This document shows, one piece after another, positions 1 through 64,000 of a DNA stretch of 64,000 nt. This DNA is from Natrinema halophilum (GTDB lineage: Archaea > Halobacteriota > Halobacteria > Halobacteriales > Natrialbaceae), in assembly GCF_013402815.2 (NCBI RefSeq), contig NZ_CP084880.1, positions 1 through 64,000 on the forward strand, in the 5' to 3' direction. Within the stretch, counting starts at the first letter, position 1, and the number at the start of each line of letters is the position of its first letter. The position numbers and the translations under genes are program-made. Below the pieces are notes generated by a model. The model did not search any database. It was not told the DNA's origin and saw only the letters and a program-made list of their open reading frames with translations.

Positions 1-10
1 CAGTCAGTTC

Positions 11-62
11 ACAGATAGCTAATACAGAACTCTATTACAGACATCTGTTACAGATATTTGGC
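11..62. repeat. 13-bp-period ACAG repeats upstream of parA
   Basis: Four units beginning ACAG start at 11, 24, 37 and 50, exactly 13 bp apart; three of them continue with similar T-rich tails. A small inverted repeat, ATCTG-TTA-CAGAT, lies at 43-55. The array ends about 50 bp before the parA start, so it could be an operator or a centromere (parS-like) for the partition operon. It may continue upstream of the window. The role is inferred from position only. Confidence 0.5.
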
Positions 63-111
63 GCTAACGTCTGACACAGATTTATGCTATAGGAGTCATA
101 ACCTGGTGCGC

Positions 112-1107
112 ATGATTACGGCCGTAGTCTACTCGGAATCAGGCGGGACGTACAAAACGACGATGACGGCAAATCTGGCTGTCGCACTCGAGCGAATGGG
201 GCAGAATACCCTCGTGCTTGATCTCGATCCGCAAGAAGGAAATCTGACTAGCCTCTTCGACGTCGGCGAATATCGGAACGATCCAGACGCCGATAACTTG
301 GTCAAGCATATCCTCGATATGCCAGACGGCGATTTTCAAGACCTAATTGAAACGACGGCTGAAGGCGTCGATGTCGTCCCAAGCCATGATATGCTTGGAG
401 ACTTCACCTCGAATCTCGAGCAAAAAATCTCTTATGAGACGGGAATGAAGAACATGAGCCGTGATGACTACCCCAGATTCGAGCTTCTGTATAAACTTCT
501 CTGGGATAAGCAGCAACTCCACGAAAAGTACGACGCTGTTCTCATCGATCCGAACGCACGTGCGGAGGACTTACTGTACAACGCGATTTTTGCGCTTCGG
601 ACGCTCGTTGCCCCGGTCAAACCTGCCGGAAAGGGCAATCTGAGCCTCGAAGGCCTCGAGGAACTCGTTGGAAACATGGAGTCCCAATTAGATATCGAGA
701 TCGGGCTATCGTGTGTCGTCCCGTCTGGAGTAGGGCAGACAAATGCTCACCAGCAGTACCAGAAGCAGTTCGAGAATACGGAGGCATTCGCGACACCAGT
801 GACTATCGGAAACCGGGAGAGTCTCATGGACGCGATGTGGGAAGCAAGAGGCTCAGCGTTTAAAGTGGTTGAAGAACGGTGGAAAACGTTCGAGAAAGAC
901 GATCAGATGGTGAGCGAACCCGGCCAACGGCGGGTTCATGATCGAGAAATCGAGACACTACGGAAGTTATACGAACTCGCCTGGTTCGTCGCGACGGAGA
1001 CGTTCGATGCTGACGTTAATCCGATCCTCGAGCTCGATATTCGAGACCACGAGACGAGAGCCATCGATCTTCGTGAGGACGACACAACGGAGGCGACGAC
1101 CGCATGA
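112..1107 (+). CDS. parA: ParA/Soj-type partition ATPase
   Basis: Cytoplasmic ParA-family ATPase expected to drive replicon partition with the downstream protein. The product (331 aa) starts with a deviant P-loop, SESGGTYKTT (residues 8-17), followed by a switch-like LVLDLDPQEGN segment and a later VLIDPNA. The usual signature lysine before GG and the glycine before the catalytic lysine are replaced by Ser and Tyr. I chose the ATG at 112 because the P-loop normally sits at the extreme N-terminus; an in-frame TTG at 58 would add 18 unrelated residues. The stop overlaps the next start by 4 bp (ATGA), so the two genes are co-translated. Family assignment is firm; specificity is inferred. Confidence 0.9.
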   Translation: MITAVVYSESGGTYKTTMTANLAVALERMGQNTLVLDLDPQEGNLTSLFDVGEYRNDPDADNLVKHILDMPDGDFQDLIETTAEGVDVVPSHDMLGDFTSNLEQKISYETGMKNMSRDDYPRFELLYKLLWDKQQLHEKYDAVLIDPNARAEDLLYNAIFALRTLVAPVKPAGKGNLSLEGLEELVGNMESQLDIEIGLSCVVPSGVGQTNAHQQYQKQFENTEAFATPVTIGNRESLMDAMWEARGSAFKVVEERWKTFEKDDQMVSEPGQRRVHDREIETLRKLYELAWFVATETFDADVNPILELDIRDHETRAIDLREDDTTEATTA

Positions 1108-1604
1108 GCAATTTCAAATCCGGATCCGGGAATCTAGATTTCGGAGGTAGCGATGGTGATGACGATGATGAGACGTCCAAAACAAACACTGAAAGCGAGG
1201 AACCACAAGACGAAACCAGTGAAGCCAACTCTACACCGCCAGGATCGGCTTCATTGGCCTCGTCGAGATCGGAATCTACTGAGACCGAAGGGAGGTCCGA
1301 TCAACCGCCATCAGACCCGTCCTCTGCGGAACGATCTGTTACGGCCAGTAGTTCTACAACGCAATATCCGTATTTCGTTCGGCGGAGTAACGTCGGTGAC
1401 GAGCGGGATACGCGACTCGAGATCCACGTCCGAGACAAGGTCGCGAACCAGGAGGGCCAGTTCCGAAATGAACTCGCTGAGCAGCTCGGAACGAGCGAAG
1501 TATCAAAGACCGATGCCCGTGAATTTGCGCTTCTCGCAGCGTTTCACAACCCTGAGCAGGTAGCTGAACTGATGGAGGAAGAAGGATTCGGGGCGTTGGA
1601 TTGA
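1104..1604 (+). CDS. Small acidic partition partner (ParB-like role)
   Basis: A 166-aa protein translationally coupled to parA. Residues 1-90 are a low-complexity acidic, Ser/Glu/Asp-rich tail. Residues 90-166 look folded, starting YPYFVRR and containing a charged helical stretch followed by an AREFALLAAF helix. No classical ParB nuclease-like or HTH domain is recognisable. By position it should be the DNA-binding or ATPase-activating partner of ParA; haloarchaeal ParA genes are often followed by such small proteins. Function is inferred from context. Confidence 0.65.
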   Translation: MSNFKSGSGNLDFGGSDGDDDDETSKTNTESEEPQDETSEANSTPPGSASLASSRSESTETEGRSDQPPSDPSSAERSVTASSSTTQYPYFVRRSNVGDERDTRLEIHVRDKVANQEGQFRNELAEQLGTSEVSKTDAREFALLAAFHNPEQVAELMEEEGFGALD

Positions 1605-2025
1605 GGCTGAGCTGGGTCGACGTACTATCGCGTGGGTGAAGCGCGACATTTTGCGGATGTGGGATCAGCAAGTCGGAGAGTCTGCGTAACCCACGTTGGG
1701 ATAGCCGATATAATGCGTAGCATGAATAAACCGTATTATGCTATACTATTCCTTTGACGGTTACGCTGCGAATGACGGTCAAAACATGCACGAGAACTAC
1801 CCTTCTCAGCGCCCCACACGGCAAAAACCGCGAAGATCCCGGTCTACCTATCAACTACAGCGAAAATATGACTACGAACGATAAAGCCAGGAGAAATCAG
1901 CGGGTTCAGGCGGTGAAGCCTCACAGGAAACGCGAACCCGGAACGAGAATTACAGGAGGGCGACCAGCTCCCTATCCAACCAGTCCAGGAACTGTGAGAG
2001 TGTGATCCGCGGCTTCTTCCACATC
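1605..2025. other. Intergenic region after the partition operon
   Basis: No convincing gene. The decamer TTATGCTATA occurs here near 1734-1743 and also in the parA leader at 82-91, so it might be a shared operator element. A short open stretch from the ATG at 1786 is interrupted after about 33 codons and is not called. Confidence 0.4.
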
Positions 2026-3485
2026 TCAACCAACGACCGAAGAGTAGTACTCCTGAATCACTGCAAGTGTCTCCGTGTCGGCCGGGTAAATAGCGAGGGA
2101 ACCGTGTTTCGCCCGGTGCTCCCTGCTCTCTTCCCTTGATGCATTCTCCCCAACTGTATTCGGTAACAATCGCCAGAACCCAACCCCGTCCATCGCATTG
2201 TCAGCTGCAACCTCTGTGAGATTCCGGAAGTACTCGTTCCGGTCGGTCAGATCCACACCCTGAATGTCCTGTTGCCGAGTAACGAGAACGCTATCATCGT
2301 GTTGATCGTGGTAGGCCTGTGGGTAGTTCCGATTGCTCTCCACATCGCTGGCTGATTCCTCTGTTTCTATCGTCGAGATGTACCCGGTGTCAGCGTCCGG
2401 GACGAAGTGAATGCCGTATTCCCCGGCGTACACTGGTTTCCCGATCTCGTCGTGTGCGAGGCGGGTTTTGTGTTCTGCGTACCGGCCGGCGAGTTCCGGT
2501 GACCGAATCTGTACTCCGTCACGGAACGGGTGGATCGGGTAATCGTGGAACGAGCACACGTCTATCTCATCAACCTGGTGGTCTTCGACAAACGCGCACC
2601 GCCGAATCCATGGCTCATAGACTTCTCCCATGGAACCATGCATCCCGGTGCTCACGAGGTGATTCGAGTCAATGGATTTGATGTACGATGCGATGTCCTC
2701 ATACCAGAACGCGAGCGAGCGATCTTCGGTATCTCGTGAATTGTATTCGAGTTCGTTCGCGCATTCCCACATCAGGATCGTCGGTTCGTTCCGGTACTCA
2801 ACCCCTGTGTACTGATTTTCGCGGGTGAGGAAGTACTCGATGTGCTCCTTGAAGTACTCGTTTGCTTGCTTGTCCTCGATGAACGCCTTCGTGTTGTAAG
2901 AGTAGTCTGCGGTATCTGACCATGTCCCGTAGGCCGCGGGGCTCGGTGCGTAGTTCAGACGGTCCTTGGACGCGTCAACGTGAACGCCTGTAACAGCGGC
3001 ACGATGAGTCGAACACCGGTTTCCTTCGCCTTGGCGACCGTGTAGTCGAAGTATTCGAACCACTCGTCGTTGAATTCGCTAGGCGCTTGATGCGTCGCTT
3101 GTACGTTGTTCCACGGGGCGGGGAATCCCCAACACCGGTACGCCATGATGTCGTGGTCCGCGGCTGCTTCCATCGTCCGATCTGTCCACTTTTGGCCCAA
3201 TTTGGTGTGCGTGAGCAGCGCCATCATTCCGTTGAACCGGTATGGGTCCCCGTCAACGTGGAGTTCGGTTCCGTCACGCCCAACGAAATCCTGGATCTCG
3301 AAGTCCCATTCCGAATCGGTCGTCGTCTCCGTGGACGTGTTCGTCTCTGATTGCGTTGGTTGACTAGTGTCCTGTTCGGTGGGAGTTGTACCTGTACCGC
3401 CTTCATTGCACCCGGCAATCCCGACAGCACTGGTTGTGGTTAATAACGCGAGCATTTCCCGACGGGAAACCCGATTTGGCGGCAT
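2026..3485 (-). pseudogene. GH5-type secreted beta-mannanase/cellulase, frameshifted
   Basis: Two overlapping minus-strand frames encode halves of one glycoside hydrolase family 5 enzyme. The first half (from 3485) has a Tat lipoprotein signal: RR at residues 8-9, a hydrophobic stretch, then lipobox-like GIAGC and a Thr/Ser/Glu linker. It then reads RFNGMM and MAYRCWGFP, and breaks after VPLLQ near 2970-2990. The second half, in another frame, carries the acid/base region WECANELEY and the nucleophile region YAGEYGIHF. Both catalytic glutamates are therefore present but split by one frameshift. The enzyme would act outside the cell on mannan or glucan. A sequencing error cannot be excluded. 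Confidence 0.75.
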
Positions 3486-3778
3486 ATTGTGGGTTACTAA
3501 TCAACCTGTAAAGTGGTTAGGAAAGTTGAACGGTGTTTTTGGACCGAGTGAGGTGAATTTAACTCATGCACGTTTCGTGTCGTTCGCAACTAAACTTTGA
3601 CAGTCGGGCTCTAACCTCGGAGTGTTTTACTTACTCGGCTTGGCAATCGGAGTATGTGAATTCTTCGATACTGTTAGCGCCTAATCGGTGACAGTTCGTG
3701 TGATCTCAGTAACTCCGGGTCTGACGTCACTCGGTGTTTCTCTTTATCTCGATTTCTTTTCAGCCCCACAAGAGGGAA
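3486..3778. other. Intergenic region, nothing recognised
   Basis: About 290 bp upstream of the broken GH5 gene and downstream of the SMC-like fragment. No gene, repeat or clear promoter motif was seen. Confidence 0.4.
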
Positions 3779-4950
3779 TCAGTTCTCGCCCAGACGCGAA
3801 AGTAGTTCGTCAGTCCTGTCTTGGGCCTCTTTGCGGGGGACATCTTCATTGATGAACCGCTCAATGACTCGAGCACGAATTTGGCCGTACTCTAGCGTGT
3901 CCCGAGGGTCGATGTATCCGTTCTCCTCGAGATAGGTTTCCAGTTCGCTCGCCTTACCGCTACGGAACCGGTTCACTTCGCCGTCATGGAGGGACTCGAC
4001 AATCTGCCTGCCATCCCCATTGACGGATTCAGCAAGGCCCGTGACTTTGTCGATGAAGTTACTGCTCACGGCGCCAGAGTCCTCGAGAATCTCCCGATCA
4101 ACGGGCTCGCCACGACCCACCTCCCAAGCGTCGACGAACTCGTTCAGCGCTGCAGCGTTCTCCTGAGCTACCGTAATCTGTCCCGAATCGACTGAGAGGA
4201 GGTCTCCGTTGCCCCACTGGAGCAGGTTGTTCAGCTGACCCCAGTGCTCGGTCCCGAACTCCAAGAGTTGATGGAGGGTTTCGACATCATCGACCAGGTA
4301 CCACAGGTGCGCTGTCCCGATGCCTCGGTGCGGATTGAACGAATCCACCGCGAGTTCGTCCCCATACGAGGCGTGGTCGTGACTGTCGGGACTGGGCGCC
4401 TTCGGAGTGAACGATTCGACAGATTCCAGATCGGGAATGTGGACCGAATCGTCGACATCACGAACCGTTGCAAGGTCGACAATTTCGTGGGCAACACCGT
4501 TCGTACTCTCCAGTGCAGCAGTCCACTTTGCCACTTCGTCGCCCTGAGCGGTGAAATAGAAGACCTGACGACCGTTTCGAGCGAGTTCGATCGTCGACTC
4601 GATAATTGTCTTCGCCCTGCGGTCGTCGGTGTTTGCGAGCGTCTCGTCGAGGAGAATCGGAATCCGAACTCCCTGTTCCTGCTGTTCGACGAAGGCGATT
4701 CGGACAGCGAGCAGGACCTGCACCCGAGTACCGCTCGAAAGCTCGTTTAGCGCGAGTCCCTTTTGTTTCGATTCGTCAAATGCATAGAACTCGGCGACGG
4801 ATTCGTTGAAGTCCAACCGATACCGGCCGCGAGTGATCGTCGCCAGGATTTCACGAGCACGTTCAAAGACATCCGGACGACTAGTCTCCATCGTTGCCTC
4901 CTGAACGTGATCCACCAGTACGTCCCCGACCATCGCAGCACAGTCATCCT
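3779..4950 (-). pseudogene. C-terminal half of an SMC/Rad50/YhaN-like ATPase
   Basis: The frame encodes the distal half of an ABC-type DNA-repair ATPase. The signature motif is LSSGTRVQVLLAVRIAF, followed by Walker B and D-loop ILLDETLANTDD and a switch-like VFYFTAQ. No Walker A or coiled coil precedes it, so the N-terminal half is missing. Homology appears to end near 4950, exactly where a plus-strand RecA-like fragment begins; the apparent upstream extension is only the antisense of that fragment. After the ATPase lobe there are about 200 residues of a charged C-terminal extension. It should be non-functional as an ATPase. Confidence 0.7.
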
Positions 4951-4955
4951 CGCAA

Positions 4956-5576
4956 GGTGCGTTCCACGCACTCGTCGTCGACCATCTGCTTCTCGAGCGA
5001 CCGGGGACGGCGTGGTGGATCGATACGCATGGCCACGCACAGACCGCACTGCTTGCAGACGTCACACCGAGTCGGCGCGTCCTTAGGAACATCCAGATCG
5101 CGCGTGCATTCACCGCGTATCAGCACTACACGTTGTGCTCGAGGCTTCTGGAGGATTCCGACTACGGTGTGCTTGCGAGTGTCGACCGGAACGACGTCGG
5201 CCTGATCGTGGTGCCGGCGGTGGATGGCCTCTATCGCGATGACGATCTCGACGGAACTGAGGCTGAGAGGATGGTCGTGTCGGCGCTGGCTCGACTGGCA
5301 GCTGCGGCTCGACAATACGAGTGTCTGGTGTTGATCTCGAAGGCTCGCGATGATGAGTTCGCGGCGCCGATCGACAATTTCGTCGACGAGCGAATCCAGT
5401 GTCTCGAGACCGATGAGGGTGCTCGATTCATTGGTGGAGAGTTCGAGTCGTTGGTCTATCCCGTCGGCAACGGGATGGTCCAGACGACACTCGCGTTCTG
5501 GAATGAAATACTCGAGGCGCGTGAGCCAGCGTATCCGTCGCCGATCACCGCGGGATCGATCCGAGAGGTGGCGTAG
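4956..5576 (+). pseudogene. RecA/RadA-like recombinase paralogue, 5'-truncated
   Basis: Open frame without a plausible start. Recognisable segments are AWWIDTHGHAQT, SRRVLRNIQIARAFTAYQHY, LIVVPAVDGLY, a conserved ARQYECLVLISKA strand and FAAPIDNF. These resemble the haloarchaeal RadA-like proteins often found on plasmids; the N-terminal Walker A region is absent. The 5' end abuts the truncated SMC-like gene head-to-head near 4950. The stop is immediately followed by the ATG of the next gene, so the 3' part of an original two-gene operon is preserved. Family call is moderate. Confidence 0.6.
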
Positions 5577-5822
5577 ATGGGGAAGACGAATCCTACCTAT
5601 CGCGACCAGTTGCGCCGGCTCGAAGAAGACTGGCAGCCATTCCGGCGGGCGCTGCGCGTGCAATACCAGGAGGAGTTCGACCAGTTGTTTGATAACGCAC
5701 GGCAGTTCGCGGATGCTGCAGGGGTCCAAAACGAGATGATGGTGATGGAGCCGTTTCTGATGTCGGTGCTATTGGCTCAGGAGTGTCGGATTAGGGTGTT
5801 GGAAGTGTGTCTCGAGGAGTAG
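5577..5822 (+). CDS. Conserved small haloarchaeal protein
   Basis: An 81-aa helical, charged protein (MGKTNPTYRDQLRRLEEDW at the start), beginning directly after the stop of the RecA-like fragment. I recognise it as a small conserved partner commonly found next to RadA-like genes in haloarchaea, of unknown function. It may be orphaned now that its upstream neighbour is truncated. No catalytic motif or membrane segment is visible. Confidence 0.7.
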   Translation: MGKTNPTYRDQLRRLEEDWQPFRRALRVQYQEEFDQLFDNARQFADAAGVQNEMMVMEPFLMSVLLAQECRIRVLEVCLEE

Positions 5823-6078
5823 ATGATCGAGGAGGTTAACCAAGACGTTCGAGAGTGAATTTCGAGAAACGCGGACCACGTGTGGGAACTCTGCCTTTGG
5901 ACGATTCCAACACACTCGGAATCGCGAAGAGATTGATACTGTTCATGCCGAACATATTCATTGTCGCGTTCCCCGATACGCGACAGCTCCCAACAGGCAC
6001 CCACCAATCTCGTCCCAACCAGCCCGGCGGCAATCTCTCCTCGTGCCCATCCGGGCAGGTTGAGGTATTCGAGTGCGG
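5823..6078. other. Non-coding gap
   Basis: Several short overlapping frames exist on both strands, but none resembles a known family. Nothing supported. Confidence 0.3.
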
Positions 6079-6285
6079 TTATCCAATCTCGAGTTCGTCG
6101 TCGGCTTCCTCAGGCCGGACGTCATGCTCTACGAATCGATCAGCAGCTAACTGCCACGCCCATCGGGATAGCTCCGGATCCACGGCTTCGTAGTGGAGGC
6201 TGTACTCAATCAGTGCGATAGCTATCAAGAGCTCATCTCTACGGTTGGGTCGTACATCGCCTACGTTGGTCTCAGCTTCGGACAA
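6079..6285 (-). CDS. Small conserved hypothetical protein
   Basis: A 68-aa acidic protein with a helical core RRDELLIAIALIEYSLHYEAV and an SRWAWQLAADRF segment. The composition and helical pattern are those of a genuine haloarchaeal small protein. Function unknown; it may be regulatory or antitoxin-like, but no specific fold is evident. Confidence 0.6.
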   Translation of the reverse strand: MSEAETNVGDVRPNRRDELLIAIALIEYSLHYEAVDPELSRWAWQLAADRFVEHDVRPEEADDELEIG

Positions 6286-6352
6286 AGGACTCGGTCCGTA
6301 AATCGGAACACTTCAAGTCACTGCTATGATGGGTCACCACTGTTCTCTCAGT

Positions 6353-6827
6353 ATGCGAAAATGGGAGCGGCAACGGCGCGTCGTCAAATACGAACTCGAG
6401 AAGCGACTGTTGGAACTCCTCGATAGCGACGTTAAGGCGATGGTCGATCGTTGGCCAAGGGTTTCTTCGATGATGATCTTGTGGCGATCTGCGATCGAGG
6501 GAAGGGCGTTGGCTTGGGATTGCCTCCGGGCGAGTTCTTCAAGGGCCGGCTACTCTGCTACGTGATTCAGCGCGGTGGGCGGACGCCGTTTCGTGGGGTA
6601 GTGTGGCAAGGAGACAACTCGAGGCCACGGTTGAGCGAAAAACCGAGCGAATTACCGAACTTGAGGAAGAGATTGAACGACTCAAAATTGAACTCGGAGA
6701 CAGTAACCGAGACACAGACGTGAGTCTTGGGGAACGAACAGCCACCACGAAGGAGGGCGAGAGTGAGTCCAAGGCAACGTCCGTGTGGAGAAAGACAAAA
6801 CGATTGTTCGGGAATTGTCCCGACTGA
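6353..6827 (+). pseudogene. Possible decayed gene with C-terminal coiled coil
   Basis: Three consecutive short frames read like pieces of one protein. The first is a basic N-terminus (MRKWERQRRVVKYELEKR), then GFFDDDLVAICDRGKG, then a heptad-like RITELEEEIERLKIEL coiled coil. Frame changes would lie near 6450-6465 and 6600. The family is not recognised and the reconstruction is tentative. Confidence 0.35.
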
Positions 6828-6943
6828 AAGTAAACTGGTGCTGTTCCGTTTGCCATTCCCTGAGAGAGGTGATGGGTCCTCGAACCAAATACAGCATAGA
6901 CCATCCAGGGATGTTTACCTCACCGTAGAGCGATCGTGTAGAC

Positions 6944-7195
6944 ATGGCCACGGATCTCACCGAACGGGTGCAAGAAATCGCGGAAGCGCGAGACATGCCC
7001 GAATCGGAGATCCTCCAGCAGGCACTGGAACGCGGTGTCGAGGACCTCTGGATGGATGGCGTCCTCTCGCGGTACGTAAACGGCGAAATCGATCGGGAGA
7101 GTGCGATTGAACTCGTTGGTCGAGACCGAGTCATACGTGCAGACCGCGAACTGCAGGCTGTTGGAGAAGACGTCCAATGGGGTTTGAATGCGTGA
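6944..7195 (+). CDS. Antitoxin-like small DNA-binding protein
   Basis: An 83-aa protein starting MATDLTERVQEIAEARDMPE with a SEILQQALERGVEDLW helix and an ESAIELVGRDRVIRADREL segment. The layout resembles small VapB/UPF0175-type antitoxins with a ribbon-helix-helix-like N-terminus. No toxin follows in the same orientation within 50 bp, and the downstream gene points toward it, so it may be an orphan antitoxin. Confidence 0.6.
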   Translation: MATDLTERVQEIAEARDMPESEILQQALERGVEDLWMDGVLSRYVNGEIDRESAIELVGRDRVIRADRELQAVGEDVQWGLNA

Positions 7196-7240
7196 TTGTT
7201 GCGGTCGCAGTTACCAGTCCGCTAATTCCGAGCAAGCCCG

Positions 7241-7753
7241 TCATCGATATTCCGAGATCGTACGATAGGGGACATAGTACCCAATTTCATCGATCCACGT
7301 AGACAGCCACTCGTCAGCAGTCGCTTCATCGATCTTCCCAGCATCGATTGCAGCCAACAGAACCCCAACTGACCCGACAACGGTCACGCCCTGTTCTTTC
7401 GCAAACGATCGGGCATCCCCGTCGTCGGTTAGCAGTCGGCCGTCGTGTGCATCAGCGAGGGCGAACGCCTGTGCTTCACCGGGATCAAGATGACTACTGA
7501 CGACTGCCTCTCTGTTTGCGACCGTGTCCGAAATCGTCGCGACTGGAATCTCGTCTTCGAGTGTATCGAGTGCTGACTGGAGATATGGATGGCTATCAAC
7601 GCCGTTTTTGAGTTCCTTGCGAACGACTGGAACCGCGCAGATACCAGACAGTTCTTCAACCACCCACAGCTGGTCGATATACGCAAAATTCGAGAGGATA
7701 GTCGTGTTCAGTACGCTCGGGTCTGCTGGAATATCGATATCGTCACCTGTCAT
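7241..7753 (-). CDS. PIN-domain toxin (VapC-like)
   Basis: A PIN-fold protein (about 170 aa) of the DUF3368-like group, expected to be a ribonuclease toxin. Visible features are an N-terminal DPSVLNTTIL strand, VVRKEL, a central DPGEAQAFALADAHDG and LLTDDGDARSFAKE, giving the conserved acidic residues. The ATG at 7753 is preferred over one 36 bp upstream because it gives the usual N-terminus and overlaps the antitoxin stop by 11 bp. It is the second gene of an antitoxin-toxin operon read leftward. Confidence 0.75.
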   Translation of the reverse strand: MTGDDIDIPADPSVLNTTILSNFAYIDQLWVVEELSGICAVPVVRKELKNGVDSHPYLQSALDTLEDEIPVATISDTVANREAVVSSHLDPGEAQAFALADAHDGRLLTDDGDARSFAKEQGVTVVGSVGVLLAAIDAGKIDEATADEWLSTWIDEIGYYVPYRTISEYR

Positions 7754-8117
7754 TCGCACGTGACTCCTCGTCGCCCGAGCCCTTATCACCGAATTCGAGT
7801 TCGCTTGCTGCCTCTACCTCATAGGCCGCATCTTCCTCATCTGCTAGCCCAAGCCGGAGTTCGACGTCGTGCTCGCGGAGGATATCACGCATTGTCCAGC
7901 GGTCGACATCAGCGAGTCTCGCAGCATCACCGAGCGTGATCCGCTCTCGTTCGTAGAGGGCGACTGCAGCTGCAATACGCTCGTTTTCATGGTCCTCGAA
8001 ATATTCACGCACGAACTCTCGCAGCGCATCGCTCTTGCCACCAAATACACCAGCCTCGACAGCACCCTCAATGAGGAGGTCGAGGTCGTTTGGATACGAC
8101 CCGGTGATTCGCGCCAT
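7743..8117 (-). CDS. UPF0175-type antitoxin
   Basis: A 124-aa acidic protein. The N-terminus has an RHH-like DALREFVREYFEDH helix, followed by a helix-turn-helix-like ITLGDAARLADVDRWTMRDIL, which is typical of UPF0175/HVO_2718-like antitoxins. The C-terminal 40 residues are acidic and disordered, probably the toxin-binding tail. It lies upstream of and overlaps the PIN toxin gene, and would be expected to autorepress the pair. Confidence 0.75.
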   Translation of the reverse strand: MARITGSYPNDLDLLIEGAVEAGVFGGKSDALREFVREYFEDHENERIAAAVALYERERITLGDAARLADVDRWTMRDILREHDVELRLGLADEEDAAYEVEAASELEFGDKGSGDEESRANDR

Positions 8118-8348
8118 CGTTCTATTTCAGACTACGTCTTCATACTATTTATGAACTGCGCCAGAATGCTGTATGCAGTGAGAGGGACGGTTTCATCTTC
8201 TGGCGTTCCTGCCGTTCAAGCAATAGGACAGCGGCGACGTCGTGTGCTAACGCATCTATTGTGGAGACCAACGACCGGCCGTCGGAAGGGAAGATCGGCG
8301 GGCGGTGAGCGACCATGACGAGTGAGACTGACAAACCGACCGTCTACG

Positions 8349-8606
8349 TCACGTGCCCTCGAAGATGCCGGGGACGACGAACGCGAAGAGGAGTACGAGC
8401 ACAGCGAGTACCAGAAGCAGAACGGGGCCCAACTGCGGGCCGAGGCCGATGGTTTGTGCGACGCCATCGCCGATGGGTTTTGTTTGTGCTTTGATTCCGT
8501 TGCCGGCAACGCCAGCTGCTCCAGCGCCGATAGCTGCGGTGATGGCCGCTGGTGGCCCACCTGCTTTCAGTGCTCTCGTCGGACGCGAAGATGGCTGTCC
8601 AGCCAT
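8349..8606 (-). CDS. Small membrane protein
   Basis: An 85-aa product starting at the ATG at 8606. It has a Gly/Ala-rich central region (AAITAAIGAGAAGVAG) and one strong C-terminal transmembrane segment (GPVLLLVLAVLVLLFAFVVP). A longer start at 8675 would add 23 non-hydrophobic residues without support. Function unknown; single-pass membrane topology is inferred. Confidence 0.5.
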   Translation of the reverse strand: MAGQPSSRPTRALKAGGPPAAITAAIGAGAAGVAGNGIKAQTKPIGDGVAQTIGLGPQLGPVLLLVLAVLVLLFAFVVPGIFEGT

Positions 8607-8907
8607 ACCTGTCGTATCGAGTCCCTGAACGTTAAGTATTCGACTCGTTTCGCACTCAGACACACTTGTGACCACTCACTGTTCTTTTGAGGCGCTTGTG
8701 GCTGCCCTGTATGGCTTTGTGTGTGATGTCAGTATCTTTGAGGTGGAGCCCCTGACCTCAACAAGCGAGGGCATCAACCCGAGCGAAGTAGGGCGGGGTC
8801 GGTTACAAACTGTGGCTGAACTCGAGACCAGGGATGTTCCTTTCTGGTGCAATGAACCGTAAGTTGACGTCACCATCTATGTATAACCCGTTGCACAGAA
8901 TCAGATA
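8607..8907. other. Non-coding gap
   Basis: Contains only short frames without recognisable content, between the small membrane protein and the broken winged-helix gene. Confidence 0.3.
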
Positions 8908-9190
8908 GTGTCTGAAACTGCGCAACGAGATATAACAGTGTGTATCGATGCGTATCCAGATACGGATACAGAGGTCTTCTGAATCGGAGCTGCAGATGAT
9001 ATCCTCCGTCTTCTGGCCGACGACCACAAAACGGAATATACGATACCGGAACTCGTCGATGCAACTGGGGTTACTCGATCAACAGTATGGCGAGCAATCG
9101 AACTTCTCGACAACATCATGCCATACGGATCCGGAAGACCCCGCGACGGAACTATGTCGCCTATCGGTCTATGTCGCCTATCGGTCGTGG
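8908..9190 (+). pseudogene. N-terminal wHTH fragment of a nucleotidyltransferase-type regulator
   Basis: The frame from GTG 8908 encodes a typical haloarchaeal winged helix: AADDILRLLADDHKTEY, then IPELVDATGVTRSTVWRAIE. It is interrupted by TGA at 8980-8982, just before the helical part, a plausible CGA-to-TGA change. A later frame change continues into a KTPRRNYVA-like strand. The nucleotidyltransferase domain that normally follows is missing. A 17-bp stretch is duplicated in tandem at about 9153-9186, at the broken 3' end. Confidence 0.65.
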
Positions 9191-9204
9191 TCGGTACAGC
9201 GGTT

Positions 9205-9415
9205 GCGAGGCGAAAGCCCATGACTAAAGTCGTGGGATGAAAACGAGGCGTGGGAAAGTTCTCGAAACCGCTGTCCGGGGCGGGGCTGTACCGGCACGGC
9301 CCGAAACGTAGGTCATGGTTCAACGTGACAACGAACCTGCGAATCTCTCCGTTTCCGTGGGTGCAACCCCCAGTGGGGGAACCCCACGGCTGTAGCCGTG
9401 GGAACATGTCAATTA
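9205..9415 (+). mobile_element. IS200/IS605-type element remnant without transposase
   Basis: Two subterminal hairpins lie 150 bp apart with no tnpA/tnpB frame between them: 9217-9236 (CCCATGACT paired with AGTCGTGGG) and 9383-9402 (CCCACGGCT paired with AGCCGTGGG). The second is followed by AACATGTCAA, which resembles the right end of IS1341/TnpB-type elements. The 150 nt before the right hairpin would correspond to an omega-RNA-like region. This is best described as a MITE-like remnant. Confidence 0.5.
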
Positions 9416-9429
9416 TCTATTTATTTCGG

Positions 9430-9497
9430 GGTTTAAGGAATCCCTTAACGGGCTTGAACCCGAGGCACTCGCCCTGCTCCGTCTGTAGATGGTTTTA
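9430..9497 (+). repeat. Transposon-end-like repeat copy 1
   Basis: Contains CGGGCTTGAACCCG (small hairpin), then CCGAGGCACTCGCCCTG and CTGTAGATGG. The same blocks recur at 43546-43605 and, degraded, at 21138-21190. It is probably the end of a TnpB-type element family, based on similarity among the three copies only. Confidence 0.45.
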
Positions 9498-9506
9498 GAA
9501 TGCTGA

Positions 9507-9813
9507 CTACTCTCGCATATTCCACCGTTCGAGCACCCGTTCTCGAAGGACGAGTAGACCGGGTAGGATCATCCGACAGCTGCGAAAGCGAATAGAATCG
9601 CCAGTCCAGTCACGATACCGAACCACTGGAGTGGGGGTGAGAGCGCGAACGCGAGGACGCCGAAGGCGGCGGCTGTTGCGGCGCTGGCAAGCAGCGTGCC
9701 ACCAGTGCCGGTGATCGTATTGGTAAGCGTTCGACGACGGCCTCGTGACCGCCAGCGAACGATTCCAAGTAGCAGGCCAGGACGTCGAGCCACCGTTCGT
9801 CATCGATCGTCAT
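9507..9813 (-). pseudogene. RND/MMPL-type exporter fragment
   Basis: Three minus-strand frames together give the terminal part of an MMPL-family transporter. The conserved segment is TGTGGTLLASAATAAAFGVL, then FALSPPLQWFGIVTGLAI, then, after a frame change near 9580, LPGLLVLRERVLERW. A further frame change near 9710-9720 connects to GGHEAVVER. Only the last membrane helices of what would be a 700-1000 aa protein remain. Confidence 0.6.
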
Positions 9814-9836
9814 AGCGAAGTCTGCGTCTTCGGCTG

Positions 9837-10209
9837 GTGGGGGTCTGCTGTGCGGATGCCGAGAGTACCATCAGCGACGAGGTCGACAGCGTCGTGTCAT
9901 ACGCAGCTGTATTCGGTTCTCACAATGTCTCGACGATGTACTACGGCCTGTCGAACGTGGATGCTTCCCGGCAGTTGGGGAACTTCGTGTACGCGAAGCG
10001 AATTCACTGGTACGACGAGACAAACGAAGAATTGGTTCGGGGGGTCGCGCAGAGGGGCAAGGCAAACAGTCTGTGACTGGGACGGGCTCTACGCCTACGT
10101 GTCGACGGCCGAATGCATCACTACCGTAGTGACCATCGATGATGACTTCGAGCACTTCAACGCTTTCGAGACCGGAATTAGACAGAGAGTTCCACCGAAC
10201 CCTGCGTGA
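9837..10209 (+). pseudogene. PIN-domain (VapC-like) gene, frameshifted
   Basis: The first frame reads GNFVYAKRIHWYDETNEELV and ends at 10076. A second frame resumes at about 10070 with DGLYAYVSTAECITTVVTID and DDDFEHFNAFET, a conserved C-terminal PIN motif. One frameshift near 10060 breaks it. The 5' part is not well conserved and may also be truncated. Confidence 0.5.
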
Positions 10210-10255
10210 CAGATCGATCCACCTGATGTTCAGCGTCTCACCGGGACCCGAACGA

Positions 10256-10264
10256 ATATATAAC
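10256..10264 (+). promoter_or_regulatory. TATA box for the HxlR-REC-HalX gene
   Basis: ATATATAAC lies 20-28 bp before the ATG at 10284, the spacing expected for a leaderless haloarchaeal transcript. Confidence 0.5.
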
Positions 10265-10283
10265 AACACTTACAAACGCGGGT

Positions 10284-11105
10284 ATGACCCGTCGCGAGGT
10301 CACCGTTCCATCTCAGTACAAACAGGCAATCGAGGCAGTATCGGTGGTCTCGAAGAAATGGCACCCGGTTGTACTGGCAGTGCTCTTTCACGACGGGCCA
10401 CAGGGATTCAACGATCTCCTCCAGACGAATTCCAATCTCTCCGGGAAGGTCCTTTCTGAGACGCTCGAAGACCTTCGGGAAGCCGGTCTTGTCGAACGCA
10501 GGGAGTTGAGCGAAACCGCCTTGCGTGTGGAATACCATCTCACGAACGCAGGTCGCGATTTCGAGCCGATCTTCGACGCACTATCTGACTGGGGAGAGCG
10601 CCACCTCGAGACAGAAAAGCCAGGAGTACTCGTGGCCGATACGGATCATCGAATCATTGATCTGTACAGCCAGTGGCTTCGTACTCGATACAGGATCGTC
10701 TCTGCCCGAGGCACCGATGAAGTCCGCTCGCGCCTCGACGAACCAATCGATATCGTTCTCCTCGACGAGAACCTGCCAGGAACCAATGTCGAGACGTTCG
10801 TATCGGAACTCGATCACGACTGCCGGACGATACTCCTCGTGAACGATCGCCCGTCGTTCGATCTCATTTCGGTATCGGTAGACCAGCTGCTACACAAACC
10901 GATCGTCCACGAAGAGCTGATTGACACGGTCGACGAACAACTCTCGAGGCGGGGGGAATCGGCCGAACAGCGTACGGTATCTTCCCTGAAAGCGAAACGA
11001 GCGCTGTTCGAGTCGGTCTATTCCACCCAACGACTCCGAAATGACGATCGCTATCGCGACCTCTGTGACGAACTCGAAAACCGGTTGGAACGAGACACCC
11101 AGTGA
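10284..11105 (+). CDS. HxlR-type wHTH fused to REC and HalX domains
   Basis: A 273-aa one-piece regulator. Residues 15-110 form an HxlR/MarR-like winged helix (SKKWHPVVLAVLFHDGPQGF, then a wing around VEYHLTNAG). Residues 113-215 are a receiver domain with the acidic pair near 119-121, phospho-acceptor Asp161 in IVLLDENLPG and Lys205 in LLHKP. Residues about 215-273 form a HalX-like helical domain. REC-HalX proteins are common in haloarchaea; an N-terminal HxlR DNA-binding domain is unusual and would give direct phosphorylation-dependent transcription control. It points toward the convergent FPGD-repeat gene. No adjacent cognate kinase; candidates lie at 14.8-17.7 kb. Confidence 0.85.
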   Translation: MTRREVTVPSQYKQAIEAVSVVSKKWHPVVLAVLFHDGPQGFNDLLQTNSNLSGKVLSETLEDLREAGLVERRELSETALRVEYHLTNAGRDFEPIFDALSDWGERHLETEKPGVLVADTDHRIIDLYSQWLRTRYRIVSARGTDEVRSRLDEPIDIVLLDENLPGTNVETFVSELDHDCRTILLVNDRPSFDLISVSVDQLLHKPIVHEELIDTVDEQLSRRGESAEQRTVSSLKAKRALFESVYSTQRLRNDDRYRDLCDELENRLERDTQ

Positions 11106-11175
11106 AATTCGCACGCGACTTTCTCCGGGCATAGTCGACCGGATCCGCTTTTCTCCCCGTTCGTATCGAGATCAG

Positions 11176-14100
11176 TCATCGCTGTCTCTTCTGGGGATCC
11201 ATAGGGTTCTCTCTTTCGGCACCTCCGACGATCCGTCGTTTCAAGACGTAGGCTACCCCACTGAGGGCTGCGAGCCCGGATCCGGCGCCAAAGCCTGGAA
11301 CTTCGTCGTCCAGATCGGGGGTCCTCTCGGAGGCATTCCTATCGCCGGTTTCGACATCGTCACCATCGTCGCTCGAGTCGGCGTCGGTAGCGTCGTCCAT
11401 CTCCGCCTCTCCGCCTTCGTTCGACCCGTCGTCCGAGAACGAGTCATCGGAGGAGTCGACCGAACTCCCGCCGTCAACGGCCTCCCAACTGTCTTCGGGA
11501 AGTACCACCCCGCCCTCTTCGAGCAGCGCGAATTGTTGCTCGTTGTGGGTTTCCTCGAGGTACGCGTTGCCCAGAACCACGGCCGTTCGATCCCGGAAGA
11601 GCATCCCCGGCGTTCCTGGGGAACGCTCCCCGTTCGCGACGATTTGGTAGATGTCTTCCTGGGGTGGCTGGTAGATGTCTTCCTGGGGAGGCTGGTAGAT
11701 GTCTTCCTGGGGTGGCGCCGTGTTGCTGGAGAAGAGCGTGTCACCCGAAAATAGCGTATCGCCTGGGAATAAGGTGTCGCTCGGGAACAGCGTCTTTCCT
11801 GGGAATAGGACGGTTCCATCCGCGAGGAGGGCCGCCTCGCTCTCGCTGAGTTCTCCGGATGGGTCCTCGAGGAAAGCCGCGATGCTCTCCTCGAGTGAAG
11901 CGAGCTGGTCATCGGCATCTCCCGTTCCTGGAGCTTCCTTAAAGAGAACCATCGATCGGTCTCTGATGTGAGCGTCGGCCGTTGCGGTGAGGAATCCGTT
12001 GTCTCCCGGTTCGAGGGCGACGACTAGACTGTTTTCGAGGAGAATCGCCGCTTCTGCCTCCGGAACGCCCTTATTGAGGGCCCCCTCAAGCATCGTGGTC
12101 GTGAGAAGTTCGAGATCCTCCCGAACGAGGGCGTCTCCTGGGAACAACTCGTCGCCGGGGAACCAGGTACCGCCCGGGAATAACGCATTGCTGGGGAACC
12201 AGGTACCGCCTGGGAACAACGTATCTCCTGGGAAAAGCGTATCACCGGAAAAGAAGACGAGTCCATCCGAGATGATCTCCTCGTACTCGGACAGGTCCCG
12301 TTTTCGTACCCACGTGGCGTCCTCGAGGAGCGTCGTGGCGTGTCCGAGCAGCGTCACGATTTCCGCTTCCGGAGCGGCCGTGGCGTCTCCACTCACCAGT
12401 GATCCGCCCTGAACGGCGACGACATCATCCCGAAGGAGAGCGTCTCCGGGGAACCAGGTTCCCCCGGGAAAGATTTCGTCATCGGAGAGAGCCGCCTCGA
12501 GTTCGGAGAGCCCCTGTTCCGCGAGGGTGTCGCCGGGGAAGAACACCGTCGCGTCGGGGAGCCATCGCCGTGCGAAGGACGTAAGGGCCCCGTCTCTTAC
12601 AATCGACTCGCCAGGGACGGCCACGCTGCCGTACTCGAGCGCTTCGTCGAGAATGTCATCGAAAGGAGTTTCAAAAAGCGCTTCGAATTCTGCGAATAGA
12701 ACGGTTTCGTCAGTCCCCACGTCGCGTACTGTTTCGTAAGACTCGTCAGCTACAGGGTACGGGGCGACGTCGAAACTCCCCTCTGGGAGATAGATGCCAC
12801 CCTCATCGAAGAGCGCGAGCCACGGGTATTCGAGTTCGTGGTACTCTTCGAGTTTCGCGTTTCCTCGTACGTACGACACTTCGGGTCGGATGAACGACGG
12901 TCCCGAGAACTCCGATCCGATGTCGTACAGCTCCGTCCCGTCCGACGAGACCAACTCCGATGTCGAGATCGCGTCCTCGAGTCCCGCAAGTCCGTGTGTC
13001 TCGAGCGTATCGCTCGGAAACAGAACTGCCGTGTCCGTACCCTGATCAGTCCACGGGACACGAACGAGATCTCGATTGTGGACCCAAGTACCGCCCGGAA
13101 ATGCCACCGACCGATTCTCGATGAGGCCGGTCGCACCAGCCGTCGGGGACGGGCCAAAGATCGTCTCTCCCGGGACCATCGTCGCGACCTCCTCGACCGC
13201 GATGTCTCGCGTCGTCCGGTACCGTTCGGCAGCGCTCTCGGATTCGTCGGCTTCTTCGTCTATCGAGCCGACAGCTGTCTCGGCCCACGCGTCATGGTGG
13301 CCGAGCGTTCCGAGCCGAACCCTCGAATCCTCGCTCGATCCTTCCCCATCCACGTCGATAGCGTAGAGGTAGCCGTCGTCACAGCCGACGTAGAGCACGC
13401 CATCGACGACCGTGGGTGAACTCCAGATCGGGTCGTCGAACGCGAATTCCCAGACTGGCTTCCCTGTGTCGGCATCGAGCCCTGAGACCGTTCCCTGAAT
13501 GTTCGCGACGTACACCCTCCCATCGGCCACCGTGGGCGCGGCGTGGAACTGCCAGTCAGTGTCGGTGTCGGCCGGCACTGCGACGCCGAATTCCCACAGT
13601 TTCTCGCCCGTAGCGGTGTCGACGGCGTACACCACTGCGTCGGTGGGGTCATCTGCGATGCCGAAGGTCGTATCGTCCGTCCCGACGTACACCACGCCGT
13701 CGTGAACCGTCGTCGCGGTAATAACATGTGCGACCGGTTCCGTGAATGCCCACTCGCGCGTTCCGTTCTCTGCATCTACGGCATACAGCGTCGAGTCATC
13801 GCTGCCCACGTACGCGGTCCCGTCGACCACCGTCACTTCAGAACTGATCCCCAGATCAGTCTCGAACTGCCACTCGAGGGCGCCTGTCTGGGCCTCAAGC
13901 GCATAGACATTTCCATCTCGGCTGCCAATATAAACGACGCCGTCGACGACAGTCGGTGCGTTCCTGATGCTGTCTCCAGTCGAATAACGCCACCGCTCAG
14001 TCCCATCGTCGGCATCGAGGGCGTACACGGTACCGTCTTCGCTGGCGACATAGACGGCGTCGGTCACGCGCGTCGGCGAGGAGTTGACATAGGAACCGGT

Positions 14101-14583
14101 CCGGAAACGCCATTGCTCTGTACCGTCCTCCGCGTCCAGCGCGTAGATGTGGTAGTCTGTACTACCGATGTATACCGTTCCGGCGACGACCTGGGCGTCG
14201 CTACGGATCTGGTTCCCTGTCCGATAGGACCAGCGTTCGCTTCCGTCTGTAGCGTCGATAGCGTATACGAAACCCCCCTTGTCGCCGACGTAAACAGTTC
14301 CGTCAACGATCGTCGGTGACGATTCCACGAAGCCGTCGGCCTCGAACCGCCAGCTCACATCACCAGACTGTGTCCCCTTTTGGGCGCTGGCAACTGTAGA
14401 GCTGGAACTAGAAATACCGACGAGTGAGGCACCACCGACAGCCTTCAGTATACATCTACGGCGAGGTTCATGACCGGATCCAGGACTGCCGGAAGGTGTG
14501 GCTTCGACGGACGTAGTGCTCGGACCGGAAGCGGATCGGTTGTTCTCCACGCGGTTTGTAGATTCGTTTTGCCGACTGTTCAT
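11176..14583 (-). CDS. Exported PQQ-like beta-propeller with FPGD repeats and PGF-CTERM
   Basis: An 1135-aa exported protein. Residues 41-70 form a Tat signal (RRRCILK followed by a hydrophobic Ala/Ser stretch). Residues about 75-430 hold eight YAxDA-type blades of a PQQ/Trp-docking propeller. Residues about 440-960 contain long segments with recurrent PG[DEG]T[LW]F motifs. These condense into hexapeptide runs such as FPGDTLFPGGTW at about 778-821 and SDTLFPGDTLFSGDTLF at about 924-955. PPQEDIYQ then occurs three times in tandem. An acidic linker and a PGF-CTERM anchor (VPGFGAGSGLAALSG, then a basic tail) end the protein. It should be lipid-anchored on the cell surface after archaeosortase processing. 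Function of the hexapeptide part is unknown; a paralogue lies at 34900-37032. Confidence 0.85.
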   Translation of the reverse strand: MNSRQNESTNRVENNRSASGPSTTSVEATPSGSPGSGHEPRRRCILKAVGGASLVGISSSSSTVASAQKGTQSGDVSWRFEADGFVESSPTIVDGTVYVGDKGGFVYAIDATDGSERWSYRTGNQIRSDAQVVAGTVYIGSTDYHIYALDAEDGTEQWRFRTGSYVNSSPTRVTDAVYVASEDGTVYALDADDGTERWRYSTGDSIRNAPTVVDGVVYIGSRDGNVYALEAQTGALEWQFETDLGISSEVTVVDGTAYVGSDDSTLYAVDAENGTREWAFTEPVAHVITATTVHDGVVYVGTDDTTFGIADDPTDAVVYAVDTATGEKLWEFGVAVPADTDTDWQFHAAPTVADGRVYVANIQGTVSGLDADTGKPVWEFAFDDPIWSSPTVVDGVLYVGCDDGYLYAIDVDGEGSSEDSRVRLGTLGHHDAWAETAVGSIDEEADESESAAERYRTTRDIAVEEVATMVPGETIFGPSPTAGATGLIENRSVAFPGGTWVHNRDLVRVPWTDQGTDTAVLFPSDTLETHGLAGLEDAISTSELVSSDGTELYDIGSEFSGPSFIRPEVSYVRGNAKLEEYHELEYPWLALFDEGGIYLPEGSFDVAPYPVADESYETVRDVGTDETVLFAEFEALFETPFDDILDEALEYGSVAVPGESIVRDGALTSFARRWLPDATVFFPGDTLAEQGLSELEAALSDDEIFPGGTWFPGDALLRDDVVAVQGGSLVSGDATAAPEAEIVTLLGHATTLLEDATWVRKRDLSEYEEIISDGLVFFSGDTLFPGDTLFPGGTWFPSNALFPGGTWFPGDELFPGDALVREDLELLTTTMLEGALNKGVPEAEAAILLENSLVVALEPGDNGFLTATADAHIRDRSMVLFKEAPGTGDADDQLASLEESIAAFLEDPSGELSESEAALLADGTVLFPGKTLFPSDTLFPGDTLFSGDTLFSSNTAPPQEDIYQPPQEDIYQPPQEDIYQIVANGERSPGTPGMLFRDRTAVVLGNAYLEETHNEQQFALLEEGGVVLPEDSWEAVDGGSSVDSSDDSFSDDGSNEGGEAEMDDATDADSSDDGDDVETGDRNASERTPDLDDEVPGFGAGSGLAALSGVAYVLKRRIVGGAERENPMDPQKRQR
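11645..11716 (-). repeat. 24-bp tandem repeat, three copies
   Basis: Three near-identical 24-bp units encode PPQEDIYQ three times in the FPGD-repeat protein. The near identity at DNA level implies recent slippage or recombination. Confidence 0.7.
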
Positions 14584-14784
14584 GATCTACCACTCTCCCG
14601 GGGATGCCTCGGTGCGCCTACGATTATCATTCTCACTCTTACTGCGAACTGTATCTCCCGACCACATAATCTCTCGCTGAGACATTCGTAACGGACGGCT
14701 TACCACGACGTAACCTCCTTGACAATCAAGTGTGACAACTAACTGGCAGAATTGTAAAGTGACCTATGGCCGTACCGAGGAATC

Positions 14785-15879
14785 ATGAATTCTCCGCCGG
14801 CGGTGACCGTACTGCTAATCGAGGACGATCCAGACGACGCGCGGATCGTCGAACGATTGCTCCTCGAGTACGCACCGGCCGGCACAGAGCGACCCGGGGG
14901 GAAAGTCGAGATCGAATCAATTGAATACGCGGACAGGCTCCACGATGGGCTCGCAACGATCTCCGGCACATCGATCGATCTCGTGCTTCTGGATCTCGAG
15001 CTGCCGGACAGTAGCGGTGTCGATACCATCGAAGCGATGACGCAACGGGTACCGTCTATACCCATCGTCGTCCTGACCGGTCGGACCGACGTGGGGGTTG
15101 AAGCGATTCAACGAGGGGCCCAGGATTACCTCGTCAAAGGGCGGCTCACCGCCGAACTGTTGTTCAAAACGATTCGATATGCGATCGAACGGTCCGAGAT
15201 CAGCCGCGAGCTTCGGGATCGAAAGCACCGTCTAGTACTTACAAACGAGATCCTTCGGTCGAACCTTCGGAACGACCTCAGCATCGTCGTTGGTCTCGCT
15301 GACCAGCTCCGGAATAGTGACGACCCAGTCGATCAGGACATCGTCGAACCGTTGCTCAAGGCGAGCCGACACGCACTGGAACTCTCGGATACGACTGCCG
15401 AGTTGGTGGATATCATAACGGGTGACGTGACCGTCGAACCGACGCCGACGGATCTCAGTACGATCGTCGAGGCAGAACTTGACCGTATCAGGCACGAAAA
15501 CGACGTCGAACTCTCCATCAAGTGGAACGACACACCCTCGACGCCGATACCGGTCGCAGGAACGCCGATACTCGGATCGGTGTTCGAACACGTATTCTCG
15601 AACGCAGCCACACACAGAAACGGTGATATCGCACGGATCGCTGTAACCGTCGAAGCGACTGACGACACTGCATCTGTCTCGATTGCCGACGACGGCGTCG
15701 GCATTCCTGACGAGCGAAAGGAGGCCATCCTCGACCCCGAGGTCGGAAATCAGGCCTCAGCCGGCGCAGGGCTGTACTTCGTCAGGACCGTTCTCGAGAG
15801 GATTGGCGGCGACCTCGACATTACGGATAACGATCCGCGGGGAACGGTGGTAACGATTACGCTCGATCGAATCGAGTGA
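14785..15879 (+). CDS. REC-HATPase hybrid protein lacking the usual phospho-acceptor His
   Basis: A 364-aa protein transcribed divergently from the FPGD gene. Residues 8-130 are a receiver domain with acidic LLIEDDPDD, Asp70 in LVLLDLELPD and Lys118 in DYLVKG. Residues 150-220 are a dimerisation-like helix pair, and residues 225-362 a histidine-kinase ATPase with N box VFEHVFSNAATH, G1 ADDGVGIPDE and G2 GAGLYFVRTVLE. In haloarchaeal kinases of this type the H box reads LRHNLRND; here it is ILRSNLRNDL, with Ser159 where His is expected. It may therefore be a phosphatase, a pseudokinase or an allosteric ATPase. Loss of His is seen directly; its consequence is inferred. Confidence 0.8.
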   Translation: MNSPPAVTVLLIEDDPDDARIVERLLLEYAPAGTERPGGKVEIESIEYADRLHDGLATISGTSIDLVLLDLELPDSSGVDTIEAMTQRVPSIPIVVLTGRTDVGVEAIQRGAQDYLVKGRLTAELLFKTIRYAIERSEISRELRDRKHRLVLTNEILRSNLRNDLSIVVGLADQLRNSDDPVDQDIVEPLLKASRHALELSDTTAELVDIITGDVTVEPTPTDLSTIVEAELDRIRHENDVELSIKWNDTPSTPIPVAGTPILGSVFEHVFSNAATHRNGDIARIAVTVEATDDTASVSIADDGVGIPDERKEAILDPEVGNQASAGAGLYFVRTVLERIGGDLDITDNDPRGTVVTITLDRIE

Positions 15880-15932
15880 CCGAACGGTGAAATCGCGCCA
15901 CGTGATTTCGGCAGCGAGTGGTCGTGGGTAGT

Positions 15933-17747
15933 TCACTCAACGACGTCTACGTCTGTAATTTCGAATCGTGCGCCACCACTTCGTCCCTCCCTGACATGAA
16001 TCGACCATCCGTGAGCACCGGCGATCTGTCGAACGATACCGAGACCGAGGCCTGTTCCGTCCTCTGACGTCGTATAGCCGCGTTCGAAAATCCGTTCTCT
16101 AGCCGCTTCGGGAATCCCCGACCCGTCGTCCTCGACGAAAAATCCGTCCGGTTGCAAGCCGACCGTAATACGTACGCTGCCGTTCGAATCGGCAGCATCC
16201 CGAATACCGGTATCAGTCCCATTAGGGTCGTCGAATCCGATCACGCTCCCTTCCCCGTCGCGAGTTTCGGCAAAACTATACTCGACGGCGTCCTCGGACG
16301 TCAGCGAGTTTCGGTCCGTCGAACCGTGTTCGACGGCGTTCCGGAACAGATTCTCGAGCAACTGTTGCAAGCGATTTGGATCCGCATGTACCGAGCGGTC
16401 TGTGTCGACGATCAGTTCCGCGTTCTGACCCCACACGCGACCCCAGGCCGACTCCACAACTGTCGATATCTCGACAGGCTCGACCGACTCTATTTGTCGT
16501 CCAGTCCGTGCGAGTCGGAGCAGGTCGTCGATCAGGCCCTCGATTCTGTCCGTCGCATCGAGGACGTGGTCGATGTGCGAGACGTTACCGGACTGAACTG
16601 CCATTTCGGCGCTTCCCCGGATATCCATGAGCGGACCCTGCAAGTCGTGCGAAACGATACTCGCGAACTGGTCCAGGTACTCGTTCTGCTGCAAGAGTTG
16701 TTCCTCGCGGCGCTTGAGGTCGGTGATATCCCTGACGACGACGACAGAGCCGAGCGGGTCCGCGTGACCGCTCTCCAGGGGCGTGGTCGACACCGAAAAG
16801 TGTCGTTCCCGACCGTCGAGTTCGAAAGAAACTTGCGTATCAGTCTGACTCGCAGACGTGAACGCTGTCAACATTTCGGGCGGAACCGGCTCAAAGAACG
16901 CGTCTGCGGGCATTCCAACTGTCGCATCCGTTGGCTCGAAGAGGGCACGGGCAGCGCTGTTCCAGTCGAGGATTCTATTCTCGTCGCCGAGGATAATCGT
17001 GGCATCGACCATCTCTTCTACGGCCGTCTTCCTGCCGACCGGGACGATTTCGAGGAACTCGGCTCGATACAGCGCCCAACTCAACAGAACCACGCCGATG
17101 GTGACTCCAACCGGCGTTGGATCGTGCAGAAACGGTAATACCTCGGCAAACCAGAGCAGGCTCGCCGCCACGCCGAACAGTGGAGTGACTGCAAGTATCC
17201 CCGCTTGTCGGCGACGAAGGCCGCTCGAGTTAGCCCACTCCCCAACGAACAGGACGGTCGAGAGGAACACGAGGATGTACACAATTACGATATGAACCCA
17301 AAACAGCGGGCCGCGAGGTACGTTGAGACCACCGCCGTCATCGACAAACGCAGTCGACTCGAAGAAGAGTTCATGCATCCAAAAGAAATTGGTCCAGAGC
17401 AGTACGAAGTGAACCAGTGCGAACGTAGCCAGGGCGCCGAGAATGATCCGCGGAGCGCTCTTTCCCGTCGCGAATTCGACCGCAATCAGTATCCAACCGG
17501 CGAAACAGATCGTAACCGAAAACATAACCAGGTTGTAGAGTACTAACGACCCGGAAAGGCTGTGGACGAAGTAATAGAGCCCGACCGAACCCAACCAGAG
17601 GCTGACAGCACCAATCGTCACCGCGAACCATTTGCTACCCGGTTTTTCAGGATATCGTATCGGTTTACGTAGCAATATGGGTACACTCACAGCTCCGATG
17701 AGGTATAGCACCCTAATGTGGAATTCCTCAATTGGCCCCATACGCAT
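15933..17747 (-). CDS. Membrane histidine kinase (7TM-PAS-HisKA-HATPase)
   Basis: A 604-aa sensor kinase. Residues 10-230 contain about seven hydrophobic helices, the 7TM sensor region found in many haloarchaeal kinases. Residues 245-345 are a PAS domain ending in VVVVRDITDLKRRE. Residues 355-425 are HisKA with the phospho-acceptor His367 in SIVSHDLQGPL. The ATPase has N box LENLFRNAVEH, G1 EDDGSGIPE and G2 GTGLGLGIVRQI. A Ser/Asp/Gly-rich insert of about 55 residues lies between the N and G1 boxes. It is convergent with the REC-HATPase gene; no response regulator is fused or adjacent. Confidence 0.9.
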   Translation of the reverse strand: MRMGPIEEFHIRVLYLIGAVSVPILLRKPIRYPEKPGSKWFAVTIGAVSLWLGSVGLYYFVHSLSGSLVLYNLVMFSVTICFAGWILIAVEFATGKSAPRIILGALATFALVHFVLLWTNFFWMHELFFESTAFVDDGGGLNVPRGPLFWVHIVIVYILVFLSTVLFVGEWANSSGLRRRQAGILAVTPLFGVAASLLWFAEVLPFLHDPTPVGVTIGVVLLSWALYRAEFLEIVPVGRKTAVEEMVDATIILGDENRILDWNSAARALFEPTDATVGMPADAFFEPVPPEMLTAFTSASQTDTQVSFELDGRERHFSVSTTPLESGHADPLGSVVVVRDITDLKRREEQLLQQNEYLDQFASIVSHDLQGPLMDIRGSAEMAVQSGNVSHIDHVLDATDRIEGLIDDLLRLARTGRQIESVEPVEISTVVESAWGRVWGQNAELIVDTDRSVHADPNRLQQLLENLFRNAVEHGSTDRNSLTSEDAVEYSFAETRDGEGSVIGFDDPNGTDTGIRDAADSNGSVRITVGLQPDGFFVEDDGSGIPEAARERIFERGYTTSEDGTGLGLGIVRQIAGAHGWSIHVREGRSGGARFEITDVDVVE

Positions 17748-17967
17748 ACGATATCTTATTAGTTTGCAGGAGAGATATCAATTTATCGACTGAGTAGAAG
17801 GAGATCGGATAGTACGCTCAGCGACCATCTCATGATGATAGTATCGGACCCTCGCTTCATCATTCAACAGTGAAGTGACTCGAGAGGGAATACGGAAATT
17901 TTCTATTGAACATACTCATTTTTCAAAAATTAGAGGAGAACGGCCACGATTTCGGTCGTGGGAGAAG

Positions 17968-18813
17968 TCACACCAGAACGAAGTCGTTGACGAGGATGAT
18001 GAGCATCACACCGCTTACAGCAAGTCCCCCGAGGGCGATGAGCGGGCCGGTGATGGACATGGAATCAGCGAGTTCGGTCTTCGTTTTATCAGCCACAATA
18101 AACAGGTCGGATTCAGGATCTCGGCCAATGATGATGTCTGCTCCCTCTTCTGCCTCGGATGGTCGTCTCGACTCGCCGAGCACGCAGACCTCTTCGCCGA
18201 TAGGAAGCACCGACTCGGTGTACTGGCGCTTGATTACATCGTTTGGGATGTCGTCGTCGGAGAGGCCGTGCATTCCATCGCCGTGGCGATCGTCGACCAA
18301 CTCCTGGTTGTCTGAAGACATATTGTAGGTGATACCATCCTCGAGTTCCACCAGAGCGGCCCCAGACTCATCATCGACGTAAAATGGAGTTTCGTCGGAT
18401 CCCTTTTCGATACGTTTCCACTCCTTCTCACTATCGACGACGTCCGAATCGGACGACGAGCCTCCCTCAGTGTCTGTCTCGACGAGATCTTTGACCGAAA
18501 ACGAGTACTGGACACAATCACTCTCAGTGACCGGTGATTCGAGCGGTTCTTCCACTGGACGAACAGTGCCACTGATCGCGGTGCGCCCCTGCGTGACCGA
18601 TCCTATTGGAGCAGTTTCAGTCTCCTCGATCAATTTGCTCCTTTGGTAGCGCGAGTAGCCGATATAGGCGCCGAGGAGACCAACAATAAACGTGCCGGCG
18701 ATGACGGCGACGATCGCCGGTTCACCATTGGTCACGCTCTGTAACGGCAATGCCGTTTCGATCACCTCCTTCTCGGGAGCCATCGATTCACACCCTGACA
18801 TAATCAGTGGCAC
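17968..18813 (-). CDS. GIDE-domain membrane protein (MULAN-like, no RING)
   Basis: A 281-aa protein. A helix at residues 32-55 (AIVAVIAGTFIVGLLGAYIG) and another at about 255-280 bracket a GIDE-like domain. That domain reads ISGTVRPVEEPLESPVTESD, then CVQYSFSVKDLVE, and later ITYNMSSDNQELV. GIDE domains are known from the mitochondrial E3 ligase MULAN; archaeal versions lack the RING finger, as here, so no ligase activity is implied. A 6-bp GC hairpin at 17944-17961 follows the stop and may help termination. Role unknown, probably envelope-related. Confidence 0.7.
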   Translation of the reverse strand: MPLIMSGCESMAPEKEVIETALPLQSVTNGEPAIVAVIAGTFIVGLLGAYIGYSRYQRSKLIEETETAPIGSVTQGRTAISGTVRPVEEPLESPVTESDCVQYSFSVKDLVETDTEGGSSSDSDVVDSEKEWKRIEKGSDETPFYVDDESGAALVELEDGITYNMSSDNQELVDDRHGDGMHGLSDDDIPNDVIKRQYTESVLPIGEEVCVLGESRRPSEAEEGADIIIGRDPESDLFIVADKTKTELADSMSITGPLIALGGLAVSGVMLIILVNDFVLV

Positions 18814-18999
18814 GGGAGTTCACCTCTCTGGCGTCTTGTTACACGATTTGATTCACTGGTTGACCGTCGCTGATGCCTCGGTACGAAGACGACAAATCGA
18901 CTTCCGCGCATACCATCTTGTGATGGCTCGATATGAATAATTACTAGCTAACCAATATGTTGGTGATTTGGTTACCTCAAAGTAACTACTTCGCCGCCC

Positions 19000-19269
19000 T
19001 TGGAAACCACTCCGGTTCCTGAAAACGGACATCCTAAAAGCAGTAAATTCGAGGCGACGGTTACGGTCACGAACATCGGCGACAGTTCGACTGAGGTCGA
19101 ACTGTGCCTCCGGGTAGACGAATCCATCCTGGAGAGTGTGGCTGTCGATGTCTCGGTTGGTGAAACACGTACGGTCAATTTCGAGCATTCCTTACCGAAT
19201 CCGGAAGAGGTAGCGATAACCCGGAACGGCCAGAAAATAGGCTACATGATAGTCATTGATAGGGAATAG
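19000..19269 (+). pseudogene. CARDB-like Ig domain fragment
   Basis: The 89 codons read TVTVTNIGDSSTEVELCL and VDVSVGETRTVNFEHSLPNP, the pattern of a CARDB/APHP-type Ig domain such as those in haloarchaeal surface proteins. Only a TTG is available as start and there is no signal peptide, so it is probably a leftover of a larger surface protein. Confidence 0.45.
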
Positions 19270-19589
19270 ATGAAAGGTTTGAAATTCGTCAACGCTAAAC
19301 TCAACAATCTACGAGAATAGTAACGATCTGGATTCGACCGTATCTTGAATTGATGTGTCCCAATGTGTCCCTGATCAGCCAGTAATGCGCGAGATGTCTG
19401 GCATTTAGGTACACTCACTGTATTTTCTTCATACGTCCGCTCAGAAGCACTGAATGTGTCGTCAGAGAATAGTTGTGTAATGAGTCCATTTTCAAGAAAT
19501 CTCACGGTCTGCCACACACACTCATCGCTAGGATCAAGTCGAATCGGAAGGGCCCGAACATTTATCACCACCCGCTCTTAGCAGTATTC
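19270..19589. other. Intergenic gap
   Basis: About 320 bp with no supported gene. It carries the promoter region of the following lipoprotein gene, but no motif is certain. Confidence 0.3.
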
Positions 19590-20051
19590 ATGAAAGATAA
19601 GATTACTGATTGGTCGCGACGAGAATATCTCAGTGTCGTTTCCACAGCAGTTGTCGGGACTGCTGGCTGTCTCGGTGATGACGGTGGGGGAAATGGTAAT
19701 GATGATGGTAGCAACGGTGGGGGCAACGGTGATGACACCGATGGCAACGGTGAGGATGCCGAGAAGTCGATCAGCAAGTCGGACGTCAAACCGTTGGTCC
19801 AGTCGTGGGTAGAGTATGAAACAGCTGAAGAGAAGGAGAAATTGCTTCACCCCGACTCCGGAATGCGTGCCAACGATCCCTACTACGAGTGGGAATTCAC
19901 CCGCATACACGAGGTCCGAAACCCTACAGACGGTTCCGTTTTCGTTCATTATGGACGAGAGCGTGTCGAAGACGACGTCTCCGCTCAGTACGAGGTCGAA
20001 CTTCGGCAACACGATGGTGAGTGGTTGGTGTACGCAGAGGAGTCAGCCTGA
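19590..20051 (+). CDS. Tat-exported lipoprotein
   Basis: A 153-aa protein from the ATG at 19590. The N-terminus has SRREYLSVVSTAVVGTAGC, a Tat signal with a lipobox cysteine. A Gly/Asp/Asn-rich linker follows (residues about 28-55). The C-terminal domain (VKPLVQSWVEYETAEEKEKL, then HDGEWLVYAEE) resembles small NTF2-like or DUF4878-type folds. An upstream in-frame ATG would bury the signal, so it is rejected. It should be anchored to the outer face of the membrane. Confidence 0.75.
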   Translation: MKDKITDWSRREYLSVVSTAVVGTAGCLGDDGGGNGNDDGSNGGGNGDDTDGNGEDAEKSISKSDVKPLVQSWVEYETAEEKEKLLHPDSGMRANDPYYEWEFTRIHEVRNPTDGSVFVHYGRERVEDDVSAQYEVELRQHDGEWLVYAEESA

Positions 20052-20247
20052 TTCTGAGACCGCCGGTAAGCGACCGGTCAAAATTCGTCCGGTCGATCTT
20101 TGGGGGATTCGGTCGCGAATTCGACGCCAGTTTCTCGGTGTGATCCCCCAGGCGCTTGGCTAGACAGCGAAATCAATCGCAGTATAGCGATTCACCACCA
20201 ATTCGACCACAAAACGACGTTTCACAAAATGTTTCGGCGAAACTCGG

Positions 20248-20703
20248 TCAGTTACCTCTGTATTCCTTCTTGAAGCTGCAGAACTCTGCACGGTGCGATT
20301 CTTCATCAGCGAGTAGCGTCACCGCGAGATCCTCGCTGACGGGGTCATTTGCGGCTTCGGCCGCGTCGATCAATTCACGATACGTGTCGATCGCATCCTA
20401 TTCGGCATCGAGGACACCGTTAATAACCGAGGCAATATCTGTGGTATTCGCTGGCAGCTGGAGTGTCTCCTGACGTGGGACGAACGCTTCAGAGCCCGGT
20501 GGACTGGAATCCAGTTGCTTGAGCCGCTTGCCGAACTGTTCGGCGTGACCAAGTTCCTCCTGAACGTCCTGTCAGAGGCTTTCTTTGATCTCTTCCGCGT
20601 GAATACCATCGAGAACGGTCGAGAGCGCCAGATAGTTCATCACCGTTTCCATTTCGTCGTGATACGCCTGCTTGAGCAGGTCGATAACCCGATCGTTCGA
20701 CAT
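20248..20703 (-). pseudogene. Ferritin-like protein with two in-frame stops
   Basis: Reading from ATG 20703, one continuous frame of 152 codons encodes a ferritin-like four-helix protein. It includes YHDEMETVMNYLALS, QEELGHAEQFGKRL and LADEESHRAEFCSFKKEY, with Glu/His metal-site residues retained. The frame is interrupted by TGA (20572-20574) and TAG (20398-20400); both are one C-to-T step from CGA or CAG. No indel is seen. It is probably a recently inactivated iron-storage or stress protein. Confidence 0.75.
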
Positions 20704-20860
20704 AGTTACTTTGTGAGACCACAGAAGTATAATCCCATCAGATATTCTAACATTTCTGCTCCAGTACTATTCAGGTGACGAGGGCCTCATAGAATTATTC
20801 ACAAGGACTTTGTTCACCGAACCTCTGATGAACTGTCTGTTGCGTAGATTCACGAGTTGT

Positions 20861-21040
20861 TCAGTTTGTGGTTTCAGTTGATATGTTGAACAAGGCGATG
20901 AAAGTGAAACCGAGATAGAAACCAGTTCCGTGAATGAGCGTTTCGGTGAGGAGTTCTTCTGGTGAAGGGATTCCGATAATATGGGTGAGCCACATATCAC
21001 TGAAAGATATAAGAAATGCGAGGGAGTAAGTGAACTCCAC
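20861..21040 (-). CDS. Possible small membrane protein
   Basis: From a GTG at 21040, 59 codons encode two hydrophobic stretches (TYSLAFLISFSDMWLTHIIG and GFYLGFTFIALFNI) separated by a short polar loop. No family is recognised and the start is weak, but the alternation of hydrophobic and polar segments is unlikely for random AT-rich DNA. Confidence 0.3.
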   Translation of the reverse strand: MEFTYSLAFLISFSDMWLTHIIGIPSPEELLTETLIHGTGFYLGFTFIALFNISTETTN

Positions 21041-21137
21041 CCGGCGAATACTGAAGAGAGGGTTCTATTCTATACTATCTGGTGGATCGAGTAATGCAGA
21101 AATGCGGTTACAATTGTCACAGTCTAGTGAATATCTT

Positions 21138-21190
21138 CCGTGTTTAACTCCAAAGCACTCGCACTGCTCAGCCTATGGAACTCTCTTAGA
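21138..21190 (+). repeat. Degenerate transposon-end-like repeat
   Basis: The block AAAGCACTCGCACTGCTC resembles the repeats at 9430-9497 and 43546-43605, in the same orientation, but the hairpin arms are eroded. Low-confidence relic. Confidence 0.3.
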
Positions 21191-21248
21191 GAAGGATGAT
21201 AGTTAGCAGAAACGATAGGATTTTCTATGGGCTTGGTTCTTTCTAATC

Positions 21249-23588
21249 ATGAAGTATACTCGTCACATACGTGCATTTTTGTTACTTTTGCTTGTGGCCG
21301 GGACAGTAGTTGGGACCACCGGCGTGACTGCTGTGGGAGATTCAGTTTCCCACGAATCCAGCGTAGCGGTTCCCATGACTGATAGTGGATCGCTTGCGGG
21401 GAGTACAACAACTGCTCAATCAGACGTGATCCGTACGGATTATTTCGAGATAACCTATGAAGAAAACGAACGTGCCGAGGCGGAGGATATTGCATCCTAC
21501 GCCGACGAGTATTATAAACTACTGTTCCAGCGCTTCGGCGTCGCGCCGGTTGAGGGACGAGTTGCTGTCGAAGTCGTCGCGAGCAACACCGTCGAGTGTG
21601 ACGGGGTCCAACGAGCGGGTTGTTACAAGGGAGTCGGGTCAAGAATCGTCCTGACATCTGCAGATAGAACGGTGTTTTTCCATGAGCTGACACACCGGTT
21701 CCAAGACGACGCGTTCAGCCTCGCTCCGGGAGCGATTACACCGGAAGTCGTCGTAGAGGGAACCGCCCAGCACATAACGACACCACCTGAAAAAATCGCC
21801 AAGAGAGCATCGTTCGATCGGGATGCAATCTACTTCACCGACGAAAACGCAGACGGCGACGAGTACGACGAATTAGCGCTGTTCACCGAGTACGTACTCC
21901 ACGAGTACGGCCGTGAGGGGTATGACGTGCTGTACACCAATAACCACCCTCGCGAGCTTGAATCGGTTGTTGACGAAGAGTACTCGACGATCATCGAGGA
22001 CTTCTACGCCCAACTCGACGAGCAGAAGGCGCGGATGCAAGACGGTGGTGCCTCGTCACCGGGGTTCACCTACGACCCGTTCCTTGTCGAGCGGGGTTCG
22101 GAAGTCACCTTCGACGCGCGGACGCCCGACGCTATCGAAGCGATCGGCCGAACGTGGTACAACGGTGAGGTCGAGTCCTACGAGTGGGACTTCGACAGCG
22201 ATGGCGAAATCGACGCAACCGGGCCGACTGTGACTCGGACGATCGAGGACCCCGTCGACAAGACAGTGACGCTGTACGTCACCGTCGATGGAGAGCGACT
22301 TGAGGCTGCACAAACATTGCTTCCTGCCGTCGCGCCCAAGTACAGCATCCAGTCCGTCGAAGAAGGAACGGGCACCTTTGACTACTCAGGGAGCGACTCG
22401 TGGGGAGACATCGCTGCGGTCCCCGGACAGAACTTAACCGTCGACGTTGCCGTCGGCAATGACGGAGGGGTTGGTGGCTCCGAGACAGTCGAATTGCTGT
22501 TCCGGGGTGAAGTTGTCGATTCGACAAGGGTGACCGTTGCCTCTGGCGAAACCAGGCCTGTGACGCTCTCACACGGTCTTCCCGATGGTCTCGAGGCTGG
22601 GAACCATCGCTATCAGATTCAGATGGGTGGCGTACAATCCCAGGAAGATGTCGTGTATATCGTTGAAAAAGTCACGGCCGATCTGTCGCCGCAGTACGGC
22701 GGTATTTCGGTTGAATCCTCGCTCAAAGGTGGGACGAACATTGAGACGCCAGTGAGTACTGGTACCTCGACGACAGTACACGTTCCGGCGGCGATCACAG
22801 ATCCCTATGGACTGAGTCTTCCTGTAGAAATGAAACTATACCTCGACGGAGAACTGGTTGGTCAAAAGGTAACAACGATTTCATCGTCCAGTGTCAGTGA
22901 GGGATTCGACATCACGACACCCGAGGATCCCGGGGAGTATGAACTCCGAGCCGTGATCTCCGATGAGCGAGACGTGCTTGACGGCTCGACTGAGACGACT
23001 CACACGCTCGTGGTCCAAGACAAGTCTCGGCTCGATCAGCCGGTGGTCGCCCGTTGTGGTCCTGAATTGCGGGATTACTGTTCCATCCTCATAGAATCTG
23101 TTGAGGCACCTGAAACGGTCGAGGTCGGGACCGAAGCCGAATTCGACGTCAATGTGCGGTGGAAAGAGGACCATATAGATTCCCTCCCGTTCAGTATAGA
23201 GGCAGGTGTTGGTGAACAGACCGAACAGATCGAGACAGAAATGAACCCGGATGGTACCGGTCAGATTACAGTAACGGAGACGTTCGAGGAAACGGGCGAG
23301 TATACTGTCACAGTACGGGGGCTGGTAGTGCACAGGGTTACGGTCGCCGAAGAGGTTGAGACGGCGCCGGAAGATAGCGACAGTGACGGAGGTGGTTCCG
23401 ATACCGACTCGTTAGCCGATGGGTCGACTGCAGACGATGGATCCGACCGCGGCACATCCTCTGAGAATCGGTCCGAAGACGCCGACAATAGCGATTCGGT
23501 GTCGGACCTGAGCACACCGGGGTTTGGTGTCATTACCGTTGTACTCTCGGTCGTGTTAGCGATACTGATACTTCAGCGATCACGGTGA
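21249..23588 (+). CDS. Surface metallopeptidase with PKD/CARDB domains and PGF-CTERM
   Basis: A 779-aa exported protein. Residues 1-30 are a Sec signal peptide. The catalytic part has a zincin motif HELTH at 145-149 and a candidate third ligand Glu170 in VVVEGTAQHI, the HExxH...E layout of gluzincins. Residues about 270-350 are PKD-like (SYEWDFDSDGEID). Two or three CARDB/Ig-like domains follow (VDVAVGNDGGVGGSETVELL). An acidic Ser/Asp/Gly-rich stalk and a PGF-CTERM segment (STPGFGVITVVLSVVLAILI) end the protein. It is probably anchored to the S-layer side and degrades extracellular protein. No substrate can be assigned. Confidence 0.8.
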   Translation: MKYTRHIRAFLLLLLVAGTVVGTTGVTAVGDSVSHESSVAVPMTDSGSLAGSTTTAQSDVIRTDYFEITYEENERAEAEDIASYADEYYKLLFQRFGVAPVEGRVAVEVVASNTVECDGVQRAGCYKGVGSRIVLTSADRTVFFHELTHRFQDDAFSLAPGAITPEVVVEGTAQHITTPPEKIAKRASFDRDAIYFTDENADGDEYDELALFTEYVLHEYGREGYDVLYTNNHPRELESVVDEEYSTIIEDFYAQLDEQKARMQDGGASSPGFTYDPFLVERGSEVTFDARTPDAIEAIGRTWYNGEVESYEWDFDSDGEIDATGPTVTRTIEDPVDKTVTLYVTVDGERLEAAQTLLPAVAPKYSIQSVEEGTGTFDYSGSDSWGDIAAVPGQNLTVDVAVGNDGGVGGSETVELLFRGEVVDSTRVTVASGETRPVTLSHGLPDGLEAGNHRYQIQMGGVQSQEDVVYIVEKVTADLSPQYGGISVESSLKGGTNIETPVSTGTSTTVHVPAAITDPYGLSLPVEMKLYLDGELVGQKVTTISSSSVSEGFDITTPEDPGEYELRAVISDERDVLDGSTETTHTLVVQDKSRLDQPVVARCGPELRDYCSILIESVEAPETVEVGTEAEFDVNVRWKEDHIDSLPFSIEAGVGEQTEQIETEMNPDGTGQITVTETFEETGEYTVTVRGLVVHRVTVAEEVETAPEDSDSDGGGSDTDSLADGSTADDGSDRGTSSENRSEDADNSDSVSDLSTPGFGVITVVLSVVLAILILQRSR

Positions 23589-24059
23589 GACTTGCCTCAG
23601 ATCAACTGCGTAGCTCTTTCAGAGCGTGCCATAGAATCAGCCAAAGCCCATTCACTATGTAGTGAACAGTCAATACAGGCCCCCTTTCTTTAAACTATAC
23701 TTGACATCAAATTCTCATACGGGTTCTTTAACCAACAGACTATATTATGAAACTTTTTCGTTGGTTAATTCTGATGGAAACAAAAATGTTTCGTGTTCCT
23801 GACGGCATCAGCAGACATTTCGGTGTTGTCAATCTCAGAAGTGCACATCTTCCCGCAGTTTGTAGGCATGGACTACGCATTCACTGCCATCGGTTCAGAC
23901 TATATCTGGACCCACGGTGGCTATCCGCTGTTTGTCACCGCCCACGAGTCTGATCTCGACGCTCACACAGAGTTCTTTAGTTGCTTCAGACTCCAGTTAC
24001 AGAGTTCGAGGTGAATGCCAGACCTTTAGGGTCAGGATGAATCAGGCAATCCCCTACGC
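23589..24059. other. AT-rich intergenic region
   Basis: About 470 bp downstream of the metallopeptidase. Two overlapping plus-strand frames (23747-24014) have no recognisable content. Nothing supported. Confidence 0.3.
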
Positions 24060-24410
24060 ACCCTAACGCACGATGGCAGCCAAAATTGGGCTTTCAAAAC
24101 TGGGGCAAAGGTCGGATCATCACCGACAGTAGTCGATAGCACAGTCTTCGTCGGAAGCAACGATGCCAATCTGTAAACGGTTGACGCACAATCCGGCGAC
24201 GAAGAATGGGCTTTTCAGACCGGTGGTTCGATAGTGTTTTCCTCACCGACAGTAGTTGGTGGAACTGTCTTCGTTATCAGCAACGGTGGCAACCTGTACG
24301 CGGTGAATGCGGGAGTATCGGGATCAAGTGAGGGATCACGAGTGAAACTTGGAACGCTTGGACACCACGATAACTGGCAGCGTTCTGGTCAAATGATTGG
24401 GGTATCCGAC
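24060..24410 (+). pseudogene. PQQ-like beta-propeller fragment with in-frame stop
   Basis: In one frame: SQNWAFKTGAKVGSSPTVVD, VGSNDANL, then TAA at 24174-24176, TVDAQSGDEEWAFQTGGS, SSPTVVGGTVFVISNGGNLY, and SRVKLGTLGHHDNW. These are two to three propeller blades. The last segment closely matches the end of the propeller in the FPGD protein (SRVRLGTLGHHDAW). It is probably a remnant of a third member of that family; both ends are lost. Confidence 0.7.
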
Positions 24411-24431
24411 ACCCAAGGTAACGAACGGATA

Positions 24432-24845
24432 TCACGCTGGCTCTTCTCGGAACCTCACAACGTCCTCTTCGACATTATCGAAATCATCGTCGGCTCCGAC
24501 GAGAAGTGTGCCATTGACAGCGTCTGCCGTCGCAAGCGCATATGCATCACCGAGAGCCATTGGATACGCATCCTTACGCATAGCTGCACCGTCCCAACAC
24601 TCTCGAGGATCAGACACTGTAACACCCAACTCTTCGAGCCGCTCGAGACTTGCCCGGACAGCTTCAGGTCGGAACCCGACCCGAGAGCCGACATATAGTA
24701 CCTGAGTTTTCGTTACAGGACTGATGTATCCCTTACTCTCTCCAGACGCAACTCGATCAATCCACTCTTCTACGACATCACTTCCCGGCTCATCATCTAA
24801 ATACGCAATGAGTGGTTCTGTATCAAAAACAATCGTGTCCGTCAT
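24432..24845 (-). CDS. vapC: VapC-type PIN toxin
   Basis: A 137-aa PIN ribonuclease. It has the N-terminal FDTEPLIAYLDDEPG (first Asp), a central PVTKTQVLYVG, LGDAYALATADAVNG and the C-terminal LLVGADDDFDNV, giving the acidic active-site set. It overlaps the upstream antitoxin by 4 bp (ATGA), a classical vapBC operon read leftward. It should cleave RNA when free of antitoxin. Confidence 0.85.
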   Translation of the reverse strand: MTDTIVFDTEPLIAYLDDEPGSDVVEEWIDRVASGESKGYISPVTKTQVLYVGSRVGFRPEAVRASLERLEELGVTVSDPRECWDGAAMRKDAYPMALGDAYALATADAVNGTLLVGADDDFDNVEEDVVRFREEPA

Positions 24846-25153
24846 TGATCCTCCGTGTCACGGGAGAAACGCTCTACAACATCATCATCCCGTTGCTTGT
24901 CACGCTCACGTTCTTCACGAAGTACTGCAGTCGCGGGACGTTCGTCGTCGCCATCGCGCTCAAGACCGCGGAATTCCCGCATTGAGCCGACTGGACGGAC
25001 AACGATTTCTCCATCCTCATTCTCGACAAATTTGACTCGTCCTGGCGCAGGAATCCCGTGTTTCTCCCGGAGTTGTTTGGGGATCGTCGCCTGGCCCTTT
25101 TCCGTGACGGAAACGACACGCTCCTCACCATTAGACGAAGTATTACTTGACAT
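24842..25153 (-). CDS. vapB: VapB/AbrB-type antitoxin
   Basis: A 103-aa protein with a SpoVT/AbrB swapped-hairpin domain at residues 12-55 (VVSVTEKGQATIPKQLREKH, then GRVKFVENEDGEIVVRP). An acidic/basic tail follows that probably binds VapC. It starts the vapBC operon and would autoregulate it. Confidence 0.85.
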   Translation of the reverse strand: MSSNTSSNGEERVVSVTEKGQATIPKQLREKHGIPAPGRVKFVENEDGEIVVRPVGSMREFRGLERDGDDERPATAVLREERERDKQRDDDVVERFSRDTEDQ

Positions 25154-25526
25154 AAGTAATACTTCTATCTCGCATTACTTAATTCTGTTCCCAGGCCCCA
25201 GATTGCAGGATGGACTTGTACAGAGTCTATCAACTCATGCGGGGAGGAAGTAAAATTGTTTCACCTATCTTAGTCCCAGCTAAGTTAGTTTGGGCTAAGA
25301 AATGAAACGGTGCCGTCGATCTACATCAGTGGAAACTAGATGCACAAACAGGAAACGTCTACCGAGAGAGTTTGGGAAGACCAATATCTCTTGTGACATC
25401 AAGATCCTTCAATGACTCAAAATACGTGGACTCGAGGCAGTTCACTTGCGCCGTAACCTGTATCCGTTTTTTCACCCCCAGAGCGGCGAGGGGCGTTTCA
25501 TACGTAAGCGCCCGTCGTCGAGAACA
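25154..25526. other. Intergenic gap
   Basis: About 370 bp without a supported gene. It holds the presumed vapBC promoter near its left edge and the leader of the ArdC-like gene. Confidence 0.3.
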
Positions 25527-26471
25527 ATGGCTACGAGCTACTACCAGCAGGTGTCCTTCAGCGATTCGGACACCAGACATGACGAGATGCAGAGTACGAT
25601 CGAAGCATGGGTCGAAAATCTCTTCGAGGACGTCACTGACGCAGTCGCGAGCGAGGAGTTCCAGCGATGGCTCGACACCCAGAGCCGCTTTCACGACTAT
25701 TCACATCGAAATACGCTGCTGATCACCAGGCAGTGTCCACATGCGACTCGAGTCGCCGGCTATCGAACGTGGCAAGAGGAGTTCGACCGGCACGTCTAGG
25801 AGGGCGAGTCGGTGATCTGGATCTGGGCGCCGATCATCACGAAACAGTGTCCAGAGTGTGAGAACTCGCCGAACTACCACGATCGAAGCGATTGCGACTA
25901 CACCGAAACGGAACCCGATGCATGGTCGAAGGGACTTGTCGGATTTCGGCCAGCACCCGTATTCGACGTCTCGCAAACTGACGGTGAGCCGCTTCCGGAA
26001 CTCGAGACAGCGGCGACTGGCGACGCTGGGGACCTTCTCCCAGCGCTTCTCGAGGCTGGTGGCCGACTCGAGGTAGACGTGGACGTCGTCCCTGAATGGG
26101 AGTGGTCCCACGGCGACGCCAACGGTGTCTGCCAGTACCGACCCACGTCTTCTGGAGAACGACCCCTGGTCGAAGTTCGTGAGCGTGAAAACAGCGCTGC
26201 CCTCGCAGTGACGCTCGTCCACGAATACGCCCATGCACTCTTACACAGCGATATCAATGATGAAACCGAACGCTCGAAACGCGAACTCGAGGCCGAATCA
26301 GTCGCGTACATCGTGGGGCGGTACTTCGGACTCGATACGAGTGGGTCGGCATTCTACCTCGCTGCGTGGGAGAGTGACGAACCAGTGGCAATTTTCGATC
26401 GACTCGAGCGGATCAGTGCAACCGCTGAGGAACTCATCGACACCGTCGACGAGGTGGTCAGTCATGAGTAG
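25527..26471 (+). pseudogene. ArdC-like anti-restriction/zincin protein with in-frame TAG
   Basis: One frame runs from ATG 25527 to 26471, broken only by TAG at 25797-25799 (probably CAG before EGESVIWIWAP). The N-terminal part (FQRWLDTQSRFHDYSHRNTL, then GYRTWQEEF) is the ArdC N-terminal ssDNA-binding-like domain. A Cys pair (CPECEN) follows, then the zincin motif in VTLVHEYAHALLH and downstream EAESVAYIVGRYFG. ArdC proteins protect incoming plasmids against restriction. The C-terminal end overlaps the next gene by 8 bp. A shorter duplicate of the 3' end is at 60118-60243. Confidence 0.75.
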
Positions 26472-26682
26472 CGAGAGGCTCCTTTTTGCGATTCTCGACG
26501 CATTCGAAACGGAAGGGCTCAATCCGGACGAGTATCAACTGCAGCGAGTGATTGATGTCGAAGCGCTCGAGCAACTCGTGAATTCGGTGACCGAGAGTAG
26601 CGATCTTGAAATTCGATTTTCGATTGGAGAGTATCGTGCTTTCGTTACCCAGTCCGACGTACGGGTTACCGAGTTATCGTGA
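26464..26682 (+). CDS. HalOD1-domain small protein
   Basis: A 72-aa protein whose ATG overlaps the ArdC-like stop by 8 bp. The pattern LNPDEYQLQRVIDVEALEQL and a final beta hairpin matches the HalOD1 output domain. A second copy with the same 8-bp coupling lies at 60236-60448, so ArdC-HalOD1 appears to be a conserved two-gene module. Function unknown. Confidence 0.7.
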   Translation: MSSERLLFAILDAFETEGLNPDEYQLQRVIDVEALEQLVNSVTESSDLEIRFSIGEYRAFVTQSDVRVTELS

Positions 26683-27031
26683 AGAATCTCGGGGTCAGTG
26701 GTTCGAGAGACCTACAGTCTTTCGTCATCACGAAACGGCTACGCTGTTTCGGACGACCCCGAGGCACTCTCGCTGTATCTCTGTAGAATTAATCCGACGA
26801 CCTCTGATGCCATAATCCATGCCCCTTATATAGCCCAGAGAAATTCTGAAACCACACATTTGCTACCGAAAGCAACCAATGACGAGTGGGAAAAGCGGCC
26901 GAACAAAGACCCAAGACCGAAGATTCGAATGACTGCTGGTAATAGATCAGTAAAGGATTGGTCCACTGGTCGTATCTCCGCCGGTAGAACCAAGATACCA
27001 GTGACCCACTTTCCAGAAAAGAGATTTTCTT
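26683..27031. other. Intergenic gap
   Basis: About 350 bp before the TRAM gene. One overlapping frame is open, but its content is unlike protein-coding haloarchaeal sequence. Confidence 0.3.
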
Positions 27032-27460
27032 ATGGAAATCCCGAAAAACTTGCTCTGCCTTTTCACGGCACAGTTAGAAAAAGAAGCGGATGGAAGCTAT
27101 GTTATCGAAGTACCTGCCCAGGACGTGACGAAAGGCCAGTTGGAACCAAATGAGAAGTATCGTATAGCAGTACTTCGAACAGAGGCTTCTCCGCCAGAAG
27201 ATCAGGAAGAAGCCTCAAATACAATAGAGCAAACTCAGGGTCCCACAGAATCTGAATCACCTGTCGAAATAGGTGAGAAGCGTACCGTCGAAATAGAAAG
27301 TATCGGTGAACAGGGAGACGGTATCGCCCGTATCGAACGAGGATATGTTGTCATCGTCCCAGATACCGAAGTCCATGAGAGAGTGACGATTGAGATCAAA
27401 AACGCCAGCCCGAATGTAGCGTTCGGGGAAGTTACTGAGCGCCATGACTACTACGAGTAA
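27032..27460 (+). CDS. TRAM-domain RNA-binding protein
   Basis: A 142-aa protein. Residues 5-45 form a short zinc-less N-terminal domain. An acidic linker (about 50-85) follows, then a TRAM domain at 85-142: GEKRTVEIESIGEQGDGIAR, ERGYVVIVPDT and ERVTIEIKNASPNVAFGEV. Single-TRAM proteins in archaea act as RNA chaperones; that role is inferred. Its start is supported by the TRAM-proteins' usual length. Confidence 0.85.
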   Translation: MEIPKNLLCLFTAQLEKEADGSYVIEVPAQDVTKGQLEPNEKYRIAVLRTEASPPEDQEEASNTIEQTQGPTESESPVEIGEKRTVEIESIGEQGDGIARIERGYVVIVPDTEVHERVTIEIKNASPNVAFGEVTERHDYYE

Positions 27461-28020
27461 TCGAAAAAGTCCACTCATCCATTAGTTAGACCTGCTCCTT
27501 CAAATGCAGGCCTGAAAATTTGTAGATCAGATCCACTGTATTCTGTTCTTGCAAATTTGCCGTTCAAGAACACCATATCGATGCGTATGATCGGCATACT
27601 CGTGGTCTCCGGTGCCAGAACGCCATTCCAGTCAACAGGTCGAATATTCGCACATGAGTCTCTACCTCCCCACCAGAAACGATGACAGCCTGTTCTACGG
27701 GATGTCTGCAACCATTTCGAACTCGCCGGAAGTCGAGAATTCGAGATTTGAGGGAGCCATCGTGTCTAACAATCGTTACAAGATTCGAAAGCTGATCAAT
27801 ACCAGTCTGCTTTTCAACTATTGTATCTTGGCCCATGCCTGACATCACGAATAATGCAGTATAATCATTCTTGTAGGCATATTTATATTATCTTAGTAAA
27901 TTAGAAACCACAAAACAGAGAATCCTAGTAATTATATTTGTGGTGTATATCGACACTATATGACTCGTCAAATGAATGTACAAGGAGGATAACAAATAGC
28001 CAATACAGTACAGAGGGCCT
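27461..28020. other. AT-rich intergenic region with uncertain small ORFs
   Basis: About 560 bp. A minus-strand frame (27564-27848) and an antisense plus-strand frame overlap; neither matches a family and neither is called. The stretch at 27840-28020 is AT-rich and probably holds the PadR gene's promoter. Confidence 0.3.
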
Positions 28021-28296
28021 ATGGATGATCTGACTGGCTTCCAGCGAGACCTCCTGCATACAATTGCAGGCACTGAACAGCCTTCAGGCCAGGACGTGAA
28101 AGAAGAAATAGAAACATATTACGAGTCAGAAATAAATCATGGGCAGCTCTACCCCAACCTCGACACAATCGTCAACAAAGACTTAGTCGAGAAAGGGCAA
28201 CTGGATCGCCGTACTAACTACTACGATATTACTGACAAGGGTCTCAAGCAACTGCAGGAGCGGCGAGAGTGGGAGTCACAGTACGTCGATTTTTAA
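28021..28296 (+). CDS. PadR-family transcriptional regulator
   Basis: A 91-aa winged-helix protein: LTGFQRDLLHTIAGTE, QDVKEEIETYYESEINHGQL, then LVEKGQLDRRTNYYDITDKG with the wing, and a C-terminal helix. This is the minimal PadR/phage PhiH1-like repressor of haloarchaeal plasmids. It should bind its own promoter; target genes cannot be read from the sequence. Confidence 0.8.
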   Translation: MDDLTGFQRDLLHTIAGTEQPSGQDVKEEIETYYESEINHGQLYPNLDTIVNKDLVEKGQLDRRTNYYDITDKGLKQLQERREWESQYVDF

Positions 28297-28488
28297 TAGT
28301 AGTTAGCAATACGATTTCTTTATTCAGAATAGGAGTTGAAAACACTGCCAAGTATAGGTGAAGTGCATGCTATGCGGTAGAGACTATGTATATGTGAGTG
28401 TGTGGACCGACGAGATATCGCTAATGAATCTGTATCCCATTTTATAACATACATCAGACATAAGAAGGAGAACGTGCTACCTATTACC

Positions 28489-28890
28489 ATGGGGAGAACA
28501 CATCACGAAAATGGTAAACAAATTATCGAGAATTGGAATACCGTCTTCAACGTTCTCTCGTCCGAGCCGCGTCGGCAACTGATCGTTTCTCTTTTAGACG
28601 CTGAACCAGATCAATCAGTTCCATTACCTGAGAGTGCAATTATGCCCAACGTTCCCCTCGACTCCGAAGTGCTTCGTCTGGATTTACACCACGTCCACCT
28701 GCCGATGTTAGCGGATTCGGGGTTCATTACCTGGAAGACAGAACCGTGGATTGCCTTTCGCGGTCCAAAGTTCGATGAAGTCGCTGTTGTTTTCGAAGCA
28801 CTTCATGCGGAAGCGTCCAGCATTCCCGATTCATTAGTTATTGGCTGTCAACGACTTGAGGAGGAACAGCAGAAAAGCTACAATCTATAA
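28489..28890 (+). CDS. HTH regulator (ArsR-like, haloarchaeal)
   Basis: A 133-aa protein from ATG 28489; an in-frame GTG at 28402 would add a non-conserved tail. The segment TVFNVLSSEPRRQLIVSLLD is the first part of an ArsR-like winged helix, followed by a divergent recognition part (LHHVHLPMLADSGFITWKTE). It resembles the short wHTH proteins abundant in Halobacteria. Ligand and target unknown. Confidence 0.65.
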   Translation: MGRTHHENGKQIIENWNTVFNVLSSEPRRQLIVSLLDAEPDQSVPLPESAIMPNVPLDSEVLRLDLHHVHLPMLADSGFITWKTEPWIAFRGPKFDEVAVVFEALHAEASSIPDSLVIGCQRLEEEQQKSYNL

Positions 28891-29008
28891 GAGACTACTC
28901 TCGCAGTAAGTTCGCATCTGTATTTACCGAATCATCCGATTCTGTTCTAGGAGTATCCCAAATAAAGAAACCGTACTACCATCTACTGTGAGCTAACGAG
29001 GAGTCAGG

Positions 29009-29278
29009 CTACGGTTCTTCCTCCGGCATCGTTACGCGGAGTTCACCGTCAACTTCATAGAAGTACCCACGTTCGAGTAATCGAGTGAGTGCGTGGGTTG
29101 CGTCTTCGGGTTCGAGGGACAGGTCATCCGAACCGCGGAGGGCCTCAAGTGCTTGCTCCCGGTTGATCGACTCGATGGCTCCATTTTCGTCGGAGTGCAG
29201 ACTATGAGCGCATAGATAGTCGTATGCATCCAAGATCCACTCCGGAAGCGGAGGCCGTGGATCGTTGGTCCTACTCAT
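29009..29278 (-). CDS. Small conserved haloarchaeal protein
   Basis: An 89-aa acidic protein: PEWILDAYDYLCAHSLHSDE, then LEPEDATHALTRLLERGYFY and a final EVDGELRVT. I recognise the LEPEDATHALTRLLERG block as conserved in many haloarchaeal plasmids. It looks like a small winged-helix-type protein. Function unknown. Confidence 0.7.
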   Translation of the reverse strand: MSRTNDPRPPLPEWILDAYDYLCAHSLHSDENGAIESINREQALEALRGSDDLSLEPEDATHALTRLLERGYFYEVDGELRVTMPEEEP

Positions 29279-29446
29279 CTCGGTTTCCTACTACAATATC
29301 ACTCATCGATCTGCTTAAGAATATCTCTCGATAGAAGGCTATTCCATCCATATTGGATGTCGAATTCACGAGTGCAAACTCAACAGTCAGTGTTCTCCAT
29401 CTTTGACAGAAACGTCTTGTAATCCCGCTAGCAACCTCTAGGTTGG

Positions 29447-29474
29447 TTTTTTCGCGCCTATCGGGTGAGGTGCG
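29447..29474 (+). promoter_or_regulatory. T-run plus hairpin leader element (copy A)
   Basis: Six T's (29447-29452) are followed by CGCGCCT (29453-29459), loop ATCGGGTG and AGGTGCG (29468-29474), a 7-bp stem with one G-T pair. It ends 24 nt before the ATG of the SWIM gene. Related elements lie at 33154, 38777, 43203, 50237, 51208 and 52027. Confidence 0.5.
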
Positions 29475-29498
29475 AATATGTGTGCCTCGAGATGATTC

Positions 29499-30033
29499 AT
29501 GAGTATTGATCAACCGATCAGCCAGGAGCAGCAGGACCACGACTACAACGGAACACGTGACCGAACGCAATGGTACACAGGTGATGTCGCCCGGCTGAAC
29601 GGGCACGAACTCGTTGCAGTCGATGAATGGCTGCCTTGGAACGAGCCGACACCATACGAGATTGATCTCACCGACAGCTACGAGTACCGGACACGCTACT
29701 GGCGCTGCCGGAACTGTGGCCAGGAACGGAATCAACGTGATGAGTTTGTCGAACAGTGCGAAACGCCATCACCACCCGACGCCACTCGAAGGTGGTGGAT
29801 ACTCGATCAACCACCCGCGAACACGTCGTGCACTCACCGAAAACATGAAGGTGTCTTTCGTCTCCGTGGGCCCTCACTACCAGGTGCGCAGCGAGAGCGA
29901 GAATGTGTACGAGATTGATATCGAGATGGAGACGTGTACCTGTCCGGACTTCGAACATCGGCAGCCAGACAATGGCTGCAAGCATCTCCGACGTGTTGAC
30001 CTCGAGATTCGGTCAGGGCTGGTTCCGGTGTGA
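29499..30033 (+). pseudogene. SWIM zinc-finger protein, frameshifted
   Basis: The first frame encodes a zinc-ribbon-like domain (YWRCRNCGQERNQRDEFVEQ followed by C). The second frame encodes the SWIM finger, ETCTCPDFEHRQPDNGCKHL, after TRRALTENMKVSFV. The break is near 29790. In related haloarchaeal proteins both parts are in one chain of about 180 aa. SWIM proteins are nucleic-acid binding; here function is probably lost unless the frame is restored. Confidence 0.7.
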
Positions 30034-30084
30034 GCCGATTTTAGGGACATCAACTTCATACGCTGAGAGAGGAGTTACTCAACC

Positions 30085-30186
30085 ATGACGCTCACAGAGT
30101 CTGTCGATTATCTCGCCGAGGAGTGTGATCTGGAGCGGGGTGAACACGTTTGGCAGGTCGGAAAGGCAACCGCAATACTACGTTGA
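30085..30186 (+). pseudogene. Short gene fragment, frameshifted
   Basis: MTLTESVDYLAEECDLERGE and an HVWQVGKATAIL tail end at TGA 30184. A +1 frame would continue YVEQDRICLSSDLT. It looks like the N-terminus of a small conserved protein broken by a frameshift. Not identified further. Confidence 0.35.
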
Positions 30187-30286
30187 ACAAGACCGAATCT
30201 GCCTTTCCAGTGACCTAACACAGCACCCACCTTCATATATTTGAAGGATCACAAGATATATTGAGAGTAGCCGCTTACAGATAGGT

Positions 30287-30814
30287 ATGACTGAGTTCGA
30301 TCCGGTTCCCACGTCCGACGATACTCAGCGACAGTGGCAGACGGGAACAGACACGTTTGGTCGTGTCTACGACGTCGTCCTCGGCGTTACCTCTCCGACT
30401 GCCTACACCGAGATCGCTGAGCTTGCGGACTGCTCTCCGAATGCCGCCAAAAAGCATCTCGACCGCTTGGTGGAGATGGGCATCGCTCGAGCCGATAGAG
30501 ACAGCCGCCCAGTAACATACGAACGAAACGAAGGGTATCTCGAATGGCAGGACGCCAGTCGAATCGCAACCGAACTCTCTATCGAAGAGATCATCGATCG
30601 CGTGGAGGCGCTTGAATCCCAGCGAACGGAATATGAAGCGCAGTTCGAGACGAGAGACCCAACGGCTGTCAACGTGTTTGATCACGATAGTCACGAAACC
30701 ATCCACGAGCGGATGACCGCAGTCAGTGAGTGGCAGGGCGTGATTCGAGATATCCGGCTGTACGAACTTGCTCGCCAGCTCTCCCAGAATGACGGGCATC
30801 TGATTCCAGCGTAA
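30287..30814 (+). CDS. HTH regulator of a two-gene (TA-like) unit, DUF7342-like
   Basis: A 175-aa protein. A winged helix occupies residues 28-95 (GVTSPTAYTEIAELADCSPN, then AAKKHLDRLVEMGIA and YERNEGYLEW). A helical C-terminal half (SIEEIIDRVEALESQRTEYE) follows. I believe it belongs to the haloarchaeal DUF7342 family. The next gene starts right after its stop, the arrangement typical of a toxin-antitoxin-like pair, but the partner is broken. Confidence 0.7.
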   Translation: MTEFDPVPTSDDTQRQWQTGTDTFGRVYDVVLGVTSPTAYTEIAELADCSPNAAKKHLDRLVEMGIARADRDSRPVTYERNEGYLEWQDASRIATELSIEEIIDRVEALESQRTEYEAQFETRDPTAVNVFDHDSHETIHERMTAVSEWQGVIRDIRLYELARQLSQNDGHLIPA

Positions 30815-31257
30815 ATGAGTCAGCCACCGGCGGATTCGACTCCACACTCGACGGGCCCACCGGATCGACAGACACTGCGCCTGCTGGAGCGACACCTTTC
30901 GTCGGATTCGCTCATCACCGAGACTACGTTCGACCCGGATTCATACGAACCTCGACTACTTCGTGGACTGCTTGACGCTGGACGATACCCGGACTCAGTG
31001 ACAGCAGCCCGTCTCGACACCCGATGGTTCACGACTGGCGATTTCTCAGTCCACTACGTCGAAGAGCACGAGGACGGGAACGCTGGGAGTGTCGCTGGGA
31101 CCGGCACCCGAACACGCACAACACCCGGTTACACTTCCACAAGCCACCGTCTGCCATCGAAATTACCGACTTCGAATTCCCGTCGCTCCATCCACTCGAA
31201 GTATACTCAACCGTCCTCACGGCAATAGAGCAACGCATAGAGACACTGTGGTCCTAG
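30815..31257 (+). pseudogene. Partner of the DUF7342-like HTH gene, frameshifted
   Basis: The first frame reads LLRGLLDAGRYPDSVTAARL, then DTRWFTTGDFSVHYVEEHED, and the second frame resumes near 31080 with RWECRWDRHPNTHNTRLHFH and KPPSAIEITDFEF. Together they match a small conserved haloarchaeal protein normally encoded after a DUF7342-like HTH gene. One frameshift near 31080 separates the halves. Possibly an inactivated toxin. Confidence 0.65.
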
Positions 31258-31260
31258 CAG

Positions 31261-31434
31261 GTGCTGAGAACAGTCGAGAGATACCTACCAGAGGAGACAC
31301 CTGATGACGATTTACAGCGCTATTGCATCGGCCAGAATCAGTGTCCCAACTCGATCTGGGGGAGTCTCCCGTTCCCGGATGAGATGTACGAGCAGGTTGA
31401 CGAGAAATCAGCCGGTCCCAAAGAACAGTTCTAG
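31261..31434 (+). CDS. Small hypothetical protein
   Basis: 57 codons from a GTG placed 3 bp after the preceding stop: ERYLPEETPDDDLQRYCIGQ, then NSIWGSLPFPDEMYEQ. Spacing suggests it belonged to the same operon. No family is recognised; it may be a fragment. Confidence 0.35.
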   Translation: MLRTVERYLPEETPDDDLQRYCIGQNQCPNSIWGSLPFPDEMYEQVDEKSAGPKEQF

Positions 31435-31580
31435 CAATCGTAAGTCACACAGCGGGACTATGGGTCGTGTGGACCGTACCTACTGAACGCGCGACCTCGA
31501 GGAGCACCTTGTCGCGGCGCCGGCGGAGTGACCCAAACACTCTTTACTGTTTCCCTGTAAACTGTAATCAAGAACAACCC

Positions 31581-32180
31581 GTGTCACGCACTTCAAACCG
31601 GGCCGACGGCGACATTGTTCGCGACTTCCTCTCAGTCGCGGATCTCCTCGGAGAGCCACAGCTCGCCCAGCTGTACGCGTATCTTGCCCGCGAGGGTGAA
31701 GCGACAGTCCAAGACGTGATGGATGACCTCGAGTTCGCCCAGGGGACGGCCTACAGCTACGTCAACCGGCTCGTCGACGCCGGCGTCGTCGACGTCACGC
31801 AGGACGAGCAGCCCCGTCGGTACGCCGTCCGCCAGATCGACCTGACCGTGACGACGGCCGCGGGCGACCGCGAGTACACGATCACGCCGGCGCTCATCGA
31901 CGCAGTCGGCCGTCGCGAGACGAACGCCGACATCGACACCTACATCGACCGCCACGGTGTCGCCGGCCTCGCGACGGCGCTGACCTATGCGGTCGCCCGC
32001 GAGCGCGGCGAGGTGACCCACCGGCTGATGGCGGATGATCTCGACATCTCGCCGCTGGCCGCAGAGATGATTCTACAGGCGCTCAGGCCCGTCGTCCACG
32101 AGTATCACGACATCGAGGCATCGGGCGCGTCGCTCGACGAGCTGGATATCGACGACGGCGATGCGGCCAACGACGCGTGA
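31581..32180 (+). CDS. HTH (TrmB-like) regulator/antitoxin of a PIN pair
   Basis: A 199-aa protein from the GTG at 31581; a longer frame to 31467 has an Arg-rich tail unlike the family. The winged helix is at residues 20-80 (LGEPQLAQLYAYLAREGEAT, then FAQGTAYSYVNRLVDAGVVD). A helical C-terminal half follows. It overlaps the next gene by 4 bp and probably neutralises and represses it. GC content and codon use are markedly higher than in the neighbours, suggesting separate origin. Confidence 0.75.
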   Translation: MSRTSNRADGDIVRDFLSVADLLGEPQLAQLYAYLAREGEATVQDVMDDLEFAQGTAYSYVNRLVDAGVVDVTQDEQPRRYAVRQIDLTVTTAAGDREYTITPALIDAVGRRETNADIDTYIDRHGVAGLATALTYAVARERGEVTHRLMADDLDISPLAAEMILQALRPVVHEYHDIEASGASLDELDIDDGDAANDA

Positions 32181-32686
32181 GCCAGCTACACATCGCTGAC
32201 ACCAGCCTGTTCGTCGCGATGGGGCAGCCCTCGAACAGTCGCTACCAAGCTGTTCGGCGGTTCACCCGCCGGAACGACATCACTCTCGTTCTGCCCGAAC
32301 GGATCTACGAAGAATTGACCGTCGACGACCCCGATGTCGAAGAAGTGCCGATTGACGCCGCGATCGACGAGGGCTGGGCGACGGTCGCGGGGCCGCTCGA
32401 GTTCTCCGAGCCTGTCGTCTCGCGGGTGATGGACGGCGTCCAGCGGTACATCGCGAACGCCGACGACCGCCCTGCCGACGAGGTCGAGCGTGCAGACGCC
32501 GCCCTCGCCGCCCTCGCTGCCCAGCATCTCAGCGCGGGGACGGCGACCGAGGTGTACATCTACACGACCGATATCGCGGCCGGTGAAGGGGCCGAAACCG
32601 TGCTCGCGAGTGAGGGGTACGGTGACTCGGTGACGTTCATGAACGGGTTTCGGTTCATCGAGGACTTGGTGGCCGGCCACAGCTGA
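32177..32686 (+). CDS. PIN-like toxin
   Basis: A 169-aa protein: IADTSLFVAMGQPSNSRYQA (first acidic residue), LVLPERIYEELTVDDP, a helical RADAALAALAAQHLSAG stretch and VYIYTTDIAAGEGAE. These give a PIN-like acidic constellation. It is translationally coupled to the HTH gene and shares its high GC content. Ribonuclease toxin activity is inferred from fold and context. Confidence 0.7.
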   Translation: MSQLHIADTSLFVAMGQPSNSRYQAVRRFTRRNDITLVLPERIYEELTVDDPDVEEVPIDAAIDEGWATVAGPLEFSEPVVSRVMDGVQRYIANADDRPADEVERADAALAALAAQHLSAGTATEVYIYTTDIAAGEGAETVLASEGYGDSVTFMNGFRFIEDLVAGHS

Positions 32687-32699
32687 CTGATTTCTAGTC

Positions 32700-33025
32700 T
32701 GATTTGGTGGGAGAGGACGCTCGAAAGCCCTCGGCCGCTCGACGTCCCGCGACCGCGCGAGACGGAGTCTCGCTGGCCCTCGTTCGCTTCGCTCACGAGG
32801 ACGCCGCTACGCGCCTCGTCCCTGCGGTGCTTGCGGGGTCGGGGGACGGCCGAGTCGGCCTCGCCCTTTCTGAGTCCGCCAGGACAGTGGAAGGCCCACC
32901 GAGCGACGTAGCCGGCTGAACAGGTGCGTACGTGACGGCCCGCCCCGCTCGCCGCTGCCGCCCTCCGCGTCGCTCGCGACCGACCATTCCGGGCGGTCTG
33001 CCTGCAGTAGCGGGCGGACTGCCGG
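32700..33025. repeat. GC-rich hairpin-dense non-coding region
   Basis: About 320 bp of GC-rich DNA with short inverted repeats, e.g. GCGAGACGGAGTCTCGC near 32758. The block at 32939-32995 (GGCCCGCCCCGCTCGCCGC, then CGACCGACCATTCCGGGCG) is nearly identical to one at 37483-37539, upstream of the RPA-like gene. Open frames across it are side effects of GC content. Confidence 0.5.
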
Positions 33026-33153
33026 GCTAAAGTGAATCTGGTCTCGATGCCAGCGGGTATCCCCGTCGGTTGCGCCCCTCGCGGGCCTAACACGAGCGGG
33101 CATATCGGTATCGGCACACCTCTGCACTGACTACGTCGCCGGTGGTTCTTTTT

Positions 33154-33176
33154 GCGCCTGCAATGGGTGCAGGCGC
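33154..33176 (+). promoter_or_regulatory. T-run plus hairpin leader element (copy B)
   Basis: A T-run at 33148-33153 precedes GCGCCTGC (33154-33161), loop AATGGGT and GCAGGCGC (33169-33176), a perfect 8-bp stem. Same design as the elements at 50237 and 52027 but with different, compensating stem bases. Confidence 0.5.
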
Positions 33177-33328
33177 GAAGCGATCGTGCCTGCATGGTAA
33201 TACAGGCGACTTCTGATGGAACAACGCCACCAGCGACAGGTGTATCGTCAATCAGCGGGGGACTGGCCGGATGTCCGTTGACCTTGACGAGATTGAGCAG
33301 GCCGAAGACGGTCGCCTCTGCCCGGTCG

Positions 33329-33640
33329 GTTCCCGTTGACCTGTCGCTCCAGCTGGAACTGTGTCCGGAACGGTTCACCGAACAGTACAAAGCATTTCCA
33401 CGGTCACGAACTGCGGTCAACAGACGAGTGAACGAGGCTGCCGAGACCGCAGACATTGATGGGCGAGTGTATCCCCATTGTCTCCGGGCGACTGCTGCCA
33501 GCTACCACGCCTATCAAGGAGTCGCACCCGTTCCGCTCCAAGCGCTGATGGGGTGGAGCGACCTGGCGACAGCTCAAAGATACATCCGCATCTCCGGGAG
33601 AGCCACTGCTGACGCTCTTCGGCAAGTCCATCGCCGGTGA
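33329..33640 (+). pseudogene. Tyrosine recombinase (integrase) C-terminal fragment
   Basis: The last 103 codons of a phage/XerD-type integrase. Conserved pieces are YPHCLRATAASYHAYQG (HxxR box) and LMGWSDLATAQRYIRISGRA with the catalytic Tyr. The N-terminal domains and the first catalytic Arg are absent. The upstream frame is unrelated. It marks a former integration locus; no attachment site duplication could be identified by eye. Confidence 0.65.
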
Positions 33641-33930
33641 AGGAATCGAAATAGTTGTCGCCACACCTATGTTGACACGCTCTATTACACAGAAACTCAT
33701 AAGCGACCAGTAGACACGGAAAGCTCTGCTGTCTGGGTTGATGTCGGAGGTCACAGGTCGTTCGGGTTTCTCATCCAACTTTTGTGAAACTCTTACCCCG
33801 CCGTCGGCAGACTCGCCGACCGTGGGTGCAGCGATCCCTTGCCGACAGGTGTCGGTTCCGAGGACGGGAACAGCGGCGAACTGAGCGATGGCGGGGACAA
33901 GCAGGCAACACAACCCAATCGAGCATCGGG

Positions 33931-34428
33931 TCACTCGCAGCCAGCACTCTGGTACCAAGAAACTTCGAGCCGCCACCTGTTTCCACCCTTCGTCAAATTT
34001 CTACTGAGAGCCCGTACCACGTATCGACCACCGGTTTCCGTCGTGATATCGTAAAGGTTCGACGAATCCCGGCCCTCGAGGACGACCTCGCCGTCCGGGT
34101 CGACGATCTCGATAGCTGGGAATCCACCCTTGGTTCTCGAGCGAGGCTCAGTACTGTAGATGTTGACGTTGAGTCTCCTGTCTGCGTCCATATCGATGTG
34201 CCACTCGACACTCGAGTGGCCGACGACACGAGAGGTCAGTTTCCCCGAGAGCCTGAACGTGTCTTCGAAGAGCTCTGCCTCCTGACAGTCGTAGTCGAAT
34301 TCGGTCGTCGCTGGATCAACCGTGTACTCGCCCCTGACCTCACCTCCGTCCCGGTCTGCGGAGAGACAGCCAGCAAGAAATCCGGCCCCGCCTGTTGCGA
34401 TGCCACCGATGAATGCTCGGCGTTGCAT
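33931..34428 (-). CDS. Tat-type lipoprotein of unknown function
   Basis: A 165-aa protein starting MQRRAFIGGIATGGAGFLAG followed by the lipobox Cys. The mature part has beta-strand-rich segments (SVEWHIDMDADRRLNVNIYS, IEIVDPDGEVVLEG, then GGRYVVRALSRN), the pattern of a small beta-sandwich. It should sit on the outer membrane face. No family assigned. Confidence 0.75.
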   Translation of the reverse strand: MQRRAFIGGIATGGAGFLAGCLSADRDGGEVRGEYTVDPATTEFDYDCQEAELFEDTFRLSGKLTSRVVGHSSVEWHIDMDADRRLNVNIYSTEPRSRTKGGFPAIEIVDPDGEVVLEGRDSSNLYDITTETGGRYVVRALSRNLTKGGNRWRLEVSWYQSAGCE

Positions 34429-34508
34429 GGCTCCTATTCATAAGATTACTTTAAATACCTTCGCCCCAGCGGTGGTAGGGCTCCCCGACGAGGCGACTCC
34501 CTCCCGAT

Positions 34509-34787
34509 CTAGACGATGGTTAATTCTCTATTACTGGCGAACGAGAGGTCACCGAACACGCCGGTCACGGCGACGTCGTGGCTTCCCCGAGAGAACTCCT
34601 CGACGACATCCCGAGTCCGGAATGTCAACCGGACCGTGGTCCTTCCACCGGATTCGATGATCGGAGTCCGGACGAACTCGTGTTCTCCCTCGTGGACCGC
34701 TCGAACCGAACCGAGCGTCGCGGTTTCGAGTTCGACGACTTCCGCGGAGATTTCCCGGTCGAACGAGATGTCTGCGTGGACGAACAC
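34509..34787 (-). CDS. Beta-sandwich-like protein or fragment
   Basis: 92 codons from a GTG: VELETATLGSVRAVHEGEHE, GRTTVRLTFRTRDVVEEF and HDVAVTGVFGDLSFASN. The pattern is an Ig-like domain as in C-termini of surface proteins, and there is no signal peptide. It may be the remaining end of a longer protein. Confidence 0.45.
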   Translation of the reverse strand: MFVHADISFDREISAEVVELETATLGSVRAVHEGEHEFVRTPIIESGGRTTVRLTFRTRDVVEEFSRGSHDVAVTGVFGDLSFASNRELTIV

Positions 34788-34899
34788 GGACAGGAAGTTC
34801 TATGAACACCCGGGGTTTTGAGTCTCTCGCGTCACCTGTGGGGTGGCCATCACGGATCGAGGTTTTCTACAGCACTCCATTCTCCTTTGCCCCATCATT

Positions 34900-37032
34900 T
34901 CAACTCCGGTCGACGTAGTGCTGGGGATATACATAGTCGAATTCACACATTTGATCGGGCACGCTGTAGTTCGTATACCAGGCGCTTTTTGCTTTTTCCT
35001 CCAGTTCATCGGACTTGTCACCATCAGCATATTCTACCGCCCGGAGCGCCCAATCAAGACAGTTATACCGCAACCGCCAGTTTCTGTCTTTGTTCTCGAG
35101 GTCATACTCTACGTTACCCACGAACTGCTCGTACGTGGTCGGCTGTTCCAGTTTCCCCGAAGAACAGTCGTCCGTCGCCCATGCAGGGACTTCACACTGT
35201 ATCTTGTTGTCGCTGTCGTCTCTGAAGTCGGTATCCCCGTACCAACCCCATGATTCCGAGTGGATCTGTGGGGGAAGAATGTCGTGTTCGATTCCTTCAC
35301 AATCTGGCCCCGTAAACGTGTAAAAGTGTTTCTTGGCCGTATGTCTCATCCACGCGTGTCCAAATCCGTTGTACCAGCCACCGTACCCGATGACGATCGT
35401 AATTTGGGCTTGTGAGCATCTGAACTCTGGCGGTGGACAGTCAGTGTCCTCCGTCTCTGTCGATGAGTCGGACAGTGCCGTCCCCACGTCTTTGACGACA
35501 TCTTCGAAGCCTGCGTGGACCTCCTGGTGGGAGTGCTTGAGGGGTGTCAGCTCGTGGACGATCCCCCAGACAGCCGTCGCAAGTGGCAGGGGTTTGTCGG
35601 CGAATCGTGGATGGAGTGGCACGGATTGGTCGTGGCCCTCCCGGCCGGCATAGAGGTTGACGTTTTGCTCGATGTGGCGCCTGAGGTCGTCGGCTGCCTC
35701 GGCGACTGCCTCTCGTCGGCGGTCCGATTTGTCCCGTAACGTCTCGAATCGTTCGACGTGACGCGTCCACCCCGCGACGGTTTCAGGTGGGACCGGGAGG
35801 GCTGCGTCCTCTGGGTCCTCGATATCTGGCGCGGTGGCCGAAAAGATCGCCTTTCGATCGAATCCGTCGGGGAGCGGGGCATCGCGAAAGCGGTCCAGTT
35901 CGTCCGCCAGCCACACGCCGTAGAGCATGGCCTCGAGGTCGGACCGTGCGGTTGCGAACTCGCTGTTTATCTCCCCGGCTGCCGTGAGTGTCTCGCCCAG
36001 AGTTTCCTGGAGGGTGAGGAATTCCTCGATCGCGTCGGAGCCGTCGGCCGCCTCCCAGCTACCTGCAGGGAGCAAGACACCGCCGATGTCCAGGAGTCTG
36101 ACCCAGCGGTCATCGAGGTCGTCGTGATGCTCGACGAGCGTCGAACTTCCTGGCATGTACGCCATATTCGCCCGGAAGAGTGCATCACCGGGGAACCACG
36201 TATCTCCCGGGAAGAGTGCATCACCGGGGAACCACGTATCTCCCGGGAAGAGTGTATCACCGGGGAACCACGTATCTCCCGGGAAGAGTGTATCACCGGG
36301 GAAGAGTGCATCGCCGGGAAAAAACGAGTCCCCTGGGAAGAAGACGGCAGCAGAGCTCAGTAGGTCGGACTCCGCTGGTTCGGCTAGATCCCACATATCC
36401 CCAGGGAACAGCGCGCCACTGGCCTCCAGGAATCCTGCGACCTCTGCTTCCGGAACACCATCGTCCAGTGTCTCCGTGAGCGCCGAGCCTTCGACCGCAC
36501 GCACGTTCTCTCGGACGAGTGCGTCGCCGGGGAACCACGTGTCGCCGGGGAACGCAAGTCCCTCCCAGGGGTTCGGCTCTCGTTCTTCCTCTCCCGGAGT
36601 CGTTTCCCTGCTCGGAAGCGCCTCCAGCAGGTTTGAGAAGTCGCTTTCGTCCAACGTATCCCCCGGAAACAGGACGGTCGCCCCATTCAGGTCGAGCGAT
36701 CCGGGCTGTATTACAGATTCGCCGTCGACGAAGGCGTCCGCGCCGAAGGCGACCTGCCCCCCAGCGAGGACCTTCGAGCTGATATCCTGATAGTCGGATT
36801 CAATCAGCGGTGCACCTGGGACGACGGTCACAGCCTCTTCAGCCTTGATATCTCGCGTTATTCGATACCCGGTGTGATCGTCGTCCCCATTCGCGCTACC
36901 AGTCGTCCCGGGATCGTCGGTATCGTCGTCTCCCTCAGAGTCATCCCCCTGCATCCCGTTATCATTCGTTTCCCCACACCCCGCAACTGTGGTCGCTATC
37001 ATCGCGGCAAGCACCTGTCTTCGTCGTATCAT
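34900..37032 (-). CDS. FPGD-hexapeptide lipoprotein with possible permuted papain-like domain
   Basis: A 710-aa protein from ATG 37032 (a start 15 bp upstream is possible). MIRRRQVLAAMIATTVAGC is a Tat lipoprotein signal; an acidic linker follows. Residues 55-230 resemble the paralogue at 11176-14583 (YRITRDIKAEEAVTVVPGA, DGVPEAEV). Residues 231-286 are nine near-perfect hexapeptides of the type [TA][LW]FPGD, ended by LLPAGSWEAADG, which has a counterpart in the paralogue. Residues 320-540 are helical. The C-terminal 150 residues contain FGHAWMRH (His559) and YNCLDWALRAVEYAD (Cys658), a His-then-Cys order like permuted NlpC/P60 or LRAT folds. Catalysis is inferred only. Confidence 0.75.
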   Translation of the reverse strand: MIRRRQVLAAMIATTVAGCGETNDNGMQGDDSEGDDDTDDPGTTGSANGDDDHTGYRITRDIKAEEAVTVVPGAPLIESDYQDISSKVLAGGQVAFGADAFVDGESVIQPGSLDLNGATVLFPGDTLDESDFSNLLEALPSRETTPGEEEREPNPWEGLAFPGDTWFPGDALVRENVRAVEGSALTETLDDGVPEAEVAGFLEASGALFPGDMWDLAEPAESDLLSSAAVFFPGDSFFPGDALFPGDTLFPGDTWFPGDTLFPGDTWFPGDALFPGDTWFPGDALFRANMAYMPGSSTLVEHHDDLDDRWVRLLDIGGVLLPAGSWEAADGSDAIEEFLTLQETLGETLTAAGEINSEFATARSDLEAMLYGVWLADELDRFRDAPLPDGFDRKAIFSATAPDIEDPEDAALPVPPETVAGWTRHVERFETLRDKSDRRREAVAEAADDLRRHIEQNVNLYAGREGHDQSVPLHPRFADKPLPLATAVWGIVHELTPLKHSHQEVHAGFEDVVKDVGTALSDSSTETEDTDCPPPEFRCSQAQITIVIGYGGWYNGFGHAWMRHTAKKHFYTFTGPDCEGIEHDILPPQIHSESWGWYGDTDFRDDSDNKIQCEVPAWATDDCSSGKLEQPTTYEQFVGNVEYDLENKDRNWRLRYNCLDWALRAVEYADGDKSDELEEKAKSAWYTNYSVPDQMCEFDYVYPQHYVDRS
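36178..36330 (-). repeat. 36-bp tandem repeat within the FPGD gene
   Basis: About four copies of a 36-bp unit (two hexapeptides, FPGDALFPGDTW). Units differ by one or two bases only. This is coding DNA, not a CRISPR array: there are no unique spacers. Confidence 0.8.
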
Positions 37033-37470
37033 GAATTTTATAATCACTTATGTTATATATACTTAGGGGAGAAATACAATGTGTGGCTAACCGGCTCTAG
37101 AGGGGTACTCGAGGTGAAGACAAACTCAGTCTCTCGATTATGGTCGGGCCGATCCGGTAATATCTCTCGACGGGTCGCGGATACGAGCAGGTGAACCTGC
37201 CGGGACTTGCTCAGGCCCTATTGGCGAAGAACACGATGATACATACTGTATTCGGACCTTAGTTTTGCAGGACTTCATGAGTAAATATCGTATTTAGTAG
37301 CATTCCCACATGAAGTGAGCGGGCTGGTCATCGGGTTCGGCGTGAAATAAACGAAGTCGTCATGCTGAACTCACCCTCTGTATGCAGCAGGCCTGTTCTC
37401 TCAAATTATAGGAATTACAGCACAAGATCGAGGTTCGGTAAGCAGGCGCACTGACACCTCCTATTTTGGT
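37033..37470. other. Intergenic region
   Basis: About 440 bp with no supported gene; contains the upstream region of the FPGD lipoprotein gene (AT-rich at 37033-37080). Confidence 0.35.
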
Positions 37471-37482
37471 GTTTCTCTCCGG

Positions 37483-37539
37483 CCCGCCCCGCTCGCCGCA
37501 TTCCGCCCTCCGCGTCACTCGCGACCGACCATTCCGGGC
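37483..37539. repeat. Second copy of the GC-rich non-coding block
   Basis: Near-identical to 32939-32995: GGCCCGCCCCGCTCGCCGC, CCGCCCTCCGCGTC, then CGACCGACCATTCCGGGCG. Here it lies 190-250 bp before an RPA-like gene, whereas the first copy has no such gene behind it. Confidence 0.6.
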
Positions 37540-37573
37540 GTGCGGGCGGTGCTGGTTGGGTGACCTTCCTTTG

Positions 37574-37625
37574 GCGCTCTCGCTCGCGCCCCAGGGGGCG
37601 CTCACGAAGGCGCGAGCGAGAGCGC
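37574..37625. repeat. Perfect 17-bp inverted repeat upstream of the RPA-like gene
   Basis: GCGCTCTCGCTCGCGCC (37574-37590) is fully complementary to 37609-37625, with an 18-nt loop. It is 105 bp before the ATG at 37731 and could form a cruciform or a strong RNA hairpin in the leader. Confidence 0.7.
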
Positions 37626-37730
37626 GCAGATGGTTTGAGTTGGTCGTTGTGGGCAGCCACGGCTGGAGAGACGTGGTGTCGGAAGAAGACGCCGAGTGAG
37701 CGCCTTCGATGGTACCTTGGAAAGATACCA

Positions 37731-38626
37731 ATGTCAAGTAAGAACATCTTCGGTAATGAGGTTTCGGTCGATGAACAGGCATTCGAAAAAGCGGACGAAG
37801 CGGCGGTCGATGAAGAGGGCTTCGAGGTCGTCGATGAGACGCCGGAGTGCCAGGCGACGGTGCAGATGGAGGTGCAAGCAAAAGTCGATGCGAACCACCC
37901 GGACGGGATGGTCGACACCAGTGATGAGCGGATTTACGGTGCGACTCTCGAACAGGAAGAGCGCATTCGGGCGCGTGAGGCTGAACTGGAGCGCATTAGT
38001 GCCCGTGTGGAGATGGGGACGCAAGAAGGTCGGGAGAAGCGGACGCGAGACATCGTAGCGAAGCGGAGCGCTGAGCGGCGTGCAGAGTTCCAGAAGCAGG
38101 CGGCGAGCGTGGACCCGTGGGCGGACCCAGAGCGAGACGACCCTCGTGCAGAATTGACGCAGGAGCAGTTGGCGGCGGTGAACAAGCAGTCGAGGCGGCT
38201 AGCCGAGAAGCTGGATGGCTGGTCGCGAGCAGCGATTGGCCGGCGGTTAGGTGAGGCCGTGGTCGGTGGGAAAGACATGATGAGCGCGGTCGTCGGGGTG
38301 TTCGAGGAGTTGCAGACGGCGCCGGGACAGGTAGTTCCCATCGGGATGCTCGAGGACGTCAATCGCAAAGAGGTGAGTATTGAAGGTCAAATCGAGGTGC
38401 TCTGGGATAGTGACTCACCAACCATCGCTCAAGTTGGCCTCATCGCTGACGAGAGCGGGCAAACCAAGGTGACGATTTGGAAAAATCGAATGCCCCGTGG
38501 ATCGAAGAAGGCGAACAGGTGCGCATCCACGGAGCGGCGAGAAATCGGTACGAAGGACGCGTCTCGTTGGCCGTCACTGGGTGGTCTACCCTTCATTTCC
38601 CGGAGCGCGGTCGCTGGTGGGAATAG
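37731..38626 (+). pseudogene. RPA-like ssDNA-binding protein, frameshift in A-run
   Basis: From ATG 37731 a charged, helical N-terminal region (to residue about 190) leads to an OB-fold: VSIEGQIEVLWDSDSPTIAQ, VGLIADESGQTKVTIWK. At about 38480 the frame is lost within a run of five A's. In the next frame the protein continues naturally: SNAPWIEEGEQVRIHGAARN, then LAVTGWSTLHFPERGRWWE and stop at 38626. One extra A would restore it. This is the plasmid-borne RPA/SSB-like family of haloarchaea. A sequencing homopolymer error or programmed slippage are alternatives to true inactivation. Confidence 0.7.
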
Positions 38627-38776
38627 CCAGTCGTCGCGCCCTTCTTTTTTGCTACGTGCCGGACCGACCCAGACCCCACCGCCCCACCCTCCGCTCCGTG
38701 TTCGCTCCCGGTGGTCGCTGCGCGCGCAGCCACGACCTTGACAATAGGTCAACCCGCGAGTCACTGAGAGTTTTTT

Positions 38777-38799
38777 GCGCACCAAGGGGTGCGAGCGCC
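38777..38799 (+). promoter_or_regulatory. T-run plus hairpin leader element (copy C)
   Basis: Six T's at 38771-38776 precede GCGCACC, then AAGG, then GGTGCGAGC. Inner stem is CGCACC/GGTGCG. It has the same T-run, GC stem and GG-containing loop as the other copies and lies just before the PIN fragment. Confidence 0.4.
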
Positions 38800-38837
38800 T
38801 TCAAGTCGCGTTCGCTGAACCACTATGTCCACTTTGT

Positions 38838-39044
38838 GATGAGTTCGATCGTCTCGGGTTGATACATGCGTCACTGGCCGATACGCGACTCGTTACGACG
38901 CCGACACTGCTCTCGGTGTTCGTACGAGCAGAACACCTCACGTCCAACGATGCCCGCGATCTTCTCGAGGACATCAGCACCGCCTGAAGCTGGGATGCGA
39001 ACGCCTACGTCCAGCGAGCACGCTCGTTGCTCAATGATCCCTAA
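38838..39044 (+). pseudogene. PIN-domain-like C-terminal fragment with TGA
   Basis: Reads LADTRLVTTPTLLSVFVRAE, then ARDLLEDISTA, TGA at 38985-38987, then SWDANAYVQRARSLLNDP and a stop. The part after the TGA continues the same frame and looks equally conserved, so CGA to TGA is likely. The N-terminal half is missing. Confidence 0.5.
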
Positions 39045-39474
39045 GCTACACCAAAGTCGGAGATTGGTGCGTCCTTACCCGTCGCCGCAGGGCCCGCCAA
39101 CACGGCATCTCGCGCCACCGCCACTAAGGATGGCTGCACAACCCGTTCTAGGCTCGCACGCTGGCAGTGCTGGTACTGTGGATCGCTCACGAAAGTACAG
39201 CACGACCAAGGCCCCAAGTAACGGCTCCTGCCCATGGGAGAGGCCCAAGGCCAACGAACCTCGTCGGATGAGTACCGCCCCGGAGAACACTGCGTGACGA
39301 AAGTATGTGCGAAATTGCGTCAAACATGGTTTCTCCGCTGTTACGGCCTGGTCCCGTGATACTGCGTCTCGCCGTCATATCTCTGTCGAGTGAGAAAGTA
39401 AACAAGTGCATCGCATGGCTATCGCAGCGGAGACGAGGAGAGGGTACTGATGACCGTCGCTACCGGGTTATCGA
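39045..39474. other. Intergenic gap before the proline cluster
   Basis: About 430 bp. A Cys-rich stretch (RWQCWYCGSLTKVQ near 39150) hints at a decayed zinc-binding protein, but stops interrupt it. Nothing supported. Confidence 0.3.
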
Positions 39475-41010
39475 TCAGCTGTCCTGTGTGGTGATGTCGG
39501 CCGATAATCCCTGTGCCATTTCGATGTCATTGGAGTTGTTGAGGGTGAACGCGGTCCGCTCGGTGACGGCCTCGATGACTTCCCGGGCGCTCGGATAGCC
39601 GTTCCCGGATTGCTTGACGCCGCCGAACGGGAGGTGGACCTCGGCCCCGATGCACGGGAGGTTCGCGTACGCGAGGCCGATCTCCGCGTAGTCGCGGAAC
39701 TGGTGGATCTTGCGGTAGTCTTCGCTGATTATCGCGCCGGCCAGTCCGTAGTCTGTGTCGTTGTGGATGTCGATCGCCTGGTCGACATCGCCCGAGTACT
39801 CAAGTAGTGCGACGTGGGGACCGAAGCACTCCTCCTGAAGACAGCGGAGCTCGGAATCGTAGTCAATCTCGTAGACGAACGGGCCGACCCAATGGCCGTA
39901 TTCGTGACCGTCCGGGATCTCTGCGGCGTCGAGCTCTGTACGATCGACCAACACGTTCGCGCCTTCATGTCGCGCTAGCTCATTGTACCGCTGAATCTTC
40001 TCGACGTGCTCGCCTTCGATAGCGGGACCCATGAACGTGTCTTCGTCGAGCGGGTCACCCACGGCAACGTTTTCGGCTACTTCGACGAAGCGTTCCTTGA
40101 ATTCATCGTATACGTCCTCGTGAACGATCACCCGTTCGGAGGAGACACAGCGCTGGCCAGTCGTCTTGAACGAGGACATGACGGCGCTGTGGACGGCGGT
40201 ATCGAGATCGGCGTCGTCAGCGACGATGATCCCGTTTTTGCCGCCCATCTCGCAGGCCGCCAGTTTCCCCGGTTCGCCTCCGACCTTGTCGGCGATCTGG
40301 TGACCGACTTCGGCGGACCCCGTGAACAGGACCGTGTCGACTCGTTCGTCGTCGGTGAGCGCCGCCCCGGCGTCGCCGAAGCCCTGCACCATGTTGAAGA
40401 CGCCGTCGGGGATACCGGCGTCCTCGAACATCTCGGCGACGATCTGGGCACACCAGGGCGTCTGTTCGGCAGGCTTCCAGACGACGGTGTTGCCCTCCAC
40501 GAGCGAGACGGCCATGTGCCAGAACGGGATCGCCACCGGGAAGTTCCAGGGCGTGACGCAGCCGACGACGCCGCGGGGCTTCCGGCGCATATAGGCGTCC
40601 TTCGCCGCGATCTCGCTGGGTACGACGTCCCCGTGGGGGTGGCGAGCGTTAGCGGCAGCCCACTCCACCATGTGGTACGCCTCGATTACGTCGGCCCGCC
40701 CCTCGCTGATCTCCTTACCGCACTCCTTGGTGACTATTTCGCCGAGTTCGTCCGTCCGCTCGCGGAGTTCGTGGTAGATGTCCCAGAGATACTCCGCCCG
40801 GTCGATGTGCGACAGTTCCCGCCAGTCCTCGAACGCGTCCTCGGCGGCGGCCAGTGCTCGGTCGACGTCCGCTTCGGTGCTCCGCTGGAACGTCGCGAGC
40901 GACTCGCCCGTTGCTGGGTTCTCGCTCTCGAAGGTCTCAGTGCCATCGCTGTGGGACCATTCGCCGCCAATGTAGTTCCGGTGGACGTCCGAGTCGACTG
41001 TTTGACTCAT
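39475..41010 (-). CDS. Delta-1-pyrroline-5-carboxylate/aldehyde dehydrogenase
   Basis: A 511-aa NAD(P)-dependent aldehyde dehydrogenase of full length. Visible are the N-terminal IGGEWSHSDGTETFESENPA, oxyanion Asn in GCVTPWNFPVAIPFWH, cofactor-binding FTGSAEVGHQIADKVG, general base Glu in ACEMGGKNG, catalytic Cys in TTGQRCVSSERVIV and EECFGPHVALL. Divergently placed with a Bat-type regulator and near proline dehydrogenase. It most likely oxidises glutamate-gamma-semialdehyde to glutamate, the second step of proline breakdown. Substrate is inferred from neighbours; the fold assignment is firm. Confidence 0.9.
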   Translation of the reverse strand: MSQTVDSDVHRNYIGGEWSHSDGTETFESENPATGESLATFQRSTEADVDRALAAAEDAFEDWRELSHIDRAEYLWDIYHELRERTDELGEIVTKECGKEISEGRADVIEAYHMVEWAAANARHPHGDVVPSEIAAKDAYMRRKPRGVVGCVTPWNFPVAIPFWHMAVSLVEGNTVVWKPAEQTPWCAQIVAEMFEDAGIPDGVFNMVQGFGDAGAALTDDERVDTVLFTGSAEVGHQIADKVGGEPGKLAACEMGGKNGIIVADDADLDTAVHSAVMSSFKTTGQRCVSSERVIVHEDVYDEFKERFVEVAENVAVGDPLDEDTFMGPAIEGEHVEKIQRYNELARHEGANVLVDRTELDAAEIPDGHEYGHWVGPFVYEIDYDSELRCLQEECFGPHVALLEYSGDVDQAIDIHNDTDYGLAGAIISEDYRKIHQFRDYAEIGLAYANLPCIGAEVHLPFGGVKQSGNGYPSAREVIEAVTERTAFTLNNSNDIEMAQGLSADITTQDS

Positions 41011-41098
41011 ACGTACTCCTTCCTATCGGGCCGATAGTATTCCCTCCCTTCCATGGTCGGGTGTACACGTTTATGGCTATTTGAGAGTAGTATAACGT

Positions 41099-41842
41099 AT
41101 GGCACAGGCAGAGGAGCAACAATCAGGTGATGCGTTGCTCACGCTGGAGATATGGCATCCCGACTGCTGGACACTGGAGGTAACCGACGAAGCCCCAGCG
41201 AGTCTACTCGCACAGACGGTTTTCAACGCGGCGGATGGACGCGTCAAGGGTCACTTCACAGTATACGGTGATTCGACCGAAGACATCGATCGCTTGGTAC
41301 AGACCGCTGCCGAATCCAGGTTGACCCACTCGGTTACCGAGATGCAAAACCAGTACGGCGTCAATCAAAACCGCGCGCCTCCGGGCAACGCGACCCGTGA
41401 GCTGCTCGTCGAGTACGACCCGGAGAACACGATCAGCGATGCGCTAGCCTCCCACGGGTTCATCCAAGAAGGCCCCGTCCGAGTCCAAAATGGGACCGAA
41501 TACTGGTCAGTCTTCGTCTCCGACGACGATAGGGATCGCCTCAACGAGCGTCTCGACGACATCCGGGACTCTCACGACGCCGAGATCACTGTTACCAAAA
41601 TCGCCTCTCAGAGCAGCTCTGGTGGCAACATCATCGACAGGATCGCGCTTCTCTCGGAGCGGCAGCGCGAGATTTTCGAACTTGCCTGTAGACATGACTA
41701 CTACGCGTGGCCGCGCGAAGTCACGACCCGCGAGCTTGCCGACGAGGCGGGGGTTTCCAAGACGACGCTGCTCGAACACCTCCGTAAAGCGGAGGCCAAG
41801 CTCCTCGATCCGGCGATCGATGAGGCCACTGATTCCCTTTAA
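41099..41842 (+). CDS. Bat-type HTH_10 transcriptional regulator
   Basis: A 247-aa protein. The N-terminal two-thirds is the GAF/Bat-associated sensor-like region (LEIWHPDCWTLEVTDEAPAS). The C-terminus is HTH_10: LSERQREIFELACRHDYYAW, then TTRELADEAGVSKTTLLEHL. It lies between and diverges from the P5C dehydrogenase gene, with a TATA-like AGTATAACG just before its ATG. It is the likely activator of the proline-use genes, as with PutR-type Bat paralogues in haloarchaea. Confidence 0.85.
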   Translation: MAQAEEQQSGDALLTLEIWHPDCWTLEVTDEAPASLLAQTVFNAADGRVKGHFTVYGDSTEDIDRLVQTAAESRLTHSVTEMQNQYGVNQNRAPPGNATRELLVEYDPENTISDALASHGFIQEGPVRVQNGTEYWSVFVSDDDRDRLNERLDDIRDSHDAEITVTKIASQSSSGGNIIDRIALLSERQREIFELACRHDYYAWPREVTTRELADEAGVSKTTLLEHLRKAEAKLLDPAIDEATDSL

Positions 41843-42064
41843 TCTCTGTCAACGATACCTAAGTGGTGGTTTGTTCTGCCATCTCGCGGCCCTCGCTGCA
41901 TTCTTCCGCTTCGCTAACTGCTGACGGACGTTTTCGGTTGAACGCTGTCGATGTAGCCTTATCGTGGATGGAGAATTCTCGGACGCCGTAATTTCCACCA
42001 TAGATTACGTGTATCTTTTGGTCGGTACCGGTCTTATAAGGGAAAAGTACCTCCGATAAAGAGA

Positions 42065-42925
42065 ATGATGATTCCGCCTATCGCGAACAACTTCGTGGCT
42101 GGTAAATCATCAGTGACCGCGCTCGAGCGTGCAGCTCAGAACCGTGAGGACGGCCTCAATACGATTCTGAACCTGCTCGGCGAGCATCACGATGACTCCG
42201 AGGAGGTGGCCGCTGACACAGAAGCTTACTGCTCACTGATAGATGAAATCGGTACATCGGCGATTGACGCTTGTGTGTCGGTCAAGCCCTCCCAGATCGG
42301 CCTGGAGATTGATGCCGAAGCGTTCGAGACCAATCTACGCCGAATCGTCGATCTGGCCGCCACCAATGACGTGTTCATCTGGATCGACATGGAAAACTCC
42401 GGGACAACGGACGTGACCCTAGACACCTACGAGGCCCTCGCTCGGGAGTACGGTGGCGGTATTGGTGTCTGTCTCCAGGCAAACCTCAGGCGGACACGGG
42501 AGGACCTCGCGCGCTTCGCCGACGTCCCCGGTAAAGTAAGACTCGTGAAGGGAGCATATGACGAGCCCGAATCGATCGCTTACAAGGACAAGTCCGACGT
42601 CGACGAGGCCTATCGTACTCTGCTCGAAGATGCCTTCGAACACCGTGAAGACGGTATCGCAGTCGGAAGCCATGATCCCGCGATGATCAAATACGCCTCC
42701 CAACTCCACGACGAGTACGGGACGCCCTACGAAGTCCAGATGCTCATGGGTGTTCGCGAGGACGCCCAGCGGGAGCTAGCATCCGAGGGAGTCGACGTCT
42801 ACCAGTACGTGCCCTACGGGTCTCGCTGGCTCCAGTACTTTTACCGGCGAGTCCGTGAGCGCAAAGAGAACGTGCTTTTCGCGCTACGGGCTATTACAGG
42901 CTCATCCATACGAAACCGTTCCTGA
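42065..42925 (+). CDS. Proline dehydrogenase
   Basis: A 286-aa FAD-dependent proline dehydrogenase of normal archaeal length (TIM barrel). Recognisable: ACVSVKPSQIGLEID, VFIWIDMENSGTTDVTLDTY, GIGVCLQANLRRTREDL, KVRLVKGAYDEPE and the conserved YVPYGSRWLQYFYRRVRERK at the end. It converts proline to pyrroline-5-carboxylate, feeding electrons to the membrane pool. It follows the Bat regulator in the same orientation, completing the proline catabolic cluster. Confidence 0.9.
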   Translation: MMIPPIANNFVAGKSSVTALERAAQNREDGLNTILNLLGEHHDDSEEVAADTEAYCSLIDEIGTSAIDACVSVKPSQIGLEIDAEAFETNLRRIVDLAATNDVFIWIDMENSGTTDVTLDTYEALAREYGGGIGVCLQANLRRTREDLARFADVPGKVRLVKGAYDEPESIAYKDKSDVDEAYRTLLEDAFEHREDGIAVGSHDPAMIKYASQLHDEYGTPYEVQMLMGVREDAQRELASEGVDVYQYVPYGSRWLQYFYRRVRERKENVLFALRAITGSSIRNRS

Positions 42926-42964
42926 GCCAGACCTTGTGAGCCGGCGAGCGGTGAGGCGCTTCCG

Positions 42965-43153
42965 ATGGAGCAAGAGTTCAAACAGGGCTACCGGATGCAT
43001 CGTGTGCTCAGCAATCTCAGCCGGCTTGACGTCGACCGGTTGGACGACGCGGATCGTGAGCGAGTCGAGACCGCGAGAGACCTCCTGGAAGAGGTGAGCC
43101 TTCTCACACAGCCGGGCGACGGAGCTGGGGCGGATGCCCACGCAGACTCCTAA
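42965..43153 (+). CDS. Small hypothetical protein
   Basis: 62 aa: YRMHRVLSNLSRLDVDRLDD and ADRERVETARDLLEEVSLLT are amphipathic helices. It follows proline dehydrogenase by 39 bp. No family recognised; it may be a short regulatory or assembly protein or a fragment. Confidence 0.4.
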   Translation: MEQEFKQGYRMHRVLSNLSRLDVDRLDDADRERVETARDLLEEVSLLTQPGDGAGADAHADS

Positions 43154-43196
43154 CTGGAACCCCCGACCACGCCTCGGGAGGCACCTCTCGCGTCGG

Positions 43197-43219
43197 TTTA
43201 TCGCCCCCAAGAGGGGTGC
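43197..43219 (+). promoter_or_regulatory. T-rich plus hairpin leader element (copy D)
   Basis: After GGTTTATC, GCCCCC and GGGGTGC pair around AAGA (43203-43219, one bulged T). It ends 25 nt before the ATG at 43245, the same distance as copies A and E. Confidence 0.35.
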
Positions 43220-43244
43220 AGGGGTCGCCCCGCAAGGTCCAGAT

Positions 43245-43550
43245 ATGGCCACACTGCAAGCTGCAACGACGTCGACCGGCCCAATCGTATCGGATCCATA
43301 GGCAGTCTGCGAGCTCTGTGAGAGCTACTGCTTCGGGACGCTGAACTGGGAGGTGGACGAGGACAGAGAGTTCACGATCTGGGGCTTCGACGACTTCGAG
43401 GTCTACGCCGTCCGGGAAGACGGTCTTCCCGATTACGACGGCAGGATCGTGACACACGAGTTTCTCCGAACACTCGCTGGTTACCTCGAATCCGGCGAAG
43501 AACTCGATATACAGACGGCGGGCTACACGAAGTGTCGGTTCCCAGTCCTC
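43245..43550 (+). pseudogene. Cys-containing plasmid protein, broken and truncated
   Basis: From ATG 43245 one frame reads through TAG at 43299-43301, then VCELCESYCFGTLNWEVDED, EFTIWGFDDFEVYAVREDG and THEFLRTLAGYLESGEELD. The CxxCxxxC start suggests a zinc-binding domain. The 3' end runs into transposon-end-like DNA at 43546, so the C-terminus is lost. Family not named. Confidence 0.55.
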
Positions 43551-43605
43551 GCATTCACCCTCGGGGTCAAGCCCCGAGGCACTCTACCTTGACCACCTGT
43601 AGATG
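43546..43605 (+). repeat. Transposon-end-like repeat copy 2
   Basis: The hairpin CCTCGGGG-TCAAG-CCCCGAGG is followed by CACTCTACCTTGACCACC and TGTAGATG. It shares the CCGAGGCACTC and CTGTAGATG blocks with 9430-9497. It marks one side of the ATPase gene region. Confidence 0.5.
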
Positions 43606-43654
43606 AAGGATCGAATGATTGACCCACCGTATTAGGGATTAGAATATTATAGTT

Positions 43655-43671
43655 CAGACTATTATAGTCTG
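43655..43671. promoter_or_regulatory. Perfect palindrome before the ATPase gene
   Basis: CAGACTATTATAGTCTG is an 8+1+8 perfect palindrome, 21 bp before the first possible ATG (43693). The half-site ATTATAGT also occurs at 43645-43652. It overlaps the expected TATA/BRE region and is a good operator candidate. Confidence 0.55.
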
Positions 43672-43692
43672 GTTCCTAACTTCGGAGCGCAT

Positions 43693-45132
43693 ATGTATCT
43701 CCCGCCACGACCAGGAGGTATGGACCAGTTCGTCAATCGTATCGATGAACTCGATCGGTTGCAGACCCTCTATGAGAGTGGTATTGCAGAACTCGCAATC
43801 ATCTATGGGCGCCGCCAGATCGGCAAGAGTGAACTCGTCCGCCAATCGATTGCCGACCGCGACGATGCCGTGTACTATCAGGCAGTCCAAGGGACAGCGA
43901 CGACACAGCTCAAGCGATTCGTCGAGGCAGCAGCGTCGACCTATCCAGATATCACGGCCGTCAAAGAGGAATGGGAACCGCTCTTAACGTACCTCACCGA
44001 CAGAGACGCCGTCATCGTCATCGACGAATTTCCGTACCTCATCGAATCGAACGAGGGACTTCCCTCGGTCATTCAACATCTGTGGGATACAGCTATCGAC
44101 GAGAGTCAGGCGACACTCGTACTCACAGGCTCTGCAATCGGCATGATCCATATCCACGTCCTCGATGGCGGTGCGCCACTCTACGGACGGGTATCCCAGA
44201 CACCGAATGGCCGCCTCGAACTCACCCAGCTGCCGTTTCGCTCCATCCAAGAGTTCGTGCCGACGTACGATCCCGAAGAACGGGTGTTCGTTTATGGCGT
44301 CTTCGGCGGTACACCCCGATATCTCAGCCCACTCGATCCATCACAGAACCTCGGGGAGAACATCACGCGGCTGCTGTGCGACCCGGATGGCCCACTCCAC
44401 GACGAGCCCGAAACCGTCCTCCAGATGGAACTCAACGAGGTAAATACGTACTTCTCCGTACTGGAATCGATGGCCAGCGGGAACCGCAGTCGAAACGAGA
44501 TCGCCCAGGGAGCCGGCATCGAGAGCACCAACACGTCGTACTACTTTGACCGGCTGGAAACGCTCCAGATCGAGAAACACCATCCAGCACTCGCCGACCC
44601 GGCACGTAGCAAGCGGACCCGATACCAGATTCGGGATCCCGTGTTCCGGTTTTATTTCCGGTATCTCTACGGCCGCGGGGGACAGTACGAACTCTACGGC
44701 GAGAACGCCTATGCGGATCTCATCGAACCGGAATTGCCCGACTTCGTCAGCGAAACGTTCGAATCGCTCTGTCACCAGGCAGTGCCGGCGCTCTATGCAG
44801 ACTACCAGCTCACACAGGTGCCAAGCCAGTGGTGGTACAAGGGCCAGGAAGTAGATGTCGTCGCACCAACTGACGAGTCAACGCTGATCGCTGGCGAAGC
44901 GAAATTTACCAACACCCCCCTCGGCTATGACGTGCTCGCGGACCTCGAAGACGATGTGGAGCAAATCGATTGGACACCCACCGGAGGTGGTGAACAGACG
45001 TATGAATTCGCCTTGTTCAGCCGCTCTGGGTTCAAACGCTCCGTCGAGGAAGCTGCAGACGAGCGTGATGATCTCCGGCTATTCGATCTCGCCGATATCG
45101 TTGCCATTCTCGAGAGTAAAGCCGACCAGTAA
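43693..45132 (+). CDS. Archaeal ATPase (PF01637/DUF234 type)
   Basis: A 479-aa STAND-like archaeal ATPase. Walker A is IIYGRRQIGKSELV (residues about 36-49), Walker B AVIVIDEFPYLIE, and sensor LVLTGSAIGMI. A winged helix follows at about 270-310, then a DUF234 nuclease-like domain near the C-terminus (WWYKGQEVDVVAPTDES, GEAKFTNTPLG), in which E-V-D...E-x-K residues match the PD-(D/E)XK pattern. These proteins are common in thermophilic and halophilic archaea; function is poorly known. ATG 43720 is an alternative start. The gene is bordered by transposon-end-like sequences at 43546 and 45248. Confidence 0.85.
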   Translation: MYLPPRPGGMDQFVNRIDELDRLQTLYESGIAELAIIYGRRQIGKSELVRQSIADRDDAVYYQAVQGTATTQLKRFVEAAASTYPDITAVKEEWEPLLTYLTDRDAVIVIDEFPYLIESNEGLPSVIQHLWDTAIDESQATLVLTGSAIGMIHIHVLDGGAPLYGRVSQTPNGRLELTQLPFRSIQEFVPTYDPEERVFVYGVFGGTPRYLSPLDPSQNLGENITRLLCDPDGPLHDEPETVLQMELNEVNTYFSVLESMASGNRSRNEIAQGAGIESTNTSYYFDRLETLQIEKHHPALADPARSKRTRYQIRDPVFRFYFRYLYGRGGQYELYGENAYADLIEPELPDFVSETFESLCHQAVPALYADYQLTQVPSQWWYKGQEVDVVAPTDESTLIAGEAKFTNTPLGYDVLADLEDDVEQIDWTPTGGGEQTYEFALFSRSGFKRSVEEAADERDDLRLFDLADIVAILESKADQ

Positions 45133-45247
45133 CGCCAGAGGGTAACAACTGAAGATGGTTTTCGACCCTCGAGGGGGCGCAGGGAAATCGAATGTACCCC
45201 CAGAGGCGAACCAAATGAAAGATACCAATCAGACGACAGCGTATCGA

Positions 45248-45299
45248 TTGACATCCTCCCCGCGCTACAGCGCGAGGATTCCTCACGTTGGGGGTTCGG

Positions 45300-45300
<1 letters not shown>
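45248..45300 (-). mobile_element. Right-end remnant of an IS1341/TnpB-type element
   Basis: TTGACATCCTCCCCGCGC, followed by a hairpin around CGCGCTACAGCGCG and GGATTCC, is the reverse complement of the common right end of TnpB-type elements. No tnpB frame is present to its right, so only the end is left. Confidence 0.55.
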
Positions 45301-46544
<1,244 letters not shown>

Positions 46545-46639
46545 ATCACGGGGAGCGACTCCGGCAGGGATCTCAGAGAGGTATCGTGGAGGTTCCGCTT
46601 GTCCGGTCGGGTCCTCCGTCGATTCGGAGACAATCGAAC

Positions 46640-46899
46640 AGGGAGAGACAGTCGGGAACGGCGCGCTCGCGACGGTGCGCTGGTACGACAGCGAACCGGT
46701 CGGCGACGGTCACCTGCAGGGGCAGTTCGCGGCCCTCAAAGACGTCGTCGTCGGCATGCTCGACAAAGGTGTCTTCACGCCGTCGACGGCGAGGCAGTAC
46801 CTGAAACGGAAGCTGGCCGATCGGGTCGGAGACCGACAGGAGCTACTCATTCCGACCAGGGAATCACCCTTCAAGAAAGCGAGTAACAGCCAGTCGTAG
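46640..46899 (+). pseudogene. C-terminal fragment of an unknown protein
   Basis: Reads LATVRWYDSEPVGDGHLQGQ, FAALKDVVVGMLDKGVFTPS, ARQYLKRKLADRVGDRQELL. It looks like a genuine coding segment but lacks an N-terminus. Its 5' end meets the 5' end of the opposite-strand fragment near 46625, a head-to-head junction. Confidence 0.4.
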
Positions 46900-47084
46900 G
46901 TAATTTGCTACGAGGCAGAGCGCGTGTTTTGCACCTCTTCGCATGGTGTTGTTTTCAACCCAAGAACAGCGAACCAGATACTCAGAGTATCTGCGAACAC
47001 ACTGCTGAGGTTTCTGCCAGATATCGTTGATGTTCACGCAGCCGTGCTGAATACAGAGGCTGGATCTCTCATAACGCCGGTTAT

Positions 47085-47546
47085 TCAATCAAAATCTTCA
47101 TCAGTGGGCAATCTCATCACGGACAGCCAGAATCGCTCTAACTCTCGAATGGTGTCGATGAACTCGTCTGGATCAACTGGTTTGGTGAGATATCCGCGCG
47201 CACACAGTTCGTAGGATTGGATGATGTCTATTTCGGCGTCCGAGCTTGTGAGAATGATGACTGGAATTCGCCGGCGCTCTGGATCCTCGTGAAGCTCTTT
47301 GAGTACCTCATCTCCGTTCTTGCGGGGGAGGTTCAGATCTAATAGCACGAGATCGGGTCGAGGTGCGTCGGCGTAGTCATTTCGTTGGAAGAGGAAGTCG
47401 AGAGCATCGACGCCGTTCTCGACGACGTGGAGAGTGTTCGCTATCTTCTGGTCTTTGAATGCTTCCTTCGTTAGCCGAATGTCGCCAGGGTTGTCCTCGA
47501 CCAGGAGAATATCAGCCGGTTCGGAATGGTCGAACTCGCTCGTCAT
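47085..47546 (-). CDS. Rcp1-type response regulator
   Basis: A 153-aa single-domain receiver. It has an acidic LLVEDNPGDIRL, Asp70 in LVLLDLNLPRKNG, Thr100 in VIILTSS and Lys122 in YLTKPVDP. It starts within the end of the upstream kinase gene (35-bp overlap), so it is the cognate partner. There is no output domain; it should act by protein contact or phosphotransfer, as for cyanobacterial Rcp1-like regulators. Confidence 0.9.
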   Translation of the reverse strand: MTSEFDHSEPADILLVEDNPGDIRLTKEAFKDQKIANTLHVVENGVDALDFLFQRNDYADAPRPDLVLLDLNLPRKNGDEVLKELHEDPERRRIPVIILTSSDAEIDIIQSYELCARGYLTKPVDPDEFIDTIRELERFWLSVMRLPTDEDFD

Positions 47547-49392
47547 GGGTATCCTCGGCACGAAGTGTAAATGAGAACGTCGATCCCTCGCCAGATTCGG
47601 AATCGACCCAGATCTCGCCACCGTGGCGTTCGATGATCCGCTCGACCAGTGCCAGGCCAATGCCCGAGCCTTCGTGGTCGTTCTGGGACTGGAGGCGCTG
47701 GAACACCTCGAAGATCCGATCTTGCTCGTCAGGCGGAATTCCGATTCCTTCGTCTTGAACCGACACTTCCCACATCGAACTGTTCCGATCGGCGGAAACA
47801 TGGACCTGCGGCGGCTCGTCCTTGCTGTACTCTATTGCATTGCTCAGCAAGTTCTGGAACACTTGACGCAACTGATTCTCGTCCCCAAGCACACGAGGCA
47901 ACTCATCGACCTCTATGTCGGCATCACTTTCGGTGATCTGCATCTCGAGATTGTCCCGGACGTCTGCAACCACTTTATTGAGATCAACCGGTCCGAGCGG
48001 CTCCCCTTCGGTCTCAACGCGTGAGTACACCAGCAACCCGTCGATCATCTCACGCATGCGTTCGGCCCCGTCGACGGCGAATTCGAGGAACTCTTCACCG
48101 TCGTCGTCGAGCGCATCGCCGTACCGACGCTCGATTAACTGGAGATAACTCGAGACCATCCGAAGTGGCTCCTGAAGGTCGTGAGACGCGGCGTAGGCGA
48201 ACTGTTCAAGCCGCTCGTTAGATTCCTCGAGTTTCTGCTCGTAAGTCTTGCGCTCGGTGATGTCGCGAGCCACGCCGATCATCCGCGTGGCGCCATCATC
48301 GCCCTCTACGGGGTGGCCTGGGGCTTCAATCCATCGAGTCTTACCATCCCGGACGATGCGGATCTCCTCGTCTTTCGGTTCGCCGGTCTCCAGGGATCGT
48401 TCGATGGCCTCCTGTGCCTTCTCCCTGTCCTCTACATGGATGATTTCGATAAAGTCATCCCAGTCCTCCACCGTCGTTCCGTACAGCGACTCCGCCGACG
48501 GGTAGAATGAAGCCTCGTCAGTCTCGACGTTCCAGTCCCAGACGACCGCGTCGGTTGCGTCGAGAGCCAACTCCATGCGCTCTCGGACGTTCTGGAGTTC
48601 ACGCTCACGTTCCTTACGCTCGGTGATGTCTTGGGCCGCCCCGCGGAGGGAAACGACGTCACCGCCATCTGTCTCTGGGACGCCTTGGACTCGGAGCCAT
48701 CGAACTTGGCCCGTGGACGTCCGGAATCGCACCTCCTCATCGACGGGCTGGCCTGCCTCGAGTGCGGCTTCGATCGCGTTCTCGATGACCGGTCGGTCGT
48801 CCTCGTGGTAGATGTCGAGGGCCTGGTCTACTGGTGGTTCTTCGGCGTAGGGTTCATCCAGAATCTCGAAGAGATGCTGGGTCCAGTAGACATCCATCGT
48901 CTCGGGGTTGATCTCCCAGCCACCGACGTCCGCGATTTGCTCTGATTTATGGAGAAGATCGACCGTCCGGTCGAGTACGAAGGCGTTTGATTTGGCCCGA
49001 GAATCGTTGAATCCCCCGGCGAACGAGGGGACGAGCACGAACGCCGAAATTATGAGAACTGCCCGAACGGGGTTACTGATACTCGCGGCAGGTTGGATGT
49101 GGTAGAGCGTTAGAAGGCTGACCATGACCCCGATACCCCCGAGACACCAGGCCATGATTGTGGAGTAGAATTTCGGAGCGATCTCTGTTTGTGGCAACCG
49201 ATAGCCACCATAGAGGACGATAGTACCAGGCCCGGCAATAAAAACAGAGAGAATCAGAGCGTTTGTAAGTGGTGTGCCTTGCGTGATCTCCACGTATGCC
49301 CATCCGAGTCCAAGGATGACATAGAGAGTACCAAGGCCCATGATAGCCTGCTTCCAGCGAGCATTGGTCCCAATTTCCTTCCAGGACTCCAT
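47512..49392 (-). CDS. Membrane PAS-PAS histidine kinase
   Basis: A 626-aa kinase. Residues 12-128 contain four hydrophobic helices. PAS/PAC domains lie at about 145-260 and 268-382 (AAQDITERKERE, VARDITERKTYE). HisKA has His404 in YAASHDLQEPLRMV. The ATPase has N box FQNLLSNAIEYSKD, G1 VQDEGIGIPPDE and G2 GSGIGLALVERI. This is the light/redox-type haloarchaeal PAS kinase layout. Cotranscribed with the downstream response regulator; signal unknown. Confidence 0.9.
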   Translation of the reverse strand: MESWKEIGTNARWKQAIMGLGTLYVILGLGWAYVEITQGTPLTNALILSVFIAGPGTIVLYGGYRLPQTEIAPKFYSTIMAWCLGGIGVMVSLLTLYHIQPAASISNPVRAVLIISAFVLVPSFAGGFNDSRAKSNAFVLDRTVDLLHKSEQIADVGGWEINPETMDVYWTQHLFEILDEPYAEEPPVDQALDIYHEDDRPVIENAIEAALEAGQPVDEEVRFRTSTGQVRWLRVQGVPETDGGDVVSLRGAAQDITERKERERELQNVRERMELALDATDAVVWDWNVETDEASFYPSAESLYGTTVEDWDDFIEIIHVEDREKAQEAIERSLETGEPKDEEIRIVRDGKTRWIEAPGHPVEGDDGATRMIGVARDITERKTYEQKLEESNERLEQFAYAASHDLQEPLRMVSSYLQLIERRYGDALDDDGEEFLEFAVDGAERMREMIDGLLVYSRVETEGEPLGPVDLNKVVADVRDNLEMQITESDADIEVDELPRVLGDENQLRQVFQNLLSNAIEYSKDEPPQVHVSADRNSSMWEVSVQDEGIGIPPDEQDRIFEVFQRLQSQNDHEGSGIGLALVERIIERHGGEIWVDSESGEGSTFSFTLRAEDTHDERVRPFRTG

Positions 49393-49794
49393 TGAGAGTG
49401 CCCAGTACCGGGACGATTAAAGTATTACTGCGTTGCACCGCTGGATTCCTACTCGCGTTTCCCGACGTTCGACTTGCCCCGTTTCGCTATCTGTGCAGAA
49501 TTTTCCAGGATAACTATCTGCGATAGGATTTGTTGTTCGGCCGCCTTCCTACTGGGGCTACCAACGCCGTCGTTGACTGATCTCAAAGTCGTGCTGCAAA
49601 CGCGCCCTGTATTCAGCACACCAGTGCTACCAGATACTGGGGAGAACTCTGGTCATTGTGTTACACCGTTTCCCTGTACTGACCGATTCGAGAATCTCGA
49701 ACACAGGTAATGTGAATTATGTTCCGGCACTCTCAGCAGGTGCTGTTTTTCAGGGGCGATGAGCGAGTGGGCCCCGCCATAGGCTCGTGATTCG
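49393..49794. other. Intergenic gap
   Basis: About 400 bp with no supported gene. Includes the kinase promoter near 49395-49440. Confidence 0.3.
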
Positions 49795-50193
49795 ATGACT
49801 TCAGACAACCCGTTTCTCGACTGCGAGTTGAATCCCGAGGCGATCCTCGGAACACACACGTTCGAAGACGTCCTGTTCACCGACGACACGGAAACCCCGG
49901 TGAACGTGCTCACCGGTGAGTCACCAGCGCATTCGCAAGCAACCGTCGAGGAAGCGAAGGAGTTCGCTGCGAATATCGACTCGAGCACGCCCCAAATCGC
50001 GCTCCCCGTATCCGTCGAGTCGCAGGTCTAAACATAGAGCAAGCCCTACACGGCGGCCGCATTCTTCCACTTCAAGCCAACAGGATCGCTCGAGCGTCAT
50101 CGTGCCTATCACGCCGCCTACGACTCGGACGCATTCACCGTCGACTTCGAAGCCGACTACAAGCCCGGGGATCTGACCATCACTGTCGACTGA
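49795..50193 (+). pseudogene. Unknown protein with clustered in-frame stops
   Basis: From ATG 49795: FLDCELNPEAILGTHTFEDV, TPVNVLTGESPAHSQATVEE, then TAA (50029-50031) and TAG (50035-50037). It continues in frame with SKPYTAAAFFHFKPTGSLER and FTVDFEADYKPGDLTITVD to a stop at 50191. Two stops two codons apart suggest a local lesion. Family not recognised. Confidence 0.5.
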
Positions 50194-50228
50194 GCGAACG
50201 AATCCTGAGACTCAACCGGCAGGGCAAG

Positions 50229-50259
50229 TTTTTTGAGCGCCGGCGATAGGTGCCGGCGC
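50229..50259 (+). promoter_or_regulatory. T-run plus hairpin leader element (copy F)
   Basis: Six T's (50229-50234) precede GCGCCGGC (50237-50244), loop GATAGGT and GCCGGCGC (50252-50259), a perfect 8-bp stem. It precedes the conserved gene at 50316 by 56 nt. Confidence 0.55.
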
Positions 50260-50315
50260 AGCAGGAGCGAGCGAGCAACGGACCCCCAGTGCGTCGGCGT
50301 TTCGAGGAGTTCGAG

Positions 50316-50807
50316 ATGCATATGGTGATTTACGCACTTGTTGAGGCATCGACCCACGACGACGCGCTGGCCACCGGAAAGTCAATATTCGACCGCCTGG
50401 TCGGGGCGGACCCATACGCCGGCGCCGTCTTCGACTACTACGTGACTTTCGACGAGGAGGACACGTCCGTTGCGGGGAAGGCGCGTTGGGGTGAGCTCCC
50501 GACCGCAGCCCCTGCCGACTCTGACGACGGCCAGGATCTCCTCGAGCGTGGGTGGGAGGCGACGAAGGAAGAGTTCGAGCGTAATCTCGACCGGGTGACA
50601 GAGGCCATCGAGGAACTCTCCGACGAGGAGATCATGCACGACGAGGACCTCGCGCGGCACGCCTTCCACCAGGTCGGTGCGTACGACGGCCCGACGATCT
50701 TCCTGTACACCGAACACGGAACCGGCATTCGCCACCGTGGACAGTTGGATCGACTCCTCGAGGAAAGTGAGGTGCTCTGGATCCTGCCCGCTGACGTGCA
50801 TTTCTAA
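50316..50807 (+). CDS. Conserved haloarchaeal plasmid protein
   Basis: A 163-aa acidic protein from ATG 50316: MHMVIYALVEASTHDDALAT, FDYYVTFDEEDTSVAGKARW, HAFHQVGAYDGPTIFLYTEH. I recognise the sequence as a strongly conserved haloarchaeal family of unknown function, typically found with the two following zinc-containing proteins. An upstream in-frame extension to 50250 is unlikely to be translated. Only 3 bp separate it from the next, broken gene, so they form an operon. Confidence 0.8.
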   Translation: MHMVIYALVEASTHDDALATGKSIFDRLVGADPYAGAVFDYYVTFDEEDTSVAGKARWGELPTAAPADSDDGQDLLERGWEATKEEFERNLDRVTEAIEELSDEEIMHDEDLARHAFHQVGAYDGPTIFLYTEHGTGIRHRGQLDRLLEESEVLWILPADVHF

Positions 50808-50810
50808 ACA

Positions 50811-51177
50811 ATGCCCAGGATCTCCAATTGGCGACGCGAGAGCCGATCACCGACGCTCGCGTATCGGAACACCGAGACCGGTGCGCGAGCCGTCTTGCAT
50901 CGAGCGCCGGACTCGTACCGGTACAAGTAGCGTGGGGCAATCCTGATCGACGGCTACCCGGTCTGGTCGCGGGGATACGAGACGAAGGACGCGAAGTCGT
51001 TCCGTGATGAGTTCCGGGAGCGGCCCGCTCCGAAACTCAGCTGTCCGGAGTGTCCGAATGACGACGTCATCATCGGTGAGAAGTCAGCTGACGGGACGAA
51101 GGTCCAGCGGTGGTACAACTTGCCCCGACTGTGGGTATGAAGCGCCCTCACGCATCGTTTACGGCGCCGAACAGTGA
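50811..51177 (+). pseudogene. Zinc-ribbon plasmid protein with TAG and frameshift
   Basis: MPRISNWRRESRSPTLAYRN and RAVLHRAPDSYRYK are followed by TAG (50928-50930, a tryptophan codon in relatives as I recall them). The frame then continues RGAILIDGYPVWSRGYETKD, then CPECPNDDVIIGEKSADGTK. A one-base insertion near 51120 shifts the last zinc knuckle CPDCGYEAPSRIVYGAEQ into another frame. Family probably DUF7568. Two lesions imply inactivation. Confidence 0.75.
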
Positions 51178-51199
51178 GTGGGGTGAGCGCTGGGTGCTG

Positions 51200-51230
51200 T
51201 TTTTCGACCGGGCACGAGGTGGTGGCCCGG
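51200..51230 (+). promoter_or_regulatory. T-run plus hairpin leader element (copy E)
   Basis: Five T's (51200-51204), then CCGGGC (51208-51213), a loop with GAGGTGGT and GCCCGG (51225-51230). It ends 21 nt before the ATG at 51252. Confidence 0.45.
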
Positions 51231-51251
51231 GGTGGCCGGGTTGGTCAAACA

Positions 51252-51647
51252 ATGAGCCTCGAAGTACGCACACGACACAGTGAGGCACTGTTCGAGTTCC
51301 TTTGGTGTCCTGTCTGTGGGCAGGAAGTGTTCACCCACATCCCCTTCGAGGGGGTGTTCTGCAAGAACTGCAACTCCCAGGTTGAACTCCAAGAGTCACG
51401 AGAGACACGCGGCTACGAAGAGGCCGTGCTCGCCTGCTTCGATTCCGCCACGACCTGGAACCTCCACGTCGTCGAGAAACTGCGTCGCGACCTGCCTGAT
51501 GGGGCGGCACGCGTTAAGGTCTTCGGCGAACCGGGCGCCTACCAAGTCGGTTGGTGGAGTCCAGAGCCGGGTGAGTATTGGGAGCCTGTCGAGCGTGGCG
51601 AGTTTGAGGATGCCGACGTGTCTGAGGAGGTTTCCCACCTAACATAG
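51252..51647 (+). CDS. Zinc-ribbon protein (DUF7567-like)
   Basis: A 131-aa protein from ATG 51252. The N-terminal zinc ribbon is LWCPVCGQEVFTHIPFEGVF followed by CKNC. The remainder has AVLACFDSATTWNLHVVEKL and a beta-rich AYQVGWWSPEPGEYWEPVER. I believe it is DUF7567, a conserved companion of the two preceding genes. An in-frame start at 51174 overlaps the leader hairpin and is rejected. Confidence 0.8.
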   Translation: MSLEVRTRHSEALFEFLWCPVCGQEVFTHIPFEGVFCKNCNSQVELQESRETRGYEEAVLACFDSATTWNLHVVEKLRRDLPDGAARVKVFGEPGAYQVGWWSPEPGEYWEPVERGEFEDADVSEEVSHLT

Positions 51648-51714
51648 GGCAACGAATTCCACGGGATAGGGTGGGAGGACCACTTATCCGAGCGGGGAGT
51701 GTGGAGCGTGGTGT

Positions 51715-52002
51715 ATGCCCGAAGAAGTGCTGTTCAAATCTGAGAGTGTCCAGAGCCGAGACGAAATCGCGTCGTACCTCGGGAGCGTCGCCGAAAAGCT
51801 TGAACAGGGAGGTTCGATCACCCTGAAGGCAGGGTCAGAATCCGTCACGATGGATCCACCAACGCGGTCGACATTCGAAGTCAAGGCCGAACGCGAGGGG
51901 CCCGCTGAGGGCCCTGGAGAGTTGAGCATCGAGTTTGAACTCGAGTGGGACGAGAACAGCAAGGGTGCTGAAGGAGGGACGGGGGATCTGGAAATCGAGT
52001 GA
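51715..52002 (+). CDS. amphi-Trp domain protein
   Basis: A 95-aa protein: MPEEVLFKSESVQSRDEIAS, YLGSVAEKLEQGGSITLKAG, then a strand pair ending LSIEFELEWDENS. This is the amphi-Trp domain (duplicated amphipathic strands with a Trp). Such small proteins are common in haloarchaea; function unknown. The gene has its own 67-bp upstream region. Confidence 0.85.
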   Translation: MPEEVLFKSESVQSRDEIASYLGSVAEKLEQGGSITLKAGSESVTMDPPTRSTFEVKAEREGPAEGPGELSIEFELEWDENSKGAEGGTGDLEIE

Positions 52003-52026
52003 GGAGCCTGCATCCGTGTTTGTGGT

Positions 52027-52049
52027 GCGCCGGCGATGGGTGCCGGCGC
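52027..52049 (+). promoter_or_regulatory. GC hairpin leader element (copy G)
   Basis: GCGCCGGC (52027-52034), loop GATGGGT, GCCGGCGC (52042-52049). Stem identical to copy F, with a weaker T-run before it. The amidohydrolase fragment begins immediately after, so this hairpin marks a junction. Confidence 0.5.
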
Positions 52050-52059
52050 ACACGCGCAC

Positions 52060-52457
52060 TCGGGATTGATGACCAAGTCGGCAGTCTCGAACCTGGCAAA
52101 CGCGCTGATCTACTCGTCATCGACGTCAATACGCCACGCCTCCAGCCGTTCAGCAATCTCCCGTCGGTTCTGACGAACTCGGTGACTGCGGGAGATATCT
52201 AAACGGTCGTCGTCGACGGTGAGGTGCTCCTGGAGGAGCAATCGGTCAAATCAATGAACATCAAGGCTGTTCGTACAGCCGCGACACGAGAGCCTGAACG
52301 CCTCCAGACGCGTACTGGCTGGGAAACATCACTCGCCGGCAGTACACCACCAGAAAAATCGATACTCAGACGTGTGTCCGCACAACCATTGCTTCGAGCG
52401 ATGCGACAGTACGGCCGAGGATTTGTCAACGAGCACTTTCGCACTCACGTCAACTAG
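52060..52457 (+). pseudogene. Amidohydrolase/cytosine-deaminase-like C-terminal fragment
   Basis: ALGIDDQVGSLEPGKRADLL and VIDVNTPRLQPFSNLPSVLT are the typical C-terminal strands of TRZ/ATZ-type amidohydrolases. TAA at 52200-52202 interrupts the frame before TVVVDGEVLLEEQSVKSMNI. The catalytic barrel is missing at the 5' end. Confidence 0.7.
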
Positions 52458-52691
52458 TCCATCGCAAATAGGCCGCCCATCAGAAGAGATACTGATGGTG
52501 AGTGGCCCCTACGCGGTATGGTCGACGATGAGTACTGATTGGTTGGAGAGGATTCCAAGTGAGATCTGGTTTCTGGAGCGTCGGTAGAGTTTCCATCCAA
52601 TGGCGATGACGACACAGAGAGCGCCGAGGAGGAACGGGATCGTGACGTCAGTATCGCCAAATCGCCAACTGAATACGACGTATCGGCTCTG

Positions 52692-52949
52692 GTGAATCGC
52701 TATACAGCGTTGGCTTCGACCGTCAGAACTAGGGAGTTGAAGCGAGAAACTGCCGATGCCTCTGTCGGAGATCTCCCGCATCACTCGACGCTAGTGAAGT
52801 GGTTTGACAGGATCAAGACAGCACTCGCCAGAGTGCTACAGCGCCTCTCGGCGCAGTTGCACGACCCGAGCGGTCACGCCGCTATCGACGCGACATTCTT
52901 CGACCGTGAAAACGCCAGCAAGCACTTCTTCTCAGAGTTCTGGCTGTGA
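52692..52949 (+). pseudogene. IS5-type (ISH) transposase fragment
   Basis: VNRYTALASTVRTRELKRE-like start region, then HHSTLVKWFDRIKTALARVL and the DDE-type block PSGHAAIDATFFDRENASKH. It ends soon after the first catalytic Asp. The transposase is truncated at both ends; no terminal repeats identified. The opposite strand at 52509-52680 has one hydrophobic stretch of uncertain meaning. Confidence 0.6.
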
Positions 52950-53038
52950 GAAATCGAGAGAACCAAAGCAAATAATCATCATTCTCGGTCTCTTGTTCGA
53001 TCGATGTGATTATCAGTTTCCCATTGGGTTATCAGAGT

Positions 53039-53242
53039 ATGTCCCTCAGTACAGATATACTCCTGTTCAGTATCGTGCTCGTTCTCGCTGCCATTCAGAC
53101 GGCGTTACCGTTCAATGAAGGATCGACGAATTTTTTGCTTGCCGGACTCAGTATCGCTGTCTTAGCACTATTGGGGAGTGTCATTAATTCGATGGTAAGC
53201 ACAGGGTCGGGATCAACAGATGGCGAGAACTCAAAGCGGTAG
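53039..53242 (+). CDS. Small two-helix membrane protein
   Basis: 67 aa from ATG 53039: MSLSTDILLFSIVLVLAAIQ and FLLAGLSIAVLALLGSVINS are two membrane helices, then a polar Ser/Gly tail. No family recognised. Confidence 0.5.
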   Translation: MSLSTDILLFSIVLVLAAIQTALPFNEGSTNFLLAGLSIAVLALLGSVINSMVSTGSGSTDGENSKR

Positions 53243-53451
53243 CGTAAAAACCGATGACCACTTCCTGCATACATTCTCTGTATCTCGCACGCTCCTTTTG
53301 ACAGAGAATAGATGGGTTGTGACACCTCTGCAAGATACAAAGGATATACCGATCGCTAAGATCAGTCTCTCTGTGAACTGGTCTTTGTAAGACAGCTAGG
53401 GGCTTTATGGATACGGTTTGCTAACGCAGAAGCATGTCTCTTCGGTAGGTT
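53243..53451. other. Intergenic gap
   Basis: About 210 bp, nothing recognised. Confidence 0.3.
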
Positions 53452-53634
53452 TTGGGACCGAACTCGCTCGATCAAATTGTCTACGTCATTCTGTTTTTGG
53501 CTATAATCGTGTTCGCTTCTACCTACATCCTTGACAACCAAATTGTACGGTTAGAATCCATCATCAGAATAGGGATTCTCCTTGCTGGGATTATATGGGG
53601 TATTAATTCCGTCTACCCTCAAGGAAGACATTGA
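53452..53634 (+). CDS. Small membrane protein
   Basis: 60 aa with two hydrophobic segments, IVYVILFLAIIVFASTYIL and IRIGILLAGIIWGINSVY. Only a TTG start is available, so the call is tentative. It is the last gene before the first origin region. Confidence 0.4.
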   Translation: MGPNSLDQIVYVILFLAIIVFASTYILDNQIVRLESIIRIGILLAGIIWGINSVYPQGRH

Positions 53635-53695
53635 TAGACCAAAAATGAAACTCAAGGGTGATGTCCTCTGGAGAGCTAAAATTCACTACCCTCCC

Positions 53696-54145
53696 ACCCC
53701 ACTACTTCCGCTGTTAACGATTGAACAGCTACATCACCCTCCATGGAAGGAGGGTGATTTGTTTTCGGTGTTGAACAACCTACAGATATTGTTTTTTCTA
53801 ATCTAACTTAAGGCTATTCTAGGCAGCTAGAAACATGAGTTAGGAATGGAGTGGGCAAAACTGGTATTCAAATAGACTCTCTCACAACCTAACAGCGGAA
53901 GTAGTGGGGTGGGTGTGGCAATCTTCCCACGGTAACAGCTGAAACAATGGGGTGTCTAAATCTCTCACTCAGATTGAATTGTAGATGTAACAGCGGAAGT
54001 GATGGGGTCTCTCTTTATGGCGTGTTCTTCCTTCATGAACAAAGAAAATTTCAATGTAACATCGGAAGTAGTGGGGTTGGTAGCGCCGCAAGTTCCTTTG
54101 CCTACTCCTCATCTTCAGTCAATTAAACAGCGGAAGTGGTGGGGT
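53696..54145. repeat. ORB-like repeats, origin 1 (3' side of first orc)
   Basis: Five direct copies of a motif like AACAGCGGAAGTAGTGGGG lie at about 53889-53911, 53931-53954, 53987-54008, 54055-54077 and 54125-54145. One inverted copy is at 53696-53718. Spacing between direct copies is about 42-69 bp. The AT-rich stretch between the inverted copy and the array (about 53740-53880) is a candidate unwinding element. The GGAA...GGGG pattern agrees with haloarchaeal origin recognition boxes with a G-string. Confidence 0.75.
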
Positions 54146-54150
54146 TGCTT

Positions 54151-55338
54151 CTACGGCGACGCTCCAAGAAGTTCATTGAGGCCGGCTTTCACGCTCGAAA
54201 TTGGTTGCTCAAGCTCATGTTCTTTGAACTTGCCACCGGATTTCCCGCGGTTAGTCTCGGTCGACGAAATAATCCCTAGTGTTTCGAGTTCTGCGAGGTA
54301 TTCCCGGACGGCCCGGGTTGAGACCGGATCGTACCCTTCCCGGTCACACAACACTTCATAGGGTTCGCGAATCTCTCGTGTCCGCACAGGCGTCTCGTCG
54401 CGCTCCTCGAGCAACGTTAACGCCCACAATACAAGCTGCCCGTGCTGGGAGTAATTGTTGATCCCTTCGATCACCTGATCAGTCTGAAGTCGACGTCTTG
54501 CTTCCGTGACGTGGTTCTCGATTACAGCATCAGCATTCTCTTCACGAGCGATATCTCCACTCTCAAGTAACAGATCAAGTGCCTTCCGCGCGTCACCAGA
54601 GTCTTTCGCACCGTAAGCAGCGCAGGCTTCGATCATGCCATCCTCGATGACGTCGTCGTGGAATGCAACGGATTCGCGCTGCCGGAGCACCTGGATGAGT
54701 TCGGTTGCGTCGTAGGCAGAGAATGAGACTTCTTTCTCACAAAGACTCGAGCGAACCTTCGAACTCAACTGATTACGAAAGCTCAGGTCATTCGAAATCC
54801 CGACGACGCCAAGTCGAGCAGTACTGATATCCCCGTTCGATCGCGCACGTGGCAGTTTGTACAGCAAACTATCGTCCTGAATATGGTCTACCTCATCGAG
54901 AATGATCAAAATCGTCCCGCCGAGACTGTCAATTTCGTCGAAGAGAAACTGGTAGACAGATGCTTGTGGATACCCGGTGTTTGATATTTGATTCGCGGGA
55001 TCACGAAGTTCGTTTACCAACGCGACGGCGGTTTGGTAACTCGAGTTTAGCCCATCACAGTTGATTTCCACTGTATGGAGGTCGAGCCCATCGATATCCT
55101 CAGCACTGTTTTTGAGTCGATTTAGCAGAAACCGCGTCGCGGCCGTCTTCCCGACACCGCTTTTTCCGTAGAGAAATATATTGGACGGCGTCTCGCCCTC
55201 AATGACAGGCTGCAGTGCCGCGTGATATTGCTGCAGTTCGGTGTCCCGACCGACGAGTTTGTCTGGTGTCCACGCCTCAAGTAACGCCTCTCGTTCTTTG
55301 AAGATACGACCTGTCGGCTCGAAACTAAAATCACCCAT
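54151..55338 (-). CDS. orc1: Orc1/Cdc6-type replication initiator (copy 1)
   Basis: A 395-aa AAA+ initiator. I used ATG 55338, since GDFSFEPTGRIFKEREALLE matches the family's N-terminus; an ORF extension to 55413 is basic and unlikely. Walker A is IFLYGKSGVGKTAATRFLLN (about residues 57-76), Walker B ILIILDEVDHIQDD, sensor 1 VVGISNDLSFRNQL. Sensor 2 includes GDARKALDLLLES, and the C-terminal winged helix contains LAELETLGIIS. It should bind the ORB-like repeats on both sides of the gene. A TATA-like TTTATATAC is near 55400. Confidence 0.9.
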   Translation of the reverse strand: MGDFSFEPTGRIFKEREALLEAWTPDKLVGRDTELQQYHAALQPVIEGETPSNIFLYGKSGVGKTAATRFLLNRLKNSAEDIDGLDLHTVEINCDGLNSSYQTAVALVNELRDPANQISNTGYPQASVYQFLFDEIDSLGGTILIILDEVDHIQDDSLLYKLPRARSNGDISTARLGVVGISNDLSFRNQLSSKVRSSLCEKEVSFSAYDATELIQVLRQRESVAFHDDVIEDGMIEACAAYGAKDSGDARKALDLLLESGDIAREENADAVIENHVTEARRRLQTDQVIEGINNYSQHGQLVLWALTLLEERDETPVRTREIREPYEVLCDREGYDPVSTRAVREYLAELETLGIISSTETNRGKSGGKFKEHELEQPISSVKAGLNELLGASP

Positions 55339-55416
55339 TAAGCAGCTTATCTCAGACCACCGTCTTAACCTTTGCTTCCGATGCTTCCGGTGTCGGCTTT
55401 TATTTATATACACCTA

Positions 55417-55827
55417 GCCCCATCTGTTCCGGTGTTATCGTCTTGCTCGGCACACGGACTCCTCCGACACGTCGCCAACTGCGCCGAGAGTTTCGCTGGA
55501 TAAAACGACCAGACCATCGCATGGACGTTGTCCCGACGAAGGCAACAATCACGATCAAGGAGATTAATGACAAGCGCTACTACTACTGGCAGTGACGGGA
55601 GGGAGATAAGGTGAAGTCGAAGTACAAGGGACCAGTCAACCCGGTAGAATGAGTCGTCGGGAAGATACCTGCCCACGTTTCCGTCGTACTGGAGGTCGTT
55701 GAAGGGAATGAGGCCACGATTGAGGAGATCACACCCCCACATTTCCGTCGTTTCATCCCCGGTCAAAGTCGATAGTTGGGGAGTAGAAGGTGACCTCGGT
55801 TCACCCATCCCACGTTTCCGACGTGTC
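55417..55827. repeat. ORB-like repeats upstream of first orc
   Basis: An inverted ORB of the origin 1 type, CCCCATCTGTTCCGGTGTTA, lies at 55418-55437. Three further inverted boxes of type CCCAC[AG]TTTCCG[TA]CG follow near 55669-55691, 55734-55754 and 55807-55827. All contain the complement of GGAAA...GTGGG, consistent with one Orc recognising both sides of its gene. An open frame at 55404-55838 is repeat-derived and not called. Confidence 0.55.
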
Positions 55828-55875
55828 GAATGATACACTCGTGATCAGGGGTGTGGTGAGCGACCGAAGCGGGAG

Positions 55876-57153
55876 CTAGGCCAAGTCTTCTAGCCGGCTA
55901 TCCCGGAGGACGGATTTCAACACGATGCCGGTATCCTGAACCAGTCGATGCTCCAGATAGCTTCCCTCACCCCGGCCACCACCGGTCCGAGTTGATTCAA
56001 CGACACCGAGGAACGCCTGCTCTTTCAACAGTTCGTAGACGCGGTGCTCGCTGAGAACCTTCGCATCAGCCTTCTCTGCCGTCGCTTGATACCGTTCGTA
56101 AATCCGGTTAGTGGAGAATCCGTCCTCGTTCGGATTCTCTTCGGTGAGCAGCGCGAGAGAATAGAGGATGAATTTGACCTGAGTCGTCGACCCGCGTAGC
56201 AACTCCTCGAACCGATCGATTTCAGCCCATTCCTGGGCATCGCGAACGTGTTCCTCGACCACCGTGTCGATGTTTTCTCGTTCGGCAAGCTCGCCGGCGT
56301 GACGGAGAATCTCGATCGCTTTTCTGGCGTCGCCGTGTTCCTGGGCGGCTAATGCCGCCGTCAACGGGATCACATCATCTGAGAGAACGTCATCGTGGAA
56401 TGCGTCCCGACGGTGCTTCATAATCTCGCGGAGTTGATTCGCGTCGTAGGGTTGGAAGATGAATTCTTCCTCGCGAAGACTGGACTTGACGCGCTCATTC
56501 AACTGGTCGCGGTACTCAATCTTGTTGCTAACTGCGATGACGCCCAGGTGGCAATCAGCTTTCCCCGATTCGCGGGCCCGCGACAACTGCATGAGAATAT
56601 CGTCGTCATCGAGTCGGTCCACCTCGTCGAGGATGATGATGACTGACTCGTAGGCTGTGTCCAGAATCTCCCAGAGATAGTCGTAGTATTCACCACTGCC
56701 AATCCCTGCGCGTGGAATATCGAAGTCAGTCTCATCCGTTTCGTTGAGTGAACGCGTCACCGTCCGGGCAACACGCGTCTGCGTATTGTGTTGCGCGCAG
56801 TCGACGTAAACTGTGCCGACGGATACATCATTTGACTCCGCAGCTCGGCGAGCTCGTTCAGTAACGTGACGGGCAACCAGTGACTTTCCAGTTCCAGTTT
56901 TCCCGTAAATAATCACGTTGTTGGGTGGATCACCACGAACGATCGGCCTGAGTTCAGCAGCAACGGCCTTGATCTCGCCATCTCGGCCGACGATACGTCC
57001 ACTTTCAGGGACATGGCCCACCTTCAGCAGCTCCTTTCGAGCGAAAATGTTGGCTCGGTCGGGATTGTCTTCATCAAAGTCAAAGAGAGGATCGTCGGCG
57101 GGATCCTCGTAGCGGCCGTCGAAGTCAGAGAGTTGAGACGGTTCCTCAGCCAT
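55876..57153 (-). CDS. orc1: Orc1/Cdc6-type replication initiator (copy 2)
   Basis: A 425-aa initiator from ATG 57153. It has an acidic N-terminal tail, then NIFARKELLKVGHVPESGRI. Walker A is VIIYGKTGTGKSLVARHVTE, Walker B VIIILDEVDRLDDDD, sensor 1 VIAVSNKIEYRDQL, sensor 2 HGDARKAIEILRHAGEL. The C-terminal winged helix includes LSEHRVYELLKEQAFLGVVE. It is divergent from copies 1 and 3 and has a different upstream repeat type, so it probably serves its own origin (57197-58279). Confidence 0.9.
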   Translation of the reverse strand: MAEEPSQLSDFDGRYEDPADDPLFDFDEDNPDRANIFARKELLKVGHVPESGRIVGRDGEIKAVAAELRPIVRGDPPNNVIIYGKTGTGKSLVARHVTERARRAAESNDVSVGTVYVDCAQHNTQTRVARTVTRSLNETDETDFDIPRAGIGSGEYYDYLWEILDTAYESVIIILDEVDRLDDDDILMQLSRARESGKADCHLGVIAVSNKIEYRDQLNERVKSSLREEEFIFQPYDANQLREIMKHRRDAFHDDVLSDDVIPLTAALAAQEHGDARKAIEILRHAGELAERENIDTVVEEHVRDAQEWAEIDRFEELLRGSTTQVKFILYSLALLTEENPNEDGFSTNRIYERYQATAEKADAKVLSEHRVYELLKEQAFLGVVESTRTGGGRGEGSYLEHRLVQDTGIVLKSVLRDSRLEDLA

Positions 57154-57196
57154 CAATATCAGACATCGCAGAAGGGATCTACTTAATGATTTGGTT

Positions 57197-58279
57197 ACCC
57201 CGACCAGAGTGTAAATCGGGCTATGGTCGTCTTTTGATGTTTTGTCTCTGCCGTTTCATCCTCACAAAGGGTCGAGTCGGTCCCGAGTGAAATTGGATTC
57301 GGAGCGGTAGTTACCAACTCAGATCGGCACCCCTAATCCAGAGTGAAAACGCCGGACTGAAGGGGGTTTGTCACACCCCTGGTCAAGAGTGAATATATCT
57401 CTACCCGGTGAACGGAGCACTTGTTTGAGACCACATCCCCAATCCAGAGTGTATCTCCCGAACGGAGGAATCAATCATTTCTATGAGAAAACATTACGAC
57501 ACTTGGCGTCTGACGCACGGCAGACACCCCTCGTCCAGAGTGAAAACGCCGGCGTGACGAGCTGGCGTCGAATAGGAACATCGAGGGATGATGACGAGCG
57601 TTCGTCGGCACCCCCGGTCAAGAGTGAATAACGAGACGGTAGAAGACCCACAGATACAGGTCACATCTCCAGCTGAAGCAAAGCAGGGTGAAATCGGATC
57701 AGTCGGAATCAGGTATCTGATGTCGTACTGACAGGGGGAGATCAAGAGATACCGGTCCCGACACCGGCTTTGAGGACGGTTTGCTGGCCAGAAAATAGTC
57801 AAAACGACGATTGGTCCTTCAACGTTTCACAATACACGAACGACGAGATTGGAACCACACACCCCTCGTCCAGAGTGAAACGGTGAAAGAGTCCCTCGGT
57901 GGGACCGGCGGAAACCACACGGCAGGTCCGCAGGAAAGCACCGAAATCACAAGACGTGGGATGAGTACACCTATTACAGCAGTCGTCACACAGCCGATGA
58001 TCCACCAAACATACCAATCTTCAAAATATTACCTAGAGGTTTTATTACCACCTACCTCCTACCACTCTTCAAGTGCATTCAGCACGGTAAGGAGGACGAA
58101 GGCGGCATTTGTCCAGGTGGTTCTGAACCGCTGCTCGTGTTCGCTTTTCTACTTCTTCCGTGTTTCTCCGTCTCAGGCTGTCTCCCCATGATTCTCGTTG
58201 GTTTCTCCCTACGAGAACCCTCGTTTCCCGTAGACCTTCCCCCACACCCCTGATTGGTTTTCACTCTGGACAAGGGGTG
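57197..58279. repeat. ORB-like iterons, origin 2 (upstream of second orc)
   Basis: Six clear direct copies with consensus CACCCCTNGTCCAGAGTGAA lie near 57328, 57374, 57434, 57525, 57609 and 57860. Shorter matches occur at 57197 and 57279. An inverted copy is at 58258-58279 (TCACTCTGGACAAGGGGTG). The AT-rich stretch 57985-58060 between the last direct and the inverted copy is a candidate unwinding element. TGGAC...GGGGTG on the other strand is ORB-like. Confidence 0.75.
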
Positions 58280-58366
58280 TGTGGGCGACGTATCCTCTCC
58301 GGCTTCCAGTCCGTCTATCCGTTCGCCATTAACCAACCCATCTCCTGAAATCCCTGATTCTGTTGG

Positions 58367-58867
58367 TTAATTCCTCTCAACCTCGGTGAAGGCGGCCAAG
58401 TTCGTTTCCCGAGTTTCCGCGATTTCACGTTGAATCTCCGTCCGATCACAGCCGAGCGGTGACAGCACGCTCTCGACAGCTCTGACGAGTTGAATCTCGT
58501 AGTATGACGCATCGTACGACTCGATTTCCTCGTGAGCCAACGCGACCCGCTCTCGCGAGCTCTTCTCGTCGTCGACGACGACGTACTCGAGGTCCTGTCC
58601 TGGGTGGACAGCGAGGTCCTGCTCGCGAGCCCGCTTTAGCGCCGCCACATTCTGGGTGTTTTGCGTGTATCCTTCGAGTGGCTCGGAGACGCGATTCCGC
58701 TCGACGAGTTGTTCAACTGGCACCGTTCCAGCGTGGAGTCGGCTGATGGCCTTCTGAAGACAGTCGAGCACAGCGTTCGGTGACCGGGTCGAGTCGAACC
58801 GTTCGAGACAGTCCCGCTGGACGTCCCCGATGAACGGTGGGGTTGAGCGCTGCCGAGCTTCGACCTC
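58367..58867 (-). pseudogene. C-terminal fragment of family B DNA polymerase
   Basis: Reads RQRSTPPFIGDVQRDCLERF, LDCLQKAISRLHAGTVPVEQ, LVERNRVSEPLEGYTQNTQN, VHPGQDLEYVVVDDEKSSRE and YDASYYEIQLVRAVESVLSP. This is the end of a haloarchaeal plasmid-type PolB (thumb and C-terminal region). The catalytic YxDTDS domain is lost; the 5' end meets a plus-strand methyltransferase fragment at 58867/58868. Confidence 0.75.
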
Positions 58868-59281
58868 CTAGCCCCAGCCATCGAGAAAGCAGATGAGTTG
58901 GGACTCGAAATCGAGCTCCGGTCAGCGGGCGCGGAATCGCTCCCGTACGAGGACGACTCGTTCGACGTTGTGATCACCTCGATGGTCTTCTGTACGATCC
59001 CGGATATCGAGGCGACACTCTCGGAGGTGGCCCGTGTGTTACGGCCCGGCGGCGAGTTCCGTTTCTTCGAACACGTACTGGACGACGGGTGGCGCGCTCG
59101 CATCCAGTCTCGTATCGCACCGCTCTGGAAGCGGGCTGCAGGCGAATGTTACTTGACGAGACAGATTGCATCGGTGTTCACCGCCGACCGATCGTTTGAC
59201 GTCGTCAAGGTCGATCGGATGAACCTCGGCGTGGCGCCGATACGACCGTTCGTTCGAGGCCGACTCCGGAAACGAGCGTGA
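58868..59281 (+). pseudogene. SAM-dependent methyltransferase fragment
   Basis: No start codon at the right place. From 58868: LAPAIEKADELGLEIELRSA, GAESLPYEDDSFDVVITSMV, FCTIPDIEATLSEVARVLRP, GGEFRFFEHV. This is the second half of a class I (UbiE-like) methyltransferase; the SAM-binding GxGxG motif is missing. It starts where the PolB fragment begins on the other strand. Confidence 0.7.
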
Positions 59282-59344
59282 GCGATAGGTGCTCGGCACC
59301 ACTCTTCACTCCAACTGGGTCGTGCCTCCCTTCCCCCAATACTT

Positions 59345-59851
59345 CTATGTAGCCGTGGCAACGAGCAGGAACGTCTCCGGCCAGATGGCCTCGTGCTCGA
59401 TGCGGAACCCGGCGTCTGACTGTGCGTCCGCCGCTTCCGTGGCAGTGAACCGCTCATCAAGGATTGGGCCGTCGTCCCCGGTCCCCGTCGCACTCCAGTC
59501 GACGATGACGAGTCATCCCTCCAGCGCGAGGACGCGATTGATCTCGGCGAGCGCGTCATCGGTCGCGAACTCGTGGTAGGTCATCGTCGAGAAAGCGGCG
59601 TCGATTGAATCCGTGTCGACCGGCAGGTCGCTCACCTCGGTGGTGAGGAGGTGTACATTCTCGGGGATGCCCTTCTCGCGATAGTAGTCGTGCATCGTCT
59701 CCTGCACGACGACGCTGTACACGGTCCGCGCGTTGGGCGCTACGTCGTCGGTGTAGAATCCCATCCCGCTCCCAAGATCGACTACGACCTCATCGGATGA
59801 GAGGTTGAGCGCCCAGAGCAGTTCCTCAGCCGAGAGAAACTTCCGTATCAT
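59345..59851 (-). pseudogene. Class I methyltransferase with in-frame TGA
   Basis: From ATG 59851: MIRKFLSAEELLWALNLSSD, VVVDLGSGMGFYTDDVAPNA (SAM-binding motif I), STMTYHEFATDDALAEINRV, LALEG then TGA at 59513-59515, then LVIVDWSATGTGDDGPILDE and ETFLLVATAT to a stop at 59345. The TGA replaces a residue after EG, consistent with CGA to TGA. Otherwise complete. Confidence 0.75.
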
Positions 59852-59934
59852 ATCGCCCTTACGACGGGCAATCGGTCGTAAAGCTTATCAGTCAACCTCC
59901 TACACTACTGTGCATTGATGGAGTCAGAGGACAA

Positions 59935-60150
59935 TATTACGACTCCTCGCTGGCGGTGGAACCATCGTGTTCGGTGGTGCTGTCGCGTATTTCGCGTCAC
60001 GCTCCGAGCCGGACGAACAGGTACTGGCTCCCGACACCTTTCACACGAACGAGGAAACGACGGAATTCGGGATGGCACTCGCGGGTCGACCGATCGCAGG
60101 CGATTCCGACGCCCTGGTCGACGTTCTATTTGGCTGCGTGGGTGTCTGAC
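59935..60150 (+). pseudogene. Fragment with signal-like segment
   Basis: Reads LLAGGGTIVFGGAVAYFASR, then SEPDEQVLAPDTFHTNEETT and FGMALAGRPIAGDSDALVDV. A hydrophobic N-terminal stretch and acidic mature part suggest a secreted or membrane protein. It breaks where the ArdC-like tail begins in another frame (about 60118). Confidence 0.4.
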
Positions 60151-60243
60151 GATCCGGTGGCCGTTCGCGATCGGCTCGACCGAATCAGTCGAACAACAGC
60201 GGAGATCATCGATGCCGTTGACGAGGTGACAGAAGATGTGTGA
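60118..60243 (+). pseudogene. ArdC-like C-terminal tail (second copy)
   Basis: FYLAAWVSDDPVAVRDRLDR and ISRTTAEIIDAVDEVTEDV match the end of the ArdC-like gene at 25527-26471 nearly residue for residue. Everything upstream of it is missing. Its stop overlaps the next start by 8 bp, as in the first copy. Confidence 0.7.
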
Positions 60244-60448
60244 TCGAAATCTCTTCCTCGAGATCGTCACTGTGCTCGAAGAGCAGGGGCTCGGTCGTGA
60301 CGAGTACCAACTACAGCGGGTGATCGACATCGAAGCACTCGAACAAATCGTCGAATCAGCAGGGGCTGATCTCGAAGTCAAATTCTCGGTTGATGAGTAT
60401 CGTCTCTGCATGACGCAGTCCGATGTGCAGGTTCTTGCGGGCCCGTAG
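60236..60448 (+). CDS. HalOD1-domain small protein (second copy)
   Basis: 70 aa: MCDRNLFLEIVTVLEEQGLG, RDEYQLQRVIDIEALEQIVE, DLEVKFSVDEYRLCMTQSDV. Clear paralogue of 26464-26682 with the same 8-bp overlap to an ArdC-like tail. It appears intact although its partner is reduced to a tail. Confidence 0.7.
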   Translation: MCDRNLFLEIVTVLEEQGLGRDEYQLQRVIDIEALEQIVESAGADLEVKFSVDEYRLCMTQSDVQVLAGP

Positions 60449-60496
60449 TAGGAGAATCTAGCTGGTTCTCCCGTCGTATCGCACTCGGCTCCCGTC

Positions 60497-60735
60497 GTAT
60501 CGCACTTGAGGACCCAACAGATAGCCTAGACGAACAGCGGAACGTCGTTGTATGCACTTACCACTGCCTGGTTGATCACCTCGAACAGATCGCGGACGGC
60601 GGTCGCCTGCTTGAGGAATCGAACCTCCAGACGCTCTGTGCGGACTGTCACAGCGAGAAGCCGGTCGACGAGAACTGCGATCGAGATCCAGCGCCAAACA
60701 TGACGCTTACCGACTATCTGGATCTCGAGTCCTAA
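60497..60735 (+). pseudogene. HNH endonuclease C-terminal fragment
   Basis: VVVCTYHCLVDHLEQIADGG, RLLEESNLQTLCADCHSEKP, then TLTDYLDLES. The NLQTLCxxCHxxK block is the second half of an HNH motif. No N-terminal part is present. The 3' end borders the first ORB of origin 3. Confidence 0.55.
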
Positions 60736-60748
60736 TCCACTGTCCACA

Positions 60749-60985
60749 CCCCATCGTGTCCAGTGTCTTCTCACAATCTGCGAACCGAACTGCACCCCAC
60801 CCCACTCCACTACGTCCAGTGTCTCGAAAAGCTCGAAAGTAGCAGGCCACCCCATCGTGTCCAGTGTCCAAAATCACCATCAGGCGACAGAATAGATCCC
60901 ATTGTGTCCAGTGTCTTTCGGGTGGCAGAGGTCCTGCTCGAGACGCTGCTGAACGGCGTCGGTTACCCCCACCATGTCCACTGTC
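60749..60985. repeat. ORB-like repeats, origin 3 (3' side of third orc)
   Basis: Five copies of CCCCAT[CT]GTGTCCAGTGTC-like motifs: 60749-60767, 60805-60823, 60850-60868, 60897-60915 and 60966-60985. The last two lie inside the 3' end of the orc gene, encoding DTGHNG and TVDMVG. The reverse strand reads GACACTGGACACnATGGGG. Confidence 0.75.
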
Positions 60986-62142
60986 TCGTCGAGAGCTTCG
61001 AGTAAGAGATCGGGATTTGTGTCGAGAGCATACTCGTAGTACCAACCACCCGATTCACCTCTGTTCCGCTCTGTACGACTCGCGATCCCTAACATCGAAA
61101 GCTCGCCGAGATGGTCACGCATCCGTCGGGGAACGAGCGAGTCAACTGCAGCTCGACCACAAATAATTTCGTATCGATCTTGCACGTCACGCGCCCGAAT
61201 CGGTGTATCACCCTCTTCGTGTAACATCAGGAGGGCGTACAGCACGAGATGTCCCTGCTGAGTGAGACCAGCAACGCCATCGACGATCCGACTCCGCTCG
61301 AGGGACTTTCGAGCCTGGTCGACGTGGTCGACGGTTACCTGCGTGGCGTCCTGTTCAACAGCCACGTCCCCTGCTTCCATAAGCAAATCTAGACTCTGTC
61401 GGGCGTCTCCGGCGTCTTTAGCACCGAACGCCGCACACTTCGCGATGACTTCATGCGGCACGACATAATCGAAAAACGCGATATCAGCACGTTGGCGAAG
61501 GATATCACGGAGCTCATTCGCATTGTAGGCAGGGAACTGGAGTTCCTTTTCGCACAGGCTCGACTGGACTTTCGAACTCAGCGACTCGCGGAATTTAAAG
61601 TCGTTTGAAATACCGATGATCCCGACCTTCGATTCCTCTAGATTGCCGTTGGCTCGAGCGCGTGGGATCTGGTACAGAATCGAATCATCGTCGATGTGAT
61701 CGATCTCGTCGAATACAATGATGACGGTGCCCCCGATCGCGTCGAGTTCTTCCCAAAGCCATTCGTTGACTTGTCGTCGAGGATAGCCGGTCGGCTTCAA
61801 ATGATCCTCTGGATCGCGGAGATCGTTGATCAGTTGAATCGCGACCTGATAGCTCGTACTCAGATCCTCGCAGTTCGTACGGATAGTCGTGAGATCGACA
61901 TCGAATTCAGCCACGTCGTCTTTGAGCTCCCGATGAAGATAGCGCGTACAAGCGGTTTTCCCGACGCCTGCTTTGCCATAGAGAAAGATATTCGCAGGCT
62001 GATCGCCGTTGATGACGGGCTGTAGGGCTGAAATATACTGCTGTAGCTCTTCATCGCGACCGACAATCTCCTCTGGTTGGTAATCTTCTCGGAGGACATC
62101 TCGCTCCTGAAAGATATCTGTGTCAGGCTGGAACAAGCCCAT
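60880..62142 (-). CDS. orc1: Orc1/Cdc6-type replication initiator (copy 3)
   Basis: A 420-aa initiator; ATG 62142 (MGLFQPDTDIFQERDVLRED) is preferred over an upstream frame to 62184. Walker A is IFLYGKAGVGKTACTRYLHR, Walker B VIIVFDEIDHIDDDS, sensor 1 IIGISNDFKFRESL, sensor 2 GDARQSLDLLMEAG. The C-terminal winged helix (RMRDHLGELSMLGIASRTER) is followed by a tail coded by ORB-like repeats. Closest in sequence to copy 1. ORB-like repeats flank both ends. Confidence 0.9.
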   Translation of the reverse strand: MGLFQPDTDIFQERDVLREDYQPEEIVGRDEELQQYISALQPVINGDQPANIFLYGKAGVGKTACTRYLHRELKDDVAEFDVDLTTIRTNCEDLSTSYQVAIQLINDLRDPEDHLKPTGYPRRQVNEWLWEELDAIGGTVIIVFDEIDHIDDDSILYQIPRARANGNLEESKVGIIGISNDFKFRESLSSKVQSSLCEKELQFPAYNANELRDILRQRADIAFFDYVVPHEVIAKCAAFGAKDAGDARQSLDLLMEAGDVAVEQDATQVTVDHVDQARKSLERSRIVDGVAGLTQQGHLVLYALLMLHEEGDTPIRARDVQDRYEIICGRAAVDSLVPRRMRDHLGELSMLGIASRTERNRGESGGWYYEYALDTNPDLLLEALDETVDMVGVTDAVQQRLEQDLCHPKDTGHNGIYSVA

Positions 62143-62182
62143 AGTATCTTGCCATAGCGTATTTGGGAACCAACATCGTGTC

Positions 62183-62434
62183 AAGTGCGTCCAGTGTGTC
62201 TAGTGTCGCGTTGTCTACCCTCCCCCCTCACCCTACTATGTCCAGTGCCTCCCCGGAATAGTACAGGAGACTCTGCTGACGAACAACTCTAAAATAAGAA
62301 GTTTTAAGGGTGGTATTCATGAATTAGCCGAATGATAGCTAGCGGAGCACTGAGTTATAGATTTCTTGGATTGAGGAGACTATAACAGCTTTCCGATCAA
62401 ACCGGCGCGCAAAGACACTGGACACAATGGGGTG
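62183..62434. repeat. ORB-like repeats, origin 3 (upstream side)
   Basis: Copies near 62183-62200 and 62229-62249 (CTATGTCCAGTGCC) share one orientation; an inverted copy, GACACTGGACACAATGGGG, lies at 62414-62432. The AT-rich stretch 62265-62410 between them is the candidate unwinding element. The layout mirrors that of origins 1 and 2. Confidence 0.75.
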
Positions 62435-63308
62435 GGTGTGTCCATAACTTCCGACTTTTGGAAACCGGAATCGTCGGTGTGATTTGGAAACCGGAATCGC
62501 AGTGGAAATGTGCTTAACTTTTCTGTCCCTCGCTCCGACGAACCAGATTGTTTGAGTCCATGGATGTCGTTCTAATTCCAGTCAAGGGGAGACAGCATCG
62601 GTACTCTCTGATCGGAGATTCGGGAACGGAGTTGAATCGGCGTGAGTCGTTCAATCTCAGGGCTGTAGCTGAGTGAAGTAGCGGAATCAATTCGTGTACC
62701 GTCAGTTGGCATGGTTTTGCAGAGTTCACTGCTGTCCTCGTCAGGAGATCCGTGGTAGGGGTTATCGACGAAGTCGGTAGAGACGATTCTCGACCTTGAC
62801 CAGTCGAGAATTGTCATGGAGAGGTGGCGAAACAGGTGTTTGCGGCCATTTCGAACTGGTCACCCTGAAGCGAAGCGTGTGGAGCCAGCCCATGACAGTG
62901 TCGTCGCAGGACGTGTCGTCTGTCTGGATAGTCACGTCCCAAACGGACGACTGATTGACACTGGCCAGAGTGACGACAGGCCAGATATCTCCGGAATCAA
63001 GGGCTCACCTCTCGATTCCATCCATCGGGTGATATCCGATCACATCAGCCGCTACTTCTTTGGCATCTGTCGCCGAAAGAACACCGTCTGGTTCGGGGAG
63101 ATCTAACGCACTTACCGAACTAGACATCTTCCTCAATCAGAGCGACGCTTCGGCTCCGCTGTTTTCACCGGTTGGCAAGCACCGAAAGCAATCACAGTTC
63201 GCAACGCAAGCCTCGACAGGATCGATGGCACATCCTCTGTACGTGTATGGAAAGTGACAAATAGGCCAATCCGTAGATTCAAAACCTGGGGGTTCGTTCA
63301 CCGACCAC
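62435..63308. other. Intergenic region between origin 3 and lpd
   Basis: About 870 bp. A minus-strand frame at 62572-62817 (81 codons) and plus-strand frames at 62816-63106 do not resemble known families and are not called. At 62456-62500 a 19-nt stretch (GGAAACCGGAATCG) occurs twice in tandem. Otherwise nothing supported. Confidence 0.35.
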
Positions 63309-64000
63309 ATGGTTGTCGGCAACAATACTACCAGCACAGACGTATTGGTAATCGGTGGTGGACCAGGGGGGTACGTGGCCGCCATCCGTGCGTCCCAACT
63401 CGGCCTCGACGTCACGCTCGTCGAAAAGGAGGCCTACGGCGGCACTTGCCTCAATCACGGCTGCATCCCCTCGAAAGCGCTCGTCTCGGCGACGGAACTC
63501 GCCCATCGCGCCGGTACTGCCGAACACATGGGCGTTCATGCCGACCCCGCCATCGACCTCCAGGGTGTGATCAACTGGAAGGACGACGTCGTCGAGCAGC
63601 TTACGAGCGGTGTCGAGAAACTCTGCAAGGGCAACGGCGTCAATCTAATCGAGGGCACAGCCGAATTCGCCGACGAGACCACAGCGCGTATCGTCCACGA
63701 TGGCGAAGGCCAGGGCACCCAAGCCATCGAGTTCGAGCACGCCATCGTCGCAACTGGAAGCCGACCGATCGAACTTCCTGGCTTCCCGTTCACCGACGAG
63801 CACGTCCACTCCTCGCGGGAAGCGCTCGCGTTTGACCACCTCCCGGATCGCCTGCTGGTCGTCGGTGCGGGCTACATCGGTATGGAACTGGCCACTGTGT
63901 TTGCGACGGCTGGCAGCGAGGTCACCGTCGTCGAACAACTCAACGAGGCTCTGCCGACCTACGAGGACGACATCACTCGAATCGTCCGCAAAAGCGCCAG
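63309..64000 (+). CDS. lpdA: Dihydrolipoamide dehydrogenase (3' end outside window)
   Basis: From ATG 63309 the frame stays open to the window edge (about 230 codons of some 475). VLVIGGGPGGYVAAIRASQL is the FAD-binding motif, GGTCLNHGCIPSKALVSATE the redox-active disulfide (Cys-x4-Cys), and LPDRLLVVGAGYIGMELATV the NAD-binding motif. It is the E3 component of 2-oxoacid dehydrogenase/glycine-cleavage complexes, using FAD and NAD. No E1/E2 genes are in the window. Family assignment is firm. Confidence 0.9.
   Translation, partial: MVVGNNTTSTDVLVIGGGPGGYVAAIRASQLGLDVTLVEKEAYGGTCLNHGCIPSKALVSATELAHRAGTAEHMGVHADPAIDLQGVINWKDDVVEQLTSGVEKLCKGNGVNLIEGTAEFADETTARIVHDGEGQGTQAIEFEHAIVATGSRPIELPGFPFTDEHVHSSREALAFDHLPDRLLVVGAGYIGMELATVFATAGSEVTVVEQLNEALPTYEDDITRIVRKSA

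Follow-up and report, generated by a model that had tools for sequence, protein, structure and literature searches.

A haloarchaeal FPGD-repeat lipoprotein with an exchanged cysteine-rich tail, possibly a divergent permuted papain-like surface enzyme

Introduction

Does the C-terminal tail of a predicted surface lipoprotein of Natrinema halophilum hold a thiol enzyme? The question arises near the start of contig NZ_CP084880.1, of which we analyzed the first 64,000 nucleotides (the window). The first-pass annotation had described a lipoprotein with FPGD repeats in which a His in FGHAWMRH is followed by a Cys in YNCLDWAL, and had proposed a permuted papain-like peptidase or acyltransferase. In papain-like enzymes the nucleophilic Cys sits at the start of a helix (PMC10318531), and in permuted NlpC/P60 enzymes a His, a polar residue and a Tyr stand ahead of a late Cys (PMC3142127). 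Among the known permuted members are LRAT, YiiX, the lipoprotein N-acyltransferase DUF4105/Lnb and the phospholipase effector Tox-Act1 (PMC12994826).

Results

Gene, start codon and replicon

Both motifs lie in one open frame on the minus strand (34900-37047), and the claimed fusion of FPGD repeats to the His/Cys tail is borne out. Opened mechanically at the GTG at 37047, the frame has 715 codons. Translation almost certainly begins instead at the ATG at 37032, because this ATG aligns with the start of a relative in locus L046 (MIRRRQVLAA against MLKRRELLAV) and because a TATA-like box, TATATATAA (37053..37061, minus), lies about 25 nt upstream of it. This box is likely the gene's own promoter, with a leaderless transcript. 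The lipoprotein gene thus spans 34900..37032 (minus) and encodes 710 aa. Residue numbers in the following count from the GTG, so that His564 and Cys663 equal His559 and Cys658 from the ATG. The contig has 425,401 bases in a genome of 4.84 Mb and three contigs, and is likely a megaplasmid, a location that fits an accessory function.

Export signal and FPGD stalk

The protein begins with a Tat-type lipoprotein signal, MIRRRQVLAAMIATTVAGC (36976..37032, minus). In haloarchaeal Tat lipoproteins, the lipobox Cys follows the twin Arg 12-21 residues on (PMC2945643). Here, 13-14 residues separate the twin Arg of RRRQVL from the Cys of VAGC (Cys24; 36976-36978, minus), and this spacing upholds the earlier claim of Tat lipoprotein export.

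Signal and repeats form a module (36013..37032, minus) common to other haloarchaeal proteins, and relatives of residues 6-345 were found in 12 of 391 genomes of the class, the own genome included. The best FPGD relative is L046 (424-2457, minus), with 48-51% identity over the lipoprotein/FPGD half. The linker that follows (residues 346-530; 35458..36012, minus) is acidic, free of Cys and, judged from its sequence, probably helical, and no relative of it was found. As a separate observation, the FPGD array at 36171-36332 is at the DNA level a repeat of 18 nt that keeps in step with the reading frame, and the opposite strand is open across it, reading as SPGK/SPGN repeats.

Exchangeable C-terminal modules

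At the place of the cysteine-rich domain, L046 has a right-handed beta-helix. This is direct evidence of tail exchange, and the cysteine-rich tail is therefore a swapped-in module. Most other haloarchaeal lipoproteins with FPGD or PGS repeats have a C-terminal domain in common (L002, L003, L010, L047, L048 and L050), which is DUF6517 according to Pfam in L003, L010 and L047 and by eye in L002, L048 and L050. Their repeat drifts between FPGD, IPGS, VPGN and YPGS. In the window itself, a paralogue (11176-14583, minus) joins FPGD repeats to a PQQ-type beta-propeller. Since the FPGD part is found with a beta-helix, DUF6517, a PQQ propeller or the cysteine-rich tail, it acts like a carrier whose modules can be exchanged. 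The lipoprotein thus shares the signal peptide and the repeat module with the DUF6517- and beta-helix-tailed FPGD lipoproteins of haloarchaea, but its own tail occurs in none of them. The paralogue ends in an acidic stretch and a hydrophobic segment, the latter with the typical look of a putative surface anchor.

Composition and coding status of the tail

The tail (residues 531-715; 34903..35457, minus) is acidic and has a GC content of 52%, compared with 62-64% for the rest. It holds seven of the eight Cys of the protein (537, 544, 583, 618, 628, 663 and 701), the only other one being the lipobox Cys, beside six His in 185 residues. The other ORFs sampled in the window have 0-1.8% Cys. The tail is real, salt-adapted coding sequence, because frame 0 is the only frame that is stop-free and the only acidic one (pI 4.4, 19% D+E) and because GC1/2/3 is coding-like (0.54/0.41/0.62). 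Judged from its composition, it was probably acquired from elsewhere. Seven Cys outside the cell suggest disulfides, and from the odd number at least one Cys would be unpaired.

Position and spacing of His and Cys

His564 of FGHAWMRH (35356-35358, minus) is the candidate general base and Cys663 of YNCLDWAL (35059-35061, minus) the candidate nucleophile. Both residues are exactly where the first-pass annotation had placed them when counted from the ATG, and its spacing of about 100 residues proved to be 99. This spacing compares with 97-104 in 18 DUF4105 proteins and 108 in Tox-Act1 (H43/C151; PMC12994826). The His-before-Cys order alone is uninformative, because a His with a Cys 80-120 residues on was present in 18,582 of 20,000 shuffles of the tail (93%). 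The fuller pattern of FGH...R followed by NC arose in 2 of 20,000 tail shuffles, a figure that overstates the evidence as the pattern was chosen after seeing the sequence. Among about 1,800 real ORFs examined, it was present only in the FPGD lipoprotein and in DUF4105 members. By the residue spacing of PMC3142127, His574 (35326..35328, minus), 10 residues after His564 on the next possible strand, and Tyr648 (35104..35106, minus), 15 before Cys663, are candidates for the third and fourth catalytic residues. Together with His564 and Cys663, they could fill the catalytic roles of a permuted NlpC/P60 enzyme.

Comparison with permuted papain-like families

For DUF4105/Lnb_N we collected 20 domains, 18 of them with the FGH motif, and built an HMM. 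On the tail it scored 4.6 bits, and 1 of 1001 decoys did at least as well. The alignment is confined to FGH...R and the strand that leads up to the His, with ITIVIGYGGWYNGFGHAWMR over LT..pG..lYs.FGHsalR, and the tail thus contains the FGHxxxR catalytic His segment of the family. A PSSM of the 12-residue DUF4105 His segment gave the tail a score reached by 1 of 3000 shuffles and, among about 1480 ORFs outside DUF4105 loci, by two that lie on one contig. Using hhalign, the tail against DUF4105 gave P = 0.036 and a probability of about 1 of 100, and 1 of 100 shuffles scored as high. The Cys segment, RNWRLRYNCLDWA, scored -5.7 bits when set in register against YRYDFxxDNC[AST]T of DUF4105, where N, C and two residues beside them were the only ones positive to any extent. 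We therefore dropped the whole FGH...NC pair as a DUF4105 fit, since the Cys half fails in the correct register. The Pfam models of DUF4105/Lnb_N (PF13387) and PPPDE (PF05903) had no match in the tail up to E = 10.

The other families came no closer. The hhalign score of the tail against LRAT (PF04970), compared with one member only, was reached by 71 of 100 shuffles, and NCLDW stands where LRAT has its NCEHF nucleophile box. With one or two members compared in each case, 97 of 100 shuffles scored as high against Peptidase_C92 (PF05708) and 13 of 100 against NlpC/P60 (PF00877); the Cys-before-His order of the latter is reversed in the tail. The GD motif that marks strand 1 in the superfamily and contacts an Arg on strand 5 is absent before the His, where the tail reads ITIVIGYGGW, and it is also absent from the DUF4105 members inspected. 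Additionally, Peptidase_C92 was absent from the 59 haloarchaeal genomes searched, and LRAT had no match in the own genome. The proposed profile comparison thus gave a divided answer: DUF4105/Lnb_N resembles the His segment, but the Cys segment beyond N-C finds no counterpart, nor does the tail resemble LRAT, Peptidase_C92 or NlpC/P60. On present sequence comparison, we do not file the tail under any of these four families, because it fails their Pfam models and the Cys box of DUF4105.

With the Bacteroides DUF4105/Lnb_N lipoprotein N-acyltransferase the tail shares the envelope location, the Y..FGHxxxR of the first catalytic strand and an NC that follows after about 99 residues. In contrast to that family, the tail lacks the NYGxFDF and PENRxYRYDF motifs and matches the Cys region at NC only, and the protein is Cys-rich, archaeal, fused to an FPGD lipoprotein and not caught by the Pfam model. 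The permuted NlpC/P60 effectors Tox-Act1/TseH (DUF6695), compared by description, share the His-before-Cys order and a similar spacing (PMC12994826), whereas the tail has no Pfam match to DUF6695 and no secretion-system context was seen. LRAT/PLAAT proteins share the order and NC at the nucleophile, yet the hhalign comparison was no better than shuffles. The YaeF/YiiX proteins of Peptidase_C92 share the permuted order, but the tail has no profile similarity to them.

Searches for relatives

No match to the tail was found in Pfam, NCBIfam, PHROGs, PADLOC or the PDB sequences, nor was any Rfam match found. No relative turned up in viral contigs, GTDB contigs, plasmids or phages, in 125 genomes of the own family or in 391 of the class, and about 345 genomes of one bacterial phylum gave chance matches only. 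Linker and tail together (residues 346-715) had no relative in any set searched. Because the locus searches depend on short peptide patterns matched exactly, they reach close relatives only. Weak class-wide tblastn matches to the tail were inspected singly and judged to be chance. A scan for GHxW, 88-98 aa and NCxDW gave six matches in viral contigs, none of them an open in-frame homologue, and 34 in GTDB contigs, two of them open in frame. These two are coincidental, coming from two related genomes in which the motifs straddle the start of an unrelated protein. Relatives of DUF4105 were not found in the viral contigs.

Predicted structure

Two single-sequence AlphaFold runs gave pLDDT values of 35.3 and 33.8, at which no His-Cys distance is trustworthy. 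In both low-confidence models, a helix begins at about C663; the permuted superfamily places its Cys at the N-terminus of the core helix, with the His on a neighbouring strand.

Discussion

Is the tail an enzyme?

Our best explanation, held tentatively and at somewhat under an even chance, sees in the last ~170 residues a circularly permuted papain-like thiol enzyme of the NlpC/P60-superfamily type, strongly diverged and displayed on the cell surface. We favor it because of the HMM and PSSM scores of the His segment, the 99-residue spacing and the NC context, and also because of the helix beside C663 in the low-confidence models, the odd Cys count, the module swap and the likely megaplasmid location. 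It is weakened by the lack of a meaningful profile match, the negative results with LRAT, C92 and NlpC, the -5.7 bits of the Cys half, the missing GD motif, the failure of the searches to find homologues in which His and Cys might be conserved, and the low pLDDT of the models. For the permuted papain-like identity first proposed, the residues, their order, the spacing and the His segment stood up, but a profile match to any family did not appear. That the tail works like a permuted papain-like enzyme is plausible but unproven.

The main rival is a disulfide-rich, non-catalytic extracellular domain on the lipoprotein stalk, serving binding, adhesion or matrix contact, in which the GH and NC contexts would be coincidental and C663 would lie inside a disulfide. 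The concentration of seven Cys in 185 residues, in a protein with otherwise only its lipobox Cys and a window of Cys-poor sampled ORFs, would follow naturally from such a domain. The sister FPGD partners also look non-enzymatic (the beta-helix of L046, the PQQ propeller and DUF6517), and no enzyme profile matches the tail. However, with an odd number of Cys not all can be paired, the likeness of the His segment to DUF4105 stands above shuffles, and the spacing coincides as well. We regard this as a serious possibility that is nevertheless probably not the case. The absence of relatives from all searches would also suit a domain with an unrelated fold, be it truly an enzyme or a binding domain, that goes unrecognised for want of known relatives. 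Nothing speaks directly against such a domain, but it leaves the FGH segment and the spacing unexplained, and we think it unlikely.

Two further readings have little weight. The seven Cys and six His might ligate a metal of the zinc or iron-sulphur type rather than form a catalytic dyad, yet no spacing of the CxxC or HxxxH type is visible in the tail, and extracellular metal sites built on exposed cysteines are unusual, which makes this very unlikely. A recent fusion or a decaying stretch without function would account for a tail found in a single genome, with GC below the rest of the gene and an integrase fragment nearby. Against this, no frame other than frame 0 is open and acidic, and its GC1/2/3 is coding-like; we consider decay highly improbable.

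A possible mechanism

The sequence shows the export signal, the architecture, the two residues with their order and spacing, and the module swap. For the permuted papain-like enzyme, we infer fold, catalysis, disulfides and substrate as follows. The enzyme domain would have been gained by a tail swap on an FPGD lipoprotein, which Tat would export and whose lipid anchor would hold the enzyme outside the cell. Two His residues, His564 where one strand of a beta-hairpin begins and His574 on the strand after it, would activate Cys663, which would lie at the N-terminus of the core helix. This Cys would then attack an acyl or amide carbonyl to give a thioester intermediate, which could be resolved by water, as in a hydrolase, or by another nucleophile, as in an acyltransferase. 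The remaining six Cys of the tail may form three stabilising disulfides. Candidate substrates are lipoproteins, bonds in proteins or peptides and, on neighbouring cells, the lipids or the envelope.

Archaeal phospholipids are ether-linked (PMC9385802). We expect the same linkage, with no acyl ester on offer, in the phospholipids of the host itself. An enzyme that targets acyl groups would therefore have to find its substrate in a lipoprotein, a protein or another cell. A more specific version, in which a surface-tethered archaeal enzyme from the DUF4105/Tox-Act1 side targets acyl or amide groups of lipoproteins or neighbouring bacteria and is exchanged as a cassette on FPGD stalks, is speculative and has a low probability.

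If the enzyme reading is true, the tail represents an unrecognised thiol enzyme on the haloarchaeal outside. The nearest of its described relatives work on acyl groups, which archaeal membranes lack, and this would turn attention to a lipoprotein or a competitor as substrate. Haloarchaea are known for secreted antibacterial enzymes whose catalytic domains have been swapped (PMC12352652), and FPGD lipoproteins would be display stalks with exchangeable tails, comparable to the catalytic-domain swapping of archaeal peptidoglycan hydrolases (PMC12352652). If the tail is only a disulfide-rich binding domain, the observation of a modular stalk still holds.

Genomic neighbourhood

Downstream of the FPGD gene and on the same strand lies an ORF for a small lipoprotein (33931-34428, minus; 165 aa, 1.8% Cys), which is a possible partner of the FPGD protein. 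Neither this ORF nor the fragment at 34509-34787, both candidates for a partner or immunity role, belongs to a Pfam family. Just downstream of the locus, a short ORF (33152-33640, plus) matches a phage-type integrase over the latter's C-terminal half (Pfam E 5.8e-9) and is apparently a remnant. Two GC-rich direct repeats of nearly the same sequence (20 and 38 nt, 97-100%) at 32936-32995 and 37480-37540 are about 4.5 kb apart and bracket the lipoprotein gene; they could be the edges of an inserted segment.
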